This document shows positions 1 through 64,000 of a DNA stretch of 64,000 nucleotides, piece by piece. The notes under the pieces are model-generated. The model was not told the origin of the DNA. It ran no database searches and saw nothing but the letters and a program-made list of their open reading frames with translations. The stretch is from NCBI GenBank assembly GCA_946183145.1, contig CAMGZM010000001.1, forward strand, positions 1 to 64,000, written 5' to 3'. Origin of the DNA: an uncultured Fretibacterium sp. (GTDB taxonomy: Bacteria; Synergistota; Synergistia; Synergistales; Aminobacteriaceae). Made by a program: the position numbers and the translations under genes. Numbering within the stretch: the first letter of the stretch is position 1; each line of letters opens with the position of its first letter.

Positions 1-3000
1 CACTGCTGGGATACCCCGCTGACCGCTCTTGACTTGAGCAATAACACCGCTTTAAAAGAGCTGGCCTGCAACAATAACCAACTGACCGCGCTTAACGTTA
101 GCAAGAACACTGCTTTAAAAGAGTTGTCCTGTCACGATAACCAGCTGACCACACTTGACTTGAGCAATAACACCGTTTTAAAAGAGCTAAATTGTAGCAA
201 TAACAAGCTGACCGCGCTTGATGTTAGCAAGAACACCGTTTTAACGACTCTGGAGTGCCACAATAATCAGCTGACCGCCCTTGACCTGAGCAAAAATGTC
301 GCTTCAAATTGGTTAAATTGGTTGACCTGCAACACGCAAACACCTTCCGGCCTCAAAGTAACCTCATCAGGAAATTCATCATATCCCTATCAAGCCAGCT
401 TCAGTGAAATCATGCCTTCCGCACAGACTGTTAATGTCTCTAACGTTAAGGGCCTAGACACAAAGGGCAACAATATAGCAACGACATACTCAGGCGGAGT
501 CGCAATGTTCAAAGCAAGCCCCGCAAAAGTTACGTACAACTACACTACAGCCTACAAGAGTACAAAAATGGACGTAATTATCACGGCAGCTTTCGACCCA
601 ACGCCCCCAGTGCCTGACGGAATACCGATAGACGCAGAGCATTTCCCGGATGAGAATTTCCGCAAGGTTGTCAAAAACTATGACACAAACAACAACGATT
701 ATCTCAGCGAGGAGGAAGCTAAAACTGTTAAGGAACTCAATATAGACGAAAAGGGAATTACAGACCTTAAGGGCGTGGAGTACTTTACTGATTTAACATC
801 TCTGTACTGCCGTGAAAACCAGCTGACCGCACTTGATGTTAGCAAAAATACCGCTTTAACGTTGCTGTGGTGTTCTGGTAACCAGATAACCGCGCTTGAT
901 GTTAGCAAGAACACCGCTTTGGTAAATCTGTCCTGCCACAGTAACCAGCTAACCGCACTTGACATCAGCAAAAATACCGCTTTAAAGATGCTGGATTGCT
1001 CCAATAACCAGATAACAACGCTTGATGTTAGCAAAAATATCGCTGTATGGTATCTGCACTGCGACTATAACAAGCTAACCGCGTTTGATGTTAGCAAAAA
1101 TACCGCTGTAACAGATCTGCGCTGCAACGGCAACCAGCTGACAGCTCTTGACGTTAGCAAGAACACCGCTTTAACTGTTCTGTCCTGCGGTGAAAACCCG
1201 CTGACCGCCCTTGACATTAGCAAGAATACCGTTTTAACGACTCTGCACTGCTGGGATACCCCGCTGACCGCTCTTGACTTGAGCAATAACACCGCTTTAA
1301 CAGGACTGTCCTGCAACAATAACCAGTTAGCCGCGCTTGACGTAAGCAAGAACACAGCTTTAACGTATCTGAACTGCTGGAATAACCAGCTGACAGCCCT
1401 TGACGTGAGCAAGAACACCGCTTTAACGGAGCTGTACTGCAACGGCAACCAGCTGACAGCTCTTGACGTTAGCAAGAACACCGCTTTAACGGGGCTGTAC
1501 TGCGAATATAACCAGCTGACAGCTCTTGACGTTAGCCAAAATACCGCTTTAACGTATCTGAACTGCCAAAAAAACCAGCTGATCACACTTGACCTGAGCA
1601 AAAATGCAAAATTAGGTATATTAAACTGTGCAGGACAAACAGCTTCCGGCCTCAAAATAACCTCATCAGGAAATTCATCATACCCCTATCAGGCCGACTT
1701 CAGCGAAATAATGACTTCCGCACAGACCGCTAACGTCTCTGACGTTCAGGGTCTCGACGCAAACAGCAAAGATATAGCAACGACATACTCAGGCGGAGTC
1801 GCAATGTTCAAAGCAAGCCCCGCAAAAGTTACGTACAACTACACTACAGCCTACAAGAGTACAAAAATGGACGTAATTATCACGGCAGCTTTCGACCCAA
1901 CGCCCCCAGTGCCTGACGGAATACCGATAGACGCAGAGCATTTCCCGGATGAGAATTTCCGCAATATCGTCAAAACTTATGACACAAACAACAACGATTA
2001 CCTCAGCGAGGAGGAAATATCATCAGTCAGAAATATTGACGCGAAAGGCAACTTTTACGTCAAGATCAAAAACTTTCAGGGCATAGAGTACTTCACAGCT
2101 TTAACGAGTCTCGACTGCAGCAATAACGGAAGCAGCTCAAGCGACTCATCGCGACCAAAATTGGACGTTAGCAAGAATACAGCTCTAACATATCTGGATT
2201 GCAGCCACAACTATATGACAGAAATTGACTTGAGCAAGAATACGGCATTAACTTACCTTGACTGTTCCGATAATGATTTCTTGACTCTCGATGTCAGCAA
2301 AAACACCGCATTAACTTACCTTAACTGCTTCAACTGCGCTATGTATGATCTGTATCAAGGGCTTAACCTCAGCAAGAACACCGCTTTGACGTACCTTGAC
2401 TGCAGGACAAACGGCCTAAAGACTCTTGATGTCAGCAAAAGCACGGCATTGAAGGAGCTGTACTGTTCTTATAATGAGCTGACTGTTTTCGATCTGAGCA
2501 AAAACACAGCGTTAGAGATTCTTCACTGTGCGGGCAACAAGATTACAGATATTGACCTGAGGAAAAATACCGCGTTAAGAATACTTAATTGCAGCGGCAA
2601 CTATAGCATTACACTTCTTGATCTCAGCAAAAATACGGCTTTGGAGGAGCTGTACTGCGATTGTTCCCTTACTGCTCTTGACGTTAGCAAGAATACCGCG
2701 TTAAAGCTGATGGACTGCGGCGGAAATCAGCTCGCTGCGCTTGATGTCAGCAAAAATACATCCCTGAAGATTTTGAGCTGCGACCAAAACAGAATAACCT
2801 CGCTTGACACAAGCAAAAACACCGCGCTTACTGCACTGTATTGCAGCTATAATAAACTTGTTGAGCTTGACTTGAGCAAGAATACAGCATTGGAGACTCT
2901 GTACTGCAACAATAACTGTCTTATAACTCTTGACCTGAGCAATAACAGCGAGCTTGCAATGACAAGACTTGATTGTTCCTCGCAGACTGTTTACAGCTCC

Positions 3001-6000
3001 GATATAAAGGGCTTCGCAATCACATTATCAGATAATGAGTCTTATCCGCACAAGTTCAGCTTCAGCGGCTTCATGTCTCCCGAACAAATCGCGAATGTGT
3101 CAGATGTCCAGGGAAAAAACAGCAATGGCAGCAATATAACAACTTCATACTCAGAAGGAACAGCGCAGTTTACATTCATTCCGTCAAAAACTGTTTACAA
3201 TTATGCTACAGGGTACAGCACAAAAAGAATGGACGTAACTATTATCATCAACGGAGACAAACCCCCTGTAATCATAAAATCATCGCTCCCGGACGGATTA
3301 TTATCTGAGGAATACAGCCAGACTCTTAAAGCATCAGGAGCAGAGCCGATAACATTTTCACTGTTTAGCGGGACACTTCCCGACGGTCTTGCGCTGAAAA
3401 ATGACGGGACAATATCAGGGACTCCGACAAAAGAAGGCAAGTTTTCATTCAGCGTGAGGGCGCAAAATACAGCGGGGATTTCTTATGCTGAGTATTTCTC
3501 CATCACTATAACTTCTATAACTACAGCTCCGAAAATCACAGCTGCTGCGCTTCCTGACGGCACAACAGATACATCCTACAGCCAGACTCTTACAGCTACA
3601 GGAACAGCACCGATAACTTGGACTCTTTCAGCCGGAACACTACCGTACGGACTCACGCTTGACTCAAACGGCACAATCTCAGGCACTCCCACGAAAGCAG
3701 GAACGTACAAATTCACCGCAAAGGCTCAAAACTCCGCAGGCTATGACACAAAGCAGTTCACCGTAAAAATCACTAATCCTTCTGACTGGACTAAACCTGC
3801 AATAACAACAGCAAAACTTAACCCCGCAGCTGTAGGACGCGAATATTCATTCACCCTTGAAGCCTCAGGGAATCCGACTCCGACATGGAGCATTGCTTCC
3901 GGCAAACTTCCGGCGGGACTCACTCTTGACGATGACGGCAAAATCTCAGGCACTCCTACGAAAGCAGGAACGTACAAATTCACCGCAAAGGCTCAAAACT
4001 CCGCAGGCTATGTTCAGAAACAATTTACCCTGAAAGTATTAATCACTCCTTCAATCACTACTGAGAGTCTGAAATCTGCCGTTGCAGGCAGCTCATATTC
4101 AGCTTCACTCACAGCTTCAGGAACAACGCCGCTCACGTGGACTATTGAAGAGAATCTGCCGGAAGGACTTGCCTTTAAAAACGGCACTTTCAGCGGAAAG
4201 CCAAAAGAAAAATCTGTATTCATTTTCACCGCAAAGGTTTCAAATTCTGCCGGGGAAGACACTAAAACTTTAAGCATTGACATTCGCGCGGTAATGCCTG
4301 TTTTCGGTACGTCATCTCTTCCTGCAGGGACATGGGGAAAAGCATATTCAGCAAAAATTTCTGTGAAGAAAGGCACAAAACCGATTACTGTTACAATGTC
4401 GGGGAATCTTCCTGAAGGCCTCGAATTTGACGCAAATACGCTGACTATATCAGGCACTCCTACAGAAACATGCAGCGCAGAGACTCTCACGTTCACCGCA
4501 GAAAATTCTGAGGGAAGCACGTCAAAAAATCTCACGCTCACCATTAAGGGAACAGCACCGAAAATCAACACTCCTTCAGCCGCTACAGCACCACAAGGAA
4601 CGGCATATACACTGCAGCTTACAGCAACAGGAAGCACGCCTATAACATGGACTCTTTCAGACGGAACACTCCCGGACGGCCTCACACTTGATGATGACGG
4701 CACAATCTCAGGAACTCCAATGAAAGCAGGAACGTACAAATTCACCGCAAAGGCTCAAAACTCCGCAGGAAAATCAACGAAGCAGATCACCCTGAAAATC
4801 ATTAATCCTTCTGACACAGCTAAACCTGCAATCACAACAGCAACACTTACCCCCGCAGCTGTGGGACGCGAATATTCATTCACCCTTGAAGCCTCAGAGA
4901 ATCCGACATGGAGCATAACTTCCGGCAAACTTCCGGCGGGACTCACTCTAGACGATGACGGCACAATCTCAGGCACTCCTACAAAAGCAGGAACGTACAA
5001 ATTCACCGTAAGGGCTGAAAACTCTTTAGGCTATGTTCAGAAACAATTTACCCTGAAAGTATTAATCACCCCTTCAATCACTACTGAGAGTCTAAAGTCC
5101 GCCGTTGCAGGCAGCTCATATGCAGCTTCACTCACAGCTTCAGGAACAACGCCGCTCACGTGGACTATTGAAGAGAATCTGCCGGAAGGACTTGCCTTTA
5201 AAAACGGCACTTTCAGCGGAAAGCCAAAAGAAAAATCTGTATTCATTTTCACCGCAAAGGTTTCAAATTCTGCCGGGGAAGACACTAAAACTTTAAGCAT
5301 TGACATTCGCGCGGTAATGCCTGTTTTCGCAACAACATCGCTTCCTGTCGGGACGTGGAACAAAGCATACTCCGCAAAAATCACAATGAAGAAAGGTACA
5401 AAGCCCATCACGCTCTCTATGTCCGGGAATCTTCCTGAAGGACTCAGCTTTGACGCAGACACGTGGACGATTGCCGGGACTCCTTCTGAGACATGCACCG
5501 CAGAGCCTCTCACATTTACAGCCTCAAACATGGAGGGAAGCACGGAAAAAATTTTCACGCTCACTGTGAACGGAGCCGCCCCAAAAATCAAAACTCCCTC
5601 AATCACTCCAGCCGTAAAAGGAAATGAATACTCCCTGCAGCTTGAAGCAACAGGAAGCCCCGTCATAACATGGTCAGCCGCAAATCTCCCTGAAGGACTC
5701 GCAATAGATTCACAGACGGGAGAAATTTCCGGGACTCCTCAGGAGGAAGGCACATTCACTTTCACCGTAACAGCCTCAAACGGAAAATCAGCAAGAAAGA
5801 CTCTGACTCTAACCGTTGTCGCGATACCTGAAATCACCGATGACATTATCAGCGAGGGCGATGCGGAAGAAAGCTACAAGTACACGCTAGAATACACAGG
5901 AACTTCACCCGTGAAATTCACTCTGTCTGATGGATCATTGCCGAATGGACTCAAGCTCACTTCAGCCGGGAAAATCTCAGGGACTCCCAAAGAGGCCGGG

Positions 6001-6777
6001 GAATTTACGTTCACTGTTACTGCAACAAATTCGGGCGGGTCATCCTCAAAGGAAATCACAATCATCATAAACGCAGCTCCGCCGAGAATCACAGGAACAC
6101 TCAAGACAGGCAAGACAGGCGCAAGTTATTCATCAGGACTCAAAATCAATTCGGGAAGCCTTCCGATTGAATGGTCATGTGAGGGAGATTTGCCAGCAGG
6201 ACTCGAATTTGACTCAGACACGGGAAATATCAGCGGGACTCCTGAAGAAGCGTACAGCGGCTATATTGTCGTAAAGGCTGAAAATTCCGGCGGCGTTCAC
6301 AAAAAGAAAGTCAGACTCCTAATCAGAGAGGACAATAACGCAGACAGCTCATCACTCCCGGAAGAACGAACATACACAGCTCATACGGAAAAATCATCAT
6401 TACCAGAAGAAATTACTGCTGACGTAAAACCAGACCTCACGGAGAAAATCACAGGCAGAATTTACCGCGCTCCCTCAAGCAATACGGCTATTCATGTTCA
6501 TGACGGCTTGATGATTGCGGCTTTGCTCGGTGAAATTTCATGTGATGTGCAGGGCATGTATGATGTTGCGGCTGAAATCAGCGGTGATGTTCCTGTAGGC
6601 GCGAAACTGGTTTATATCGCAAATTCTGACGAGCCTTCAAGCGATGATGACATTGCAGAATTTTTTGATGACGAGGGAAATGAAATCTCAATTGTTCCTG
6701 AGAGCCGTAAAATTATCGTGTCAATCTGGCTTCACCCTGAAAGAACCTACAATCCCGTTATAGCTGTAAAACGTTAG
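1..6777 (+). CDS. Giant leucine-rich-repeat / putative-Ig (He_PIG) surface protein, 5' partial
   Basis: The frame is open from base 1, so the N-terminus and any signal peptide lie outside the window. Three blocks of 21-residue leucine-rich repeats with the core LTALDVSKNTAL and a fixed cysteine (LxCxxNQ) lie at about 1-345, 790-1640 and 2090-2960. Between them are beta-rich spacers and two copies of an EF-hand-like loop, DTNNNDYLSEEE (about 680 and 1980). From about 3270 to 6320 there are twelve units of about 85 residues with the He_PIG signature (LPxGL, then GTIxGTPTKAGTYKFTV). The last 150 residues are a linker and an unassigned end domain. No LPXTG or membrane anchor is visible. Such proteins are usually secreted adhesins or surface proteins; function here is inferred only. 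Long internal duplications show recent repeat expansion. It contains no copy of the CATGGCCG word found across the rest of the window. Confidence 0.85.
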   Translation, partial: HCWDTPLTALDLSNNTALKELACNNNQLTALNVSKNTALKELSCHDNQLTTLDLSNNTVLKELNCSNNKLTALDVSKNTVLTTLECHNNQLTALDLSKNVASNWLNWLTCNTQTPSGLKVTSSGNSSYPYQASFSEIMPSAQTVNVSNVKGLDTKGNNIATTYSGGVAMFKASPAKVTYNYTTAYKSTKMDVIITAAFDPTPPVPDGIPIDAEHFPDENFRKVVKNYDTNNNDYLSEEEAKTVKELNIDEKGITDLKGVEYFTDLTSLYCRENQLTALDVSKNTALTLLWCSGNQITALDVSKNTALVNLSCHSNQLTALDISKNTALKMLDCSNNQITTLDVSKNIAVWYLHCDYNKLTAFDVSKNTAVTDLRCNGNQLTALDVSKNTALTVLSCGENPLTALDISKNTVLTTLHCWDTPLTALDLSNNTALTGLSCNNNQLAALDVSKNTALTYLNCWNNQLTALDVSKNTALTELYCNGNQLTALDVSKNTALTGLYCEYNQLTALDVSQNTALTYLNCQKNQLITLDLSKNAKLGILNCAGQTASGLKITSSGNSSYPYQADFSEIMTSAQTANVSDVQGLDANSKDIATTYSGGVAMFKASPAKVTYNYTTAYKSTKMDVIITAAFDPTPPVPDGIPIDAEHFPDENFRNIVKTYDTNNNDYLSEEEISSVRNIDAKGNFYVKIKNFQGIEYFTALTSLDCSNNGSSSSDSSRPKLDVSKNTALTYLDCSHNYMTEIDLSKNTALTYLDCSDNDFLTLDVSKNTALTYLNCFNCAMYDLYQGLNLSKNTALTYLDCRTNGLKTLDVSKSTALKELYCSYNELTVFDLSKNTALEILHCAGNKITDIDLRKNTALRILNCSGNYSITLLDLSKNTALEELYCDCSLTALDVSKNTALKLMDCGGNQLAALDVSKNTSLKILSCDQNRITSLDTSKNTALTALYCSYNKLVELDLSKNTALETLYCNNNCLITLDLSNNSELAMTRLDCSSQTVYSSDIKGFAITLSDNESYPHKFSFSGFMSPEQIANVSDVQGKNSNGSNITTSYSEGTAQFTFIPSKTVYNYATGYSTKRMDVTIIINGDKPPVIIKSSLPDGLLSEEYSQTLKASGAEPITFSLFSGTLPDGLALKNDGTISGTPTKEGKFSFSVRAQNTAGISYAEYFSITITSITTAPKITAAALPDGTTDTSYSQTLTATGTAPITWTLSAGTLPYGLTLDSNGTISGTPTKAGTYKFTAKAQNSAGYDTKQFTVKITNPSDWTKPAITTAKLNPAAVGREYSFTLEASGNPTPTWSIASGKLPAGLTLDDDGKISGTPTKAGTYKFTAKAQNSAGYVQKQFTLKVLITPSITTESLKSAVAGSSYSASLTASGTTPLTWTIEENLPEGLAFKNGTFSGKPKEKSVFIFTAKVSNSAGEDTKTLSIDIRAVMPVFGTSSLPAGTWGKAYSAKISVKKGTKPITVTMSGNLPEGLEFDANTLTISGTPTETCSAETLTFTAENSEGSTSKNLTLTIKGTAPKINTPSAATAPQGTAYTLQLTATGSTPITWTLSDGTLPDGLTLDDDGTISGTPMKAGTYKFTAKAQNSAGKSTKQITLKIINPSDTAKPAITTATLTPAAVGREYSFTLEASENPTWSITSGKLPAGLTLDDDGTISGTPTKAGTYKFTVRAENSLGYVQKQFTLKVLITPSITTESLKSAVAGSSYAASLTASGTTPLTWTIEENLPEGLAFKNGTFSGKPKEKSVFIFTAKVSNSAGEDTKTLSIDIRAVMPVFATTSLPVGTWNKAYSAKITMKKGTKPITLSMSGNLPEGLSFDADTWTIAGTPSETCTAEPLTFTASNMEGSTEKIFTLTVNGAAPKIKTPSITPAVKGNEYSLQLEATGSPVITWSAANLPEGLAIDSQTGEISGTPQEEGTFTFTVTASNGKSARKTLTLTVVAIPEITDDIISEGDAEESYKYTLEYTGTSPVKFTLSDGSLPNGLKLTSAGKISGTPKEAGEFTFTVTATNSGGSSSKEITIIINAAPPRITGTLKTGKTGASYSSGLKINSGSLPIEWSCEGDLPAGLEFDSDTGNISGTPEEAYSGYIVVKAENSGGVHKKKVRLLIREDNNADSSSLPEERTYTAHTEKSSLPEEITADVKPDLTEKITGRIYRAPSSNTAIHVHDGLMIAALLGEISCDVQGMYDVAAEISGDVPVGAKLVYIANSDEPSSDDDIAEFFDDEGNEISIVPESRKIIVSIWLHPERTYNPVIAVKR
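475..665 (+). repeat. Internal direct repeat A, copy 1 (copy 2 at 1774-1964)
   Basis: About 191 bases appear near-identical at 475-665 and 1774-1964, 1299 bases (433 codons) apart. They encode the beta-rich spacer after an LRR block and the start of the EF-hand-like module. Bases 1-52 likewise recur at 1246-1297. The near identity at silent positions points to recent duplication or gene conversion. Confidence 0.85.
4006..4306 (+). repeat. Internal direct repeat B, copy 1 (copy 2 at 5029-5329)
   Basis: About 300 bases are nearly identical at 4006-4306 and 5029-5329, exactly 1023 bases (341 codons, four Ig units) apart. Units 3-6 of the He_PIG array correspond in order to units 7-10, so a four-unit block was duplicated. 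Divergence is lowest across the fourth unit and the start of the fifth. Confidence 0.8.
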
Positions 6778-6780
6778 GAA

Positions 6781-6812
6781 AAAAATACCCCTCTGACTCA
6801 TAATCGGAGGGG
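6781..6812 (-). terminator. Rho-independent terminator of the FNT operon
   Basis: CCCCTC at 6788-6793 pairs with GAGGGG at 6807-6812. Read on the minus strand the hairpin is followed by a T tract (plus-strand A run 6781-6785). It lies between the convergent LRR gene and the gene ending at 6827, and mainly serves the minus strand. Confidence 0.75.
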
Positions 6813-6826
6813 AAAACTTTTGCCGA

Positions 6827-7111
6827 TTATCTCATCTCTGCGCGTTCGTCTCCGGGACTCAATTCCGAATCATCATACGTAATATCAATGTCGTAATCCG
6901 CCCTCATTCCGTACATGTCAACAAGAGCATCAAGCACCGAGCCTTTAAGCCCGCGAATGTCCGCATCATTTTCCGGCAAAACTCGAATCCTGTAAGCATT
7001 AATCCCCGTTTGAATCAGCCGGAAGTCTTTCACCTCGCGAATCTTCATCACTCTTTCCGTTAATGCCGACTCTAAAACTTCATGGCCGGTTGGAGTCTTT
7101 GTTGCGCCCAT
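6827..7111 (-). CDS. Small protein resembling the C-terminal domain of PaaK/CapK-type AMP ligases
   Basis: A 94-residue protein whose ATG overlaps the stop of the upstream channel gene (ATGA arrangement), so the two are translationally coupled. The segment KDFRLIQTG, then YRIRVLPENDAD, then a helix and a final strand resembles the C-terminal subdomain of phenylacetate-CoA ligase / coenzyme F390 synthetase proteins. No adenylation core is present, so it cannot be a complete ligase. It may be a stand-alone ACT-like/ferredoxin-fold domain or a gene remnant. The assignment is a pattern impression only. A CATGGCCG word lies inside it at 7081. Confidence 0.5.
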   Translation of the reverse strand: MGATKTPTGHEVLESALTERVMKIREVKDFRLIQTGINAYRIRVLPENDADIRGLKGSVLDALVDMYGMRADYDIDITYDDSELSPGDERAEMR

Positions 7112-7938
7112 TACTTTTTACCCCTCAAGTATACGAACCAGTACGCGAGGCCGACAAATATACAGCCCCCGATAATGTTCCCGATTGTTACGGGGATAAG
7201 ATTGCGCGTAAACATTCTCATAACGTTTAGCGAGTCGATTCCCGCCTGTGATGCTCCGAGTCCTAATGCTTTGCTGACGTATAGCGGGTTAAATTTTGCG
7301 ATTATCCCCGCCGGAATGTAGTACATGTTTGCGATTGAATGCTCAAATCCTGAAGCGATGAATACCCATATCGGGAAAAATATACACGCCGCCTTGCTGA
7401 CTCCGTCTTTTGCTCCGAACGACATCCACACAGCGAGGCACACTAGCCAGTTGCACAAAATACCAAGCGTTAAAGCCTCCGTGAATGACAGCGAGATTTT
7501 AGCGGCCGCCGTCTTAATCGTGAGTCCTCCCAGTAAACCGCCCGTCATATTCCATTGCCCCGAAAGTGATACGAGGTATGCGACAATGAGACTCCCTGCG
7601 AAATTTCCCACATACACGACAAGCCACGACCATAACAATTTTGCGAGAGTGATTCGGCGTTCAGCGAGTGAGATTATCATCAAGCAATTTCCCGTGAAGA
7701 GTTCAGCCCCGGCCATGATGACCATGATTAGCCCGGCGGGGAAAATTAACCCGGCTGTGAGTTTTGCTGACGCTGAGTCTGTCATTGTATGCGTAACGAG
7801 ATTTGCGGCCTGCGCTCCGAATGCTATGAACGCTCCCGCAAGAATGCCGAGAAGAAATTTTGCTGACGTGCTGAGATTTGCTTTCCTGACTCCGATGCTT
7901 ATGGCTGAGTCTGCGATGTCTGAAGGTGAAATGTACAA
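7111..7938 (-). CDS. Formate/nitrite transporter (FNT) family channel
   Basis: A 275-residue inner-membrane protein, the usual FNT length, with six hydrophobic segments. The family motifs are visible: AGAELFTGNCL near residue 80 and FEHSIANMYYIPAG near residue 200, which form the constriction sites and carry the central histidine of the pore. FNT channels move formate, nitrite or hydrosulfide across the inner membrane as a pentamer. FocA-like and NirC-like members cannot be separated from sequence alone here; no pyruvate-formate lyase or nitrite reductase gene is adjacent. The start is TTG, 10 bases after AAGGAGG on the minus strand. A candidate -10 (TATAAT, plus 7979-7984) lies upstream. The downstream 94-residue gene is coupled to it. 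Confidence 0.9.
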   Translation of the reverse strand: MYISPSDIADSAISIGVRKANLSTSAKFLLGILAGAFIAFGAQAANLVTHTMTDSASAKLTAGLIFPAGLIMVIMAGAELFTGNCLMIISLAERRITLAKLLWSWLVVYVGNFAGSLIVAYLVSLSGQWNMTGGLLGGLTIKTAAAKISLSFTEALTLGILCNWLVCLAVWMSFGAKDGVSKAACIFFPIWVFIASGFEHSIANMYYIPAGIIAKFNPLYVSKALGLGASQAGIDSLNVMRMFTRNLIPVTIGNIIGGCIFVGLAYWFVYLRGKK

Positions 7939-8036
7939 TTAAAATATGCCTCCTTGTGATTCAGATGCATTTGATTTGATTATACATGAAATGATATTAT
8001 CAATAAAATTCAGTAAAGAAAGAAGAACTGCATAGC

Positions 8037-8094
8037 ATGAGCATATATGAAGACATAATGAGAGTATTAGTGCTGACTCTGCGCTGAGAAACGG
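8037..8094 (+). pseudogene. Degenerate HigA-like antitoxin N-terminus (remnant)
   Basis: ATG at 8037 opens MSIYEDIMR and stops after 16 codons. With one-base shifts the following bases can be read as a GLxEALRYENG-like stretch, which resembles the common start of HigA/XRE antitoxins (MSIYEDIMxGLxEA). This stretch runs directly into the next open frame. I see it as a decayed start or fusion junction. The evidence is short and based on family recall. Confidence 0.3.
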
Positions 8095-8095
8095 A

Positions 8096-8782
8096 TTGAG
8101 ATATATTCTCATGGACACTGGAACAGCACGCGTCCCGGCAAAAACAATGGGAGGGCGTTTTCTGTGGAAAAATACAGCTTCGTTTAACGGCTGGAGGATT
8201 CAGCAGAACAAAATCACCGGGCAAATAAGGATTCTTGACTCTGAAGACATGCTAATAGCTGTTGGAACAAAACTAAAAATGACAGAAGCTATTCAGCGTA
8301 TGACAGATTATGTGAATGAAAATAGAAATCTCGAACATGCAAAAGCTGATAATGTACTTGAGAAAGTTTCAAAGCAGAGGAAAAAGCTGAGACTTTCGCT
8401 TGATACAGGGAAAATAACGCAGAAGGAATTTGAGAGAAGATCGAAGCCCCTCGAAGAGAAAATTCGTTATCTCATCGGAGTGTCTATGTATGAAGAATGG
8501 TTTGATAATTACCGTCCGCGCTCTGCAGATATGGACTATTTCATCTCGCGCCTTCATGATTTCCGTAAAGCCGTCTCGCGTTCTGAAAAAATTTCTGCTG
8601 TTCAGGGGCTTGTTGCAAGCGGGCTGTCAATAATTATCTCTGCTCCTTCCTCAGTCAAAGGAATAATGGACAGGCGTGATTTGTCCCCGGCAGTTCAAAT
8701 TTTGTCGTCATTCTTGATATTATTAGCCAGCGCGTTTTCATATGGCGGGATATTTCTTTTGCTGAACTGGCTGCTTCACTAA
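8096..8782 (+). CDS. Uncharacterised protein with C-terminal membrane segments
   Basis: 228 residues if the TTG at 8096 is used; an ATG at 8111 is an equally good start. Neither has a clear ribosome-binding site. The N-terminal 60 residues are beta-rich and end in QIRILDSEDM. A charged, probably coiled-coil region follows (KQRKKLRLSLDTGKI, then KEFERRSKPLEEKI). Two hydrophobic stretches near residues 165-180 and 200-225 suggest C-terminal membrane anchoring. I do not recognise a family. The gene begins where a degraded antitoxin-like start ends, so the true N-terminus may have been lost. It lies just upstream of the radical SAM operon, whose strong GGGAGGAGG site follows its stop. Confidence 0.6.
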   Translation: MRYILMDTGTARVPAKTMGGRFLWKNTASFNGWRIQQNKITGQIRILDSEDMLIAVGTKLKMTEAIQRMTDYVNENRNLEHAKADNVLEKVSKQRKKLRLSLDTGKITQKEFERRSKPLEEKIRYLIGVSMYEEWFDNYRPRSADMDYFISRLHDFRKAVSRSEKISAVQGLVASGLSIIISAPSSVKGIMDRRDLSPAVQILSSFLILLASAFSYGGIFLLLNWLLH

Positions 8783-8798
8783 ATGGGAGGAGGTTTTT

Positions 8799-9601
8799 AT
8801 GATGAGCTTCACGGGTAAACGCAATCTCAGAGTCGTATTGTCTGACAGATGCAATTACCGCTGCGTGTTCTGCTCTCACGACTTCAACAGATGCCGGAAC
8901 CGCGATATTTCCATCGGATTCCTCAAAGAATGCGTGAAAATTTTTGCCTCATTAGGCGGTGAAAAGGTTGCCTACACAGGCGGAGAACCGTTAATTTTTC
9001 CTCAGCTTCTCGAAATCATGAGGCTGTCGAAATCACTCGGACTCAAAAACGCAATCACTACAAACGGATCTATGCTCCCTTTTCAGCCTGAAGAATTTTA
9101 TTCCCTCGCTGACTCCCTGAATATTTCTGTTCCTTCATTTGTTCCTGAAGAATATACACGCCTGACATCATCAGAATACAGCCTCGACAGCATAATTCAA
9201 AGCGCAGTGAAAGCCGCCGCGTAAAAATCAATACGGTTTACACACGCCAGAGTCCCGAAACAATAAGACTCATGGCCGCCACCCTATCGCCTCACGGGAT
9301 AATAATCAAGCTCATGAATGACATGACCGCAGACGGGGAATATTACCGCGAATTTCTGAGGCTTGCTGAAAATTTCAGAGATAACAAGCAAAGCGAAATT
9401 GAGAGCGAAAAGAATCCCGGACTCACTATGTGCCATGATTGCAGAATCCCTCACCCGAACGGCTGCCCTTCATGCAAATCAATATGGATATATCCTGACG
9501 GACGTATAACTTTATGCCCGTTTGATGACTCAGGAAGCTTTATTGATGCGGGACATGATAATATATTGGCGCGCATTCAAGACTTAATGAACAGGAGATA
9601 A
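8799..9601 (+). pseudogene. MoaA-like radical SAM protein, broken by a frameshift at about 9218
   Basis: The first part (8799-9224) has the radical SAM cluster motif CNYRCVFC near residue 18 and AYTGGEPL near residue 60, both typical of MoaA-like enzymes that bind a 4Fe-4S cluster and SAM. It stops after 141 codons. The minus-one frame continues without a gap from about 9218 (RVKINTVYTRQSPETIRLM) to 9601. That part carries a second cysteine set, CHDCRIPHPNGCPSC, and YPDGRITLCPF, like a C-terminal auxiliary cluster domain. One missing base restores a protein of about 266 residues. No slippery heptamer is present at the junction, so I favour a mutation or assembly error over programmed shifting. 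The start is ATG after GGGAGGAGG. Confidence 0.75.
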
Positions 9602-9608
9602 TTTTACT

Positions 9609-10082
9609 GTGGACAGAAAAATCATACTTGAGCTTTTCATCAATAAACTGAAGGAAAATATATCATCATCAAATGAAAGAATCGAAATGCAGAAAGAATA
9701 TCTCGCAGACCAGCCCGGCCCGATGCAGAGCCGTTATGACAGCGCACTAGTTGAAGGACAGTGGCAGCTATCAGAGATGAAGAAGAGCAACGCCGAAATG
9801 ACAAAAGCATTATCACTACTTGAAGAATTTTCCCATGAAAGCGGCAAAGCAATAGCAAACGGCTCAATCGTCATCCTTAACCAGAACGGAGCGCACAATG
9901 GCTATATACTTCTTGACGCAAAAGGCGCGGCGGGAGTCTCAGTCCTTCACGAAGGCAGGAAATACACGGCGATAACTCCTCAAAGTCCTCTGGGAAAAGT
10001 TTTGCTGGGACGGAAAAAGGGCGATACCGTAGAATTTCGCACGTCAAAAATTATGCGCTGCACTGTGGAAGAAGTATTGTAG
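9609..10082 (+). CDS. GreA/GreB C-terminal-domain protein
   Basis: 157 residues starting at GTG. The C-terminal half ends in SPLGKVLLGRKKGDTVEF, which matches the FKBP-like domain of GreA/GreB transcript cleavage factors and Rnk. The N-terminal half is helical (about residues 1-85) and could form a coiled coil, but it lacks an obvious acidic tip. Gre factors bind in the RNA polymerase secondary channel; this one may be a variant rather than housekeeping GreA. It starts 8 bases after the radical SAM frame and its stop is next to the start of the kinase, so it sits in the middle of the operon. Confidence 0.7.
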   Translation: MDRKIILELFINKLKENISSSNERIEMQKEYLADQPGPMQSRYDSALVEGQWQLSEMKKSNAEMTKALSLLEEFSHESGKAIANGSIVILNQNGAHNGYILLDAKGAAGVSVLHEGRKYTAITPQSPLGKVLLGRKKGDTVEFRTSKIMRCTVEEVL

Positions 10083-10628
10083 ATGTTAATCACTCTTGAA
10101 GGAGTCGACGGAACAGGGAAAAGCTCTGCTGCAAAAATGCTCGCTGACTCTCTTGGCTTCAAATTTGCTTCAACGCCAGGCCCTGAATATTTGCCCGTGA
10201 GAAAATTTGCGGCGGCTAACAAGTATTCGGCGTATCACTATTACTTGTCATCATGCTATTACGTCTCAGACATGGCCGGAAAAATTGATATAGTCTGCAA
10301 CAGATACATTCATTCAACACTCGCGTACAACTGGCCTTTTGACCGTGAAATTCCTGATGATATATTCGGACATTTCGAGGGACTCAGGAAGCCGGACAAA
10401 AGTTTTCTGCTTTGTGCAAGCGATGACATCAGGCGCGAAAGAATGTCATGCCGCAAGAAAAACGGCGGAATAATTTCGGAGCTTGATTATGATTTTGAGT
10501 TGCAGGAGAAAGCTCAGAGAGTTTATGCAAGATTTGCGGATCTGATTCACGTTGACACTGATTCTATGACTCTTTCTGACTTGGGAAAATTCCTGCTTCA
10601 TTCATGCGGAGGAAGCATCAAGCAATGA
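10083..10628 (+). CDS. Thymidylate-kinase-like nucleotide kinase
   Basis: 181 residues. The P-loop GVDGTGKSS lies at residues 7-15. CNRYIHSTLAYN near residue 77 corresponds to the DRY-containing substrate motif of the dTMP kinase/deoxynucleoside kinase family, with N replacing the usual D. A lid-like arginine-rich segment (RRERMSCRKK) is near residue 118. It is somewhat shorter than housekeeping Tmk (about 205-215). The location next to a radical SAM enzyme suggests a role on a modified nucleotide rather than in bulk dTTP synthesis, but that is inference. It starts directly after the stop of the preceding gene. Confidence 0.75.
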   Translation: MLITLEGVDGTGKSSAAKMLADSLGFKFASTPGPEYLPVRKFAAANKYSAYHYYLSSCYYVSDMAGKIDIVCNRYIHSTLAYNWPFDREIPDDIFGHFEGLRKPDKSFLLCASDDIRRERMSCRKKNGGIISELDYDFELQEKAQRVYARFADLIHVDTDSMTLSDLGKFLLHSCGGSIKQ

Positions 10629-11092
10629 AAGCACAGCCCGAAAACGGCGATGTTATACGAGTGAACCGCGGACTCTATTCGCATTACGGAGTCTATGTCG
10701 CTGACTCGAATCACGTGATACACTACACAGGCGCAAACGGCCCGGATGACTTTAACGGAATCGTACGTGAGACAACGTTAGCAGAATTTCTCAACGGTGC
10801 GGAAAAATTTACGGTCTGCAATTTCCCCGAACACCCGCAATATTTTCCCGTAACAAGAAACGCAAGGGGACTCGCAAAAATTCTTCAGCTCATACGAATC
10901 ATCAAGATGACAGACTATCACCTTTACAGCGGAGAAGAAACCGTGAAACGCGCAAGAAGCAAGCTCGGCGAGGGAGGCTACAATCTTGCGCTGAACAACT
11001 GCGAGCATTTTGCTGTGTGGTGCAAAACAGGCGTAAAAGATTCTTCACAGGTCAATAATATTCTTGATGTGATCGCTCAGTTTTTGGGCTGA
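10625..11092 (+). CDS. LRAT/NlpC-P60-type cysteine hydrolase or acyltransferase
   Basis: 155 residues from the ATG that overlaps the upstream TGA (CAATGA) and follows GGAGGA; an in-frame ATG at 10604 is less likely. The N-terminal GDVIRVNRGLYSHYGVYV supplies the conserved histidine, and NNCEHFAVWCKTG near residue 130 supplies the catalytic cysteine, the LRAT domain arrangement. LRAT-like bacterial proteins are thiol hydrolases or acyltransferases, often of unknown substrate. There is no signal peptide, so it is probably cytoplasmic. It is the last gene of the radical SAM operon and converges by a 16-base overlap with the opposite-strand gene ending at 11077. Confidence 0.75.
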   Translation: MKAQPENGDVIRVNRGLYSHYGVYVADSNHVIHYTGANGPDDFNGIVRETTLAEFLNGAEKFTVCNFPEHPQYFPVTRNARGLAKILQLIRIIKMTDYHLYSGEETVKRARSKLGEGGYNLALNNCEHFAVWCKTGVKDSSQVNNILDVIAQFLG

Positions 11093-12120
11093 GTCCATGT
11101 CGGGAAATATATTCTCAGGTGCGTAACTCTCATTAATCCGTCATCAATTTTCCCGGAAATTTCCGGCATCCGCTCCCAGTTCCCCCCGTCAATCCTGCAA
11201 AGTATAAGCGGCCTTCTTCCGTAATGACTCCAAGTGTCCGGGAGTTTGTCTGATAACTGCGCACCGGGTACAAACGCATTCTTGAACAGCGGCGGAGTCC
11301 CTTCAAGGTCAGGCATTCCCGGCAATGGCGCAACTATCATCCATTGAGTCAATTTCCAGGCGTTAAGCATTTCCGGCGACGTGAGAGAATGTTTCAGCGG
11401 CATAATCTGAATCCCTCCGACAGTATCACGCGGAGAAGTCGCAGCGCATATTACCCCAGAATGAGACGCGCGAATCCTTCCCCGGTTCTGGTAGATGCTG
11501 CCTCCGAATCTCCCGACTCCTTTCACGGGACGTATGACTCTCGCAATGACTTTCGGCCCTTCAGCACCATGAACAATCACACGTCCGCCCGGCCTGTTCT
11601 CGAAATCGGCCATGTAGAACGGCAAATTTTCCGGCAACTGCGATCGGATTATTACCGTATCACCCTCAGAAGGCACATCAACAAGCGGTGACTCTATAGC
11701 GTCATGTTCAACCGTAACACTTGACCCCGTGAGAGGCGCATAACCTCCGAAAATCCCCGTTCCCGCGTCCATCTCAAGCGCAAAAAATGCACCCTGAGAA
11801 GCAGCAGGAGCAACCGTTACGGACGGCACAAGGCTAATGATTCGCCCTCTGTCTTTCTCGACTCGAATCAGAATGTGTATAGCGTTTACGGCAGTCGCGC
11901 ATACTGTTGAAGGAGTCGCCCATTTGCTTGCGGTGTAAGCGGGCCAGTTAGTTTTTGACGGAATCATTCTGACATGGCCGAGAGAAATCACTTCACCGCC
12001 GGGCAATTCAGCCGTAACATTTTCGCCGACAATGCACGGGATTCGAATCACAATGAATCTTTCAGCATATGACCTTGAAGCCGTCAGCAGGAGAATCAGC
12101 GCAAGAAAAATCTTCCTCAT
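11077..12120 (-). CDS. Exported protein of unknown function
   Basis: 347 residues with a clear signal peptide (MRKIFLALILLLTASRSYA) and hence a periplasmic or secreted product. The mature part is beta-rich and contains many Gly/Pro turns, with no enzyme motif that I recognise. A tandem of SVTVEHDAIESPLVDVPSEGD and GRVIVHGAEGPKVIARVI suggests beta-sandwich or SpoIID/adhesin-like folds, without a firm match. It follows the CPBP protease gene by 3 bases, so it is the last gene of a three-gene minus-strand operon. Confidence 0.7.
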   Translation of the reverse strand: MRKIFLALILLLTASRSYAERFIVIRIPCIVGENVTAELPGGEVISLGHVRMIPSKTNWPAYTASKWATPSTVCATAVNAIHILIRVEKDRGRIISLVPSVTVAPAASQGAFFALEMDAGTGIFGGYAPLTGSSVTVEHDAIESPLVDVPSEGDTVIIRSQLPENLPFYMADFENRPGGRVIVHGAEGPKVIARVIRPVKGVGRFGGSIYQNRGRIRASHSGVICAATSPRDTVGGIQIMPLKHSLTSPEMLNAWKLTQWMIVAPLPGMPDLEGTPPLFKNAFVPGAQLSDKLPDTWSHYGRRPLILCRIDGGNWERMPEISGKIDDGLMRVTHLRIYFPTWTQPKN

Positions 12121-12123
12121 GTC

Positions 12124-12675
12124 TTACGCTCCCGGCAATGGCGAGAACCATACAGCCCAGACATTACACACAGCATGATAGATTATCCCCGGCATCACAG
12201 TATTATTCCTTTGTCGTAACAGTGCCATGATTAAGCCGGGAAAAAACGTCAGGAGTCTTACGGCTTTACGGACAGCGATTAAGTGAACGGACGCAAAGAG
12301 AGCCGTTGCGATTATGATTCCTGTTACTGCTCCGAATCTCCGAACCGCGAGAGTCTGAAGCCATCCCCGGAAAAATGTCTCCTCAATGAATGCGGCGGCG
12401 ATTCCTCCTCCGAGAATGTTCAGAGCGTCCCAGAATGACGGAGTTTTGAGTCCTCCTCCCCATGAACGAGGCATATACATCACAATCACCGTCAAGGGAA
12501 TCAGCGTAACAGCAAGCGCGATTATCACATCAATTTTCGCCTGACGGGTCATAAACCATTTCAGGCCGTAAGACTCTTCTGACTCATTCTTCCATCTGCA
12601 CCAAGTGTACGGAAAATACAGCATGAACGCCGCGGCAACAAGCCCGATGACATTAGCCAGTATGAAGCCCGCCAT
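12124..12675 (-). CDS. CPBP-family (CAAX-like) intramembrane metalloprotease
   Basis: 183 residues with several membrane helices. The family motifs are present: EETFFRGWL (EExxxR) near residue 100, a histidine in FASVHLI near residue 128, and IIYHAVCNVW near residue 162. These are the zinc-binding and catalytic elements of CPBP/Abi glutamic-type proteases. Substrates of bacterial members include bacteriocin precursors and unknown membrane proteins. ATG start; the gene lies 3 bases from both neighbours, so it is co-transcribed with them. Confidence 0.85.
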   Translation of the reverse strand: MAGFILANVIGLVAAAFMLYFPYTWCRWKNESEESYGLKWFMTRQAKIDVIIALAVTLIPLTVIVMYMPRSWGGGLKTPSFWDALNILGGGIAAAFIEETFFRGWLQTLAVRRFGAVTGIIIATALFASVHLIAVRKAVRLLTFFPGLIMALLRQRNNTVMPGIIYHAVCNVWAVWFSPLPGA

Positions 12676-12678
12676 GAG

Positions 12679-12954
12679 CTATAACACTTTCAGCGCGTCC
12701 TGAATGAACTGGAATGCGTTATTGATGTACGTCGCAATGTGGAAGCGGTTGACGTAGAGAGTCGCCGAGACTTTCCACAGGAGAATTATCACGGGAACGC
12801 CGACGATTACGACTCCGATCTTGTAGAGAATTTTCGCGGGGATTTTCCCGTATCTCTCTGAGAGTTCACCGACAAGCCAGCCCATTACCATGAAGGCGAA
12901 TCCGAGAATCCATATTGAGAGTCCTAATACAACCTGAGTGTTTACGATTCGCAA
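12679..12954 (-). CDS. Small two-helix membrane protein
   Basis: 91 residues beginning at TTG after GGAG. Two hydrophobic segments at about residues 8-27 and 44-66 and a short amphipathic tail. I recognise no family. First gene of the operon with the CPBP protease and the exported protein. Confidence 0.6.
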   Translation of the reverse strand: MRIVNTQVVLGLSIWILGFAFMVMGWLVGELSERYGKIPAKILYKIGVVIVGVPVIILLWKVSATLYVNRFHIATYINNAFQFIQDALKVL

Positions 12955-13022
12955 AATAAATCAGCTCCGTATATTTTTCGTGTGAATTTCGCAGATTATT
13001 ATACGTGAATTTTACGGTTGTG

Positions 13023-13405
13023 GTGAACTACTCCGCTTATGTTAAGCAGGAGCTTCCTAATTCAACGAGGTTGCATTCTGATTTTCATCAGCGTGTCTTA
13101 TGTCCTCTCCAAAGGCGTAACTTCCCTGCGTCCCACAGGTACAATATTACTTTCGGGCGCGTTCCTCCTTCTTTCAGATCGACATTCGTTTCGCTCACCT
13201 AGCGGCTGGGGCGGTGAACATTATCTCCAGAGGCGTCATTTCCTAGCTTGCCCAGTGGTATATCTTTCGCATTTCTCTTATCATTCGATTTTCTGCCCTG
13301 TCCAGATATTTTGACGTGCCGCCCCGTATATCTGGTATACAACGAGCATTGAAAAAATTATATCATCTAAAGATATGGGAGTCTTCTTGCGGGTTGTGAT
13401 AAACT
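13023..13405 (-). mobile_element. Deleted IS605-type relic (PATE/MITE-like) related to the tnpB element at 25.6 kb
   Basis: This gene-free stretch shares both ends with the tnpB element at 25610-26960. The right end here is GTGAAC plus an imperfect hairpin and GCTTCCTAATTCA at 13023-13070. The left end is GAGTCTTCTTGCGG followed by TGATAAA at 13379-13403. Between them, TCCTCTCCAAAGGCGT at about 13105 and TCCCACAGGTA match the 3' end of tnpB, read on the minus strand, with stop codons. The transposase body is missing, leaving about 380 bases. The small open frames here are not genes. Confidence 0.7.
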
Positions 13406-13443
13406 TTGCGGGACTCAAAATTCTATCATCAGGAGTGATTAAT

Positions 13444-14298
13444 TTGGCAAGAAAAATTTTTGCGGCTTTCATTCTCGTGTTGTCATTCTCATTTTGTGCT
13501 TACGGTGCGGACTCTGAAAAAGTATTAGCTCGTGTAGGAAGCGAGGACATAACAGAAGCAGAAGTCTTAGAGTTCATACAGCCATTCGGACAGCAAGCAG
13601 TAATGCTTTACGGAACGGAGCAGGGGCGCAAGATGATTCTTGATGACGTTATAGCGATGAGGCTTTACGCTCTTGACGCTCAGGACTCAAAACTCGATCA
13701 GACACCAGAATTTCAAGCTCAGCTTCTCAACGCAAAACGCGCAATGTTAGCACAAGCAGCAATGCAGAAAGCTGTTGAAGGACTCAAAATTTCCGACGAG
13801 GAAGCAAAGAAATTCTACGACAGCAACCCCGTAATGTTCAAACAGCCCGAAAGAGTTCACGCACGTCATATCCTTGTGAGCGGTGATGAGGAACTCGCAA
13901 AAGTTCAGAGTGAGCTTAAAGACGGGAAATCATTTGACGTTGTAGCAAAAGAATATTCACGTGATCCAGGAAGCGCGGCTAACGGCGGTGATTTGGGCGA
14001 ATTTCCTCGCGGAATGATGGTTCCTGAGTTCGAGAAGGCAGCGTTTGAGCTCAAGAATCCCGGTGATGTTTCCGAGCCTGTGAAGACTCAATTCGGCTGG
14101 CACATCATAAAACTTGAAGAGAGAATCCCGGAGTCCGTTATGCCTTTTGAGCAGGTGAAAGACAGACTTACGAATGAGCTTAAAGACCAGAAGACTCAGC
14201 AGGTTTTACAGGACAAAGCAAAGGAACTCGAAAGCAAGTACAAAGTAGAGCGTCTCACAGACAAACCCAAAGAAGAGACTTCACCCGACAAGAAATAA
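13444..14298 (+). CDS. Periplasmic peptidyl-prolyl isomerase, PpiC/SurA parvulin type
   Basis: I choose the TTG at 13444, after CAGGAGTG, which gives 284 residues and a good signal peptide (MARKIFAAFILVLSFSFCAYG); the longer frame from 13375 runs through IS sequence. An N-terminal helical chaperone segment (SurA_N-like, about residues 25-110) is followed by a parvulin domain (about 130-225) with RVHARHILV, GGDLGEFPRGMMVPEFEKAA and TQFGWHIIKLEER. The tail is Lys/Glu-rich. It probably assists folding of exported proteins in the periplasm. The relic insertion ends about 40 bases upstream, so its promoter may derive from or be affected by that element. Confidence 0.9.
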   Translation: MARKIFAAFILVLSFSFCAYGADSEKVLARVGSEDITEAEVLEFIQPFGQQAVMLYGTEQGRKMILDDVIAMRLYALDAQDSKLDQTPEFQAQLLNAKRAMLAQAAMQKAVEGLKISDEEAKKFYDSNPVMFKQPERVHARHILVSGDEELAKVQSELKDGKSFDVVAKEYSRDPGSAANGGDLGEFPRGMMVPEFEKAAFELKNPGDVSEPVKTQFGWHIIKLEERIPESVMPFEQVKDRLTNELKDQKTQQVLQDKAKELESKYKVERLTDKPKEETSPDKK

Positions 14299-14312
14299 CG
14301 CGCAAGAATTAA

Positions 14313-14345
14313 CCCCCCGGAGAAAATTCAGGGGGGCTTTTTGTT
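14313..14345 (+). terminator. Terminator after ppiC
   Basis: CCCCCC at 14313-14318 pairs with GGGGGG at 14331-14336, followed by CTTTTTG. It also separates the convergent argH gene. Confidence 0.85.
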
Positions 14346-14347
14346 GT

Positions 14348-15706
14348 TCACACTCTTGATTTTGCTTCCTCGATTTGTTTCCTCACCTGATCGAATCCCG
14401 TTCCACCGTAAACATTTCTCCGTCTCACACTCTCACGCGCCGTCAATATTCCCATCATGGCCGCGTCCGCAAAGGGTACATGTTCCTGCCACTGCTCCAA
14501 TGTCATATCCTCAAACGCAATCTTCTCCGCAATGCACCATCCCACAAGACGGCCGACTATAGCATGAGCTTCACGGAAAGGGACTCCCTTCATCACTAAA
14601 TACTCTGCGATGTCCGTTGCGAGTGAATATCCCTTCTCAAGTCCTGCGAGCGCGAGTCCTTCATCAACCTCAACACGCGACAACAATTCGGCGATAATCT
14701 TCATGACGCTTTCAACAGTATCAACTGAAGCCCATAACCCGCGCTTGTCCTCCTGCAAATCACGGTTATACGTCATCGGCAATCCCTTTAGCGTTATCAT
14801 CAAGTCGACAAGATTCGCGATTACCTGACCTGCTTTGCCGCGAGCTAATTCTAGGACATCGGGATTCTTTTTCTGAGGCATCATGCTTGAACCCGTGCAA
14901 AATTCATCAGGAAGAACGATAAAGCCAAATTCTTGCGAGTTCCATGTGATTAGGTCATTGCACAATCTCGAAATGTGAATCATGAAGACTGACGCGAAAT
15001 AATGATAGTCCGTCATATAGTCCCGGTTTGCTACAGTGTCGAGGCTGTTGCGTGTGGGACGGTCAAAGCCTAAAGTTTCGCACGTCATGAATCTGTCAAT
15101 CGGCAATGTTGACCCCGCTAATGCTCCCGCGCCTAAAGGGCATTCATTCAGCGAGCTTAACGCAAAATCGAGTCTCTGCGAATCCCTGTAGAACGCCTCA
15201 AACCATGAGAGCCAGTAATGACCCATTGAAACGGGTTGAGCCTGCTGCATGTGAGTATATCCGGGTATGATGATGCTGATGTGCCGTTCAGCGTTTGAGA
15301 CGATTACGCGCAGTAATTCCCGCAAATTTTCTCTGAGACCCTGCAATCTTTTTCGCAAGTATAATCTTGTTGTCGTTGCAACTTGGTCATTTCGTGAGCG
15401 CGCTGTGTGAAGTTTCGCCCCTAATGGTTCAATCTCCGTTAATCTCGCCTCAATATTCATGTGTACATCTTCAAGGGATTCTGACGGAATGAATTTCCCC
15501 TCTCTGATTTCGTCCGCAACCTTCAAGAGTCCCGCGATGATTTTTGCTGACTCTTCACGCGGCAATATTCCCGTCTCACCTAACATTTTCGCGTGTGCTA
15601 TGCTTCCTTCGATGTCAGACTCGGCCATGCGCCAATCAATGTCAAGCGACTGCGTGAAATCCTGTACAGTTTTTGCGGTGTCTTTCGTGAATCTTCCGTG
15701 CCACAT
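14348..15706 (-). CDS. argH: Argininosuccinate lyase
   Basis: 452 residues from ATG at 15706, preceded by AAGGAGG; the open frame runs 67 codons further upstream but that part overlaps the preceding gene. Catalyses cleavage of argininosuccinate to arginine and fumarate, the last step of arginine synthesis, in the cytoplasm as a tetramer. MWHGRF at the start, HTARSRNDQVATTTRLYLR near residue 105, and the fumarase/aspartase signature GSSMMPQKKNPD near residue 277 are all intact. The ribosome-binding site lies in the end of the NFACT gene, so the two are probably co-transcribed. No other arg gene is nearby. Confidence 0.97.
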   Translation of the reverse strand: MWHGRFTKDTAKTVQDFTQSLDIDWRMAESDIEGSIAHAKMLGETGILPREESAKIIAGLLKVADEIREGKFIPSESLEDVHMNIEARLTEIEPLGAKLHTARSRNDQVATTTRLYLRKRLQGLRENLRELLRVIVSNAERHISIIIPGYTHMQQAQPVSMGHYWLSWFEAFYRDSQRLDFALSSLNECPLGAGALAGSTLPIDRFMTCETLGFDRPTRNSLDTVANRDYMTDYHYFASVFMIHISRLCNDLITWNSQEFGFIVLPDEFCTGSSMMPQKKNPDVLELARGKAGQVIANLVDLMITLKGLPMTYNRDLQEDKRGLWASVDTVESVMKIIAELLSRVEVDEGLALAGLEKGYSLATDIAEYLVMKGVPFREAHAIVGRLVGWCIAEKIAFEDMTLEQWQEHVPFADAAMMGILTARESVRRRNVYGGTGFDQVRKQIEEAKSRV

Positions 15707-15707
15707 T

Positions 15708-17363
15708 TCAATTTTCCTCCTTCTTTGTGGGATTGACTCTGAGCGTTCCGGGGTTCGTGTACGTAACAAGCGCGACAGTACCCGGCACAGAGCGTACATA
15801 TTTCCGTTCGGTGTAATCGACAGGAACAGACAGAGAATTTTTCCCCGCAGAATGTTCCGCCGCCAACGTTGCAGCAAATTCGAGAATGTCCCGGCGTGAA
15901 GTCTCAAGCTCAGAGCGTTTTACCCCGCGTATTATGACATGCGCCCCGGGCATTTCGTGAGCATGAAGCCAAATATCTTCCGGCCTTGCTGTTTTGAGCG
16001 TAACATAACGGTTGCCGCGTGCTGAGAGTCCTACGAGTATATTCGCTCCGTCAATGCTGATATTGAGATGAGGGGGGATATTTTCGCGCTTGTGTTTGTG
16101 ATTGCGTGATTGTGGCTGAGATTTTGCGGGTGAAATCCATTCTGCGAGATCCTTCACTGCCTCCGTGAAGTTCTCCGGGTCATCAATCGCTTCAAGTAAT
16201 GCGTGCTGTTCTTTGAGTTCGCGTATTGATGAGTTCACAGCGTCAAGGCTTGCTGAAATTTCCGCCGGATTCCCTTTTGCTTTCCTGTAACGTTTGAAGT
16301 ATCGTTCTGCGTTTCTTGACGGCGATAAATCCGGGTCAAGAGTTATGGCTAATTCGTTTCCTTCCCAGTCTGTTAATGTGATATTTTCCGCACGTTTGGG
16401 AATCTCGTAGATGTGTGAGAGTATTGCTTCACCTTTGAGCCTGAATAATTCTGCGTCGCGGCATTCTTTGAGCTGCTTTGCGAGTCCGTCTCTGTGGCGT
16501 TCTTTTGCTTTTACGGCGCGTTTGATTTTCGCGTCAATCTCGTGAAGTGTCTTCTCTCTTCCACGCCTCAACAGCGGCATCAAGACTCCGAATCTTGCAG
16601 CCATGAGAGAGTCGCGGCCTAATTCCTGCGTGCCTTCGAGGGGAAAATCTATGCGAGTGAGATAATTATTTTTCGTGATGACTCTGCAAACTGAGTCAGA
16701 CTCGCCGTCAGAAATTTTCATCAAAGCCGAATGCCACGAAACCGAATCTCTTTGCGCCCATTGGGACATTATGAGACGCGCTAAAGGTCTTCCGATTCCC
16801 TTCACGTTCTGGATGTCCTCAAACTTCAGCGGCGTGTTGTGCTTAAGCTCTATACCGTCAAATTCAGGCGGAGGAGTGTACGAATGCCCCGGCAGAATCG
16901 TCCTGTAATGATTCGTGTCTGGCGTTGAATGTCTTGCTGCCTCGTCTATTTTCCCGTCCGCGTCAAGAAGTATGAAGTTCGCAACAGGCTCTGTGATCTC
17001 AAGAATGAGGGAATAATTCACGCTGACTCCCGCTGAGACTCTCCGGTGCGCTGAAAGCTCTAGTATTCTGTCATTGTTGATCTGTCTGACGGAATATATT
17101 TCGCTCCCGTGGGACAATCTGCTTTTCATTGCGTCAGTGATTGAAGCTCTTGACGGTGAAATTTCTTTGAGCGCGTTGATTTCGTTCTGAGTCGCCGTGC
17201 ATAACCCTGAACAGCCAGAAGTCCACGACAAAAGCAGCCAGTTTTCAGCAAAAAATTTGAGGGCAGCCCATGTAGCTCCGCCCTCAATACGATTGATACG
17301 CAGCGGAAGAAGTTTGCGAATATCTCCCGCGAGTCCTGCTATAAATTCTGGTCCTAATGGCAT
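15708..17363 (-). CDS. NFACT family protein, RqcH/Rqc2 homologue
   Basis: 551 residues. The N-terminal NFACT-N region is followed by a helix-hairpin-helix part (KFEDIQNVKGIGRPLARLI) near residue 190, long coiled-coil helices (about 265-410) and the NFACT-R RNA-binding domain (about 430-545). The latter has EDIWLHAHEMPGAHVII and VDYTERKYVRS. Bacterial RqcH binds obstructed 50S subunits and recruits alanyl-tRNA to add C-terminal alanine tails for degradation; older names are FbpA or fibronectin-binding protein. It starts 4 bases after the flagellin-2 stop and overlaps the argH ribosome-binding site. Confidence 0.9.
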   Translation of the reverse strand: MPLGPEFIAGLAGDIRKLLPLRINRIEGGATWAALKFFAENWLLLSWTSGCSGLCTATQNEINALKEISPSRASITDAMKSRLSHGSEIYSVRQINNDRILELSAHRRVSAGVSVNYSLILEITEPVANFILLDADGKIDEAARHSTPDTNHYRTILPGHSYTPPPEFDGIELKHNTPLKFEDIQNVKGIGRPLARLIMSQWAQRDSVSWHSALMKISDGESDSVCRVITKNNYLTRIDFPLEGTQELGRDSLMAARFGVLMPLLRRGREKTLHEIDAKIKRAVKAKERHRDGLAKQLKECRDAELFRLKGEAILSHIYEIPKRAENITLTDWEGNELAITLDPDLSPSRNAERYFKRYRKAKGNPAEISASLDAVNSSIRELKEQHALLEAIDDPENFTEAVKDLAEWISPAKSQPQSRNHKHKRENIPPHLNISIDGANILVGLSARGNRYVTLKTARPEDIWLHAHEMPGAHVIIRGVKRSELETSRRDILEFAATLAAEHSAGKNSLSVPVDYTERKYVRSVPGTVALVTYTNPGTLRVNPTKKEEN

Positions 17364-17367
17364 GTCA

Positions 17368-19722
17368 TCACCTTAAAAGCATCATAATGCCCTGCTGAAT
17401 CTGATTAGCCTGTGCGAGCATGGCCGTATTTGACTGCATAATGATACTCATCTTCGTAAACTCCAGAATCTCTTTCGCGTAATCCGTATCCTGTATGTGA
17501 GAATTTGCGTCAATGAGGGCTTCTGTTTCTTTCGTGAGATGTTCTACGTGATGTTCGAGCCTGTTTTGCGCCGCGCCTAATTTCGCCTGCTGCATTGATA
17601 CGCGGTCTATAGCTTTGTCGATTATGCCAATTGCCTCAGCTGATGTTTGCTGACTCATGACGTTCACGCTGTTGATTCCCAGTGCTTCAGATCTCATGTC
17701 GCCGAGGTTGAGAAGCACGTCATCACCCTCATCTGCTCCAGTCTGAAACACCGTAGTATTATCCGCAAGGTGAATGATTACTGTATTTCCGTTGCCGCCC
17801 GTGTTGTCAAGAAGGGTGTAATTTCTCGACTCGTCATCCCACGCGGCATAAACTCCCAGCATCGGATCAAAATCGACATCAACATTTTCATGAATGACTC
17901 CAACGAGCCTGCTTCCTGTGATTTTCTCATTCTCAACAAGCACTGTGTCAGTGTGAACATCTCTCACAGTAACGTTATACCTTGTTTCTTCCGACTCCTG
18001 AATCGTGTTGAGGGATAAAGCCTTGAGGACATCTTCATTTCCTGAAAGCGTGATTTCTCCTCTTTTGCCCGCAAGAACCGAACGTATTACGAAAGTCCCG
18101 GCTACTGACTCCATTCCCGACGATGCACCGTCAACAAACGACACGAATTTTGACGCGTCATCTACATATTCGCTTTGTCCGAGTCCTACAGCAATCGCCC
18201 TGTTGAGTTTTGCAGCAACGTCATCAAGGGTATCATTCGCGCAGAGGGTAATTTTTGCCTGTTTTCCGTCTCCCTGAGTCAGCGTTAATTCTTTAGGCTT
18301 GTCGAGAATCATCATTCCTTGAGCGTCCCAAAATTTGTCTATGTCCCTGAGTCTTGTTCCTACGTCTGCAATTTTCCCGACATATGAAGCCTGAAATCCC
18401 ACAAGCGTTGTGCCTTGCGACGTGTCAAGATTTCCGCCTGATGCTGTGCTTCTGAATGCTCCGTTTGTCTCAATAACTATGCTTCCTTGTGAGACTTGGC
18501 CGCTTACCCTGTCAACGCTGAAATTCACGAAGCTGACTCCGCTTACTGCGTTTGCATTTCCGTCAAGAACATAATGAACGTGATCCCCTCCGAATGCGCC
18601 GCCCTCAATCTTCAACGGGTCTGTGTAGTCTGGTGTGTGAGTGATGTCAACGCCTATAGCATCAGAGTTGATTTTGTTGGGACTAACGCTCACGGCGAAA
18701 GTTGCGCCCTCGTTCACACCGTCAAGGCTTCCGAGTTTGATTCCCATTGCGCCGCTGCCGAAAAGCCCGCTAAGGTCTGTGCTGTCTCCGCCGGATGACA
18801 CAAGAATATTATCCATGACGGCATTGCGTGAGACTCCTTCTTGTGAGAGTATGTTTGCTGTTGCTCTGAGGGTTGCGAGTCCGGCTTTCTCGTCAACATT
18901 CACAACCTCAAAAAGTATGCTTGCGTTCTCTGTCATCTCGGACAGCTCAAAGTCAAAAGCGTCATCATCATCAAGACCGTAAGAGCCTGTAATCTTTGCG
19001 CCCTCGCTTGTTCCTTCAGAGAGTACGAGATTGTACGCGCCCGCAGGAATATCACCCCTCACAGAGACATCATTAACGCCGTACTGAACATTTGAGCTCT
19101 TCTGCGTAACAACATCATCATGTTTCACGTGAAAAATATCTGACTTCTGAACTTGAGCTTTTCCCGCATCGGAAGTGATTTGCAGCTTGAAATTTCCGTC
19201 AACCGCATATTTCTGCCCGAACTTGTCGACGGATCTTAACCCGCCGTGAATTACTGCTTTCACGTTCTTGTCCGTGCTGCTCCATAACACAGCGTTATCG
19301 CCGTTAAGGATTCTTTTGCGGTTGAACTGTGTTGTCTCTGCAAGAAGGGTTACACCGCTGCGAATCTCGTTGATTTCGGCTTGGATATAACTTCTGTCCT
19401 GCTTTGTGAGAGTGTCATTAGCGGCCTGCATACTTAGCTCGCGCATACGCTGAAGCATCGACTGTGTTTGATCTAGCGCGCCCGTCGCTGTCTGAATGAG
19501 GCTGATTCCGTCCTGCGAATTGATGAGGGCTTTGTCCATTCCTCCGATACGGCTTCTCATCGTCTCACTTATCGCAAGCCCGGCTGTGTTGTCTATGTCA
19601 GCTATTTTTGTCCGCAAGCCTGACGATAATTTTTCGAGCGAACGCCTTATAGCAAGGGAATTTCTCTGCATCATTCTCTGGCTTATCAATGACGTTACAT
19701 CGTGGTTTATTATCATTGACAT
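17368..19722 (-). CDS. Flagellin, large, with long variable D2/D3 region (copy 2)
   Basis: 784 residues against about 270-500 for common flagellins. The N-terminal D0/D1 (about 1-150) has INHDVTSLISQRMMQRNS, LSSGLRTKIAD and RMRELSMQAANDT. The C-terminal D1/D0 (about 700-784) ends in AMLAQANQIQQGIMMLLR. The middle 550 residues are beta-rich and align in order with the neighbouring flagellin (for example [43 protein letters not shown]). The protein is exported by the flagellar type III apparatus and polymerises into the filament. Its D0 departs from consensus (IADIDNTAGLAISE for the usual [14 protein letters not shown]), so it may be a minor filament subunit. ATG start. Confidence 0.92.
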   Translation of the reverse strand: MSMIINHDVTSLISQRMMQRNSLAIRRSLEKLSSGLRTKIADIDNTAGLAISETMRSRIGGMDKALINSQDGISLIQTATGALDQTQSMLQRMRELSMQAANDTLTKQDRSYIQAEINEIRSGVTLLAETTQFNRKRILNGDNAVLWSSTDKNVKAVIHGGLRSVDKFGQKYAVDGNFKLQITSDAGKAQVQKSDIFHVKHDDVVTQKSSNVQYGVNDVSVRGDIPAGAYNLVLSEGTSEGAKITGSYGLDDDDAFDFELSEMTENASILFEVVNVDEKAGLATLRATANILSQEGVSRNAVMDNILVSSGGDSTDLSGLFGSGAMGIKLGSLDGVNEGATFAVSVSPNKINSDAIGVDITHTPDYTDPLKIEGGAFGGDHVHYVLDGNANAVSGVSFVNFSVDRVSGQVSQGSIVIETNGAFRSTASGGNLDTSQGTTLVGFQASYVGKIADVGTRLRDIDKFWDAQGMMILDKPKELTLTQGDGKQAKITLCANDTLDDVAAKLNRAIAVGLGQSEYVDDASKFVSFVDGASSGMESVAGTFVIRSVLAGKRGEITLSGNEDVLKALSLNTIQESEETRYNVTVRDVHTDTVLVENEKITGSRLVGVIHENVDVDFDPMLGVYAAWDDESRNYTLLDNTGGNGNTVIIHLADNTTVFQTGADEGDDVLLNLGDMRSEALGINSVNVMSQQTSAEAIGIIDKAIDRVSMQQAKLGAAQNRLEHHVEHLTKETEALIDANSHIQDTDYAKEILEFTKMSIIMQSNTAMLAQANQIQQGIMMLLR

Positions 19723-19786
19723 AATTTATTCCTCACCTTTCATAACCTCGCTTAACCTTCCTCCGATAAAAATACCCCTGTAAGGT

Positions 19787-19824
19787 ATAAAAAAGAGGGG
19801 AGGAGAGATATTATTCCCCCCTTC
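19787..19824 (-). terminator. Terminator between the two flagellin genes
   Basis: GAGGGGAGGA at 19795-19804 pairs with TCCCCCCTTC at 19815-19824 (one mismatch), with a plus-strand A run at 19787-19794 that gives the T tract on the minus strand. It should end most transcripts of the upstream flagellin. Confidence 0.7.
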
Positions 19825-19886
19825 CCCCTTGTGAAATGCGTCTAAGTTTTGAGGGTTGTTTAACTTTTACCCGGGAAACCTAACGA

Positions 19887-22667
19887 TTAACGGATAAGGC
19901 TAAGGACGTTCTGAGGCTGCTGGTTCGCCTGAGCGAGCATTGAGTTACCGGCCTGAAGCATGATGTTAAGTTTCGTGAAGTTCATCATTTCCTTCGCCAT
20001 GTCTGCATCTCTGATTCTGCTCTCTGCGCTGGTCAGGTTCTCGCTTGCTGTCGTCAGGTTGTTGACCGTGTACTCTAACCTGTTCTGGTAAGCACCGATC
20101 TTAGCCCTCTGAGTCGAAACTTTGTCGATTGCGTTGTCGATGATCGTGATTGAGCGTGAAGCCCTGTCGCGGCTCATGACGTTTACGCTGTCAAGTCCGA
20201 GTGCGTGCGAGCGCATGTCGCCGATGTTGATGCCCATATCTTCGCCCTCGTTCGCGCCGATCTGGAACACTGTTGTGTTGTCGGCAAGGTGAAGTGTTGT
20301 CTCCTGCGAGCTTGAAGCATAACGGAACTTCTTGGAGTTGTCATCCCATGATGCCGCAATTCCGCTGAGCGCGCTGAACTCTACGTCAACATTCGGGTTG
20401 ATTACGCCGTGAAGCACGTTGCCTGTAGTCTTTACGTTCTGGGCGATCATTTCTCCGGTGTGAGCATTGCTTACGTCAACGCTGTATGTTGTCTCTTTCG
20501 ACTCCTGAATTGTGTTCAGTGAGAATGCGTTGATGAGGTTCTCGTCTCCTGAGAATGTGATTTCACCGCCCGCGCCGGGTACTACTGAGCGCATAAGGAA
20601 TGTGCCGTCAACCGCTTCTGAGTTTGTCGTTGAGCCGTTGCCTACGTAGGTTACGAATTTCGTTGCGTCATCGACATATTTCGCCTGGCCGAGTCCTGTT
20701 GCTATCGCGTCATTCATCTTCTTTGCAACGTCATTAAGTGTGTCGTTCGCATAGAGGGTTACGCTTGCTGTTTTGCCGTCGCCCTGGTTGAGGGTTATCG
20801 TCTTTGCGTCCTCAAGCATGAATACGCCCTGGCCGTCCCAGAATTTATCGAGGTCGCGGAGTTTCACAGAGCCGTCTGCAACCTTGCCGATATACGCCGC
20901 GTCAAAGCTGGCGAGTACTGTCTCCTTGCCGATATCAAGTTTTCCGCCATCCTCTGTGGACTTTCTGAAATCCGTGTTGGTCGAAAGGACAATATCACTC
21001 TCTGACGCTTCGCCCGTCTTTGTGTTCAGGTTGAAGGTCTTGAAGTGGAGATCCCTGTTTGCTGTTTTGGCTCCGTTGAGGGTGTAGCTCAACGTTTTGC
21101 CGTTGTAGGGGCCGCCGTCCCATTTGTCTTCCCATGTGCTGTCAAGGCTGGCTTTCACGTTGACTGACATTTGAGCGGCATTGCTATTTTCATCAACATT
21201 GGGAGTTATGAAGTATACGAATTTTCCGCCTTCCTGGACTGCCGCAATATCAGTAAGGGATACAGTTACTGAGGTGTTTGTCGAATCTCCGCCGAAAATA
21301 CCCGTAAGGTTTACAGCATCACCGTTCTGCTTTACGACTATATTTTCCTGCGTCGCGGTGCGGTTTGTGCCGTCCTGTGAAAGAAGCGAGCCGGTTGCTT
21401 TGAGCGTAACTTCATTCGTAAGCGCGTTTATCGACTGGACTTCAAAGAGAACGCTGCCGTTGTCAAGTGTCTTGGCGCCTGCGGCTGATACGCTGAAAAC
21501 ATCTTCCGCTTTGGATTCTGACAGGGTTTCCGTTGAAACAGAGTCTGTCGTGGGTGATGTTGCCTCGCCTGCGCTCTCATACACTATCTTGATGCCGGGT
21601 GCCGTGCTGTCCATCTTTGTAGCAACAAGATTAATTGAAGCAGAATCTTCAAATCCGCTGAGGGTGATTCCTTTTGCCCTTGCCGCCGCTGTGATTTCAT
21701 CCTCAACGCCCGTATATGTAACATTGAGGTCAGTAGACGTGCCGCCCTTGAAGAATTTTGCCTGGTCTTCTGCTTTTGCCGTTTTAGTACCCTGCTTGAA
21801 GAGGTCTGAGCCTGACGTTGACCAGATTTCTACGCCGTCTGTCGTCTGAATGCTGATCTTTGTTACGGGGCTGGTGATAGTATTGAAGTCTATTTTGCTG
21901 GTTACTGAGTGCTTCACACCACCGATACCGTATGAGCCTGTGAGTTCTGCCGCCGCTGAACCTGCATCGCCGAGTTCGAGCTTATAGTTTCCGGCGGGAA
22001 GGTTCGAGACTGATACGTCAGTTACACCGCTCTGAAGTGATGTTGACTTGTTCATGAGAACGTCAGCGTGCTTCACCTTCATGATGTCTGACTTCTGGAC
22101 TTCGCCCTGGCCGGGATCTGCCTTCACTGTGATCTTGTAGTTGCCCTCAACTGATTTCTTCTGCCCGAACTGGTCGACTTCACGGAGTCCGCCGTTGATG
22201 ATGGCTTTGGTCTCGTTGTTGTCGCTGCTCCAAAGTGCCGCCGAGTCGCCGTTAAGCAGTTTCTTCTTGTTGAACTGGGTTGTGTTGCCGATACGTGTGA
22301 TTTCCTCGCGGAGCTGGTCAACTTCTACCTGAATATAGCTTCTGTCCTGCTGTGTCAGTGTGTCATTGGCCGCCTGAACTGAAAGCTCGCGCATTCTCTG
22401 AAGGATTGAGTGTGTCTCGCTGAGTGCGCCTTCTGCGGTCTGGATGAGGCTGATACCGTCCTGTGCGTTTGACACGGCCTTGTCGAGTCCTCTGACCTGT
22501 GCGCGCATCTTCTCGGAAATCGCGAGTCCGGCTGCGTCGTCTGCTGCTGAATTGATGCGCAGTCCGCTTGATAACTTCTGAATTGCCTTCTGAAGGTTAT
22601 TGCTCGTATTGTTTACGATGTTATAACTCTGAAGGGCAGGTATGTTGTGCTGAATTACCATTGACAT
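19887..22667 (-). CDS. Flagellin, very large, with long variable D2/D3 region (copy 1)
   Basis: 926 residues, roughly twice the usual length. Canonical D0/D1 is present: [38 protein letters not shown] and [20 protein letters not shown] in the first 130 residues, and [19 protein letters not shown] to [13 protein letters not shown] at the end. About 700 residues of surface-exposed, Thr/Ser/Ala-rich beta domains lie between. It contains a segment of roughly 130 residues (about 240-390) missing from the sister gene. Start ATG with AAGGAGG at 22675-22681. A 200-base leader and a possible sigma-28 promoter precede it, consistent with late flagellar control. Confidence 0.95.
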
Positions 22668-22953
22668 AATACAAAACCTCCTTGTAATACTTGTCTGTTC
22701 TTTTCCCCCATTACTTCCGTGTTACGGGGGCTTTTCCGTCCCTCATTGTGTGAGGGTAACTTGCCTCTTGCGCCGTAATTTGCGGTGAATGGCTTTTGCG
22801 CTGTGAAAATTTTTGTCTTATCCGCGACTAATAGTCTTTGAAACTTTTTCAGCCTTTTCGTCATGACTGGCTTTTTATTTTCACTCACATTTTCGGAGCG
22901 GGGTATATGATACTTTAGCGGCGAATAAAATTTTGTGTGTAACTTTCACGGTC
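22668..22953 (-). promoter_or_regulatory. Flagellin leader with candidate sigma-28 promoter
   Basis: On the minus strand TAAA (plus 22914-22917) is followed after 16 bases by TCCGAAAA (plus 22890-22897), close to the sigma-28 consensus TAAA-N15-GCCGATAA. This leaves a leader of about 210 bases. The leader contains a possible hairpin (CCCCC at 22707-22711 with GGGGG near 22728-22732). A 77-codon frame over this leader has no coding character. Nothing else is seen here. Confidence 0.35.
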
Positions 22954-24033
22954 TTATGCTTCAGGAAGTTTATAGCCTGAAGGGTTAAGCGTGTGTACTT
23001 TCAGCTTCTGTATCATCTCTACAGCGTCTGAGGGTGGGATTTCGATTTTTCCGCCGACATTAAGCCTCATTGATGACTTGTCGCCCCTCTTCTTTTCATA
23101 GCCGCTTAAATCTGCAACTTTGTACGAGGGGAGGCCGTATTTCTCTGAAAACGTATAATCATCAGGATCATCAAAAAGCGGTATTGTTACTTCACAGCCG
23201 TCAAGTTCTGAATCATTTCTGCACGGAATCATGAACTGAAAGCGGAAATTGCTGAATTGAAGAATACCTATCGCGTAAGGAACTTTCTTTTTCGTGCTGC
23301 TTTTTCTCCGCATTACAGTTACGCCCAAAGGCAAAGGACTCGGCCCGGGCATGAACACTTCAAATACATTCGCGGCGTATGGAGTGATGAAATTCTGAAA
23401 GGCAGCGAGAAGATTTTTCCCCTCATCTGTTTTTCTGTCAGCGCGAATCAACAAGCATGTATCCGTGAAATTCACCCACTCTTCAACCGAAATTACTGAC
23501 ATGGCCGAAAGCAAAAGCATCCTGAACACATCAATCGGGTAATACGGCTCACGTTCTGTGTGAAAGTCAATATGTTCTTCATGCAAATCAGGCACTGAAG
23601 AATCTTTTGCCGACTGAATCACTGCTCCTTTGCTTGCAATATCCATTCTGAATTTGCCATCAGCGGACTTGTAAGAAGGGAAACCCTTGCGGCCGGGGAT
23701 CTGCGATAAAGTTCTCGATATTCCCAAGTATTTCGAGAAGCTGTCTTCAAGCGTTTCACCGAAAAAGTGATTGCAATCATCGCATTCACTCGCAAGAAAC
23801 ACCGTTTTGTTTCCTAGCATGGCCGGTATTGCGTGAGCGTCATCACGGAATTTTGCCTGCGAGTCATTTTTCCCGCAGAACCTGCAAAACTTTTGACGTG
23901 AAAAAACGTCTTTGTCGATCATGAATTTCTTTTCATGACTCTGAGGAAGGACTTTTGCAATGACATCGTAATTCTCAGAAAAGAAAGAGCTTTTTTCTTT
24001 TTGCGTTTGCTGAACATCATTATTCAAGCGCAT
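22954..24033 (-). CDS. HNH-type nuclease-like protein
   Basis: 359 residues, ATG start. A zinc-binding HNH_5-like core lies at about residues 45-95: CRFCGKN, then DAHAIPAMLGNK, then ECDDCNHFFG. It supplies two CxxC pairs, the AHAIP histidine and the final N-H of the HNH fold. The remaining 260 residues are unfamiliar and may read substrate. HNH_5 proteins are found in restriction systems, phages and as stand-alone accessory nucleases. No partner is coded beside it, so function is open. One CATGGCCG word lies at 23500 and another at 23818. Confidence 0.65.
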   Translation of the reverse strand: MRLNNDVQQTQKEKSSFFSENYDVIAKVLPQSHEKKFMIDKDVFSRQKFCRFCGKNDSQAKFRDDAHAIPAMLGNKTVFLASECDDCNHFFGETLEDSFSKYLGISRTLSQIPGRKGFPSYKSADGKFRMDIASKGAVIQSAKDSSVPDLHEEHIDFHTEREPYYPIDVFRMLLLSAMSVISVEEWVNFTDTCLLIRADRKTDEGKNLLAAFQNFITPYAANVFEVFMPGPSPLPLGVTVMRRKSSTKKKVPYAIGILQFSNFRFQFMIPCRNDSELDGCEVTIPLFDDPDDYTFSEKYGLPSYKVADLSGYEKKRGDKSSMRLNVGGKIEIPPSDAVEMIQKLKVHTLNPSGYKLPEA

Positions 24034-24147
24034 AATTTTTCCATCTCCTTTAACCAGCGTATTGCTGCAGTGATATATTATACGCTGAACTTCAAGTGTA
24101 ATCTATAATATCATCATCGCAAAAATAATTAAGGAGGAAAATTCCAC

Positions 24148-25614
24148 ATGATGAAATATCTTCAAAAGATCGGCCGCTCGTTAATGCTTCCTGTAGCGTG
24201 TCTTCCTGCCGCGGGCATTCTCTACGGAATAGGCTACTGGATAGATCCTGCGGGCTGGGGTTCAAACAGTCTCATTGCGGCATTCTGTATCAAGGCTGCG
24301 AGCGCGATAATCGACAAGATTCCGTTACTTTTCGCAATCGGCACGGCTGTAGGCATGGCCGACGAGCAGGACGGGACTCCTGCTTTGGCGGGACTCGTTT
24401 CGTGGCTGATGATTACGACTCTGCTCTCAAAAGACGCTATAGCAATGTACACGCATATTGACGCTTCACAAGTTCCGTCAGCGTTCGGAAGAATCGAGAA
24501 TGCGTTTATCGGAATACTTTCGGGACTCATAGGCGCGGGGTGCTTCAACAAGTTCAAGGACGCGAATCCCCCCGACTGGTTAGCGTTCTTCAGCGGCAAA
24601 AGGTGTGTTGCGATTATTACGGCGTTTGTGTCGGCAATAACTGCTGCGGTACTCTATTATGTGTGGCCTGTGGTTTACGGCGCTCTTGAGAAATTCGGAA
24701 TCTCAATCGCAAACATGGGTCCTATTGGCGCGGGCATCTACGGAATGTTCAACAGGGCATTGATACCGCTGGGACTCCATCACGCTTTGAACGCTGTATT
24801 CTGGTTCGACACGATCGGCATTAATGACTTGGGCAATTTCTGGTCAGGAAAAGGGACGCTCGGTGTTACGGGAATGTACATGACAGGATTTTTCCCTGTG
24901 ATGATGTTCGGACTCGTTGCAGGAGCGTACGCAATGTACAAGGAAGCAAAGCCGGAACGCAAGAACGTGGCGAAAAGTTTATTGCTTGCGGGGTCATTCG
25001 CGGCGTTCTTCACGGGAATCACTGAGCCTTTAGAGTTCTCGTTCATGTTCCTCGCGCCGGGGCTGTATTTGCTTCACGCTGTCTTGACGGGAGTGTGTAT
25101 GACTGTATGCGCGTATATGCCAGTGAGATGCGGTTTCAATTTCAGCGCGGGAATGGTTGACTGGATATTGAGCTTCAAAGCGCCGATGGCAGAAAATCCC
25201 TGGCTGATTATTCCGATCGGGATTGTTGTTGCGGTGATATATTACGTTGTTTTCACGTGGGCGATAAGAACATTCAGCCTCAAAACGCCGGGGCGTGAAG
25301 ATGATGACGATGACGCGATGATTCCGCCTGCGCAGGACGAACCAGTGAAGGGCGCAAAGAAAGACTATACGCACATGGCCGCAATAATTCTTGAGGGGCT
25401 CGGAGGAGCTGAGAATCTGAAGGATTACGATTACTGCGCGACAAGAATACGCGTAAACGTTAAGGACGGCTCGCAGATTGACGAGAAGAAAATCAAATCT
25501 TCAGGCATTCCAGGACTCACGAGACTCACGACAACAAATGTGCAGGTAGTAATAGGGACTCGCGTACAGTTCGCATTTGACGCGATGAAGAAACTTATCG
25601 AGGCCAGCAAGTGA
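24148..25614 (+). CDS. nagE: PTS EIICB permease, N-acetylglucosamine/glucose type
   Basis: 488 residues. The EIIC membrane domain (about 1-385) starts with LQKIGRSLMLPVACLPAAGIL and includes GPIGAGIYGMFNRALIPLGLHH and GITEPLEFSFMFLAP, typical of the glucose/GlcNAc class. An EIIB domain follows (about 410-488), with the phosphorylated cysteine at residue 430 in DYCATRIRV. There is no EIIA domain, so an external EIIA is needed. The symbol rests on nagA lying downstream; ptsG is the alternative. The start ATG follows AAGGAGG. The stop codon abuts the right end of the tnpB element, which separates it from nagA. Confidence 0.85.
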   Translation: MMKYLQKIGRSLMLPVACLPAAGILYGIGYWIDPAGWGSNSLIAAFCIKAASAIIDKIPLLFAIGTAVGMADEQDGTPALAGLVSWLMITTLLSKDAIAMYTHIDASQVPSAFGRIENAFIGILSGLIGAGCFNKFKDANPPDWLAFFSGKRCVAIITAFVSAITAAVLYYVWPVVYGALEKFGISIANMGPIGAGIYGMFNRALIPLGLHHALNAVFWFDTIGINDLGNFWSGKGTLGVTGMYMTGFFPVMMFGLVAGAYAMYKEAKPERKNVAKSLLLAGSFAAFFTGITEPLEFSFMFLAPGLYLLHAVLTGVCMTVCAYMPVRCGFNFSAGMVDWILSFKAPMAENPWLIIPIGIVVAVIYYVVFTWAIRTFSLKTPGREDDDDDAMIPPAQDEPVKGAKKDYTHMAAIILEGLGGAENLKDYDYCATRIRVNVKDGSQIDEKKIKSSGIPGLTRLTTTNVQVVIGTRVQFAFDAMKKLIEASK

Positions 25615-26960
25615 ACTCCCCCCCCGTGTTTAGCGGGGGCTTCCTAATTCATCGAGGTTGCAACACAAATCTTGCGACTCATATCGTCTTACACGCTTGC
25701 GTGCGCTGTACGTCCTCTCCAAAGGCGTTGATTTCCTGCGTTCCACAGGTATGTTTTTGACTCAGCAATATCATGTTACGCGCCGCATGTATATCACGGT
25801 CTTCTCTATGTCCGCATAGACATTCATATGTTCGGTCAGCTAACGTTATGTCCTTCTTAAGTTTTCCACATGCAGGGCAATATTTTGTTGTTGGCATTCT
25901 TGATGAGAGTACTGTTACACGCTCATGCTTTATCAGTTTCGCTTTCACTAGTCCTAACACGGAATGTTGAACCGTCCGCCCAAACAAGCCTTTGTGCCAT
26001 CCTGACAGATTTTCATCCTGCATGTATACTCGTTCATGCTCTAACAGCTCATTTACGATTTTACTGGCTGAGTCCTTTTTACGGCTCATTAATTTCTGAT
26101 ATGCTCTTTGTAATAACTTCCTCGCCTTGTACCAATTGCTTGAACCCTTTTTACGCCGCGCTATTAATCTTTGACACTTCTTTATTCGTTCACTTTCTTC
26201 AATCAGCACTTTGTGTTTTCTGCCGTCCGAGGTTGTTATCGTCGTTTTTATTTCCATATCTATACCGATTTCCGGCTTATATTTTTTCTTTTCACCTCCC
26301 TTATTCTGATATGTTGTTATTGCAAGATAGTAGCCATCAGGCAGATTTAACAGTTTCGCATTGGCAAATTCTAAGCCTGGTATATTCCAGAATTGATTTG
26401 CTCCCCTGATTCGTATACGTTCATTGAGTCCCTGAAGCCCTATGTGATGCTCATCGTAGAACCTGTATGTCTTTCTATACTGCTGAAGGTTTATTGATTC
26501 ATAATCTGACTTGTAGCGCAAACTTCCGACTATATAATTATGTTTTTTAGAACTGCTAATCCTTTCAGACTGTGCTTTATGCTTTGAATGACTGACTGCT
26601 TCATCTGCGAGCCTAAGTATTCAAGCTCATGTGTTACTGGCTGCTTGTCTTTGTCGAGTCCGTGAACCGTCTGAATTGATGTATCATAGTCGTTAATGTC
26701 ATGTTTCTGCGTGAAAGTCAGCGCGTCATTGTAGAGCCATTTAGCTTCGACAAAAAGCATTTTAAGGTGAATCTTCTGTGCTTCATTCAGGTTAGAGATG
26801 TCTATTTTTACACAGTACACACGGCAGATTTGACTTTTGCGTTTTTCTCTAGTCTGCCTACATTGTTCACGTATTCGGTTGTTTTTAGCTAATCTCTCTT
26901 CATCTATCATGATGATATTATATTATGAAATTAGAGTCTTCTTGCGGATTTTTGATAAAA
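25610..26960 (-). mobile_element. IS200/IS605-type element carrying tnpB only
   Basis: On the plus strand the element begins with its right end at the nagE stop (GTGAAC, then a C-run/G-run hairpin CCCCCGTGTTTAGCGGGGG) and ends with the left end GAGTCTTCTTGCGG plus TGATAAAAATTTAC at about 26934-26964. No tnpA (Y1 HUH transposase) is present, so mobility would need one in trans. A deleted relative is at 13023-13405. No target duplication is expected for this family. Exact ends are uncertain by several bases. Confidence 0.75.
25679..26910 (-). CDS. tnpB: TnpB RNA-guided nuclease, two frames joined by a putative -1 frameshift
   Basis: The first frame (26910 down to 26530) encodes the N-terminal helical part and stops after 126 codons; the second (ending 25679) continues it in the -1 frame. 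Joined, the text reads LAVLKN-HNYIVGSLRYKSDYESINLQQY, a normal TnpB transition. The RuvC residues seem intact: D in EIGIDMEIKTTITTSDG, E in MQDENLSGWHKG and D in HREDRDIHAARNM. The zinc finger is CPACG to CLCG. TnpB uses an omega RNA from the element's right end to cut DNA next to a transposon-adjacent motif. The break lies on AAAAAAC (plus 26542-26548), which is a slippery site in the correct phase. Confidence 0.8.
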
Positions 26961-26976
26961 ATTTACGGAGGGAAAA

Positions 26977-28116
26977 TTGAACAATATCATCATAGACAAC
27001 GGAATAATATTCAGGACTGACAATAAATTTCACGCCGGAACAATAGCAGTCTCAAACGGAAAAATTACGGACGAGATTCCCAATGACGCAATGAGAATTA
27101 ATGCTGAAGGATTGTACGTTATACCCGGACTCACTGACATACATTTTCACGGCTGCAAGGGTCATGACTTCTGCGAGGGGACTCAGGAATCATTCACGGC
27201 AATAACTGAGTATGAAGCCATGAACGGAATCACGACGATTTGCCCGGCGACAATGACATTACCCGAAAACGAATTAGCCCGCATAATGAGAGCCGCAAAA
27301 ACTTTCAGCGAGTCGAATCCTTCACTCATCGGCATAAATCTTGAAGGGCCGTTCATCTCTCACGCCAAAAAGGGAGCGCAGAACCCAGCGTATATAGTTC
27401 CGCCTGACTCGGCCATGTTGCGCAGGCTTCAGAGTGAATCGGGCGGATTAATCCGAGTCGTAACAGTCGCGCCTGAAACTGACGGTGCAATCTCATTCAT
27501 CAATGACGCAAAGAATATCGCAAGAATCTCAATCGCTCACACTGCATGTGATTACGAGACGGCAAAACGCGCATTCGAGTCTGGAGCGTCGCACGTTACG
27601 CACATCTACAACGCTATGAACGGAATCAATCACAGGAATCCCGGCCCGATTCCTGCGGCGTTTGAGTCGGGCGCAATGGTTGAGATTATTGCTGACGGAG
27701 TACACATTCACCCTTCTGTTGTGAGAATGACGCTGAAACTTTTCGGCTCTGACAGGGTGATATTCATCTCGGACTCTCTTGAGGCTGCCGGAATGCCTGA
27801 CGGTGAATATATGCTCGGAGGCCAGAAGGTCATAAAGCGCGGGAGGGTTGCGACTCTTTCTGACGGTCTTACGATTGCCGGGAGTGTCTCGAATCTCATG
27901 GAGTGCATGAGGCTGGCTGTTACAGAGATGAATATACCGCTTGAAGATGCTGTGAAGTGTTCGTGCGTGAATCCTGTGAAGGCTATCGGGCTTGATGATT
28001 CTTACGGAGCAATAGAGGCCGGGAGGATTGCGAATCTTGTTTTGGTTGACGGAGATTTGAACGTGAAATGTGTTGTGCGTGAGGGAAAAATTTTACCGCC
28101 TGAAATTTCGTTATAA
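26977..28116 (+). CDS. nagA: N-acetylglucosamine-6-phosphate deacetylase
   Basis: 379 residues starting at TTG, 5 bases after GGAGGG. It hydrolyses GlcNAc-6-phosphate to glucosamine-6-phosphate and acetate in the cytoplasm, using the product of the GlcNAc PTS. Motifs: PGLTDIHFHGCKGHDF with the metal histidines near residue 57, GINLEGPFIS near 125, HLFNAMN-like THIYNAMNGINHR near 211, and ISDSLEAAGMPDG near 268 with the catalytic aspartate. The ribosome-binding site lies at the IS left end, and the insertion sits between it and nagE, so its expression may now depend on a promoter within or near the element. Confidence 0.95.
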   Translation: MNNIIIDNGIIFRTDNKFHAGTIAVSNGKITDEIPNDAMRINAEGLYVIPGLTDIHFHGCKGHDFCEGTQESFTAITEYEAMNGITTICPATMTLPENELARIMRAAKTFSESNPSLIGINLEGPFISHAKKGAQNPAYIVPPDSAMLRRLQSESGGLIRVVTVAPETDGAISFINDAKNIARISIAHTACDYETAKRAFESGASHVTHIYNAMNGINHRNPGPIPAAFESGAMVEIIADGVHIHPSVVRMTLKLFGSDRVIFISDSLEAAGMPDGEYMLGGQKVIKRGRVATLSDGLTIAGSVSNLMECMRLAVTEMNIPLEDAVKCSCVNPVKAIGLDDSYGAIEAGRIANLVLVDGDLNVKCVVREGKILPPEISL

Positions 28117-28150
28117 TTATGTACATACCACAATCACAGGAGGAATCATC

Positions 28151-29140
28151 ATGAAGACTCGAAAGCTCCACAATATAACCGTGTCTGAGATAGGCATGGG
28201 CTGTATGGGATTCTCACATGGTTACGGCGAAATCCCCCCGGAAGATTACGCGGTCGATGCGATTCGCAAGGCTCATGATTTCGGCTGCACGTTTTTTGAC
28301 ACTGCGGAAATTTACGGCCCTAACCTTTCAGAACCCGGCCACAATGAATTGATTGTAGGAAGAGCAGTAGAAGACTTCCGGGACAAAATCACATTAGCCA
28401 CAAAATTTTTCATCAAAGGCGAGGAAGTGAAGAAGGACGGCTCTGTGTTAGGAACGATAACGCGGCATCTTGAAGCATCATTGAAGCGGCTCAGGACAGA
28501 TTACGCGGATATATATTACCTTCACAGGATAAGCCCTGACGTTCGAGTCGAGGACATAGCAGAGGCAATGAACGCATTAATCAGCAGGAAAATTATACGC
28601 GGCTGGGGCTTGTCGATGGTGAACGCGGAAATTCTCGAACGTGCTAACAAGATATGTCATCTTGCGGCGGTTCAGAATATATATTCCGTTATGGATCGCG
28701 ATTATGAGAAAGCTGTCATTCCGTTTTGCTTGAAGAATGATATAGGCTTCGTGGCATTTTCACCGACTGCGAGCGGGTATTTGTCCGGGAAAGTGAAAGC
28801 GTCAGCAAAATTTGAGGGTGATGATGTACGCAAATGGGTTCCGCAGATGAAGAGTGAGAATATCACAGCGAATCAGCCGTTAATTGACCTTCTGAAAGTT
28901 TTTGCTGAGAGGAAACACGCCACAAATACGCAGATAGGACTCGCGTGGATGCTGAAGAAATATCCGCATGTCGTACCGATTCCCGGCTCAAAGAATCAGG
29001 AGCGTATACTTGAGAATTTAGCGGCCTGCAATGTGATTTTGAGTGATGACGAGTTCAGAGAGCTTGAAGAGGCTTTGAAGGGTATAAAGATTCACGGCTC
29101 AAGAAAAGATGTCGGAATGCCGCAGGAGTTCATAGACTGA
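28151..29140 (+). CDS. Aldo/keto reductase
   Basis: 329 residues from the ATG at 28151, which follows AGGAGGA; the open frame extends upstream into nagA but without support. A TIM-barrel NAD(P)H-dependent oxidoreductase. The catalytic tetrad is visible: D and Y in FFDTAEIYGPN near residue 54, K in LATKFF, H in YYLHRISP near 120. Cofactor-binding parts include IPIPGSKNQERILEN near residue 278. Closest in style to the YajO/AKR13 type that acts on aldehydes. It may be expressed with nagA, and a terminator follows. Confidence 0.93.
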   Translation: MKTRKLHNITVSEIGMGCMGFSHGYGEIPPEDYAVDAIRKAHDFGCTFFDTAEIYGPNLSEPGHNELIVGRAVEDFRDKITLATKFFIKGEEVKKDGSVLGTITRHLEASLKRLRTDYADIYYLHRISPDVRVEDIAEAMNALISRKIIRGWGLSMVNAEILERANKICHLAAVQNIYSVMDRDYEKAVIPFCLKNDIGFVAFSPTASGYLSGKVKASAKFEGDDVRKWVPQMKSENITANQPLIDLLKVFAERKHATNTQIGLAWMLKKYPHVVPIPGSKNQERILENLAACNVILSDDEFRELEEALKGIKIHGSRKDVGMPQEFID

Positions 29141-29149
29141 AAATATTTT

Positions 29150-29180
29150 CCCCCGGTGTGAATCATGGCCGGGGGCTTTC
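29150..29180 (+). terminator. Terminator after the aldo/keto reductase
   Basis: CCCCCGG at 29150-29156 pairs with CCGGGGG at 29169-29175, followed by CTTTC. The right arm contains a CATGGCCG word (29164-29171) and overlaps the stop of the convergent toxin gene. The inverse reading also has an A/T-rich tail. Confidence 0.75.
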
Positions 29181-29567
29181 GTGATTCTTTATCCAGCTCA
29201 CAAGGTCATCAAATGTTACTTCTGAGGCCGCGAGACCCAAAAATATATCTTCAAGCTCTTTCTGCGTGTAGCTAAGTGTTATTCCGTTTGCTTTCAGGTA
29301 AGACAGCATAGCATGAGCCGCGACTCTCTTGTTGCCGTCAATAAATGCATGATTTTGTGCAAGCCCGAAACCTAAACGCGCTGCCTTTTCGTAAATTGTA
29401 GGGTAAACGTCATAACCTCCGAATGACTGAAAAGGAGATCTCACAGCTGACGAAAGAAGACCCATATCCCTGACTCCCTGACTGCCTCCCGTTTTTGCGA
29501 CAACAGCATCATGAAGCACAATCACAGTATCTTCATCAAAGAAAAATTCAGTTGTTGGCAAGCGCAA
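29163..29567 (-). CDS. Doc/Fic-family toxin
   Basis: 134 residues, TTG start, which overlaps the end of the antitoxin frame. The Fic core motif HAFIDGNKRVAAHA near residue 73 matches the Doc type (HxFxDxNKR), and TGGSQGVRDMGLLSSAV near the N-terminus is typical of death-on-curing proteins. Doc phosphorylates elongation factor Tu and so stops translation; other Fic proteins AMPylate. The glycine in the motif (DGNKR in place of DANKR) leaves the exact transferase chemistry open. It lies next to the restriction-modification gene on the opposite strand. Confidence 0.88.
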   Translation of the reverse strand: MRLPTTEFFFDEDTVIVLHDAVVAKTGGSQGVRDMGLLSSAVRSPFQSFGGYDVYPTIYEKAARLGFGLAQNHAFIDGNKRVAAHAMLSYLKANGITLSYTQKELEDIFLGLAASEVTFDDLVSWIKNHESPRP

Positions 29568-29697
29568 TATATGCCTCCATATTCTGCTCTATAAGCTCAT
29601 CAGATATTTTCTTTATGTCTTCATAGCTCAGTTTCACGTAGCGTTTTTCTTCATCAGCTAAAATTTCTGATGGCCTCTCTTCAAGTACAGCGTTCAT
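29548..29697 (-). CDS. Short antitoxin of the Doc-type toxin
   Basis: 49 residues from the ATG at 29697, preceded by AAAGGAGG. The last 25 residues (YEDIKKISDELIEQNMEAY) form a charged helix like the toxin-binding tail of antitoxins partnered with Doc. No DNA-binding domain is visible, which is unlike full-length Phd. The end overlaps the toxin start by 20 bases. It is divergently transcribed from the restriction-modification gene with only 67 bases between them. Confidence 0.65.
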   Translation of the reverse strand: MNAVLEERPSEILADEEKRYVKLSYEDIKKISDELIEQNMEAYIALANN

Positions 29698-29764
29698 AAA
29701 TTTTTCCTCCTTTGCGGGATTTGTTATATTATACATATTCCAACATGAAAGGGAAAATCTCAGC

Positions 29765-32700
29765 ATGTCCGCATTAGACAGCATAATACAGACAATACAC
29801 GACAGCCCCGACTCAGACAAAGGGACTCTGTTCGAGAAATTATGCCTCTACTTTCTCAGGAATGACCCGACACAGCAAGGCAGATTCTCGCAGGTCTGGC
29901 CCTGGCGTGAATGGCCGCTCAATAACGGCGAACCCGATACAGGCATCGACATTGTAGCAAGAGTCCGCGACTCCGAATCATATTGCGCGGTTCAGTGCAA
30001 ATTCAGGGAGGACGACTCATCAATCACGAAATCGGAAATCGATTCATTTCTCGCACTAAGCAGCAAGGAAATTTTTTCAGCACGCATAATTTTCACACTC
30101 ACTGACAACTTCAACACACACGCACGCAACGCACTCAAAGACCAGTCGCCCGGCGTAACAATTCTCACACGCAAAAATCTTGAGGAGTCTAATATTAACT
30201 GGTCAACGTTCGATTTCAGCAAGCCCGGCCATGTCTCTCACATCGTCAAAAATTTACGCAAGCACCAAATCAACGCAATCAATGACGTGTTAAACGGACT
30301 CGCAAAACATGACAGAGGCAAATTAATCATGGCCTGCGGAACCGGCAAAACGTTTACTTCTCTCAAGATCGCCGAAAAATTTGCGGGCAAGGGCGGATCC
30401 GTTCTCGTTCTCGTTCCGTCAATCTCGCTCATGAATCAAACTGTCATCGCGTGGAACAATGACCACGACAATAAACTACCCTTGATACAGTTCGCAGTGT
30501 GTTCTGACTCAACCGTCGGAAAATACCCGGAGGAAGATTTGAGTCCCGCTGATCTTGCGTTCGAGGCAACAACAGACGCAGAGAGTCTCATTTCAACATG
30601 GCACAAGCAGACTCACATATCCGAATCAATGACCGTAATTTTCTCCACGTATCAATCACTTCACAAAGTCAAAGAGCTTCAGGATAACGGCTTCCCAGTC
30701 TTTGACCTCGTAATCTGTGATGAGGCTCACAGGACAGCAGGAGTCAGCAGCAGCAACGATGACGCAAATTTTCAGCTCATTCATGACGACTCATTCATTC
30801 ACGCAAAGAAACGACTCTACATGACCGCAACGCCCAAAGTTTTTGGCGACACTCCCGAACGTAAAGCCGCAATCAAGAAGAAAGCACAAGAACATAACGC
30901 CGTACTTTACTCAATGGACGACGAGAATATTTACGGCCCGGAGTTTCACAGGCTCTCTTTCTCTCAGGCAGTTGACGCAAAATTACTCGCAGATTACAAA
31001 GTGATGATCTTCATGGTAAAAGAAGAGGAAAGCAAACAGCTAACCGACATGGCAAAACTTGAGGGAATTTGCACCGCGCTGGCTAAAGACGTTCAGCAGG
31101 AAGATTACGACTTCATACAGTCTGACACAGCACCCATGAAACGCGCCGTAAATTTCACAAGCACAATCAGCGAGTCAGAAGACTTCTTCACGCCCAATAT
31201 ACAGCGCACAATAACGCCCGGCCATGACTCAATCACTTTCACAGCAAAGCACATTGACGGCAAAAAGTCAGCCGCTGAACGTTCACAGGTCATAAACTGG
31301 CTCAAACAGGACTCACAGCCCGGTGAATGCCAAATCCTCTCTAACTCCCGGTGCCTCTCAGAAGGTGTTGACGTTCCCGCGCTCGATGCCGTGATATTCT
31401 TCAAGCCTAAGTATTCACAGATCGATATTGTTCAGTCAGTCGGAAGAGTCATGAGAAAATCTGACGGGAAAAAATTCGGCTATGTCATTCTCCCAATCGC
31501 AATAAAACCCGGCGAACTCCCAGGCACTGAACTCGACAAAAACAAAGAGTACAAATCCGTGTGGGAAGTATTGCAGGCTCTCCGCTCTCATGATGACAAC
31601 TTCAACGCCACAATAAACTCCCTCGACTTCAACGAAAAATCCGACAAAGTGAGAGTCGTTGCAGGGAAAAATTTGCGCGAATATCTGACCGATGAAGAGA
31701 TTGACCAGTGGGAGCAGGCCGTTTATGTCCGAATGGTCAGGAAATGCGGAGACCGCGAGTATTGGGACAGATGGGTTGCTGACCTCAAAGACGTTACAGC
31801 ACTTCACACGCAGAACCTTCAAGACTCCCTCAAAATCCCCGGTGCAAATCGCGCCTTCAATGAATTTCTTGACGACCTACGCGCAACAATCAACCCGTCA
31901 ATCTCACCTGATGACGCGCTCTCAATGCTCGCACAGCACATAGTCAGCAAAAGAGTCTTTGATGAGCTTTTCTCCGACTTCTCACAGCTCAACCCAGTAT
32001 CACGCGCCCTGCAGAGGATAATATCATCGCTGACTCAATACGGATTCAGGGCGGACGACTCACAGCTCGAAAAGTTTTACGGCCATGTTCACGAGGCTGT
32101 GAAGGAAGCAAAAACCGACTCCGCAAAACAGAATCTCATACGCCGAATCTATGACAACTTCTTCAAGCTCGCATTCCCGAAAACAGCTCAGAAACTCGGA
32201 ATCGTTTATACTCCCGTCGAAATCGTTGATTTCATTCTCAGAAGCTCGGATTGGGCTGTACGTTCGCTCCTCAATATCGATGACGGACTCGCCTCGCTGC
32301 ATGTTCACATTCTTGACCCTTTCAGCGGAACAGGCACTTTCACGGCGCGGCTCATTCAGTCAGGATTAATCCCGCGCGGAAGACTCACCTACAAATACGA
32401 TCACGGGGAAATTTTCGCGAATGAAATTCTCCTCCTGCCATACTACATTTCAGCCGTCAACATCGAGTCGGCGTTCTCAAAAATTTATGACGATGAGTAT
32501 CACGAGTTCCCCGGAATGATTCTCGCTGACACTTTCACGCTTAACGCTGACGCAACACGCTACCTTCACACGATCTTCAAAGAGAACGGACAAAGAGCCG
32601 CAAATGAAGAGGATGACAAAACCGTCAACATCATCATAGGCAACCCCCCTTACAGCGTCGGGCAGAAAAGCGCGAATGACAACAACCAGAACACGCGCTA

Positions 32701-34390
32701 CGAAAATTTATACGGCGCAATTACTGACACTTACGCAAAACACAGCACAGCCACGAACAAAAACTCACTATATGACAGCTACATTCTTGCGTTCAGATGG
32801 GCTTCTGACAGGCTCAGGAATCAGGATCGCGGCGTTATATGCTTCGTAACAAACGGCTCATTCATTGACTCAAACAGCGCGGACGGTATGAGGAAATGCC
32901 TTGCGGATGAGTTCAGCTATATTTACGTCTTCAATCTCAGAGGCAACGCAAACACAAGCGGAGATTTACGGCGCAATGAGGGCGATGGGATTTTCGGCGA
33001 GGGCAGCAGGACTCCGGCGGCTGTAACTATGCTCGTAAAGGACGAACGCATGAAGGGCAGACCGTGCGAAATATATTATTACGATGTTGCGGACGGAATG
33101 AAGCGCAAAGAAAAACTTGATGAGCTTTTGAGGCTTGAGTCTTTCGGGAAAATGATGGACGGCGGATTAATGCGGAGGATTGAACCGAATGAAGCGGGCG
33201 ACTGGGTAAACATGAGGACGGAAATTTACGCGGGCTTCAGGAATTTAGGCAACAAGAAAGAAGCTGACAGAGAAGCAATTTTCGGTGAAAGATATTCGAA
33301 AGGGTTAATGACTGCTCGCGATGCCTGGTGCTATAACTTTTCGCGGGCTGAACTGATTCGGAACATGGCCGGAATGATTGAGGTCTACAATTCTGAGCGT
33401 GAGAGATGGAACCGTGAAGGCTCCGGGAAATTTGAAGACTTTGTTACGAAAGACACGGCTAAAATTTCATGGGCTGATGGACTTTTCAGCAGAGCAAAAC
33501 GCAACGAGCCAATAACATTTTCAGAAGAGGCTGTGAGAGTCTCAATGTACCGTCCGTTTGTGAAGGAGTATTTATACTTCACGGGCGCAATGAATGAGAG
33601 AAGCTATCAAATGCCCTCAATATTTCCTGAGCATGACACAAAAAATTTGGTGATAAGTATACCGGGTATCGGAGCAAAAAAAGATTTCAGCGTCTTGATG
33701 ACAAACTGCATACCAGAAGTGCAGATGATGATGAACGGTCAATGTTTTCCGCTGTACTGGTACACGAGGGGGGAAGGGCTTTTTGACACTGGGCTTGTAC
33801 GTCATGACGGTATCGGGGACTCATCGCTTGCGGAGTTTCGGACTCATTACGGCGACAAGGCGATAACGAAGGAGGATATATTCTATTACGTTTACGGTGT
33901 ACTTTCATCGCGAGAATATGCCTCGCGTTTCGGGAATGACGCAAAGAAGGTTCTAGCGCGTGTGCCGTTCGTGAAGGATATTGAGACGTTCCGGGAATTT
34001 TCGCGGGCCGGGCGTGAGCTTGGAGCTTTGCACGTGAATTACGAGTCTGCGGAGGAATGGCCGGTGAAAGTTTCGGGGAATGAGTCTGACGTGAGAATTA
34101 CGCGGATGAAGATTGCGGAGGAGTCCGGGAGTCGTGTGATTCATGTTGCGCCGGGGGTAACGGTGCGTGAGATTCCTGCGTGTGCTTGGGAGTATCGTGT
34201 GAACGGGAGAAGCGCGCTTGAATGGATTGTTGAGCGTTACCGTGATGATGTGGACAAGGCGAGCGGGATTCGGAATGACTGCAACGAATGGAACGGAGCT
34301 GATTACGTGCTGAGATTGATACGGCGTGTAATCACTGTGAGTGTTGAGACTGTGAGAATATTGGAGGGACTGCCGGAATTGGGAGTGTGA
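29765..34390 (+). CDS. Single-chain restriction-modification enzyme (Type ISP-like: nuclease, helicase, methyltransferase)
   Basis: 1541 residues with every activity in one chain. Residues about 30-90: Mrr-like nuclease, GIDIVARV then AVQCKFRE (D-QxK). Superfamily 2 helicase: Walker A ACGTGKTFTS near 192, VICDEAH near 318, QSVGRVMRK near 555. N6-adenine methyltransferase: DPFSGTGTFTARL near 850 and IIGNPPYS near 958. The last 400 residues should contain target recognition. The order matches LlaGI/LlaBIII-type ISP enzymes, which translocate on DNA and cut when two complexes collide. No separate specificity or methylase gene is present or needed. The gene is full length with no break. It is flanked by a Doc toxin pair and by a possible omega-RNA element right after its stop. 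Confidence 0.92.
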   Translation: MSALDSIIQTIHDSPDSDKGTLFEKLCLYFLRNDPTQQGRFSQVWPWREWPLNNGEPDTGIDIVARVRDSESYCAVQCKFREDDSSITKSEIDSFLALSSKEIFSARIIFTLTDNFNTHARNALKDQSPGVTILTRKNLEESNINWSTFDFSKPGHVSHIVKNLRKHQINAINDVLNGLAKHDRGKLIMACGTGKTFTSLKIAEKFAGKGGSVLVLVPSISLMNQTVIAWNNDHDNKLPLIQFAVCSDSTVGKYPEEDLSPADLAFEATTDAESLISTWHKQTHISESMTVIFSTYQSLHKVKELQDNGFPVFDLVICDEAHRTAGVSSSNDDANFQLIHDDSFIHAKKRLYMTATPKVFGDTPERKAAIKKKAQEHNAVLYSMDDENIYGPEFHRLSFSQAVDAKLLADYKVMIFMVKEEESKQLTDMAKLEGICTALAKDVQQEDYDFIQSDTAPMKRAVNFTSTISESEDFFTPNIQRTITPGHDSITFTAKHIDGKKSAAERSQVINWLKQDSQPGECQILSNSRCLSEGVDVPALDAVIFFKPKYSQIDIVQSVGRVMRKSDGKKFGYVILPIAIKPGELPGTELDKNKEYKSVWEVLQALRSHDDNFNATINSLDFNEKSDKVRVVAGKNLREYLTDEEIDQWEQAVYVRMVRKCGDREYWDRWVADLKDVTALHTQNLQDSLKIPGANRAFNEFLDDLRATINPSISPDDALSMLAQHIVSKRVFDELFSDFSQLNPVSRALQRIISSLTQYGFRADDSQLEKFYGHVHEAVKEAKTDSAKQNLIRRIYDNFFKLAFPKTAQKLGIVYTPVEIVDFILRSSDWAVRSLLNIDDGLASLHVHILDPFSGTGTFTARLIQSGLIPRGRLTYKYDHGEIFANEILLLPYYISAVNIESAFSKIYDDEYHEFPGMILADTFTLNADATRYLHTIFKENGQRAANEEDDKTVNIIIGNPPYSVGQKSANDNNQNTRYENLYGAITDTYAKHSTATNKNSLYDSYILAFRWASDRLRNQDRGVICFVTNGSFIDSNSADGMRKCLADEFSYIYVFNLRGNANTSGDLRRNEGDGIFGEGSRTPAAVTMLVKDERMKGRPCEIYYYDVADGMKRKEKLDELLRLESFGKMMDGGLMRRIEPNEAGDWVNMRTEIYAGFRNLGNKKEADREAIFGERYSKGLMTARDAWCYNFSRAELIRNMAGMIEVYNSERERWNREGSGKFEDFVTKDTAKISWADGLFSRAKRNEPITFSEEAVRVSMYRPFVKEYLYFTGAMNERSYQMPSIFPEHDTKNLVISIPGIGAKKDFSVLMTNCIPEVQMMMNGQCFPLYWYTRGEGLFDTGLVRHDGIGDSSLAEFRTHYGDKAITKEDIFYYVYGVLSSREYASRFGNDAKKVLARVPFVKDIETFREFSRAGRELGALHVNYESAEEWPVKVSGNESDVRITRMKIAEESGSRVIHVAPGVTVREIPACAWEYRVNGRSALEWIVERYRDDVDKASGIRNDCNEWNGADYVLRLIRRVITVSVETVRILEGLPELGV

Positions 34391-34560
34391 TATAATTTTG
34401 GGCAGGTTAAGCAGGGGTGAAATCCGCTAACCTGTTGCAGTAAAGGTAGTAAAAAATGGTTGGGGCATCAGCCATTGGAGGAGAACCCGTAAGACACTCG
34501 CAAGAGCGCAATGTTTGTTGATACCAAAATCGCCCGCTTTTAAGCGAGGGGAGTATGTCA
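34391..34560 (+). ncRNA. Possible HEARO/IscB-type omega RNA (or similar IS605-derived RNA) without its protein
   Basis: Begins right after GTGA, the stop codon context of the restriction gene. CAGGTTA and TAACCTG (about 34402-34434) form a closing stem. A second hairpin ATGG..CCAT lies at about 34455-34477, then GGAGAACCCGTAA, CTCGCAAGAG (34498-34507), and a final hairpin around CGCTTTTAAGCG ending GGGGAGTATGTCA. GTGA as 5' flank and the terminal hairpin fit what I recall of HEARO elements. No IscB or TnpB gene follows. Identification is tentative. Confidence 0.35.
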
Positions 34561-34573
34561 AGAGCCAATAGAG

Positions 34574-34624
34574 AGCAGCGAGAGTATGAGACACCCTGGA
34601 CAGGTAATCACCTCGCTGCTTTTT
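34574..34624 (+). terminator. Terminator downstream of the restriction-modification gene
   Basis: AGCAGCGAG at 34574-34582 pairs perfectly with CTCGCTGCT at 34612-34620, followed by TTTTT. The 29-base loop holds a second small hairpin (CCTGGACAGG). Confidence 0.75.
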
Positions 34625-34746
34625 GCTGGTGTGCTTCCGGCCATTTTCGCGAGCCATCCGACTTCACCGCCGATCTGCAGGAATGATCCCCGCGAACTTG
34701 AAGAGTCCCTGCACCTCTCTGGGGCTTCCTCTGAGAAAATATTATA
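34625..34746 (-). other. Gene-free structured stretch of unknown role
   Basis: No open frame of note. TGCAGG (34676-34681) pairs with CCTGCA (34708-34713), and GGTG..CACC plus GGC..GCC pairs lie at 34627-34668. On the minus strand a TATAAT (plus ATTATA 34741-34746) lies just upstream of this structure. It could be a small RNA, but I cannot assign it. Confidence 0.3.
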
Positions 34747-34808
34747 ACAGATGAGAAATTATGATAGAATGACAGTAGGGAAGATAGTCACGCCACTGCT
34801 TTTTATTG

Positions 34809-34894
34809 TATAATTCACAAGTGCTACTCACAAAGAGTTGCGGCGAGGATGTCAGAACATCGGACTATAATCGGTTCGGTGTTCTTTTATTTAT
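34809..34894 (+). ncRNA. Candidate short RNA with its own -10 element and strong terminator
   Basis: TATAAT at 34809-34814 suggests a start near 34821. About 65 bases later AGAACATCGGA (34854-34864) pairs over 11 positions with TTCGGTGTTCT (34875-34885), followed by TTTTATTTATT. No -35 element is convincing. The terminator is oriented on the plus strand although the next gene, folK, runs on the minus strand and ends at 34894, so it must end a plus-strand transcript. Confidence 0.4.
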
Positions 34895-35385
34895 TACAGA
34901 CTCGTAACTCTCAGCGGCCAGCTTTCACCGTCAACCCTCTCTATCATTTCGTGAACCGTCAAATCATTCTCAGGATGCCGCCAATTTTCCGGGACAATCT
35001 GACTCAATGGCACAAGGACAAACAAACGCTCCGGGATTCTCACGTGCGGAATGTCCAAATCCTGCGAGTGAAATATCACGTCATCCATCAGAAGAATATC
35101 AATGTCAATTTTTCTTGCGCCCCATCGAACTGAGTCGACTCTTCCTATTTCGCGCTCAAAATTTTTGACGGCCTTCAAGATTTCACGAGGCTCATAACGT
35201 AATTGCGACTCGACTCTCACACATGCGTTAAGATAGTCGGGCTGTTGGACTCCTCCCCAAGGTTCTGTGCTGAATACATCACTTGACTTTGAGACATGGC
35301 CGAATGAAGACAGCATTTCTTTTGCGGCTCTGAGATTCTGTAACCTGTTGCCGAGATTTGAGCCTAAAGCAAAATAGATATTCAT
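34894..35385 (-). CDS. folK: 2-amino-4-hydroxy-6-hydroxymethyldihydropteridine diphosphokinase (HPPK)
   Basis: 163 residues, standard length. Transfers pyrophosphate from ATP to 6-hydroxymethyl-7,8-dihydropterin in folate synthesis. Visible motifs: YFALGSNLGNR at the start, FSTEPWGGVQQPDYLNACV near residue 38, and the HPPK signature with metal aspartates RWGARKIDIDILLMDD near residue 86, followed by IPHVRIPERLFVLVPL. No other fol gene is adjacent. ATG start; one CATGGCCG word at 35295. Confidence 0.96.
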   Translation of the reverse strand: MNIYFALGSNLGNRLQNLRAAKEMLSSFGHVSKSSDVFSTEPWGGVQQPDYLNACVRVESQLRYEPREILKAVKNFEREIGRVDSVRWGARKIDIDILLMDDVIFHSQDLDIPHVRIPERLFVLVPLSQIVPENWRHPENDLTVHEMIERVDGESWPLRVTSL

Positions 35386-35495
35386 GAAAAATCACGTTCC
35401 TTTTAGAGAATATACTTACGGAAAAATTCATCACGCTGCAATATAATTATCACACTTCAAATTATCCCAAAAATTTTATATCGGAGGCGTTGCTT

Positions 35496-37427
35496 ATGGG
35501 CAAATTTTTGTCTGACGCAAAAGAGCTTCTTGCTGCAATCGGCGGGAAGGAAAATATCACAGCGGTATCACACTGCATAACACGTATGCGGTTCGTTCTG
35601 ACTGACCCGAAAATCGCGGACATGAAACGAATCGAGGCTATCAAGTCCGTAAAAGGAACATTCACGCAGGCCGGGCAGTTTCAGGTAATAATCGGGAATG
35701 AAGTTGCTGACTTCTACAAAGATTTTGCGGAAGTGTCAGGGGTATCGGGAGTCTCAAAGTCTGAAGTAAAAGCGATGTCGAAACAGCATCAGAATATTCT
35801 TCAGCGACTCATGACATCAATCGCAGAAATTTTTGCGCCGTTAATCCCTGCTATTGTTGTGGGCGGTCTCATTCTCGGCTTCAGGAATGTTATTGACAGC
35901 ATGGAAATTTTTGGCGGTGCTACACTCGTCAGCCAGAGCCAGTTTTGGGCGGGAGTAGATCATTTCTTGTGGCTGTTAGGCGAGGCAGTGTTTCACGTTG
36001 GAATCCCTGTAGGAATCTGCTGGACGATAATGCGGAAGATGGGCGGAACGGAAATGCTCGGAATCATTCTCGGACTCACTCTCGTATCATCACAGCTCAC
36101 GAACGCATACGCAGTAGCGGGGGCGATGGCGGCCGGGACTCTCAATCAATGGAATTTCGGCTTCATAAAAGTGAACATGATAGGCTATCAGGCGCAAGTA
36201 CTTCCGGCAATGTTAGCGGCTTTCACGCTGGCATATCTTGAGCGATTCTTCAAGAAGATTATTCCTCAGGTTGTGCAGATGATTCTTGTACCGTTTTTCA
36301 GCTTATTGTTTGCGGTAATGGCTGCTCATTTCGTTTTAGGGCCTATAGGCTGGCGAATTGGCTCGTGGATTTCGGCTGCTGTTTACGCTGGCATATCGGG
36401 ATCATACCGCGTAATATTCGGGGCAATTTTCGGGTTCTTCTACGCTCCGTTAGTGATTACGGGACTCCATCACATGAGCAACGCTATAGACATTCAGCTA
36501 ATCGCGGATTTCGGCGGGACTATGTTATGGCCTATGATCGCATTGTCGAACATTGCACAGGGAAGCGCAGTACTCGGTATGATTTTCCTTCAGAGACGCA
36601 GCGCAAAGGCAAAGGAGCTTAACATTCCGTCGTGCATTTCGTGTTATCTCGGTATTACGGAGCCGGCCATGTTCGGAGTCAACTTGAAGTATGTATTTCC
36701 GTTCATATGCGGTATGACTGGCTCATGTATCGCGGGAATCATCAGCACAGCAACGAGTGTTACAGCAAGCGCGATCGGTGTCGGAGGATTGCCGGGAATT
36801 TTATCGATACAGCCCGGGTCAATTGCGTGGTTTGCTATATGTATGTGCGTGGCCGTTGCAGTCCCATTCGCATTAACATATGCAGCAGGAAAGCGAAAAG
36901 GAATCGACAAAGAAGCCGCTGACGAAGCTACAAAGGAAGAAGCGTTAGAGAAAGCAAGAAGTGAACATGCACCTGTTAATTTCATGGCGTTCCTGACGGG
37001 AAAAACTGTAGCAATAACAGAAGTTCCTGATGCTACATTTGCTGAGAAAGTTTTGGGCGACGGCATTGCGATTGAGCCGACGGATAATATACTCGTCTCA
37101 CCTGTTGACGGAGTTGTTGAGCAGACAATGGAAGGCAGCAATCACGCAATAGGCATAACGATGGATAACGGACTCGAAATTCTTTTGCACATTGGGCTTG
37201 ATACAGTCTCAATGAACGGTGAAGGATTCGTGATGCACGTTGCAAAAGACGACAGAGTCAAAACAGGCCAGGAATTAATCTCATTCGACCCTGAGAAAAT
37301 CAAAGCCGCAGGTCATCCAGTCATAACGATAATGGTAATCACGAATGACGCGGGATATGAGTCGTTCAAATTTGACGCGGGAATTGACGTTAAAGCAGCA
37401 GAGAACGTAATAGCACACGCGGAGTAA
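35496..37427 (+). CDS. treP: Trehalose-type PTS permease EIIBCA
   Basis: 643 residues from ATG at 35496 (GGAGG 8 bases upstream). EIIB comes first with Cys27 in SHCITRMRF, then the ten-helix EIIC of the beta-glucoside/sucrose/trehalose class (GITEPAMFGVNLKYVFPF near residue 390), then a fused glucose-type EIIA from about 490 with the phospho-histidine in ILLHIGLDTVSMNG near 564. It imports and phosphorylates trehalose at C6. Trehalose is inferred from the hydrolase gene 5 bases downstream; sucrose or beta-glucosides are possible. The fused EIIA could also serve the EIIA-less GlcNAc permease at 24.1 kb. No repressor is adjacent. Confidence 0.9.
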   Translation: MGKFLSDAKELLAAIGGKENITAVSHCITRMRFVLTDPKIADMKRIEAIKSVKGTFTQAGQFQVIIGNEVADFYKDFAEVSGVSGVSKSEVKAMSKQHQNILQRLMTSIAEIFAPLIPAIVVGGLILGFRNVIDSMEIFGGATLVSQSQFWAGVDHFLWLLGEAVFHVGIPVGICWTIMRKMGGTEMLGIILGLTLVSSQLTNAYAVAGAMAAGTLNQWNFGFIKVNMIGYQAQVLPAMLAAFTLAYLERFFKKIIPQVVQMILVPFFSLLFAVMAAHFVLGPIGWRIGSWISAAVYAGISGSYRVIFGAIFGFFYAPLVITGLHHMSNAIDIQLIADFGGTMLWPMIALSNIAQGSAVLGMIFLQRRSAKAKELNIPSCISCYLGITEPAMFGVNLKYVFPFICGMTGSCIAGIISTATSVTASAIGVGGLPGILSIQPGSIAWFAICMCVAVAVPFALTYAAGKRKGIDKEAADEATKEEALEKARSEHAPVNFMAFLTGKTVAITEVPDATFAEKVLGDGIAIEPTDNILVSPVDGVVEQTMEGSNHAIGITMDNGLEILLHIGLDTVSMNGEGFVMHVAKDDRVKTGQELISFDPEKIKAAGHPVITIMVITNDAGYESFKFDAGIDVKAAENVIAHAE

Positions 37428-37432
37428 CGGCC

Positions 37433-39043
37433 ATGCAGGACAAATACAAATCATCAACCGTATACCAGATATATATCAAGTCATTCTGCGACTCGAACGG
37501 GGACGGTATCGGCGACATCAACGGAATCCGCTCAAAGCTCAAGTACATTCATTCGCTCGGTGTCAAATACATCTGGGTAACTCCTTTCTTCTGTTCACCG
37601 ATGGCTGATAACGGCTATGATGTTTCGGACTACAGGAACGTTAATCCTATGTTCGGAACAATGGACGACTGCGAGAAAATGATAGCTGAGGCTGACGCGC
37701 TGGGAATCGGATTCATGTTCGATATGGTATTCAACCACACATCAGACGAGCATGAATGGTTCAGGAAGGCACTTTCAGGAGATCCGAAATATATGGATTA
37801 CTACATTTTCCGGGACAATCCGCCGGAATGGTCATCAGTTTTCGGGGGATCTGCGTGGGAATTTGCGCCCTCAGTCGGAAAATATTACCTTCACTTGTTC
37901 CACAAAAAGCAGCCCGATTTGAATTGGGACAATCCGCAAGTGCGCGAGGAGCTGAAAGACGTTCTCAGATTCTGGAAAGCAAAAGGCGTGAAGGGATTCC
38001 GTTTTGACGTTCTCAACCTCACATCAAAGCCTGCAAATCTCGAATCACTTCCGGCCGGGGCTGGCGCACAATTCTGCAAGGACGGCCCCCACATTCACGA
38101 ATATATACGCGAGCTTGTGCGCGACTCAGAAATCGGCGAAATGATTACCGTCGGCGAAATGTCATCAACGACTCTCGACAACTGCATACAGTACGCTAAC
38201 CCGTCAGGCTCTGAGCTTTCTATGTGCTTCAACTTTCATCACCTCAAAGTCGACTACAAAGACGGCGGGAAATGGACTCTGATGCCTCCCGATTTGCACG
38301 AACTCAGAAAGATTTTCTCAGCGTGGCAGGAAGGACTCGCAAACGCGGGAAGCTGGCAGGCTCTCTTCTGGTGCAATCACGATCAGCCGCGAATAGTCTC
38401 AAGATTCGGTGATGAGGGCGAGTACTGGAAGCAGTCAGCAAAAATGCTCGCAACGTTCGTACACTTCATGCGGGGGACTCCGTACATATATCAGGGCGAG
38501 GAGCTTGGGATGACTAACGCGCACTTCACGGACATAACGCAGTATCAGGATGTCGAGTCGCTGAACTACTACAAGATTATGACGGACAACGGAGTCTCAG
38601 AGTCTGACGCGCTGAAAGTCCTTGCCGCAAAATCACGAGACAACGCACGCACGCCAATGCAGTGGACTCCCGGCCATGAAGCAGGATTCACGGAGGGAAA
38701 ATCATGGCTCAGTGTTACGGAAAATTTCACGGACATCAACGCAGAGTCAGAAGAGGCAGACCCCGACTCAATCCTCAATTATTACCACGAACTTGTAAGA
38801 CTCAGAAAAGATTACGCGGTAATTTCTGATGGTGATGTGAAGTTCATTGAGACAGGAAATGACAAAGTTATCGGCTATGAGCGCAGATTGAACGGTGAAA
38901 GGCTCGTAGTGCTGTGCAATTTCAGCGGAAATGATGAGATTGTTACGGGCGTTGACGTAAAAGGCAAGGTGTTAATCGGGAATTATTCCGGCACTCACAA
39001 GATGATGAAGCCGTATGAAGTTCTTGCGATTCTTGAAGGCTGA
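37433..39043 (+). CDS. treC: Trehalose-6-phosphate hydrolase (GH13 alpha-amylase family)
   Basis: 536 residues. Begins SSTVYQIYIKSFCDSNGDG. The GH13 regions are present: FDMVFNHTSDEHEWF near residue 100, GFRFDVLNL near 191 with the nucleophile aspartate, GEMSS near 237 with the acid glutamate, and WCNHDQPRIVSRFG near 313. It splits trehalose-6-phosphate into glucose and glucose-6-phosphate in the cytoplasm. The ATG at 37433 lies inside a CATGGCCG word (reverse orientation) and 5 bases after the permease stop, so the two genes form one operon. Oligo-1,6-glucosidase is the main alternative. Confidence 0.92.
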   Translation: MQDKYKSSTVYQIYIKSFCDSNGDGIGDINGIRSKLKYIHSLGVKYIWVTPFFCSPMADNGYDVSDYRNVNPMFGTMDDCEKMIAEADALGIGFMFDMVFNHTSDEHEWFRKALSGDPKYMDYYIFRDNPPEWSSVFGGSAWEFAPSVGKYYLHLFHKKQPDLNWDNPQVREELKDVLRFWKAKGVKGFRFDVLNLTSKPANLESLPAGAGAQFCKDGPHIHEYIRELVRDSEIGEMITVGEMSSTTLDNCIQYANPSGSELSMCFNFHHLKVDYKDGGKWTLMPPDLHELRKIFSAWQEGLANAGSWQALFWCNHDQPRIVSRFGDEGEYWKQSAKMLATFVHFMRGTPYIYQGEELGMTNAHFTDITQYQDVESLNYYKIMTDNGVSESDALKVLAAKSRDNARTPMQWTPGHEAGFTEGKSWLSVTENFTDINAESEEADPDSILNYYHELVRLRKDYAVISDGDVKFIETGNDKVIGYERRLNGERLVVLCNFSGNDEIVTGVDVKGKVLIGNYSGTHKMMKPYEVLAILEG

Positions 39044-39067
39044 TTCATTTTTTCGGGTGTAAAAGTC

Positions 39068-39105
39068 AGGGCGTTCCTTCATATTTTGGGGGGACGCTCT
39101 TTTTG
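39068..39105 (+). terminator. Terminator of the trehalose operon
   Basis: AGGGCGTTCC (39068-39077) pairs with GGGGACGCTCT ending at 39100, followed by TTTTT. Confidence 0.85.
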
Positions 39106-39159
39106 TGTAATATAATACCTGAAAATTTCACATTTCAATGAAAGAAGGCTTTTTATCCC

Positions 39160-39990
39160 ATGAAGAAGACTGCAATAATTCTCGCTGTGCTTCTTTGCTT
39201 TGTGAATTGCGCCGAGTCATTGCCGACATACGAGAGCGATTTACCGCCTATACTCATTCAAGGAGCAATGAAGATTGAGACTGACATACTGATTTCTGCG
39301 CTTGAAGACTCGCATGACGTAACTATAGCGCACTGGCATTACGCAGCCGGGAAAATCGGCGGTTATCCCGTTGTCATTAGCGTAACACGCTGCGAGGGCG
39401 TGAATGCTTCAGTATCAACAGCGCTTGCGATTGAGACATTCAAGCCGTGTGCAGTGATTAATCAGGGTACGGCGGGAGGACATGACCCGGAATTGAGGCG
39501 GGGCGATATTGTGATAGCGTCAGACTGTTTCAACGCCTCAGCATGGAAGGCACTGCCAAGCGCAAAAGGTGAGGGAGTAAATTACCGTGATATAAATCTT
39601 CTTGACGTTAATTTTTACGACGAGTACGAGAACGGAGAAGAGATTACGTTTCTTCCTGCTGATGAGAAACTCAAGGCTTCCGCGCTCGCTGTGAAGGGGA
39701 AATATTCGGGCGGGAAAATTGTTGAAGGACGTATTGCGACTTATGACTCATGGGAGAACAGAGTCGACAATATATTATTCCTTCATGAGAAATTCGGCTC
39801 ATCGTGCGAGGAAATGGAGACATTCACGGTGGCTAAAGTTTGCAGGGTTTACGGCGTTCCTTTCTTGGGAGTGCGTATAATCTCAAACTCTGCGCTGACT
39901 GGTGAAGGATTTATACCCGAACTCGGCCATGACTGCCAAGCCTTTGTGATTGAGATTGTGAAGAATTACATCAAGGAGATGAATCGATGA
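39160..39990 (+). CDS. Exported purine-nucleoside phosphorylase/MTAN-superfamily nucleosidase
   Basis: 276 residues with an N-terminal signal peptide (MKKTAIILAVLLCFVNCAES), possibly a lipoprotein though the lipobox is weak. The fold signatures are VINQGTAGGHDPELRRGDIVIA near residue 105 and the active-site segment EMETFTVAKV near residue 210, followed by RIISNSA. These are typical of 5'-methylthioadenosine/S-adenosylhomocysteine nucleosidases. The export signal means it acts on nucleosides in the periplasm, for salvage or signal breakdown; the substrate is not known. It overlaps the next gene by 4 bases (ATGA), so the two are coupled. Confidence 0.85.
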   Translation: MKKTAIILAVLLCFVNCAESLPTYESDLPPILIQGAMKIETDILISALEDSHDVTIAHWHYAAGKIGGYPVVISVTRCEGVNASVSTALAIETFKPCAVINQGTAGGHDPELRRGDIVIASDCFNASAWKALPSAKGEGVNYRDINLLDVNFYDEYENGEEITFLPADEKLKASALAVKGKYSGGKIVEGRIATYDSWENRVDNILFLHEKFGSSCEEMETFTVAKVCRVYGVPFLGVRIISNSALTGEGFIPELGHDCQAFVIEIVKNYIKEMNR

Positions 39991-41030
39991 GGATAAAATT
40001 TGAGACTGATTATCAGGAAGGAGCATCGCCGGAAATTTTAGAGCGTCTGATCTCAACGAACCTCGAACAAACATCAGGTTACGGGGAAGACTCTCACTGT
40101 TCCCGCGCAAAAGAGTTAATACGCCGCGAGATTGGCAGGCCGGAGTCAGCGGTTTACTTCATGGCCGGAGGGACTCAGACTAACACGACCGTGATAAAAC
40201 ATCTTCTTTCACCGTGCGAGGGAGTAATAGCGGCCTCAACGGGACATATAAACGTTCACGAATCCGGCGCGATTGAGTCGACAGGCCACAAAGTTTTGAC
40301 GCTTCCGAGTCATGACGGATTACTTGACGCTGAAGACTTGCGGCGATACATGGAGGCTTTCACCGCTGACCCAACGAATGAACACATGGTGCAGCCGGGG
40401 CTTGTGTATGTGTCGTACTCGTCAGAATTGGGAACGGTCTACACTAAATCACAGCTCACGGAGATTCGGCGGGTATGTGATGATTACGGGCTGAAACTTT
40501 TTGCTGACGGCGCAAGACTCGGAACAGGATTAACATCAAGTGCTTCTGATATAGCCATGAATGACATTGCGGAATTGTGCGATGCGTTTTACATCGGCGG
40601 AACAAAGAACGGCGCATTGCTCGGTGAAGCTGTTGTATTTCCGAATCCTGAAAGAGTGAATCTCAGGCACTTTACGACAATCATCAAACAGCAGGGCGGA
40701 TTGCTCGCAAAGGGGCGGCTCTTAGGGATTCAGTTTGAAGTTTTGTTTGAGGACGGATTATTTTACCGCAACGCAGAACACGCAAATATTCAGGCGATGA
40801 AAATCAAGCGGGCATTCAGCGAGCATAATATACCGTTCCTTATCGACTCACCGACAAATCAGCAGTTCCCGATTCTCTCACGTCAGCAAAATGAAAAGTT
40901 ATCGCAGAAATTCAGCTATGAATCGTGGCAGCCGTTAAGCGATGGACGATTAGCCGTAAGATTCTGCACAAGCTGGGCAACAACTGATGACAACATCAAT
41001 GAACTAATACAGGCAATCAATCAACTATAG
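39987..41030 (+). CDS. L-threonine aldolase-like PLP enzyme
   Basis: 347 residues of the beta-eliminating lyase fold. Features: SGYGEDSHCSRAKELI near residue 30, FMAGGTQTNTTVI near residue 58 (PLP phosphate site), ADGARLG near 172, and the PLP lysine in YIGGTKNGALLGEAV near 207. It likely cleaves threonine or related beta-hydroxy amino acids to glycine and an aldehyde. The start overlaps the nucleosidase stop, and valS follows 9 bases downstream, so nucleosidase, aldolase and valS may be one transcript. Confidence 0.88.
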   Translation: MRIKFETDYQEGASPEILERLISTNLEQTSGYGEDSHCSRAKELIRREIGRPESAVYFMAGGTQTNTTVIKHLLSPCEGVIAASTGHINVHESGAIESTGHKVLTLPSHDGLLDAEDLRRYMEAFTADPTNEHMVQPGLVYVSYSSELGTVYTKSQLTEIRRVCDDYGLKLFADGARLGTGLTSSASDIAMNDIAELCDAFYIGGTKNGALLGEAVVFPNPERVNLRHFTTIIKQQGGLLAKGRLLGIQFEVLFEDGLFYRNAEHANIQAMKIKRAFSEHNIPFLIDSPTNQQFPILSRQQNEKLSQKFSYESWQPLSDGRLAVRFCTSWATTDDNINELIQAINQL

Positions 41031-41038
41031 GAGGAAAA

Positions 41039-43705
41039 ATGACAACCAGAAAACGCAACAGGAATTTAGACAAGAGCTATACGCCGGATAACATTGAGCA
41101 GAAATGGTACGCTGAATGGATTTCACACGGCCTCTTCAACGCGGAAATCAACCCTGACGCAAAAGCATTCTCAATCGTAATCCCTCCGCCGAACGTAACA
41201 GGCTCTCTTCATGTGGGACACGCATTCGATCACACGTTCCAGGATATTATGTGCCGTACAAAACGTATGGAGGGCTATAGCGTCTTGTGGCTTCCCGGGA
41301 CTGACCACGCAGGAATAGCGACTCAGAATGTCGTTGAGAAAGATTTGGCGAAAAAAGGAATCTCACGCTACGATTTGGGACGTGATGAATTTGTCAAAAA
41401 AGTTTGGGAATGGAAGAAAGTTTACGGCTCACGAATCATTGAGCAGATGAAGAGACTCGGAAATTCCTGCGACTGGAGGCGTGAAAGATTTACGCTTGAC
41501 GAGGGATTATCTCGGGCAGTCCGTGCTGTTTTCGTGAGGCTCTATCAGAAGGGACTAATCTACAGGGGAAAATATATTGTGAATTGGTGTCCCCGCTGTG
41601 CGACGGCAATATCAGATCTTGAAGTCGAGTATGAAGACCAGCCCGGAAATTTCTACTACGTACAGTACCCATTGACGGACGCAGACGGCTATATCCTCGT
41701 CGCAACAACACGCCCCGAAACGATAATAGGAGACGTAGCAATAGCAGTTCACCCGCGCTCAGAGAAATACAAGCACTTAATCGGCAAACACGTGCGAGTC
41801 CCATTAACTGACAGAGTGATTCCGATAATCGAGGATAACATGGTAGACCCTGAATTTGGCACGGGCTGTGTGAAGATAACGCCGGCTCATGATCCGAATG
41901 ATTTTCTTGTGGGACTGAATCACAATCTCGAACAAATACAGGTAATCGACTCACGCGGAATAATGAACGAGAACGCCGGGAAATATAAAGGCATGACGAT
42001 CGAACAGGCACGCAAAGAGTCAGCAAAAGACCTTGAAGAGTCCGGGCTTCTTGTGAAGGTTGAGAAAATCACGCACTCAGTAGGACATTGCCAGCGTTGC
42101 GGAACAACTGTAGAGCCGTATTTGTCGGAACAATGGTTCGTGAAGACTAAGCCACTTGCAGAGCGCGGAGTGCAGGCTGTGAAGGACGGCCGAATCAAGT
42201 GGACTCCGTCTCAATGGGAGAAGACATATTTCAACTGGATGGAGAATATCCGGGACTGGTGCATTTCGCGCCAATTGTGGTGGGGTCATCGTATACCTGC
42301 GTGGGAGTGCAAAGACTGCGGGCATATTACGGTTGCTGAGATTGACCCGTCAGAATGCGAGCATTGCCACAGCAAGAATATTCAGCAGGAGAGTGATGTT
42401 CTTGATACGTGGTTCAGTTCTGCATTGTGGCCTTTCTCGACAATGGGATGGCCTGACGACAAGCCGGAGCTGAAATATTTTTATCCCACGTCATTAATGG
42501 TAACGGGCTTCGACATAATATTTTTCTGGGTTGCGAGAATGATTATGATGGGACTCGAATTTATGGGCGATGTTCCATTCAGGGACGTGTACATTCACTC
42601 GCTGATTCGTGATGAGCATGGCAAGAAGATGAGCAAGACAAAGGGCAACGTTATAGACCCGTTAGTCATGATTGAGAAGTACGGAGCTGACGCGCTGAGA
42701 ATGACTCTCGCGGCGTTATCAGTTCAGGGCCGGGATATTCTTCTGTCGTCAACCAGAATCGAGACATACAGATTCTTCATGAATAAATTGTGGAACGCCT
42801 CACGATTCGCATTGATGAATCTTGATGACGATGTGAGAGAAATTGACCCGACTCAATTGCAGCTTCATGACAAATTCATTCTCGCAAGGACTCAGGAAAT
42901 GGCGCGTAATGTCCGTGAACAAATTGACGCATACGACATAGGTACGGCGGCGCGTGGACTCTATGATTTTGTGTGGGGCGACTTGTGCGATTGGTACGTT
43001 GAGATGTCAAAGCCTGCGTTAAAGGGCGATGAGGGCGAAGCGAGGAAGCATACGACTCAGGGCGTAATAGAACACGTGTTCAAAACTGTATTGCCTCTCC
43101 TGCATCCGTTCATACCTTTCATCACTGAGGAATTGTGGTCGGCATTCGGCTTTAATGATGATTATATTATGCGCTCTTCATGGCCGGAGCCTGTGAAGGA
43201 GTACGAATTTGCCGGAGCTGTTGACGAAATGAGAGTCTTGCAGGAAATCGTGAGGACTCTGCGGAATCTCCGGGCTGAAGCTCATGTGCCACCGCAGAAG
43301 AGACTCACCCGCGCTGTGATTCGAGTCGCCAATGACACAAAGACCGCTGAAATTTTGCGTTCATGCCTGAATCAGGTAGAGGGACTCTGCAAGGTTGATG
43401 ATGTGATTCTTGAGGAGCCTTCGCCGGAATGGTCATACGGGCCTTCACTGTCGAGCGTCTGCGGTGACGCTGAAGTGAAATTGCCTGTGGGTGATGTACT
43501 TGATGTGCCGGAGGAAATTGCGAGGCTTGAGAAGGAAATCGCGTCAATCATGAAGGCTGTATCATCGAGCGAGGCACGACTCAGCAAGGCCGATTTTGTT
43601 TCGCGCGCTCCCGCTGAAGTTGTCGAGAAGGAACGCGGAAAAGTTTCGGAAGGCAAAGCACAGATTGAGAGACTGAGAGCTAATCTTGAGAGTTTGAGCG
43701 AGTAA
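41039..43705 (+). CDS. valS: Valyl-tRNA synthetase
   Basis: 888 residues, full length. PPPNVTGSLHVGHAF with the HIGH-type motif at residues 58-61, KKMSKTKGNV (KMSKS) near residue 530, and an editing domain between them (TTRPETIIGDVAIAVHP). A C-terminal coiled coil (about 820-888, LEKEIASIMKAVSS) is typical of ValRS and binds the tRNA. Charges tRNA-Val and edits threonine. It has a GGAGG-type site 5 bases upstream (ATAGGAGGAAAA) and no T-box leader. A strong terminator follows. Confidence 0.98.
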   Translation: MTTRKRNRNLDKSYTPDNIEQKWYAEWISHGLFNAEINPDAKAFSIVIPPPNVTGSLHVGHAFDHTFQDIMCRTKRMEGYSVLWLPGTDHAGIATQNVVEKDLAKKGISRYDLGRDEFVKKVWEWKKVYGSRIIEQMKRLGNSCDWRRERFTLDEGLSRAVRAVFVRLYQKGLIYRGKYIVNWCPRCATAISDLEVEYEDQPGNFYYVQYPLTDADGYILVATTRPETIIGDVAIAVHPRSEKYKHLIGKHVRVPLTDRVIPIIEDNMVDPEFGTGCVKITPAHDPNDFLVGLNHNLEQIQVIDSRGIMNENAGKYKGMTIEQARKESAKDLEESGLLVKVEKITHSVGHCQRCGTTVEPYLSEQWFVKTKPLAERGVQAVKDGRIKWTPSQWEKTYFNWMENIRDWCISRQLWWGHRIPAWECKDCGHITVAEIDPSECEHCHSKNIQQESDVLDTWFSSALWPFSTMGWPDDKPELKYFYPTSLMVTGFDIIFFWVARMIMMGLEFMGDVPFRDVYIHSLIRDEHGKKMSKTKGNVIDPLVMIEKYGADALRMTLAALSVQGRDILLSSTRIETYRFFMNKLWNASRFALMNLDDDVREIDPTQLQLHDKFILARTQEMARNVREQIDAYDIGTAARGLYDFVWGDLCDWYVEMSKPALKGDEGEARKHTTQGVIEHVFKTVLPLLHPFIPFITEELWSAFGFNDDYIMRSSWPEPVKEYEFAGAVDEMRVLQEIVRTLRNLRAEAHVPPQKRLTRAVIRVANDTKTAEILRSCLNQVEGLCKVDDVILEEPSPEWSYGPSLSSVCGDAEVKLPVGDVLDVPEEIARLEKEIASIMKAVSSSEARLSKADFVSRAPAEVVEKERGKVSEGKAQIERLRANLESLSE

Positions 43706-43722
43706 CAGAAGACAAAAATTTG

Positions 43723-43759
43723 ATTCCTCTTCATGAAAACGTGAGGGGGAATTTTTTTG
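43723..43759 (+). terminator. Terminator after valS
   Basis: ATTCCTCT (43723-43730) pairs with GAGGGGGAAT (43743-43752) and is followed by a run of seven T. Confidence 0.85.
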
Positions 43760-43823
43760 TGCAATGAACTCTGCAAGTTTGATATAATCCCGTAAAATAA
43801 TCCGTGTAACATTTATTAACACT

Positions 43824-44897
43824 ATGAAGAACATTCAATCTTGGATAATAAAAATATTTCTTACTGTTTCAGGGATAAGCATTGTTGCTGTTACTTGGTT
43901 TGAATTTAACCTCAATATGGACATGAGTAAAACGCAAAACAATAATAAAACAGAAACTAACATAGAGAAGATTATTATTGTTGCCGATAAAGATGTTAGT
44001 CTTGATTCGGTACTGGGCAAAATTCTTAGCGTGTCTGCTGATAATACAAATATCAAAAGGTCGCATGTTAATATCGTGCATGAACGCATGAAAGAGAATA
44101 AGCCTACCCGTGTTGAGAAGCCTGAAACCATTCGTCAATATAAAGAAGCAACTTCCTCAAAGAGTGATAACGTATTGCAAAATAATATTGCTGTTAATGA
44201 TTTTCTTGCAGCGAGGCATGACAAAAATTTGTACACATTCACGCTCAATTCACTAAGTGAGGTGAGTATAACGTTCAGGCCGTCAAGCAGTCATAGCGAA
44301 TCATATAAGCTGACAGTTTTTGACTCTTTCGGTAACATCCTTGCACAGAAATATATAGATTCTGAGACCTCTTCACTGAACACAGGAAATTTATATCTTG
44401 GCAATGGAACTTACACAGCAGAAATTGTGAGCGGAAATTTGTGGTACAAAAATTCCGATGCAAGCAGCAAGATTTACACCATAACTCTGAGCGCATATCC
44501 GGCTGTAAATTCAGAAAGCGAGAACAATGACAGTTTCCAAAGGGCAAATTACATTCCGCTGAATAAAGACATAAGAGCATCAACAGGAAGCAGCAGCGAC
44601 ATTGATTATTTCACCTTCACGCTGGATGAAGCATTTTCAGTTTGTCCGAGTTTGAAATTTGACTCCGTAGAAGGTTACAGCCTGAAGCTATATAACATGG
44701 TGATAGAAGACAGCAAGGGGAAAACAGTCAGGAGCTTCATATTCAGGGGGAACGGCAAGCCATCAAAAACCGTCAGGCCGTTCTCTTTAAAGGCGGGAAC
44801 ATATATAAAAGCCATATCGCGCACAGAGGATACCCCAAAATTAGAGCTTGGACTTCATGAATATACACTGCATGTCTCGGCTCAGAATATAATGTAA
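43824..44897 (+). CDS. Membrane-anchored or exported protein with PPC-like domains
   Basis: 357 residues. An N-terminal hydrophobic helix (IIKIFLTVSGISIVAVTWF) is followed by a 90-residue low-complexity linker and two beta-sandwich units. The second has ESENNDSFQRANYIPL and SSSDIDYFTFTL, the pattern of bacterial pre-peptidase C-terminal (PPC) domains; the first is a weaker copy (DKNLYTFTLNSLSEVSITF). PPC domains are usually attached to secreted proteases, but no catalytic part is present. A/T content is higher than in neighbouring genes. First of three unfamiliar genes, with the next 21 bases downstream. Confidence 0.6.
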   Translation: MKNIQSWIIKIFLTVSGISIVAVTWFEFNLNMDMSKTQNNNKTETNIEKIIIVADKDVSLDSVLGKILSVSADNTNIKRSHVNIVHERMKENKPTRVEKPETIRQYKEATSSKSDNVLQNNIAVNDFLAARHDKNLYTFTLNSLSEVSITFRPSSSHSESYKLTVFDSFGNILAQKYIDSETSSLNTGNLYLGNGTYTAEIVSGNLWYKNSDASSKIYTITLSAYPAVNSESENNDSFQRANYIPLNKDIRASTGSSSDIDYFTFTLDEAFSVCPSLKFDSVEGYSLKLYNMVIEDSKGKTVRSFIFRGNGKPSKTVRPFSLKAGTYIKAISRTEDTPKLELGLHEYTLHVSAQNIM

Positions 44898-44918
44898 AAC
44901 TGTAAGGGAGGATTTACT

Positions 44919-45584
44919 ATGAGGAAGCTAATTGCAGTTGTGGTTATTGCGGTTGCTTTGGGGGCAGGCTGCGTTTGGGCTGATGAAGGCTCAAAGATGA
45001 CATTCGACAATGTTACGTTCGGGAAAGCCTACAAGATTAAGGGCTATGCGTCAATTACTCTGTTGGGTTTCAAGTTTATCGAAGCATTTGCACAGTGGGA
45101 GGATGGAAGAGCGAGCAAAAGAATAGACGAGAGGAAGGTTTGGGAGGAACCTAATCAAGTTAATGTGTATATCTCCAAAAATTTTGCTGGCCATTATGCT
45201 AGTGCTTCGTTTAGGGCTAGCGGAAATGAGGCAGAATTTGCGTGGCTGAAAGCTGACGTAACTAACCTCCAAAAAGCTGAAGCAAACTTTATGAAAGACA
45301 TCACCGTCAAAGTCATATATGATGACGAATACCAATATGACGGCTGGGTCAGGCAGTTCAACTATGATTACAGCAAATCAGAAGTTTACAGGTACAAAGA
45401 AACTTCGCCTGTAGGCTGGCCTGTATGCTTGAGTCCTTCCGATGAGATGTCCATTGCACCGATGTACAAAGGACATTACGCATTCGGCTGTACTCTTCCG
45501 AATGCTGCAGTTGAGGATAAAGACTCCCCGCTCAGAATGGAGATTACTATCGGAGATCACAAGCTCACGTACAACATACGCTGA
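44919..45584 (+). CDS. Secreted protein of unknown function
   Basis: 221 residues with a strong signal peptide (MRKLIAVVVIAVALGAGCVWA) and AGGGAGG upstream. The mature part is rich in aromatic residues and probably beta-structured. I recognise no family. It follows the PPC-domain gene closely and precedes the gene at 45604 by 19 bases, so the three are likely one transcript. Confidence 0.6.
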   Translation: MRKLIAVVVIAVALGAGCVWADEGSKMTFDNVTFGKAYKIKGYASITLLGFKFIEAFAQWEDGRASKRIDERKVWEEPNQVNVYISKNFAGHYASASFRASGNEAEFAWLKADVTNLQKAEANFMKDITVKVIYDDEYQYDGWVRQFNYDYSKSEVYRYKETSPVGWPVCLSPSDEMSIAPMYKGHYAFGCTLPNAAVEDKDSPLRMEITIGDHKLTYNIR

Positions 45585-45603
45585 AAGGATGACAAATCAT
45601 TGC

Positions 45604-46236
45604 ATGAACAGAGCCGAATTTATGCGCAACTACTGGAGCTATTACATTATGCTCGAAGGAAAATTCATCAATACCTTGAATTATGTTGAGCTGTCAAAGC
45701 ATAACTACAATACATACTCAAATGAATACGCTGCTTTGCTTCAGTCAATCGGGGCTGAACTTGACTCGTTCTTCAAAGTATTCTGCAACCTGCAAAAATC
45801 CACCATCACAGATTATGCGAAATACATTACAACGAATTATCCCGATGTATTAACTCAGGAGATTGAGATTAACGCTTACGGCATATCGTTTGAGCCGTTC
45901 AAAAATTGGAGTACGCAGCAGCCCGGAAAGTCTTTATCATGGTGGACAGCTTTCACGGACATAAAGCATAACAGGACAGCAAACATAAACAAAGCCTCGC
46001 TCGAAAACGTGATGCATATTCTTGGGGCTTTGTGCCTGCTTGAGATGAAATATTTGCTGATAATTACGAATGGCACAGACAAGATAAATGTACCTGATAG
46101 AGAGTCAGCCATATTTACCTTTAGACGCTGGCCACGAAATTACATCAGTAACATAGGAGCTGAAGTAACCCTCAGTGAAAATGGTGAATACATGACAATA
46201 ATTGATGGCGGAGAAATAAAATCCCCCTCATCATAA
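45604..46236 (+). CDS. Cytoplasmic helical protein of unknown function
   Basis: 210 residues when started at ATG 45604 (GAAAGGA about 12 bases upstream); an earlier ATG at 45589 sits on that site and the longer frame overlaps the previous gene. The sequence is helix-rich with many Tyr and Trp (NRAEFMRNYWSYYIML near the start), and there is no signal peptide. The overall look recalls HEPN/AbiV-like helical proteins, but no RxxxxH motif is seen, so I leave it unassigned. Last gene of the A/T-rich group. Confidence 0.5.
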   Translation: MNRAEFMRNYWSYYIMLEGKFINTLNYVELSKHNYNTYSNEYAALLQSIGAELDSFFKVFCNLQKSTITDYAKYITTNYPDVLTQEIEINAYGISFEPFKNWSTQQPGKSLSWWTAFTDIKHNRTANINKASLENVMHILGALCLLEMKYLLIITNGTDKINVPDRESAIFTFRRWPRNYISNIGAEVTLSENGEYMTIIDGGEIKSPSS

Positions 46237-46258
46237 CAGCAAGGGGGAAAATTTTTTT
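46223..46258. terminator. Bidirectional terminator
   Basis: CCCCCT (46223-46228) pairs with AGGGGG (46242-46247), with TTTTTTTT after it on the plus strand and ATTTTATTT on the minus strand. It lies between convergent genes and can serve both. Confidence 0.85.
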
Positions 46259-47550
46259 TACATTCGCGACAAACTAAATGCCTTCACGCACGCATTAGCA
46301 CCAATCCCGAATCCGTCTGTCCACTTCACGCCGTCAGCAGAAAAATAACTCTCATTGCGATTCACTTCTGCATTCTCGGAATAGCTTTTCACTTTCATCT
46401 CAGCAGGAACGAATCCCCCCGGCAATCTCAACACAACCGAGAAATATTCCCCCTCTTTCAGCGCAAATCTCTCATCAAGATTCACTGTGTGATACCCCGC
46501 ATATTCCTGCATTCCTTTCATGTTCGCAATCATTTCGCCGTCAACAGGCCGTGAAGGAAATTTTTTCCCGTGATGATACACATACACTTCATACGCTGAA
46601 TTATTCATGAGCGTGTAGAATGAGACTTCACGGAGCGACTCACTTTTTCCCGTAACCCTGAAGACATTAGCGCACCAAGAATATTTTACGGACTTGCAGA
46701 ATCCTAAATCATCATGGCCGTAACTTTTCAGCCTCTTGTTATGACGTTCAACAATAAACGCTGTCCCGCCCGAATTGTATTGCTCGTAAGGCATCCAGAA
46801 ATATCCGCCCTCACTGCCCCGCATTTTTCCCCAAGAATTTTTGACGAACCACGCGCCGTTACGCTCAGGACGAGGGGAAAAATTTTCACGCGGAAATTCA
46901 TCATCCCATCCCGCAAGTAGCACATCATGATTCGTTGACCGTCCGTGTGAGTTGTTAAAGTATGTATAGCGGTTGTTTATTGTGTGATAGTTGTTAGGGT
47001 CGCTGTATATGCTGATGACTATTGCGCCGTGATTCATGATCAGTGATTTCTTTGCTGAGTCATTCAGTACTGCATTCCCTGAAAGAAAATATGCGTCTCT
47101 GAGTCTCATTACGCGCTTGTATTTCTCCGGGGATTTCCTCGTCAAGGCTTTCTTCTGCGAGTCGTTCAGCGTCGTCGAATATGGGAGGCTCTTTTCGTCT
47201 GTCGGTGCTGAGAGTCTCGCCATTAACGCAACGGGCATGAATACATTTCCTTCAAGACTCAACGTCCCTGACTTTATGCGCGAGGAAAAATTACGGTGCT
47301 TCACCGAGTCCCTGTAACAGTAAAACGCAGTCTGCATTTCCGAGAGATCCGGCACTTTCCCGAGTCCCTTTGTCAGCCAGTTCGACTCCATCGCTCCCAA
47401 TGCCGCGAACGCCCAGCAAGGCCCGGGGATTCCCTGATGTTTTACGCTCGTTATCCGGTTGAGTTCGCGCAAGTCATATCTTGACGGAAGAGCATCGGAA
47501 ATTTTCACAGTAAGAAGCAAAAATGTTATCATCAGACAAATTTTTTTCAC
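46258..47550 (-). CDS. Secreted papain-family (C1) cysteine protease with C-terminal lectin-like domain
   Basis: 430 residues. Signal peptide MKKICLMITFLLLTVKISDA, then a C1 peptidase domain with no propeptide. The active site is GPCWAFAALGAMES near residue 43 (Cys), STNHDVLLAGWDD near 217 (His) and WFVKNSWG near 243 (Asn). The last 150 residues form a beta domain of the kind found after bacterial C1A proteases (AYEVYVYHHGKK, AGYHTVNLDERFALKEGEYFSVVL). The product is probably secreted or cell-surface and degrades host or dietary proteins. Monocistronic with a shared terminator. Confidence 0.9.
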   Translation of the reverse strand: MKKICLMITFLLLTVKISDALPSRYDLRELNRITSVKHQGIPGPCWAFAALGAMESNWLTKGLGKVPDLSEMQTAFYCYRDSVKHRNFSSRIKSGTLSLEGNVFMPVALMARLSAPTDEKSLPYSTTLNDSQKKALTRKSPEKYKRVMRLRDAYFLSGNAVLNDSAKKSLIMNHGAIVISIYSDPNNYHTINNRYTYFNNSHGRSTNHDVLLAGWDDEFPRENFSPRPERNGAWFVKNSWGKMRGSEGGYFWMPYEQYNSGGTAFIVERHNKRLKSYGHDDLGFCKSVKYSWCANVFRVTGKSESLREVSFYTLMNNSAYEVYVYHHGKKFPSRPVDGEMIANMKGMQEYAGYHTVNLDERFALKEGEYFSVVLRLPGGFVPAEMKVKSYSENAEVNRNESYFSADGVKWTDGFGIGANACVKAFSLSRM

Positions 47551-47596
47551 GTTATAATCACCCTCGTAAATTTTACCCTGAAAGAAGGTCTTTATT

Positions 47597-48031
47597 CTGT
47601 CATATAACTTTTACGGCTGGAAAAATTCCGGCCATGTTCACGCTGTCAACGATAATTATCACGGCATAATTACTCCCTGCGATTTATACGACTCACTTCT
47701 TCATGTCTGGTGCGAATATACATGCACTCCGCGTTTGCGCCATGAATGGACGACGGACAATCCTACGTTAGGCCAGTGCGCTATAACGTCATTCCTCGCA
47801 CAGGATATTTTCGGCGGGAAAGTTTACGGCATTCCGACAGAGAACGGAAATTTTCACTGCTACAACGTCGTGAATGATTACGCGTTTGATTTGACGAGCG
47901 AGCAATTCGGAGATGAGATTCTGAATTACACGGGAAATCCTGAACAGTCAAGGGAGATTCATTTTCAGCGCAAAGAGAAGAAAGAACGATACGAATATTT
48001 ATGCGCCAAACTCAAGGAGCGTTGCGCGTAA
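47597..48031 (+). CDS. YunG-like protein, non-ATG start
   Basis: About 144 residues. The frame is continuous from 47594; there is no ATG before the middle, so CTG at 47597 (or ATT at 47594), after GAAAGAAGG, is the likely start. An internal TTG at 47735 would cut the conserved core. The motif TTDNPTLGQCAITSFLAQDIFGG matches the YunG family (WtxxNPxxGQCxvTal), which is widespread and of unknown biochemical role. It overlaps the permease start (TAATG), so the two are translationally coupled. Confidence 0.6.
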   Translation: MSYNFYGWKNSGHVHAVNDNYHGIITPCDLYDSLLHVWCEYTCTPRLRHEWTTDNPTLGQCAITSFLAQDIFGGKVYGIPTENGNFHCYNVVNDYAFDLTSEQFGDEILNYTGNPEQSREIHFQRKEKKERYEYLCAKLKERCA

Positions 48032-48963
48032 TGTGGTTCATTCTGACAATCGCGGCAATGTTCATGTGGGGCTGCGCTGATGTCTTCTACAAATTGAGCA
48101 TGGACAACGATAACCCGGACTCCTATCTTGAAGTCGCCGTAACATTAGGACTCATTATGGGATTGCTTGTGCCGATTCTGATTCCGTTCAGCGAATCAGG
48201 ACTCCCAATCACACAGCTCATGCGTGAAAATTTGCTCTTTATGCTTGTGCCGGTTGGTTACGGTGTATCGATGCTCTACAGCAATATAGGACTCAAATTT
48301 CTTGAAGTCTCTGTATTCTCGCCATTGCAGAACGCTTCAGGAGCATTCCCCGTAATATTTCTCGTTGTGTACTACATAGTGAGCGGGCGCGGTGAAATTC
48401 TGCGCGAGGAAGTTACTTCTTTCGACATGGCCGGAACTGTCTTGATCGTCTGCGGAATAATTGCACTCTCATTCGCTGAACAGAGATTAGCGGGCGTTAA
48501 GGCTGACAGGAAACGCATAGGCGCGGCGGCGTTGTTGTTCCCGCTGATATTCTGCATTTTCGACACGTTAGAGACTGTAGTCTGCGCGATAATTCTTGAC
48601 GGTGATACTGTAGATGAGGCTGATTTGAGTCGTCTTTACGGTGCTGTGTTCTTTGTCATCGGGTTAATATGCTGGCTGTATATCTGGCATAAGCGCGGGA
48701 GAATCTTCAACCCTTTCACGAGGTCAAACGCTCCGAGAATTTTTGCGGCGGTCTGCGAGTGCACAGCGTATATCTTCTACGTTTACGCAATAGGGCAGAA
48801 GCCTCTTTTTGTTGCGCCTATTATCGCGTCATTCTGCGTTGTCTCGGTCATATTGTCGCATATCTTCCTTCATGAGAGGCTCGAACGTTCGCGCTTTGTC
48901 TGCGTTATGTTCATAATCGTCGGAATTGTTCTGCTCGGAATCTCTGAAGGCTTGTCGTATTAA
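48031..48963 (+). CDS. DMT/EamA-family permease
   Basis: 310 residues from ATG at 48031, overlapping the stop of the YunG-like gene (TAATG); GGAGC lies 11 bases upstream. Ten hydrophobic segments and the two-repeat layout of drug/metabolite transporters (MWFILTIAAMFMWGCADVFYK at the start, SFCVVSVILSHIFLHERLE near 275). The substrate is unknown. It is followed without a gap by an ABC ATPase, in the place where an ABC permease would be expected. Confidence 0.8.
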   Translation: MWFILTIAAMFMWGCADVFYKLSMDNDNPDSYLEVAVTLGLIMGLLVPILIPFSESGLPITQLMRENLLFMLVPVGYGVSMLYSNIGLKFLEVSVFSPLQNASGAFPVIFLVVYYIVSGRGEILREEVTSFDMAGTVLIVCGIIALSFAEQRLAGVKADRKRIGAAALLFPLIFCIFDTLETVVCAIILDGDTVDEADLSRLYGAVFFVIGLICWLYIWHKRGRIFNPFTRSNAPRIFAAVCECTAYIFYVYAIGQKPLFVAPIIASFCVVSVILSHIFLHERLERSRFVCVMFIIVGIVLLGISEGLSY

Positions 48964-49725
48964 GTGTACAGTCTCAGGAATCTTTATGCGTCTTACGGGA
49001 AGAAATCAGTCCTCCGTGATTTGTCGCTCGATATTCCCCCCGGACTCGTGTCATTAATCGGCCCTAACGGTTCGGGGAAATCGACTCTTCTGCGAGTTCT
49101 TTCGGGATTAATGCCGTATTCGGGGAATGTATTGCTTCATGGCCGGGAGGTGAAAACTTTTTCCCGCCGTGAAATTTCTCGTAATGTCGCGTTCGTCATG
49201 AGCAGTAACAACTTCAGGCCGTCTTACCCTTTTAGCGTCCGGGAAATCATAGAGATGGGGAGGCTTCCTCACAGGGGAATTTTCACACGGCTGACTCATT
49301 ATGACAATGAGATAATCAATCATTCAGCCGAAATTTTGGGGATAAGTCATCTTCTTTCACGCGGCATTATGACTCTCTCTGACGGTGAAAGGCAGCTTGC
49401 GTTTATCGCGTGTTCATTGGCGCAAAGCACTGAAACAATCCTTCTTGATGAACCTACGAGCGCATTAGACCCGGACAAATCCGCAAAAGTTTTCGCGTTA
49501 TTGAGGACTCTTTCTGATGACGGAAGGAGTATTATTGCTGCTGTTCATGACATAAATTTATCGCTGTCATATTCTGATTATTACATTGCGGTGAAGGGAG
49601 GCGAATTGATTTCACACGGACAAAAAATTTCTGCTGAAGTTCTGCACGGTTTATACGGAACAAAATTTATCCCATATCACAATGATGAAAGGAATGATTC
49701 AATGTGGCGCGCATTGCCGGAATAA
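48964..49725 (+). CDS. ABC transporter ATP-binding protein, FecE/BtuD type
   Basis: 253 residues starting at GTG directly after the permease stop. Walker A GPNGSGKST at residues 33-41, signature LSDGERQLAFIA near 138 (LSDGE rather than LSGGQ), Walker B TILLDEPTSALDP near 158, and switch histidine AVHDINLS near 195. It resembles ATPases for iron-siderophore, haem or cobalamin import. It needs a FecCD-type membrane partner, which is not coded in the window. The end overlaps the binding-protein gene. Confidence 0.88.
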   Translation: MYSLRNLYASYGKKSVLRDLSLDIPPGLVSLIGPNGSGKSTLLRVLSGLMPYSGNVLLHGREVKTFSRREISRNVAFVMSSNNFRPSYPFSVREIIEMGRLPHRGIFTRLTHYDNEIINHSAEILGISHLLSRGIMTLSDGERQLAFIACSLAQSTETILLDEPTSALDPDKSAKVFALLRTLSDDGRSIIAAVHDINLSLSYSDYYIAVKGGELISHGQKISAEVLHGLYGTKFIPYHNDERNDSMWRALPE

Positions 49726-50534
49726 TATTGATGATGATGATGATTTCTCCTGTTAATGCTGAGACATTGCGGGTAATTTCGCTTTATCCCGGGCATTCGG
49801 ATAACATTTCAGCGATGGGGGGGAATCTCGTAGCTTTGTCGGAAAATGATGATGATGATTTGCTGCCTGAATTGCCGCGAATCTCTCTGCGTTCGGGTGC
49901 TGAAAGAATTTTGTCGCTGAAGCCTGATGTGATTATCACACGTCCGTTTGCTGAGAGAATCAACCCGAATATGTATGACGTTCTCAGGCGTTCGGGTGTT
50001 AAGGTGATAAGCATTGACCCGCCGAAATGGGACGATTTCCCCGCATATCTCGTAACGCTCGCTGAGAGTCTCAATCTCAATCCCATAAACGGAATCTCAC
50101 GGCTAAATTCTGCGCTTGAAGGACTCGAATCACCGTCAGCAAAATCACCCCGCGTATTTCTCGAAGCGACATCAAGAGAGATTCACACTTGCGCCCCGGA
50201 CTCATGGCCCGCGAGACTCATATCTCTTGCAGGAGGCGTGAACGTTGCAGATGACGCAAAGCCCCTCAGGAACGGAAGCACTATAGCTCCTTACGGCGTA
50301 GAACGTGTATTGAGGAACGCAGAAAGCATTGACGTTTACATCATACAGACAGGCGCAATGAATCCTGCGACAATAAACACCTTCAAGGCTCGTGAATGGT
50401 CATCAGCTTTATCACATGCGAGAGTCTGCGAGATTCCCGAAAAGTATATCAGCCGTCCTTCACTCTTGGGACTCGAAAAGGGGATAAAGATTTTGCGTCA
50501 AATTTTCACGGAGGACTCAGAAAATGCCCGGTAA
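49704..50534 (+). CDS. Periplasmic binding protein, siderophore/cobalamin type (class III)
   Basis: 276 residues from GTG at 49704, overlapping the ATPase by 22 bases. Signal peptide RIAGIILMMMMISPVNA. Features of the FepB/BtuF group: LRVISLYPGHSDNISAMGG near the mature start, RILSLKPDVIITRPF near residue 70, and RVFLEATSREIHTCAPDSW near 150. It would deliver a chelated metal or corrinoid to a FecCD-type permease. The ATPase partner is adjacent but the permease is missing. Its 3' end overlaps the AIR-synthase-like gene. Confidence 0.82.
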   Translation: MARIAGIILMMMMISPVNAETLRVISLYPGHSDNISAMGGNLVALSENDDDDLLPELPRISLRSGAERILSLKPDVIITRPFAERINPNMYDVLRRSGVKVISIDPPKWDDFPAYLVTLAESLNLNPINGISRLNSALEGLESPSAKSPRVFLEATSREIHTCAPDSWPARLISLAGGVNVADDAKPLRNGSTIAPYGVERVLRNAESIDVYIIQTGAMNPATINTFKAREWSSALSHARVCEIPEKYISRPSLLGLEKGIKILRQIFTEDSENAR

Positions 50535-51474
50535 ATTACAGCCTGAAATTTTGCGCTCGAATGTCCTCGATTTTACGGGAGCAGTGAGAAGTGATTTGCT
50601 TGTCGGCGGGGGAATTGGCGAGGACGCAGCGTTAATCCGTGTGCCTGATGGAATACTCGTAGCAGCTTCAGACCCCGTAACAGGCGCGGCGAAAAATGCC
50701 GGGCGACTCCTCGTACACATCAACGCAAACGATATAGCGTGCAAGGGCGGCGATCCTTCATGGCTCATCGTAACATTAATCGTGCCTGACTCAATGGGCG
50801 CGGGATATGTTCATGACATTATGCGCGAAATTCACGAGACTTGCGCGGAAATGGGAATCGCTATCGCAGGAGGACACACGGAACTCACAGACCGTTACGC
50901 ACAGCCAGTAATTTCCGGGACAATGCTGGGAATGACTCATCACGAACTCAGCGCGAAAAGGATTGTTCAAGGGGATTTGATTCTTGTTACAGGGCATTGC
51001 GGACTTGAGGGAATGAGCATAATTTCTCACGACAAGCCGGAACTTTTCACGGAAATTTTCACGCCTCAAGAGATGAATGTGATTCGCTCGTGGGGTAATG
51101 ATTTCTCGGTTGTGAAGCCTGCAAAGATTCTCCGTGATTACGCGGTGTACATGCACGATCCTACAGAGGGCGGACTCAACGGAGCGTTTTACGAGATGCA
51201 GGAAGGAAGCGGACTCGGCATTGAGCTATTCAGGGACAATATACCCGTATCACCGTTGACATTAAGAGCGTCTGAAAGACTGCGTTTTGATCCGTACAAT
51301 CTCATATCGTCGGGAATGCTTGCGGCTGTGATTCCTTCTGAGAGAGTCGCGGATGCAAAATCCGAATTAGAGTCAGCGGGAATAATTTACGGGATTGCGG
51401 GAAGGTTTGTCGACGGGAAAAAATTATCACTCAGCACAAACGAGGAATTATGGCGGATTTTGGGAATGTTATGA
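50524..51474 (+). CDS. AIR synthase-related protein (PurM/HypE/ThiL fold)
   Basis: 316 residues. IGEDAALIRVPDGILVAASDPV near residue 30, then INANDIACKGGDPSWL near 68, AIAGGHTELTD near 115 and MHDPTEGGLNGAFYEM near 198 are the ATP/Mg-binding features of the PurM superfamily. HypE-like proteins dehydrate thiocarboxamide on [NiFe]-hydrogenase; PurM, ThiL and SelD have other substrates. No hyp, thi or sel gene is near, so the role is undefined. It overlaps the binding-protein gene by 11 bases. Confidence 0.82.
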   Translation: MPGKLQPEILRSNVLDFTGAVRSDLLVGGGIGEDAALIRVPDGILVAASDPVTGAAKNAGRLLVHINANDIACKGGDPSWLIVTLIVPDSMGAGYVHDIMREIHETCAEMGIAIAGGHTELTDRYAQPVISGTMLGMTHHELSAKRIVQGDLILVTGHCGLEGMSIISHDKPELFTEIFTPQEMNVIRSWGNDFSVVKPAKILRDYAVYMHDPTEGGLNGAFYEMQEGSGLGIELFRDNIPVSPLTLRASERLRFDPYNLISSGMLAAVIPSERVADAKSELESAGIIYGIAGRFVDGKKLSLSTNEELWRILGML

Positions 51475-51576
51475 AACGTGAAAAAATTTTGCTTGAATAT
51501 AATTTTGGGACATGCCGATAACTTTCTGACATGTATAATATCCGCGTTAATTCCAATATAATGAAAGGTGGTCTCA

Positions 51577-54500
51577 ATGTCCATCCGTAAAATTTTGTCA
51601 TATTCTGCCGCATTCCTCGCAATAATTCTCATTTTTCCGGGAATATGCTTCTCAGAAATCACATCAATATCACAGCTCAACAATCCGCAATACAGAGTCG
51701 GTTCTGACTCCGGCGGGCCAGTTCTCGAAAGAACGAGGGAAAATCTCCCGAACGCTCAAATCTTCAAGTACAACGACTTCCTGAGCCAGTATTTTGCGCT
51801 TCAGTCTGGGAAAATTGACGCTCTCGTAGCAAATGAGTCTGAATTTATCTCGGCCGTGAACAACGGACTCGAAAATGTCAGGATTCTCCCCGGCTATTTA
51901 GGCAAACCAGTACCGACAGCCGCAGGGATTTCGGAACGTTCAGAGATTCCAGGCCTCAAGGAGAAATTCAACGCATTCATAGCGGGGCTTAAGTCTGACG
52001 GAACATTATCGGACATGTACAAACGCTGGGTATACGACAATGATCACAATATGCCGGTGATTGATGTCCCGGAAAAATCAGATATTCACCTCACTATAGC
52101 CACTACAGGAGTCGTAATGCCGTTCAGCTTCTACATCAACAAGGACGTTACAGGCTATGACATTGAGCTTGGACGGAGATTCGCGGCTTATATCGGAGCA
52201 ACTGTTGAGTTCAAGATTTACGGATTCGGAAGCATATTGATGGCTCTCAAAAGCGGGGCTGCTGATATTGCTCTCTCGAATCTTTATGTTACACGTGAAA
52301 CTGAAGAGAGCGTAACTTTCTCCGATATTGTTGTCGATGTAAACTGCATTGTTGCTGTTCATGATGACGGGAAATCGCACGCAGTCCACGCAAAAACTTC
52401 AACAGGAAATTTTGAGGCTTTCAGGGGAAAACGTATCGGAGTTTTTACAGGTTCAGTGCAGTATGAAATGGTGCAGAACTCTATACCAGGCGCGGAAATT
52501 ATGTATTTCGACTCACTTGCGAACATAATCGGCTCTCTTGTAGAAGGAAAAATTGACGCTGCTGCCGTTGACGAGACTATAGCGTCTGAAGCTGAGAAAA
52601 CTAACCGCAGTTTGACGCACATGAATGAGCCTCTCGGTGTTTCTGAGACTGCGTTTCTTTTCCCGAAATCCCCGGCAAATAATCCCCTCGCTGATGAGAT
52701 TAACGAGTATATACGGCGGATAAAATCAGACGGAACACTTGACGAGATCCGCGCAATATGGTTAGGAGATGACGAGAGCAAAAAGATTCTCCCCGATTAC
52801 AGCAATTATCCCGCAACGAACGGAATAATACGAATCGCCGCTGACAATATGACTCCAATATTCTCATACATGAAAGACGGAAAACTCACAGGACACGACA
52901 TTGATATTATCGCCCGTTTCTGCAAGGAGAAAGGTTACAGGCCCGACATAAGCATAATCAATTTCACGGGCGTAATTCCCGCAGTAAGCTCCGGTAAATG
53001 TGATATGGGCATGTGCGGAATCACAATGACACCCGAACGCGCCGAGTCCGTGAGATTCTCTGAGCCTGTATGCGCTCTGAACAGCGTTATGCTCCTCAAA
53101 TCATCAGCGCAGACTCAGCCGTCCCAAAAAGTAGCAACATCACGAACACCAAAATATTCGACTCTCGCACAGCTTGACGGAAAACCGATAGGAGTTCAGA
53201 CGGGTGTTTTTGAGTGGGCCGATTTCGTTCAAAAGACTATGCCGCGTTCGAAGGTTGTTTACTTTAACACTTTTGCAGACATCGCCGCCGCTCTTAAGAC
53301 TCGCAAGATTGAGGCATTCCTCGTTGATGAGCCTATATATAACCTCATGGCCGCAGAAGACAAGAATTTGGCAAGAATTGACGCGAAAATTGACGACACA
53401 TATAACATTGCTTACGGTTTCCCGAAAAACGCAAAGGGCAAAAAGTTATGTGATGAAATGAGCGAGTATATTCGCAAACTCAAAGCAAGCGGTGAACTTG
53501 ACGCAATCATAGCGAAATGGGAAGGAAATAACGAATCCGCAAAGACTCTCCCTGACTATAAGAATTTCCCCGCGCATAATGGTGTTCTCACTATGGCGAC
53601 TGAAGGCGAGTACCCCCCGTTCAACTATTACAGGGGGAAAGAAATCACAGGATTTGAGATTGACCTTGCCGCAAGATTCTGTGAGGCTTACGGTTACGGA
53701 CTTGATGTTACGTCTATGGCTTGGGACGCGATAATCAGCGCAATAGTTTCCGGGAAATTTGACTTTGCCGGGGCTTATCTGGATACTGCTGAAGCTCATA
53801 CGGACAATATATATTTCTCAGAACCTTACGCGCATGGCCGCTCCGTTATGGCGTGCCTAAGAGCAGAAGACTTACACGTTCAGGCCGTCCGCAAAACGAA
53901 TGAGAGAACACAAAAGTATAAGCACCTCTCAGACCTTGACGGAAAACCCATCGGAATGCAGCCGGGTATAATCGACTGGGAGGAATGGGCCGCTGAAAAT
54001 CTCCCTCACTCGAAAATACATTACTACAACACATACCCCGATTTAGTTTCAGCCCTCAAGACCCACAAGATTGAAGGCTTACTTATTGATTCTCCAGTTC
54101 TCGCACTCATGGCCGCCGAGGATAACACACTTGCGTATATTGATGAGCCTGTCGGAAAACCTTTCGGATATTCATTCTTTGCCGCTCAGACAGAAGCAGG
54201 GAAAAAACTTTGTGATGAAATTAGTGAATATATCCGCAAAATCAAATCGAACGGTAAACTTGACGCAATATTATCGAAATGGCAGGGAGCAGACGAATCC
54301 GCAAAAATCCCGCCCGACTTCAAGAGTCTTCCCGCGAAAAAAGGAACACTCACATACGCCGCTGAAGGAAGTTACCCGCCTTTCAACTACTACAAAGGCA
54401 CGGAATTAGCCGGAATTGATATTGATATTGCTGTAGAATTTTGCCGGGCATATGGTTACGGGCTTAATGTTCAGACGATGTTTTTTGACGCTACGATTCC

Positions 54501-56931
54501 TGCAATCAATTCGGGAAAAGTAGATTTTGCAGGGGACTTCACACCGTCAGAAGAGCATCAAGAAGCCGTGTATTTCTCTGAGCCTTATTGTGAAGCGCGT
54601 TCGGTCATGGCCTGCCTGAAAGATGACGTTTCACCCGTTCATGATTTTGACTCTCTTGCGGGAAAAATAATCGGAGTCCAAACTGGCACAACTTGCGCTG
54701 AATTAGTCCCGGAAAAAATCCCGTCAGCAAAATTAGCGTATTATGACTCACTCACTGACGAGCTTACAGCGTTAAAGGCCGGAAAAGTCGAGGCTGTATG
54801 CTGCTCACTTCCCGCCGCAATTTTCGCGGAGAATGAAGACTTACGACTCACACGCATTAATCCTCCGCTGAGAGAAACATACCTTTATCCCATTTTCGCA
54901 AAGACAGAACGAGGGAAAAAACTTTGTGATGAATATTCTTCTTTCGTCAAAACTTTGTGGGATGACGGCACAATTGACGCGCTCAATGCTAAATGGCTCG
55001 GAAAAGATGAGAGCATAAAGACTCTTGACGATTATTCACAGCTCCCGTCCACAAACGGCACTGTGAAAATGGCTGTTGACGCGTCAATGATTCCATTTGC
55101 TTACGTGAGGGATAATAAGATTGTGGGATATGATATTGATCTGGCTGTGAGATTCTGCAAGGCTAAAGGTTACGCGCTTGAGGTTGAGAATATGACATTC
55201 ACGGGCGTAATATCCTCCGTCAAAACAGGAAAATGCGACTTCACGCAGTCAATGAACAAGACAGACGAACGCGCAGAAAATACCCTCTTCACGTCAACAC
55301 CCGCAATAAAATCCGGCAATGTCCTTCTCACGCTCAAAGCAGGAGCTGAACGCACAGTATCAACAGAAATTTACACGGATTTGTCCCAGCTCAACGGGAA
55401 AAAAATCGGTGTCGCTGTAGGTTCTCTTAACGGGCAGTTAGCAAAGGAGAAAATACCAAATGCTGAAATAGTTTACTTCAACTCAAACAGTGATATTCTC
55501 CCGGCGTTGATAGCAGGAAAAATTGACGCTATATCATGCGGGCATTCGACAGCAGTATTCATGATACGCGAGGGGCATAACGTTATGTATCTCCCTCAGC
55601 AGCTCGGAAAAACTTACCGTAAAGCAGCCTTTTCACGCACAGAAAGAGGCCGTAAACTTCGCAGAGAATATTCAGATTTTCTCAAAACTTTATGGGATGA
55701 CGGAACAATAAAGAGTCTCGTTCAGCAATGGATAGACGGTGAAGACGATTCACGGCGGGTACTTGAGGATTACTCCAATCTTCCGCACCCTAACGGCATA
55801 ATCACAATGGCTGTAGATCCGTCCGTAACTCCCTACGATTACATCAAGAACGGAATGATTCTAGGCTACGAGATCGATATAGCTGTGAGATTCTGCAAGG
55901 CTGAAGGCTACGGACTCAAAATTGACGCAATGAGTCATAACGGCGTTTTAGGTTCGCTCGAAACAGGAAAGTGTGATTTCTCGTACGGAATTGAATACAC
56001 TGATGAGCGCGATAAAAGCCTGTTTTTATCCGACACTCCTAACACTGAAAGCTCAAACGTTATTCTCGTCATGAAGCCCGGAGTCGCAAAATCAGCCGGA
56101 AAAACTACAGACGTTACAGCAGATACGAAACACAACTCACCCGTCAATACACCCGCAAATACTTCACGTAAAAGTACACATGAAGATGATGAGCCGTCAT
56201 TCTGGGAAGATGTAGCGTCAAGTTTCAACAAGACATTTATACGCGAGGACAGATGGAGACTCTTTTCTGAAGGAATAATGAACACGATGATTATCACAGT
56301 GTCGTCTATATTATGCGGAATGCTCTTAGGGTTTACGGCGTTCATGTTCTGCCGTACTGGTAGCGTAATTGCAAACGCAATCACAAAATTTTCTGTGTGG
56401 CTCATAAAGGGGACTCCGATTGTCGTGCTGTTAATGATTCTGTATTACATCATATTCGGCCGTGTGAACATCAGCGGAATAATCGTATCAATTATCGCGT
56501 TCACATTAACATTCGGGACATCTGTATACAGAATGCTTACGTTTGGGACTGGGGCGGTTGACAGGGGGCAGACTGAAGCGGCTTATGCTTTGGGCTTTAC
56601 GGACATGCAGACGTTCTTCACGGTGATACTTCCGCAGGCGGCTTTGCACTTCATGCCGTCATTCAAGGAAGAAGTTACGATGCTCATCAAATCGACATCA
56701 GTTGTGGGATATATAGCGGTGCAGGACTTGACGAAAATGGGCGACATTGTGAGAAGCAGAACATACGAGGCATTTTTCCCGCTTATAGCAGTTGCGGTGA
56801 TATATTTCGTCCTCGCTGGGATTCTGAATATCATCGTCAACATCATTCACACGAGAATTACGCCGTCAAAGAGAAAGCCTGAAGACATTTTGCGCGGTAT
56901 CGACATAAGGAGGAGTGAAAATCATGATTAG
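51577..56931 (+). CDS. Amino-acid ABC permease fused to a permuted array of solute-binding domains
   Basis: 1784 residues from ATG 51577 after GAAAGGTGG. Signal/anchor MSIRKILSYSAAFLAIILIF. Residues about 28-158 are only lobe 2 of an SBP_bac_3 domain. Five complete domains follow at about 168-412, 413-667, 668-922, 923-1162 and 1163-1407, each starting like LTMATEGEYPPFNYYRGKE and ending at a DES.K.L.DY..LP..NG linker. A lone lobe 1 follows at about 1408-1507. After a linker comes a HisM/GlnP-type permease (about 1558-1761) with GIMNTMIITV, WLIKGTPIVVLL, and the EAA-loop QTEAAYALGFTDMQTFFTVILP. It should take up amino acids or related solutes. The ATPase gene overlaps its end. Known fusions such as GlnPQ carry one or two binding domains. 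Confidence 0.9.
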   Translation: MSIRKILSYSAAFLAIILIFPGICFSEITSISQLNNPQYRVGSDSGGPVLERTRENLPNAQIFKYNDFLSQYFALQSGKIDALVANESEFISAVNNGLENVRILPGYLGKPVPTAAGISERSEIPGLKEKFNAFIAGLKSDGTLSDMYKRWVYDNDHNMPVIDVPEKSDIHLTIATTGVVMPFSFYINKDVTGYDIELGRRFAAYIGATVEFKIYGFGSILMALKSGAADIALSNLYVTRETEESVTFSDIVVDVNCIVAVHDDGKSHAVHAKTSTGNFEAFRGKRIGVFTGSVQYEMVQNSIPGAEIMYFDSLANIIGSLVEGKIDAAAVDETIASEAEKTNRSLTHMNEPLGVSETAFLFPKSPANNPLADEINEYIRRIKSDGTLDEIRAIWLGDDESKKILPDYSNYPATNGIIRIAADNMTPIFSYMKDGKLTGHDIDIIARFCKEKGYRPDISIINFTGVIPAVSSGKCDMGMCGITMTPERAESVRFSEPVCALNSVMLLKSSAQTQPSQKVATSRTPKYSTLAQLDGKPIGVQTGVFEWADFVQKTMPRSKVVYFNTFADIAAALKTRKIEAFLVDEPIYNLMAAEDKNLARIDAKIDDTYNIAYGFPKNAKGKKLCDEMSEYIRKLKASGELDAIIAKWEGNNESAKTLPDYKNFPAHNGVLTMATEGEYPPFNYYRGKEITGFEIDLAARFCEAYGYGLDVTSMAWDAIISAIVSGKFDFAGAYLDTAEAHTDNIYFSEPYAHGRSVMACLRAEDLHVQAVRKTNERTQKYKHLSDLDGKPIGMQPGIIDWEEWAAENLPHSKIHYYNTYPDLVSALKTHKIEGLLIDSPVLALMAAEDNTLAYIDEPVGKPFGYSFFAAQTEAGKKLCDEISEYIRKIKSNGKLDAILSKWQGADESAKIPPDFKSLPAKKGTLTYAAEGSYPPFNYYKGTELAGIDIDIAVEFCRAYGYGLNVQTMFFDATIPAINSGKVDFAGDFTPSEEHQEAVYFSEPYCEARSVMACLKDDVSPVHDFDSLAGKIIGVQTGTTCAELVPEKIPSAKLAYYDSLTDELTALKAGKVEAVCCSLPAAIFAENEDLRLTRINPPLRETYLYPIFAKTERGKKLCDEYSSFVKTLWDDGTIDALNAKWLGKDESIKTLDDYSQLPSTNGTVKMAVDASMIPFAYVRDNKIVGYDIDLAVRFCKAKGYALEVENMTFTGVISSVKTGKCDFTQSMNKTDERAENTLFTSTPAIKSGNVLLTLKAGAERTVSTEIYTDLSQLNGKKIGVAVGSLNGQLAKEKIPNAEIVYFNSNSDILPALIAGKIDAISCGHSTAVFMIREGHNVMYLPQQLGKTYRKAAFSRTERGRKLRREYSDFLKTLWDDGTIKSLVQQWIDGEDDSRRVLEDYSNLPHPNGIITMAVDPSVTPYDYIKNGMILGYEIDIAVRFCKAEGYGLKIDAMSHNGVLGSLETGKCDFSYGIEYTDERDKSLFLSDTPNTESSNVILVMKPGVAKSAGKTTDVTADTKHNSPVNTPANTSRKSTHEDDEPSFWEDVASSFNKTFIREDRWRLFSEGIMNTMIITVSSILCGMLLGFTAFMFCRTGSVIANAITKFSVWLIKGTPIVVLLMILYYIIFGRVNISGIIVSIIAFTLTFGTSVYRMLTFGTGAVDRGQTEAAYALGFTDMQTFFTVILPQAALHFMPSFKEEVTMLIKSTSVVGYIAVQDLTKMGDIVRSRTYEAFFPLIAVAVIYFVLAGILNIIVNIIHTRITPSKRKPEDILRGIDIRRSENHD

Positions 56932-58000
56932 GCTTGAGCATGTGAGGAAAGTTTATCCGAATGTAACGCCGCTTTCAGATGTGAACGCTGAAATTAACGC
57001 CGGTGATGTGATTTCGGTGATAGGGCCTTCAGGTACGGGGAAATCAACTCTCCTCCGCTGCATAAATCTTCTTGAGCGTCCTGACGGGGGAAAAATATAT
57101 TTCGGCGATGAGGAAATCACGAGTCCAAAGTGCAACATCTACAAGATACGTCAGAAAATGGGAATGGTGTTCCAGCAGTTTAACCTTTTCGGGAATCTTA
57201 CTGTCATCGAAAACATTATGCTTGCTCCCGTTAAGCTCAAAGGCGAGTCCCGTCAGTCAGCATACGAGAACGGCATGAAGTTTCTGCGGATGGTAGGACT
57301 TCCCGAAAAATACCTCAATTACCCCGATGAATTATCCGGCGGACAAAAGCAGCGAATCGCAATCGCTCGCGCCCTTGCCATGAATCCCGATGTGATTCTC
57401 CTCGATGAGCCTACGAGCGCGTTAGATCCCACGATGGTCGGTGAAGTTCAAGCCGTAATACGTGAGCTTGCGCGTTCGGGTAAAACGATGATGATTGTTA
57501 CGCATGAGATGAATTTTGCCCGCGCAATTTGCAGCAGAGTCTTCTACCTTGACGACGGAGGAATATATGAGGAAGGAACGCCGCAGGAAATTTTCACGAG
57601 GCCGAAACGCCAAAAGACACGGAGATTCATACAGCGTCTTCATGTTGTCGAGTTCAATGTGAAGGACGGAAGGTTTGATTTCCCCGGTGCTGTGTCTGCG
57701 GTTGATACTTTCTGCCAGAAGAATATGATTGGCGGGAAACAGTCGATGAAACTTCAGCTTGTTTTCGAGGAGCTTACGCAGGAAATTTTATCCGGCGTGA
57801 AAAACATTAACGCGGTAATCGAACATTCAGAAGAGAGCGGAGAAATTATGCTTGACGTGAAATATGACGGGCCATTGATGAATCCTTCTGAGGGTGATGA
57901 AGTTTCGTATTCATTGCTTAAAGCTGAGTCATCTGATATTCAGTACATGGCCGGAGAGTCTGAGAACTTCGCGAACAGAGTCAAGATATTCATACGGTAA
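56924..58000 (+). CDS. Polar amino-acid ABC ATPase with extra C-terminal GHKL/RsbW-like domain
   Basis: 358 residues from ATG 56924, overlapping the permease stop and 9 bases after AAGGAGGAG. The first 240 residues are a standard GlnQ/HisP ATPase: GPSGTGKST at 34-42, LSGGQKQRIAIARAL near 138, VILLDEPTSALDP near 158, IVTHEMNFA near 195. The usual protein ends there. About 110 further residues include KLQLVFEELTQEILSG near 285, like the N-box of RsbW/GHKL anti-sigma kinases (FEE..qEil), and a final beta segment. The domain may be regulatory; whether it binds ATP is not clear because the G-boxes are weak. Co-transcribed with the permease. Confidence 0.85.
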   Translation: MIRLEHVRKVYPNVTPLSDVNAEINAGDVISVIGPSGTGKSTLLRCINLLERPDGGKIYFGDEEITSPKCNIYKIRQKMGMVFQQFNLFGNLTVIENIMLAPVKLKGESRQSAYENGMKFLRMVGLPEKYLNYPDELSGGQKQRIAIARALAMNPDVILLDEPTSALDPTMVGEVQAVIRELARSGKTMMIVTHEMNFARAICSRVFYLDDGGIYEEGTPQEIFTRPKRQKTRRFIQRLHVVEFNVKDGRFDFPGAVSAVDTFCQKNMIGGKQSMKLQLVFEELTQEILSGVKNINAVIEHSEESGEIMLDVKYDGPLMNPSEGDEVSYSLLKAESSDIQYMAGESENFANRVKIFIR

Positions 58001-58012
58001 CAAATGACAAAA

Positions 58013-58053
58013 GCCCCCGGGACTCTTTGAACGTTCAGGGGGCAAAATTTTTT
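58013..58053 (+). terminator. Terminator of the amino-acid ABC operon
   Basis: GCCCCC (58013-58018) pairs with GGGGGC (58038-58043), followed by AAAATTTTTTC. Confidence 0.85.
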
Positions 58054-58182
58054 CTCTCACTCAACATCTTTCAAAGCAAACTCCCTCGCATTTAATGATT
58101 TATTTGTTCATGATCTAGCGCTATAATTACAACTTTCAATGATGAAGGCCGCTAAAAACTTTTCATGAGAGGAGTCCTAGTT

Positions 58183-59435
58183 ATGAACAGTCCGAGCGAA
58201 AAATACAAAGAGGATATAACCATCAGGATCATAAAAGCTCTCGAAAAAGGTACAGCACCCTGGCAAAAACCATGGGCAGATTCTTCACCCCGCAACGCCG
58301 TAACAGGCAATCAATATCACGGCTTCAACGCAATAATTCTCTCAGTAATCGGAAATGAGCTCAGCGAAAACTGCGACTCAAGATGGGCAACTATCAATCA
58401 GGCAGCGTCAAAAGGCTGGACAATAAAAGACGGAGCGAGGCCGACAAAAATATTCGTGGTGATTCCCCCTGACGACAAAAGAATAGGAGCAACAATCAAG
58501 AGCAGAAAAAGAACGTTCCGAAAAACATTTGAGTTATTCCACGCCTCACAGATAAACGGGATTAAGAATTTGCCGAAACGCAAAAACAATCCAGTAATGA
58601 ACAATGAAATGATAGAGAGGATAATATTCAACTCAAGCGCGAGAATCTTAGAGGGAGGAAGTAAACATCCCCACACCTAAAGTCGGGGGCTTTTGGTGAA
58701 GTTTGGTATACGGCCTAACGTCTGGACACGCATATTACCGCTCCAGAATACCCTTATTCGCCGGGGCTGGTTTACTTCAGCCTCTATACGGTAGAACCTT
58801 AAAAGCTCACCCGCTTACTTTGCTTTATGTTTACTCCTCCGCCGCTATGTTTTTGGCAATTTTTATGCAAATATCGCAAAGGCTACATGCCAGCCTAGAA
58901 CGGCTCTAAGACCGTTGTGTATTTATCCGTCCCTTACAGAACGCCCATATTGCTATGTATTTGTATTTTAGGAAAGAAAAGGGAAAAAGTAAAGTAAATT
59001 AGCGCACTTCCTCCCCATAGCTAAAGCAAGGGTTATCCGTGCGGTGTTTTTGATGAGGCTTTCTATTCGCCGCGCGGTGATGTAATCCGTATGCCGTTCA
59101 GGAAATTTTTTGACGACACAGAGAGCTATTACTCGACACTTCTTCATGAGTTAGTTCACTGGACAGGACACAGCTCAAGGCTTGAGAGATTCTTTTCGTG
59201 GACGACAGGCACAGAGGATTACGCCCGGGAAGAACTCACAGCGGAATTAGCATCACTAATGCTTACGGTTGAAGCGGGAATATCATTGACGGAAAAACAT
59301 TTTGCGAGTCATTCTGCGTACGTCAAATCGTGGATTTCTCTGCTTAAATCAGACCATAACGCAATCTTCAATGCCGAGAAAGACGCAAAGAAAGCTGTGA
59401 ACTTCATACTTTCGTTCCTTGATGACAGACAATAA
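58183..59435 (+). pseudogene. ardC-like antirestriction / zincin gene interrupted by an insertion
   Basis: The N-terminal ArdC domain (58183 to about 58665; EKYKEDITIRIIKALEKGTAPWQKPW and NAVTGNQYHGFNAIIL) binds single-stranded DNA in this family. The C-terminal metallopeptidase-like domain resumes at about 59043 (DEAFYSPRGDVIRMPFR) with the zincin motif HELVHWTGHSSRLER and a downstream glutamate (AREELTAELASLML). About 375 bases of IS605-like sequence separate them. The start ATG has AGAGGAG upstream. ArdC proteins protect incoming DNA from restriction and occur on plasmids and ICEs. The break is in the middle of the gene, so it is probably inactive. Confidence 0.85.
58667..59042 (-). mobile_element. 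Non-autonomous IS605-like insertion inside ardC
   Basis: Starts with GTAAAC and a hairpin CCCC-ACACCTAAAGT-CGGGGG (58670-58688), which read on the minus strand looks like an IS605 right end (CCCCCGACTTTAGG..GGGG). A second hairpin-like part is around CTAGAACGGCTCTAAGACCG (58895-58914). The other end lies near 59015-59042. No transposase frame; the 68-codon frame here is not a gene. Its ends differ from those of the 13 kb and 25 kb elements, so it is a second family. Confidence 0.65.
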
Positions 59436-59567
59436 ACATTAAGCCTCCTTTGACTTTATGAGCAGTAGAAATCATGAAAAATATCTGCAAAGTCTTCACA
59501 TTCATCAAACCATGCTAAAATTATTCGTTTTCACAACACAATTTAGACAGGAGGCTACAAAATATTT

Positions 59568-62096
59568 ATGCCTGACGAAATCACAAACACCAATCCCACA
59601 AATGAAGAAACAAAACCGCAGGGAGAAGACAAAATATTAACGCTTCCCCTTGTAGGCGAGATAAAAACAAGCTACCTCAACTACGCAATGAGCGTTATTG
59701 TCGGCCGCGCATTACCTGACGCAAGAGACGGACTTAAACCCGTACAGAGGCGTGTGCTTTATGCAATGTCGGAATTAGGACTCAAGCACAACACAGCGTA
59801 CAAGAAATCAGCGCGTATTGTCGGTGAAACAATGGGTAAGTATCACCCTCACGGAGACTCAGCGATCTATGACACAATGGTGAGGCTTGCGCAGAATTGG
59901 AATCTCCGTTACACGCTCGTTGACGGTCAGGGGAATTTCGGTTCTGTTGACGGAGACAGCCCCGCGGCCATGCGTTACACGGAAGCAAGACTCAGCTGGC
60001 CCGGTGAGTTGATGCTCTCAAATCTCGACGAGAACACCGTAGAATGGGGGCAGAATTTTGACGAATCACTGAAAGAACCTCTGACTCTCCCGTCAATTTT
60101 CCCGAATCTTATCGTCAACGGCTCAACGGGAATCGCTGTCGGAATGGCTACGAATATGCCCCCTCATAACTTGCGCGAGGTCGTCAATGTATTCTGCTGG
60201 CTCATTGACAACGGGATCGAACCAGAAGACGCGAATATTGCCGACATAATGCGGATAATGCCCGGCCCGGATTTTCCCACAGGCGGCGAAATTTTAGGGC
60301 GTTCGGGAATCCTTGAGGCTTACACGACAGGGCGCGGGAAAATTACCGTAAGAGGAAAAATGCACGTTGAAGAGTCAAAACGCGGAAGACAAAGCATAGT
60401 CATCACGGAAATTCCTTACAGCGTCAACAAAACTATAATGCTTGAGGCTATTGTTCAGGCTGTTCAGGACAAAGAAATAGAAGGAGTCTCCGAAATGCGC
60501 GATGAGTCTGACAGGGACGGACTCCGAATCGTAATTGACCTCTCACGGGACGCGGACGCAGATTTAATCATGAGGCAGCTTTATCATCATTCCTCGCTTC
60601 AATCAACATTCGGCGTGATTAATCTTGCGCTCGTCAACAAACACCCGGAAATTCTCAGCATGAAGCAACTGCTGTCTATCTTCCTCAATTACCGCCGTGA
60701 AGTAGTCAGACGCAGGACAGAATACCGCCTTAAAAACGCAAAGGCTCGCGAACACATAATAGAAGGTCTCAAGAAAGCACTGACTCACATTGAGCAGGTA
60801 ATCAGGACTATACGCTCAACGAACAGCGCGCAGGAAGCAAAAGCAAGCCTTCAGTCCGTATTAGGATTCTCGGAGGCACAAGCTCAGGCGATTCTTGACA
60901 TGAGGCTTCAGAGGCTCACGGGACTCGAACGCAATAAACTTGACGAGGAACAGCAGAAACTTCTTGCAGACATTTCCGGCTACAATAGCATACTTTCAGA
61001 CAGAAAAGTTCTTGACGGTGTAATACGTTCGGAGCTTGTAGACTTGGCCGCGAGATTCGGAGATGAAAGACGTACTGCGATTGTTGAAGAGGAAGAAGAA
61101 ATTTTTGACGAGGATTTGATTCCCGATGATGACATAATTATTACGCTGTCAAAGGACGGGTTAATCAAACGTCAGCCGCTCGCTTCATACCGTCTTCAGG
61201 CAATGGGCGGAAAAGGCAAAAGAGGCGCGAACATTCACGAGGATGACAGCATAGAGATACTCTGCGTTACGACAGCAAGAAAGAGTCTCTACTTCTTCAC
61301 AAACGCCGGGAGAATCATGGCCATGAAGAGCTACGAGATTCCCGAAACGAAATCAGGAAAGGGAAAACCTGTAGCGCGTTACCTCCCGTTAGTCGAGCAT
61401 GAGAGAATCGTGAACATTGCGGGCGAGGACAGCGGAACATACAAGTACGCATTCTTCATCACGAGAAAAGGAATCGCCAAGAAAATATCATTTGACGAGC
61501 TGAAATACACCAACCGCGCAAAACGTATCATGAAACTTGACGCGGGCGACGAAATAGCGCAGGTCAGACTCACAACGGGAAAAGACGACATAGTGATAGT
61601 AACCCGCAACGGACTCGCGCTTAGAGTCCCCGAAAACGAGTTCCGGCCATTGACACGCACAGCACGGGGGGCAATCGCAATCAGAATCAAGCCCAATGAC
61701 CGCGTATTGAGCTGTGATGTTGTTGACGACAAGCGCACTATTCTTGTGATAAGCGAGCTGGGAATCGGGAAGCGCGTAGAATTTTCGTCCTTCATGCCAC
61801 ATCATCGCGGCACGGGCGGTATATGCCTCATGGAACTTACAGAGAAAACCGGCCGTTTGTCCGTAAGCACGACAGTAAAAGACGGCGACGAGATAATATC
61901 AATCAGCGCAAAAGGCAGAATGATTCGTATGCCCGTTGAAGGAATAACAGTAATGAAGCGTCATTCAGTCGGAAATATTATCGTGAGGCTTGACGAGGGC
62001 GACTCAGTAGCGGATTGCAGCGTCATAAAGTCTGATGATGATGATGAACTGACATCCGCAATACCGTTTGAGGCAGAAGAGAATGAAAATAGCTAG
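59568..62096 (+). CDS. gyrA: DNA gyrase subunit A
   Basis: 842 residues. Winged-helix/topoisomerase domain with the catalytic Tyr137 in [11 protein letters not shown]; quinolone-determining region [19 protein letters not shown] with Ser98 and Asp102 at the positions that change in resistant strains, here in the susceptible state. A six-bladed C-terminal beta-propeller follows with [17 protein letters not shown], a GyrA-box-like motif that supports gyrase rather than ParC. Acts with GyrB to supercoil DNA. ATG after ACAGGAGG. The stop overlaps the psd start. gyrB is not in the window. Confidence 0.97.
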
Positions 62097-62703
62097 AGAC
62101 GGAATCCCGGTAATAATATTTCTCGCATTATGCGCGGGGGCGTTCGCGTTCATTTCGTGGATTCCCTGCGCTGTGATGTGCGTACTGCTCGCGCTTGTTC
62201 TGTGGTTCTTCCGGGATCCTGAGAGGACAGCGAATTGTGAGGACGGGAGCTTCTATTCACCTGCTGACGGAAAAATAGTAGAGATTTCCGAATGCGACCA
62301 TGAATTTACCGGCCATGCTGTGAAGGTCGGAATCTTCATGAACATTTTCAGCGTACACGTCAACCGAACACCCTGCACGGGCATAGTCGACTACTTAGAG
62401 TACAAACCCGGCAAGAAGATAGCTGCATTTTCCCCGAAAGCCTCAGAGATTAACGAGCGTAATTACGTCGGACTCTCGACTCAATGGGGGCGCGTTATGA
62501 TGGTGCAGATTGCTGGGCTTGTGGCAAGAAGAATCGTCTGCAGGCTCAAAAGGGGCGATGTGTTAGAGGCCGGGCAGCGTTACGGAATGATAAAGCTCGG
62601 CTCAAGGGTTGATTTATACATGCCAAGTGATACAGTGATACGGGTAAAATCCGGCGAGAATGTGAAGGCCGGAGAAACATTAATAGGAGTGATAAAAGGT
62701 TGA
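62083..62703 (+). CDS. psd: Phosphatidylserine decarboxylase, short (archaeal-type) form
   Basis: 206 residues from ATG 62083, inside the end of gyrA. Two N-terminal membrane segments (residues about 8-45), DPERT near 50, [12 protein letters not shown] near 62, [13 protein letters not shown] near 88, and the self-cleavage site [13 protein letters not shown] near 172 where the pyruvoyl group forms at the serine. Converts phosphatidylserine to phosphatidylethanolamine at the inner membrane. Overlaps the next gene, pssA, by 4 bases, so both steps are coded together. Confidence 0.93.
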
Positions 62704-63461
62704 AAGATTTTCTGAGAATAAAGCGTTTAATGTGCTGGAGGAAGAAAAACCCGATGGAGTTCCGGCACATACTGCCCAACATGGTAACAAGCGGAAATCT
62801 TCTCTGCGGACTCTTCTCGCTGATATTGACTCTTCACGGCCGTTATGTTCCTGCGGCGTGGCTTGTGTTCTTTGCGGTGATATTTGACGGTTTTGACGGA
62901 AAAGTAGCGCGTATGCTCGGAGGCGGTACACAGTTCGGGCTTGAGTTTGACAGCCTCGCGGATCTCGTAAGTTTCGGCGTTGCTCCGTCAATTCTGCTGT
63001 ATCAGGTTTCAGCAAGAAATCTTCACATTATGGGCGCGGTTATTGCGTGCTTCTTTGCATTATGCGTTGCGCTGAGATTGGCGCGGTTCAACGTTGTGCA
63101 TGTTCCCGGGCCGTTTCAGGGGCTTCCGTGTCCTGCTGGGGGATTGTTCGTGTCATCGTTCGTGATTGCGGGTGTGAATCTTCCTGCGTGGGTCATGGCC
63201 GGGGTTATGGCGTTCACGGGCTTCCTGATGATTTCGAGCATACCCTACGCGAATATGAAGAAGCTGACGAAAAAGACTGCTGACAGTGTGAAGTGCCTCG
63301 TTCTGTTCTCGATGTTCGTGATGTCGTTCGTGTTCCTGAAGAAGGGCGCGCCTTTGTTCCTTTTCGCATTGTACATTGTAAGCGGATTGATTCATTTCGA
63401 CTGGGGTCAATGGATTCTCAAGCCTGAAGCAAGAGACGAAGCAATAGACAGCAAACGCTGA
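62700..63461 (+). CDS. pssA: CDP-diacylglycerol-serine O-phosphatidyltransferase
   Basis: 253 residues from TTG at 62700 overlapping the psd stop (TTGA). CDP-alcohol phosphatidyltransferase motif: DGFDGKVARMLGGGTQFG then FDSLADLVSFGVAP, containing the DG..AR..G..D..D residues near 63-86. Several membrane helices. Makes phosphatidylserine from CDP-diacylglycerol and serine; psd upstream completes phosphatidylethanolamine synthesis. Confidence 0.95.
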   Translation: MKDFLRIKRLMCWRKKNPMEFRHILPNMVTSGNLLCGLFSLILTLHGRYVPAAWLVFFAVIFDGFDGKVARMLGGGTQFGLEFDSLADLVSFGVAPSILLYQVSARNLHIMGAVIACFFALCVALRLARFNVVHVPGPFQGLPCPAGGLFVSSFVIAGVNLPAWVMAGVMAFTGFLMISSIPYANMKKLTKKTADSVKCLVLFSMFVMSFVFLKKGAPLFLFALYIVSGLIHFDWGQWILKPEARDEAIDSKR

Positions 63462-63477
63462 AACTTTTTTGACAAGG

Positions 63478-63506
63478 GACTCGCTGTAAAAGGCGGGTCT
63501 TTTTTG
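63478..63506 (+). terminator. Terminator after gyrA-psd-pssA
   Basis: GACTCGC (63478-63484) pairs with GCGGGTC (63493-63499), followed by TTTTTT. Confidence 0.85.
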
Positions 63507-63577
63507 TACACTCTTAACTGTATAATATGCTCATCGATAATTCCGCAAAAAAAAATTTTCATAAGGAGGCACCAAAC

Positions 63578-63661
63578 ATGAAACGATTCATTTTGTTCAT
63601 GCTGGCATTTGTAATTGTTACGCTGTCAGCATCGGAGGGATTGAAGGAGGTATGCTTATGA
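63578..63661 (+). CDS. 27-residue signal-peptide-like leader ORF
   Basis: ATG at 63578 after AAGGAGG encodes MKRFILFMLAFVIVTLSAS and then SEGLKEVCL, ending at a TGA that overlaps the next ATG (TTATGA). It resembles the signal peptide of the next protein (MKKFIVLMMAVILIGVAVQG) and its tail contains that gene's ribosome-binding site. It may be a truncated duplicate or a coupled leader peptide. Confidence 0.45.
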   Translation: MKRFILFMLAFVIVTLSASEGLKEVCL

Positions 63662-64000
63662 AAAAATTTATCGTGCTTATGATGGCTGTAATTCTTATTG
63701 GCGTTGCGGTTCAGGGAGCGCAGGCATCGTACTGGAACGAGGGCAATTACGGCTACAGCGAAGAGACAGCATATGTCATTGACTCGATATCCGATTTTGT
63801 GGAATTTCAGACCAGAGTCAACAACGGCACTGAGCCAGAAGGTTCATACTACAAGCTGGGTATAAATCTCAACCTAGCAGGAAATTATCCGAAATGGATT
63901 CCAATCGGTACAGAATCCAGCCCATTCAAAGGACACTTCAACGGGAATGGCAAGACAATAACAATGAACACCGAAAAATATCCACAGGAGACATTAACAG
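63658..64000 (+). CDS. Secreted GLUG-like repeat protein, 3' partial
   Basis: Starts at ATG 63658 after GAAGGAGG and runs open to the window end (114 codons seen). Signal peptide MKKFIVLMMAVILIGVAVQG with likely cleavage after AQA. The mature part has IDSISDFVEFQTRVNNGTE, then LNLAGNYPKWIPIGTESSP and FKGHFNGNGKTIT. This is the lead-in of GLUG-motif and related right-handed beta-helix surface proteins (PIG....F.G.fdGnGktI). Probably a large secreted adhesin-like protein continuing beyond the window. Confidence 0.75.
   Translation, partial: MKKFIVLMMAVILIGVAVQGAQASYWNEGNYGYSEETAYVIDSISDFVEFQTRVNNGTEPEGSYYKLGINLNLAGNYPKWIPIGTESSPFKGHFNGNGKTITMNTEKYPQETLT

Follow-up and report, generated by a model that had tools for sequence, protein, structure and literature searches.

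The gene at positions 51577 to 56931 of the window, by which we mean the whole 64,000-nucleotide stretch of DNA analysed here from an uncultured Fretibacterium sp., very probably encodes six complete, circularly permuted SBP_bac_3 domains, each consisting of lobe 2, a C-tail and lobe 1 with nothing left over, fused to the permease of an ABC amino-acid importer. The original prediction had divided the same array into five complete domains and two isolated halves; where the divisions fall depends on the register chosen, and the data speak for six units that each run from lobe 2 to lobe 1.

Layout of the array gene and its neighbours

The open frame extends from 51568 to 56931 on the + strand (1787 codons, or residues), and its likely start is the ATG at 51577, matching the coordinate first proposed. 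A Shine-Dalgarno-like AAAGGTGG lies close 5' of this ATG, and the hydrophobic N-terminus that follows reads as a putative signal peptide, MSIRKILSYSAAFLAIILIFPGICFS (51577..51654, +). Pfam finds six SBP_bac_3 (PF00497) stretches in the protein (total E=1.2e-143, 472 bits) and, over residues 1585-1764, a single BPD_transp_1 domain, in agreement with the predicted fusion of a multi-domain SBP_bac_3 array to a HisM-type permease. Both lobes are matched above the curated cut-off, and the profile matches of PDB chains to the permuted unit likewise span both lobes. Marked lobe by lobe, the protein reads 2-1-2-1-2-1-2-1-2-1-2-1-permease, and the array does open with lobe 2 and close with lobe 1 before the permease, as had been noticed earlier.

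The six permuted units, U0 to U5, all lie on the + strand. The first, U0 (51658..52374), with lobe 2 at 51658-52083 and lobe 1 at 52084-52368, is the most divergent unit of the array and clusters with the first units of arrays from other phyla. It is followed by U1 (52408..53115), also lobe 2 then lobe 1, by the sister units U2 (53155..53871) and U3 (53917..54633), and by a second pair of sisters, U4 (54637..55350) and U5 (55372..56088). A linker at 56089..56184 (+), probably flexible, with an AlphaFold2 (AF2) pLDDT <50 over most of its length, leads to the HisM/GlnP-type permease domain (56185..56928, +), for which chains C/D of 4yms are the best Foldseek match (TMt 0.78-0.79).

The frame of the importer ATPase (56915..58000, +) overlaps the 3' end of the array gene, and its product is GlnQ/TcyN-like over residues 4-242 and carries a C-terminal extension of ~120 aa. 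Such an extension is seen in several lineages on ATPases partnered with permuted receptors (window 56915-58000; L030 10418-11800; L214, L221, L231, L232, L239, L242); two members match HATPase_c_2 (GHKL, RsbW-like) weakly (E=0.008 and 0.06), and the extension may be a regulatory, anti-sigma-like domain. Further downstream (window 58165-59435), a zincin-like MPTase-PolyVal ORF (59091-59435) follows an ArdC N-terminal domain (58165-58680); the two are separate but resemble one ArdC-type gene split in two.

Register of the binding domains

Two registers can be laid over an alternating series of lobes. In the one proposed originally, five canonical domains each combine a lobe 1 with the lobe 2 that follows it, and the two end halves, lobe 2 at the start and lobe 1 at the finish, dock as a sixth, closing the array as a ring; the canonical order is indeed present between neighbours, and every lobe could pair in this way. 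The co-divergence of the lobes follows the other register. Inside an array, lobe 2 identities are correlated with the identities of the lobe 1 that comes after (r=0.84) far more closely than lobe 1 identities are with those of the lobe 2 that comes after (r=0.35), and nearest neighbours agree in 56/103 comparisons in the first case as against 13/76 in the second. When the relatedness of lobe 1 and of lobe 2 is examined separately, as had been suggested, U2/U3 (49% and 59%) and U4/U5 (45% and 47%) are the closest pairs of the window in both lobes, and the tree recovers both as sisters (SH-aLRT 100, 98). Duplication is thus in register with the unit of lobe 2 and lobe 1, which argues against growth by out-of-register recombination, the other route that had been envisaged. 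Such co-divergence shows what was duplicated and inherited as one piece; as to what folds as one piece, it is strong but not conclusive evidence.

The junctions between lobes point in the same direction. The length of the lobe 2-to-lobe 1 junction has a standard deviation of 1.1 residues in near and distant arrays alike, whereas that of the lobe 1-to-lobe 2 junction varies with standard deviations of 6.0 and 7.2 residues over a range of 0-45, unlike a hinge; anchor-to-anchor distances show the same trend (interquartile ranges of 31-33 and 34-43, respectively). A tight junction is expected inside a domain and a loose linker between domains, and the lobe 2-to-lobe 1 junction would accordingly fit a link within a domain.

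The permuted order also stands without neighbours. In a PF00497 scan of the source genome, several single genes of 260-310 aa match the end of the profile first and its start second, with a layout of signal peptide, lobe 2, C-terminal helices, linker, lobe 1 and stop. One of them, P0002 (265 aa, C9:59009-59803), is a free-standing permuted binding protein in an ordinary operon of its own with a permease and an ATPase; its residues 166-262 align to residues 10-107 of the AncQR chain (4zv1) and its residues 22-144 to 107-230, and it is, judged from this alignment, a circular permutation of a binding protein cut at the hinge. Homologues collinear over the full length, with the lobe order checked, occur in almost every genome of the genus and also in four other genera of its family. 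Since free-standing permuted proteins are widespread in the lineage, lobe 2-lobe 1 is the natural unit there, which gives six whole units, U0-U5, in the window array. The source genome additionally holds ten genes of a divergent family of permuted binding proteins of ~280 aa with a VAVTGDLPPVDY motif. Loci of this family include G000 C1:183943-187476 (L030 5944-9477), where four such genes stand in tandem and are followed by permease and ATPase genes, as well as L031 4625-5458, L032 5933-6760, L034 7259-8092 and L035 (three genes); the permuted SBP_bac_3 gene at L034 7259-8092 lies directly 3' of a ribose-type permease gene (RbsC-like, by eye), an unusual partner.

Fusions of a single unit, running lobe 2-lobe 1-permease, are found in the genus (L091, 535 aa; L093, 477 aa), in other Synergistota (L166, L167, L168) and in other phyla. 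Among fusions with an intact 5' end and lobe 2 in first place, the number of lobe 1 copies equals that of lobe 2 in 106/106, a count in which near-identical genomes under two names may appear twice. These fusions hold one (30), two (39), three (17), four (8), five (3), six (5), seven (1), eight (2) or twelve (1) units, and the query of the genome-contig search was itself in permuted order, so that fusion frequencies there are not an unbiased sample. The lobe models called the canonical 1-2 order in 25 canonical proteins and in four canonical 1-2-permease fusions of another permease type, and the permuted result is therefore not forced by the method. The longest member seen, L074 1849-11604 (G010), has 3252 aa with twelve permuted units and a permease.

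Structure prediction is consistent with this register. U1 alone, modelled by AF2 with 98 aligned units, is predicted as one rigid, compact bilobed domain (pLDDT 95.7, pTM 0.89). None of the top 50 Foldseek matches of this model reaches a TM of 0.5, and PDB chains of cluster F match the permuted unit by sequence with E down to 1e-64, their lobes in swapped order; the low TM despite such strong sequence matches is as expected when a sequential aligner meets a permutation. In an AF2 model of U4-U5-permease, a construct with the topology of the originally described array (lobe 2 first, lobe 1 last), pLDDT is about 90 at the lobe 2-to-lobe 1 junctions and falls to 76-80 where lobe 1 passes into the next lobe 2. 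The superposition of canonical cluster F structures on this model is poor (TMt about 0.35, rmsd 13-15 A), and the canonical pair is therefore not formed in the predicted two-unit structure. From AF2 confidence, pTM and the behaviour of Foldseek, we infer that the lobes pair within the permuted unit. Ring closure would moreover have to span about 3000 residues in the 12-unit members. Taken with lobe co-divergence, junction lengths, unit counts and free-standing proteins, the models leave a ring of canonical domains very improbable.

Exchanged pairing, in which lobes trade partners between adjacent units or between the two chains of a permease dimer, appears equally improbable, although contacts across chains or with lobes farther along the array are conceivable. 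Element swapping is known in the cluster F family from the dimeric T. maritima ArgBP, and adjacent units of the array are chemically similar; against an exchange stand the strong covariation within units and the prediction of the single unit U1 as one compact domain.

Distribution and origin of the permuted units

The architecture was sought in related genomes, a check put forward with the original prediction, and was found in the genus, in other Synergistota and in about ten phyla. The array permease is present in about 30/43 genomes of the genus, and same-genus genomes carry collinear homologues with 61-77% identity over most of the array. Among 80 relatives from a scan of named genomes, all permease fusions have the form (2-1)n-permease, one of them cut by a contig end. 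The phyla are Bacillota, Spirochaetota, Fibrobacterota, Bacteroidota, Chloroflexota, Pseudomonadota, Thermodesulfobacteriota, Lentisphaerota and Actinomycetota, assigned by record title, of which single ones may be wrong, many records being MAGs. The same layout occurs in the isolates Acetobacterium dehalogenans, A. tundrae and Oligosphaera ethanolica and in the complete chromosome of 'Ca. Formimonas warabiya'. By sequence comparison, permuted-array fusions of 1-12 units thus recur across about ten phyla. In a plasmid collection, matches had <36% identity to binding proteins that are ordinary by annotation. In several relatives, the permuted units and permease are followed by ~380 aa in the same chain (L214, L221, L231, L232, L239 and L242, of about 1150 aa, as well as L225 and L169); in L214, L221, L225, L231, L232, L239 and L242 this tail is an ABC ATPase with the extension, which places a whole importer in one polypeptide.

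First units of the U0 type from arrays of several phyla group in the tree (98*), and the distinct first unit is therefore old. In a quick tree, the free-standing permuted proteins of Synergistota stand apart from the array units, and the AU test does not reject a single clade (p=0.38); a single origin of all permuted binding proteins is undecided on these trees.

Duplication followed by deletion is a textbook route to circular permutation. The GlnP tandem (6h30) aligns with the permuted unit collinearly, but solely over the stretch formed by lobe 2 of SBD1 and the lobe 1 of SBD2. A GlnP-like tandem that underwent duplication-deletion is a plausible ancient source of the permuted order: without lobe 1 at its start and lobe 2 at its end, such a tandem would be a permuted unit directly. 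The same collinearity could be taken to favour out-of-register recombination in a canonical array that left two non-functional half domains. This explanation is still less probable than those based on a ring or on exchanged lobes, since the order with lobe 2 first and lobe 1 last is kept in all 106 members, one-unit members included, across about ten phyla. The idea that the halves are recent leftovers is contradicted for the present-day array by the equal lobe counts.

An assembly or gene-call artefact, named at the outset as a case that would undo the reading and suggested by the proneness of tandem repeats to misassembly and by differing unit numbers among MAG contigs, is hardly credible, since the layout recurs in same-genus genomes, isolates and one complete chromosome, and collapse or duplication by an assembler is unlikely for units that differ by 40-80% in sequence.

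Ligand residues, proposed mechanism and known systems

The clamp Arg of lobe 1 (TxER motif) is present in 94/98 units across phyla and the clamp Asp of lobe 2 in 64/98. At these two positions U1 has Arg/Asp and is the only window unit with both; U2 and U3 have His/Asp, with His replacing the lobe-1 Arg, U4 has Arg/Ser and U5 Arg/Gly, with the lobe-2 Asp replaced, and U0 has Thr/Asn. These residues bear out the earlier observation that the units differ on the ligand side. U1 is the best candidate among them for an ordinary amino-acid ligand; U0 and U2-U5 probably bind different or modified compounds or act as spacers. Since only U1 keeps both clamp residues, some of the units may have no affinity for amino acids, or for any ligand. 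Amino acids are the probable ligands of the importer, and the passage of several substrates through one pore, as first proposed, is a plausible hypothesis.

In the mechanism that we propose, the gene product would be the receptor-permease subunit of an ABC amino-acid importer. In each unit, the chain would enter at the hinge, build lobe 2, return to lobe 1 for its C-terminal helices and, after a conserved linker of ~20 residues, complete the remainder of lobe 1; variable linkers would join the end of lobe 1 to lobe 2 of the next unit, and a flexible linker would tether the last domain, U5, to the permease. As the operon holds a single permease, a homodimer is likely for this Type I importer, which would give twelve receptors per transporter, powered by the ATPase encoded in the overlapping downstream gene. 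Each domain would close on its own ligand and pass it on to the one pore that all share, in the manner of GlnPQ. Because the permutation places both ends of a domain at the hinge, neighbours would be joined hinge to hinge and their closing could be coupled. It is conceivable, though on balance doubtful, that the closing of one receptor is felt by the next, and that such arrays form a large multi-phylum class of coupled multi-ligand collectors, not independent beads, with 1-12 receptors per chain and up to 24 per homodimer.

The closest known architecture is GlnPQ of Lactococcus lactis, with tandem receptors fused to the permease (PMC8025302, PDB 6h30). Like the window array, GlnPQ combines SBP_bac_3-type tandem receptors on a GlnP-type permease with a GlnQ-like ATPase, and its receptors differ in specificity and share one common pore. 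The window locus likewise has its receptors N-terminal to a permease of HisM/GlnP type and a gene for a GlnQ-like ATPase, but where GlnPQ-type systems have one or two receptors in canonical order (two SBDs in GlnP), the window array has six, each circularly permuted. A naturally permuted importer receptor that retains the bilobed fold, as the permuted unit is predicted to do, is TpMglB-2 (Tp0684), a glucose-binding protein proposed as 'Type Ic / Cluster Bc' (PMC4990184). TpMglB-2 is a single sugar-binding lipoprotein of Type I, cluster B fold, in which N-lobe strands were shifted to the C-terminus and a fourth crossover was added, whereas the window units belong to cluster F, are cut at the hinge with reversal of the whole-lobe order and are fused to a permease; matching PF00497 and cluster F structures, they are similar to Cluster Bc in principle and fall outside it.

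The cluster F receptors AncQR (4zv1), GlnH (1ggg) and T. maritima ArgBP fully cover the permuted unit by sequence, and residues 137-233 of the unit fall on AncQR 7-104 and residues 2-122 on AncQR 111-233. Canonical cluster F proteins run lobe 1, lobe 2 and then the C-terminal helices of lobe 1; the permuted unit runs lobe 2, C-tail, lobe 1, with the lobe order reversed and new termini at the hinge. The Venus-flytrap sensors BvgS/EvgS resemble the array in carrying tandem bilobed domains on a membrane protein, but their domains have the canonical lobe order and are fused to a sensor kinase, the window array to a permease; their structures superpose poorly on the U4-U5-permease model (TMt 0.24-0.25).

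A permuted cluster F (SBP_bac_3-type) protein was not found in the open-access full-text literature on circular permutation and on tandem or fused receptors (subscription papers were outside the search), and no permuted cluster F structure was among the best-matching chains of a PDB sequence search. Similarly, the open-access literature yielded nothing on Synergistes amino-acid transporters and nothing relevant on BvgS and permutation. What appears new against this literature is the hinge-permuted cluster F receptor in permease-fused arrays; permutation was already known in TpMglB-2 and tandem fusion in GlnPQ.

The lobe order of cluster F is usually taken as fixed, and a widespread natural class of hinge-permuted receptors means that the fold tolerates reversal of whole lobes. 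Annotation tools name such proteins plain SBP_bac_3 repeats and so mask the permutation, which matters for structural and ligand work, where constructs designed in the canonical register would fuse halves of two different receptors. The permuted units are ready-made receptors with termini at the hinge and are useful for sensors, and the series from one to twelve units is a natural experiment in the number of receptors that one ABC pore can use.
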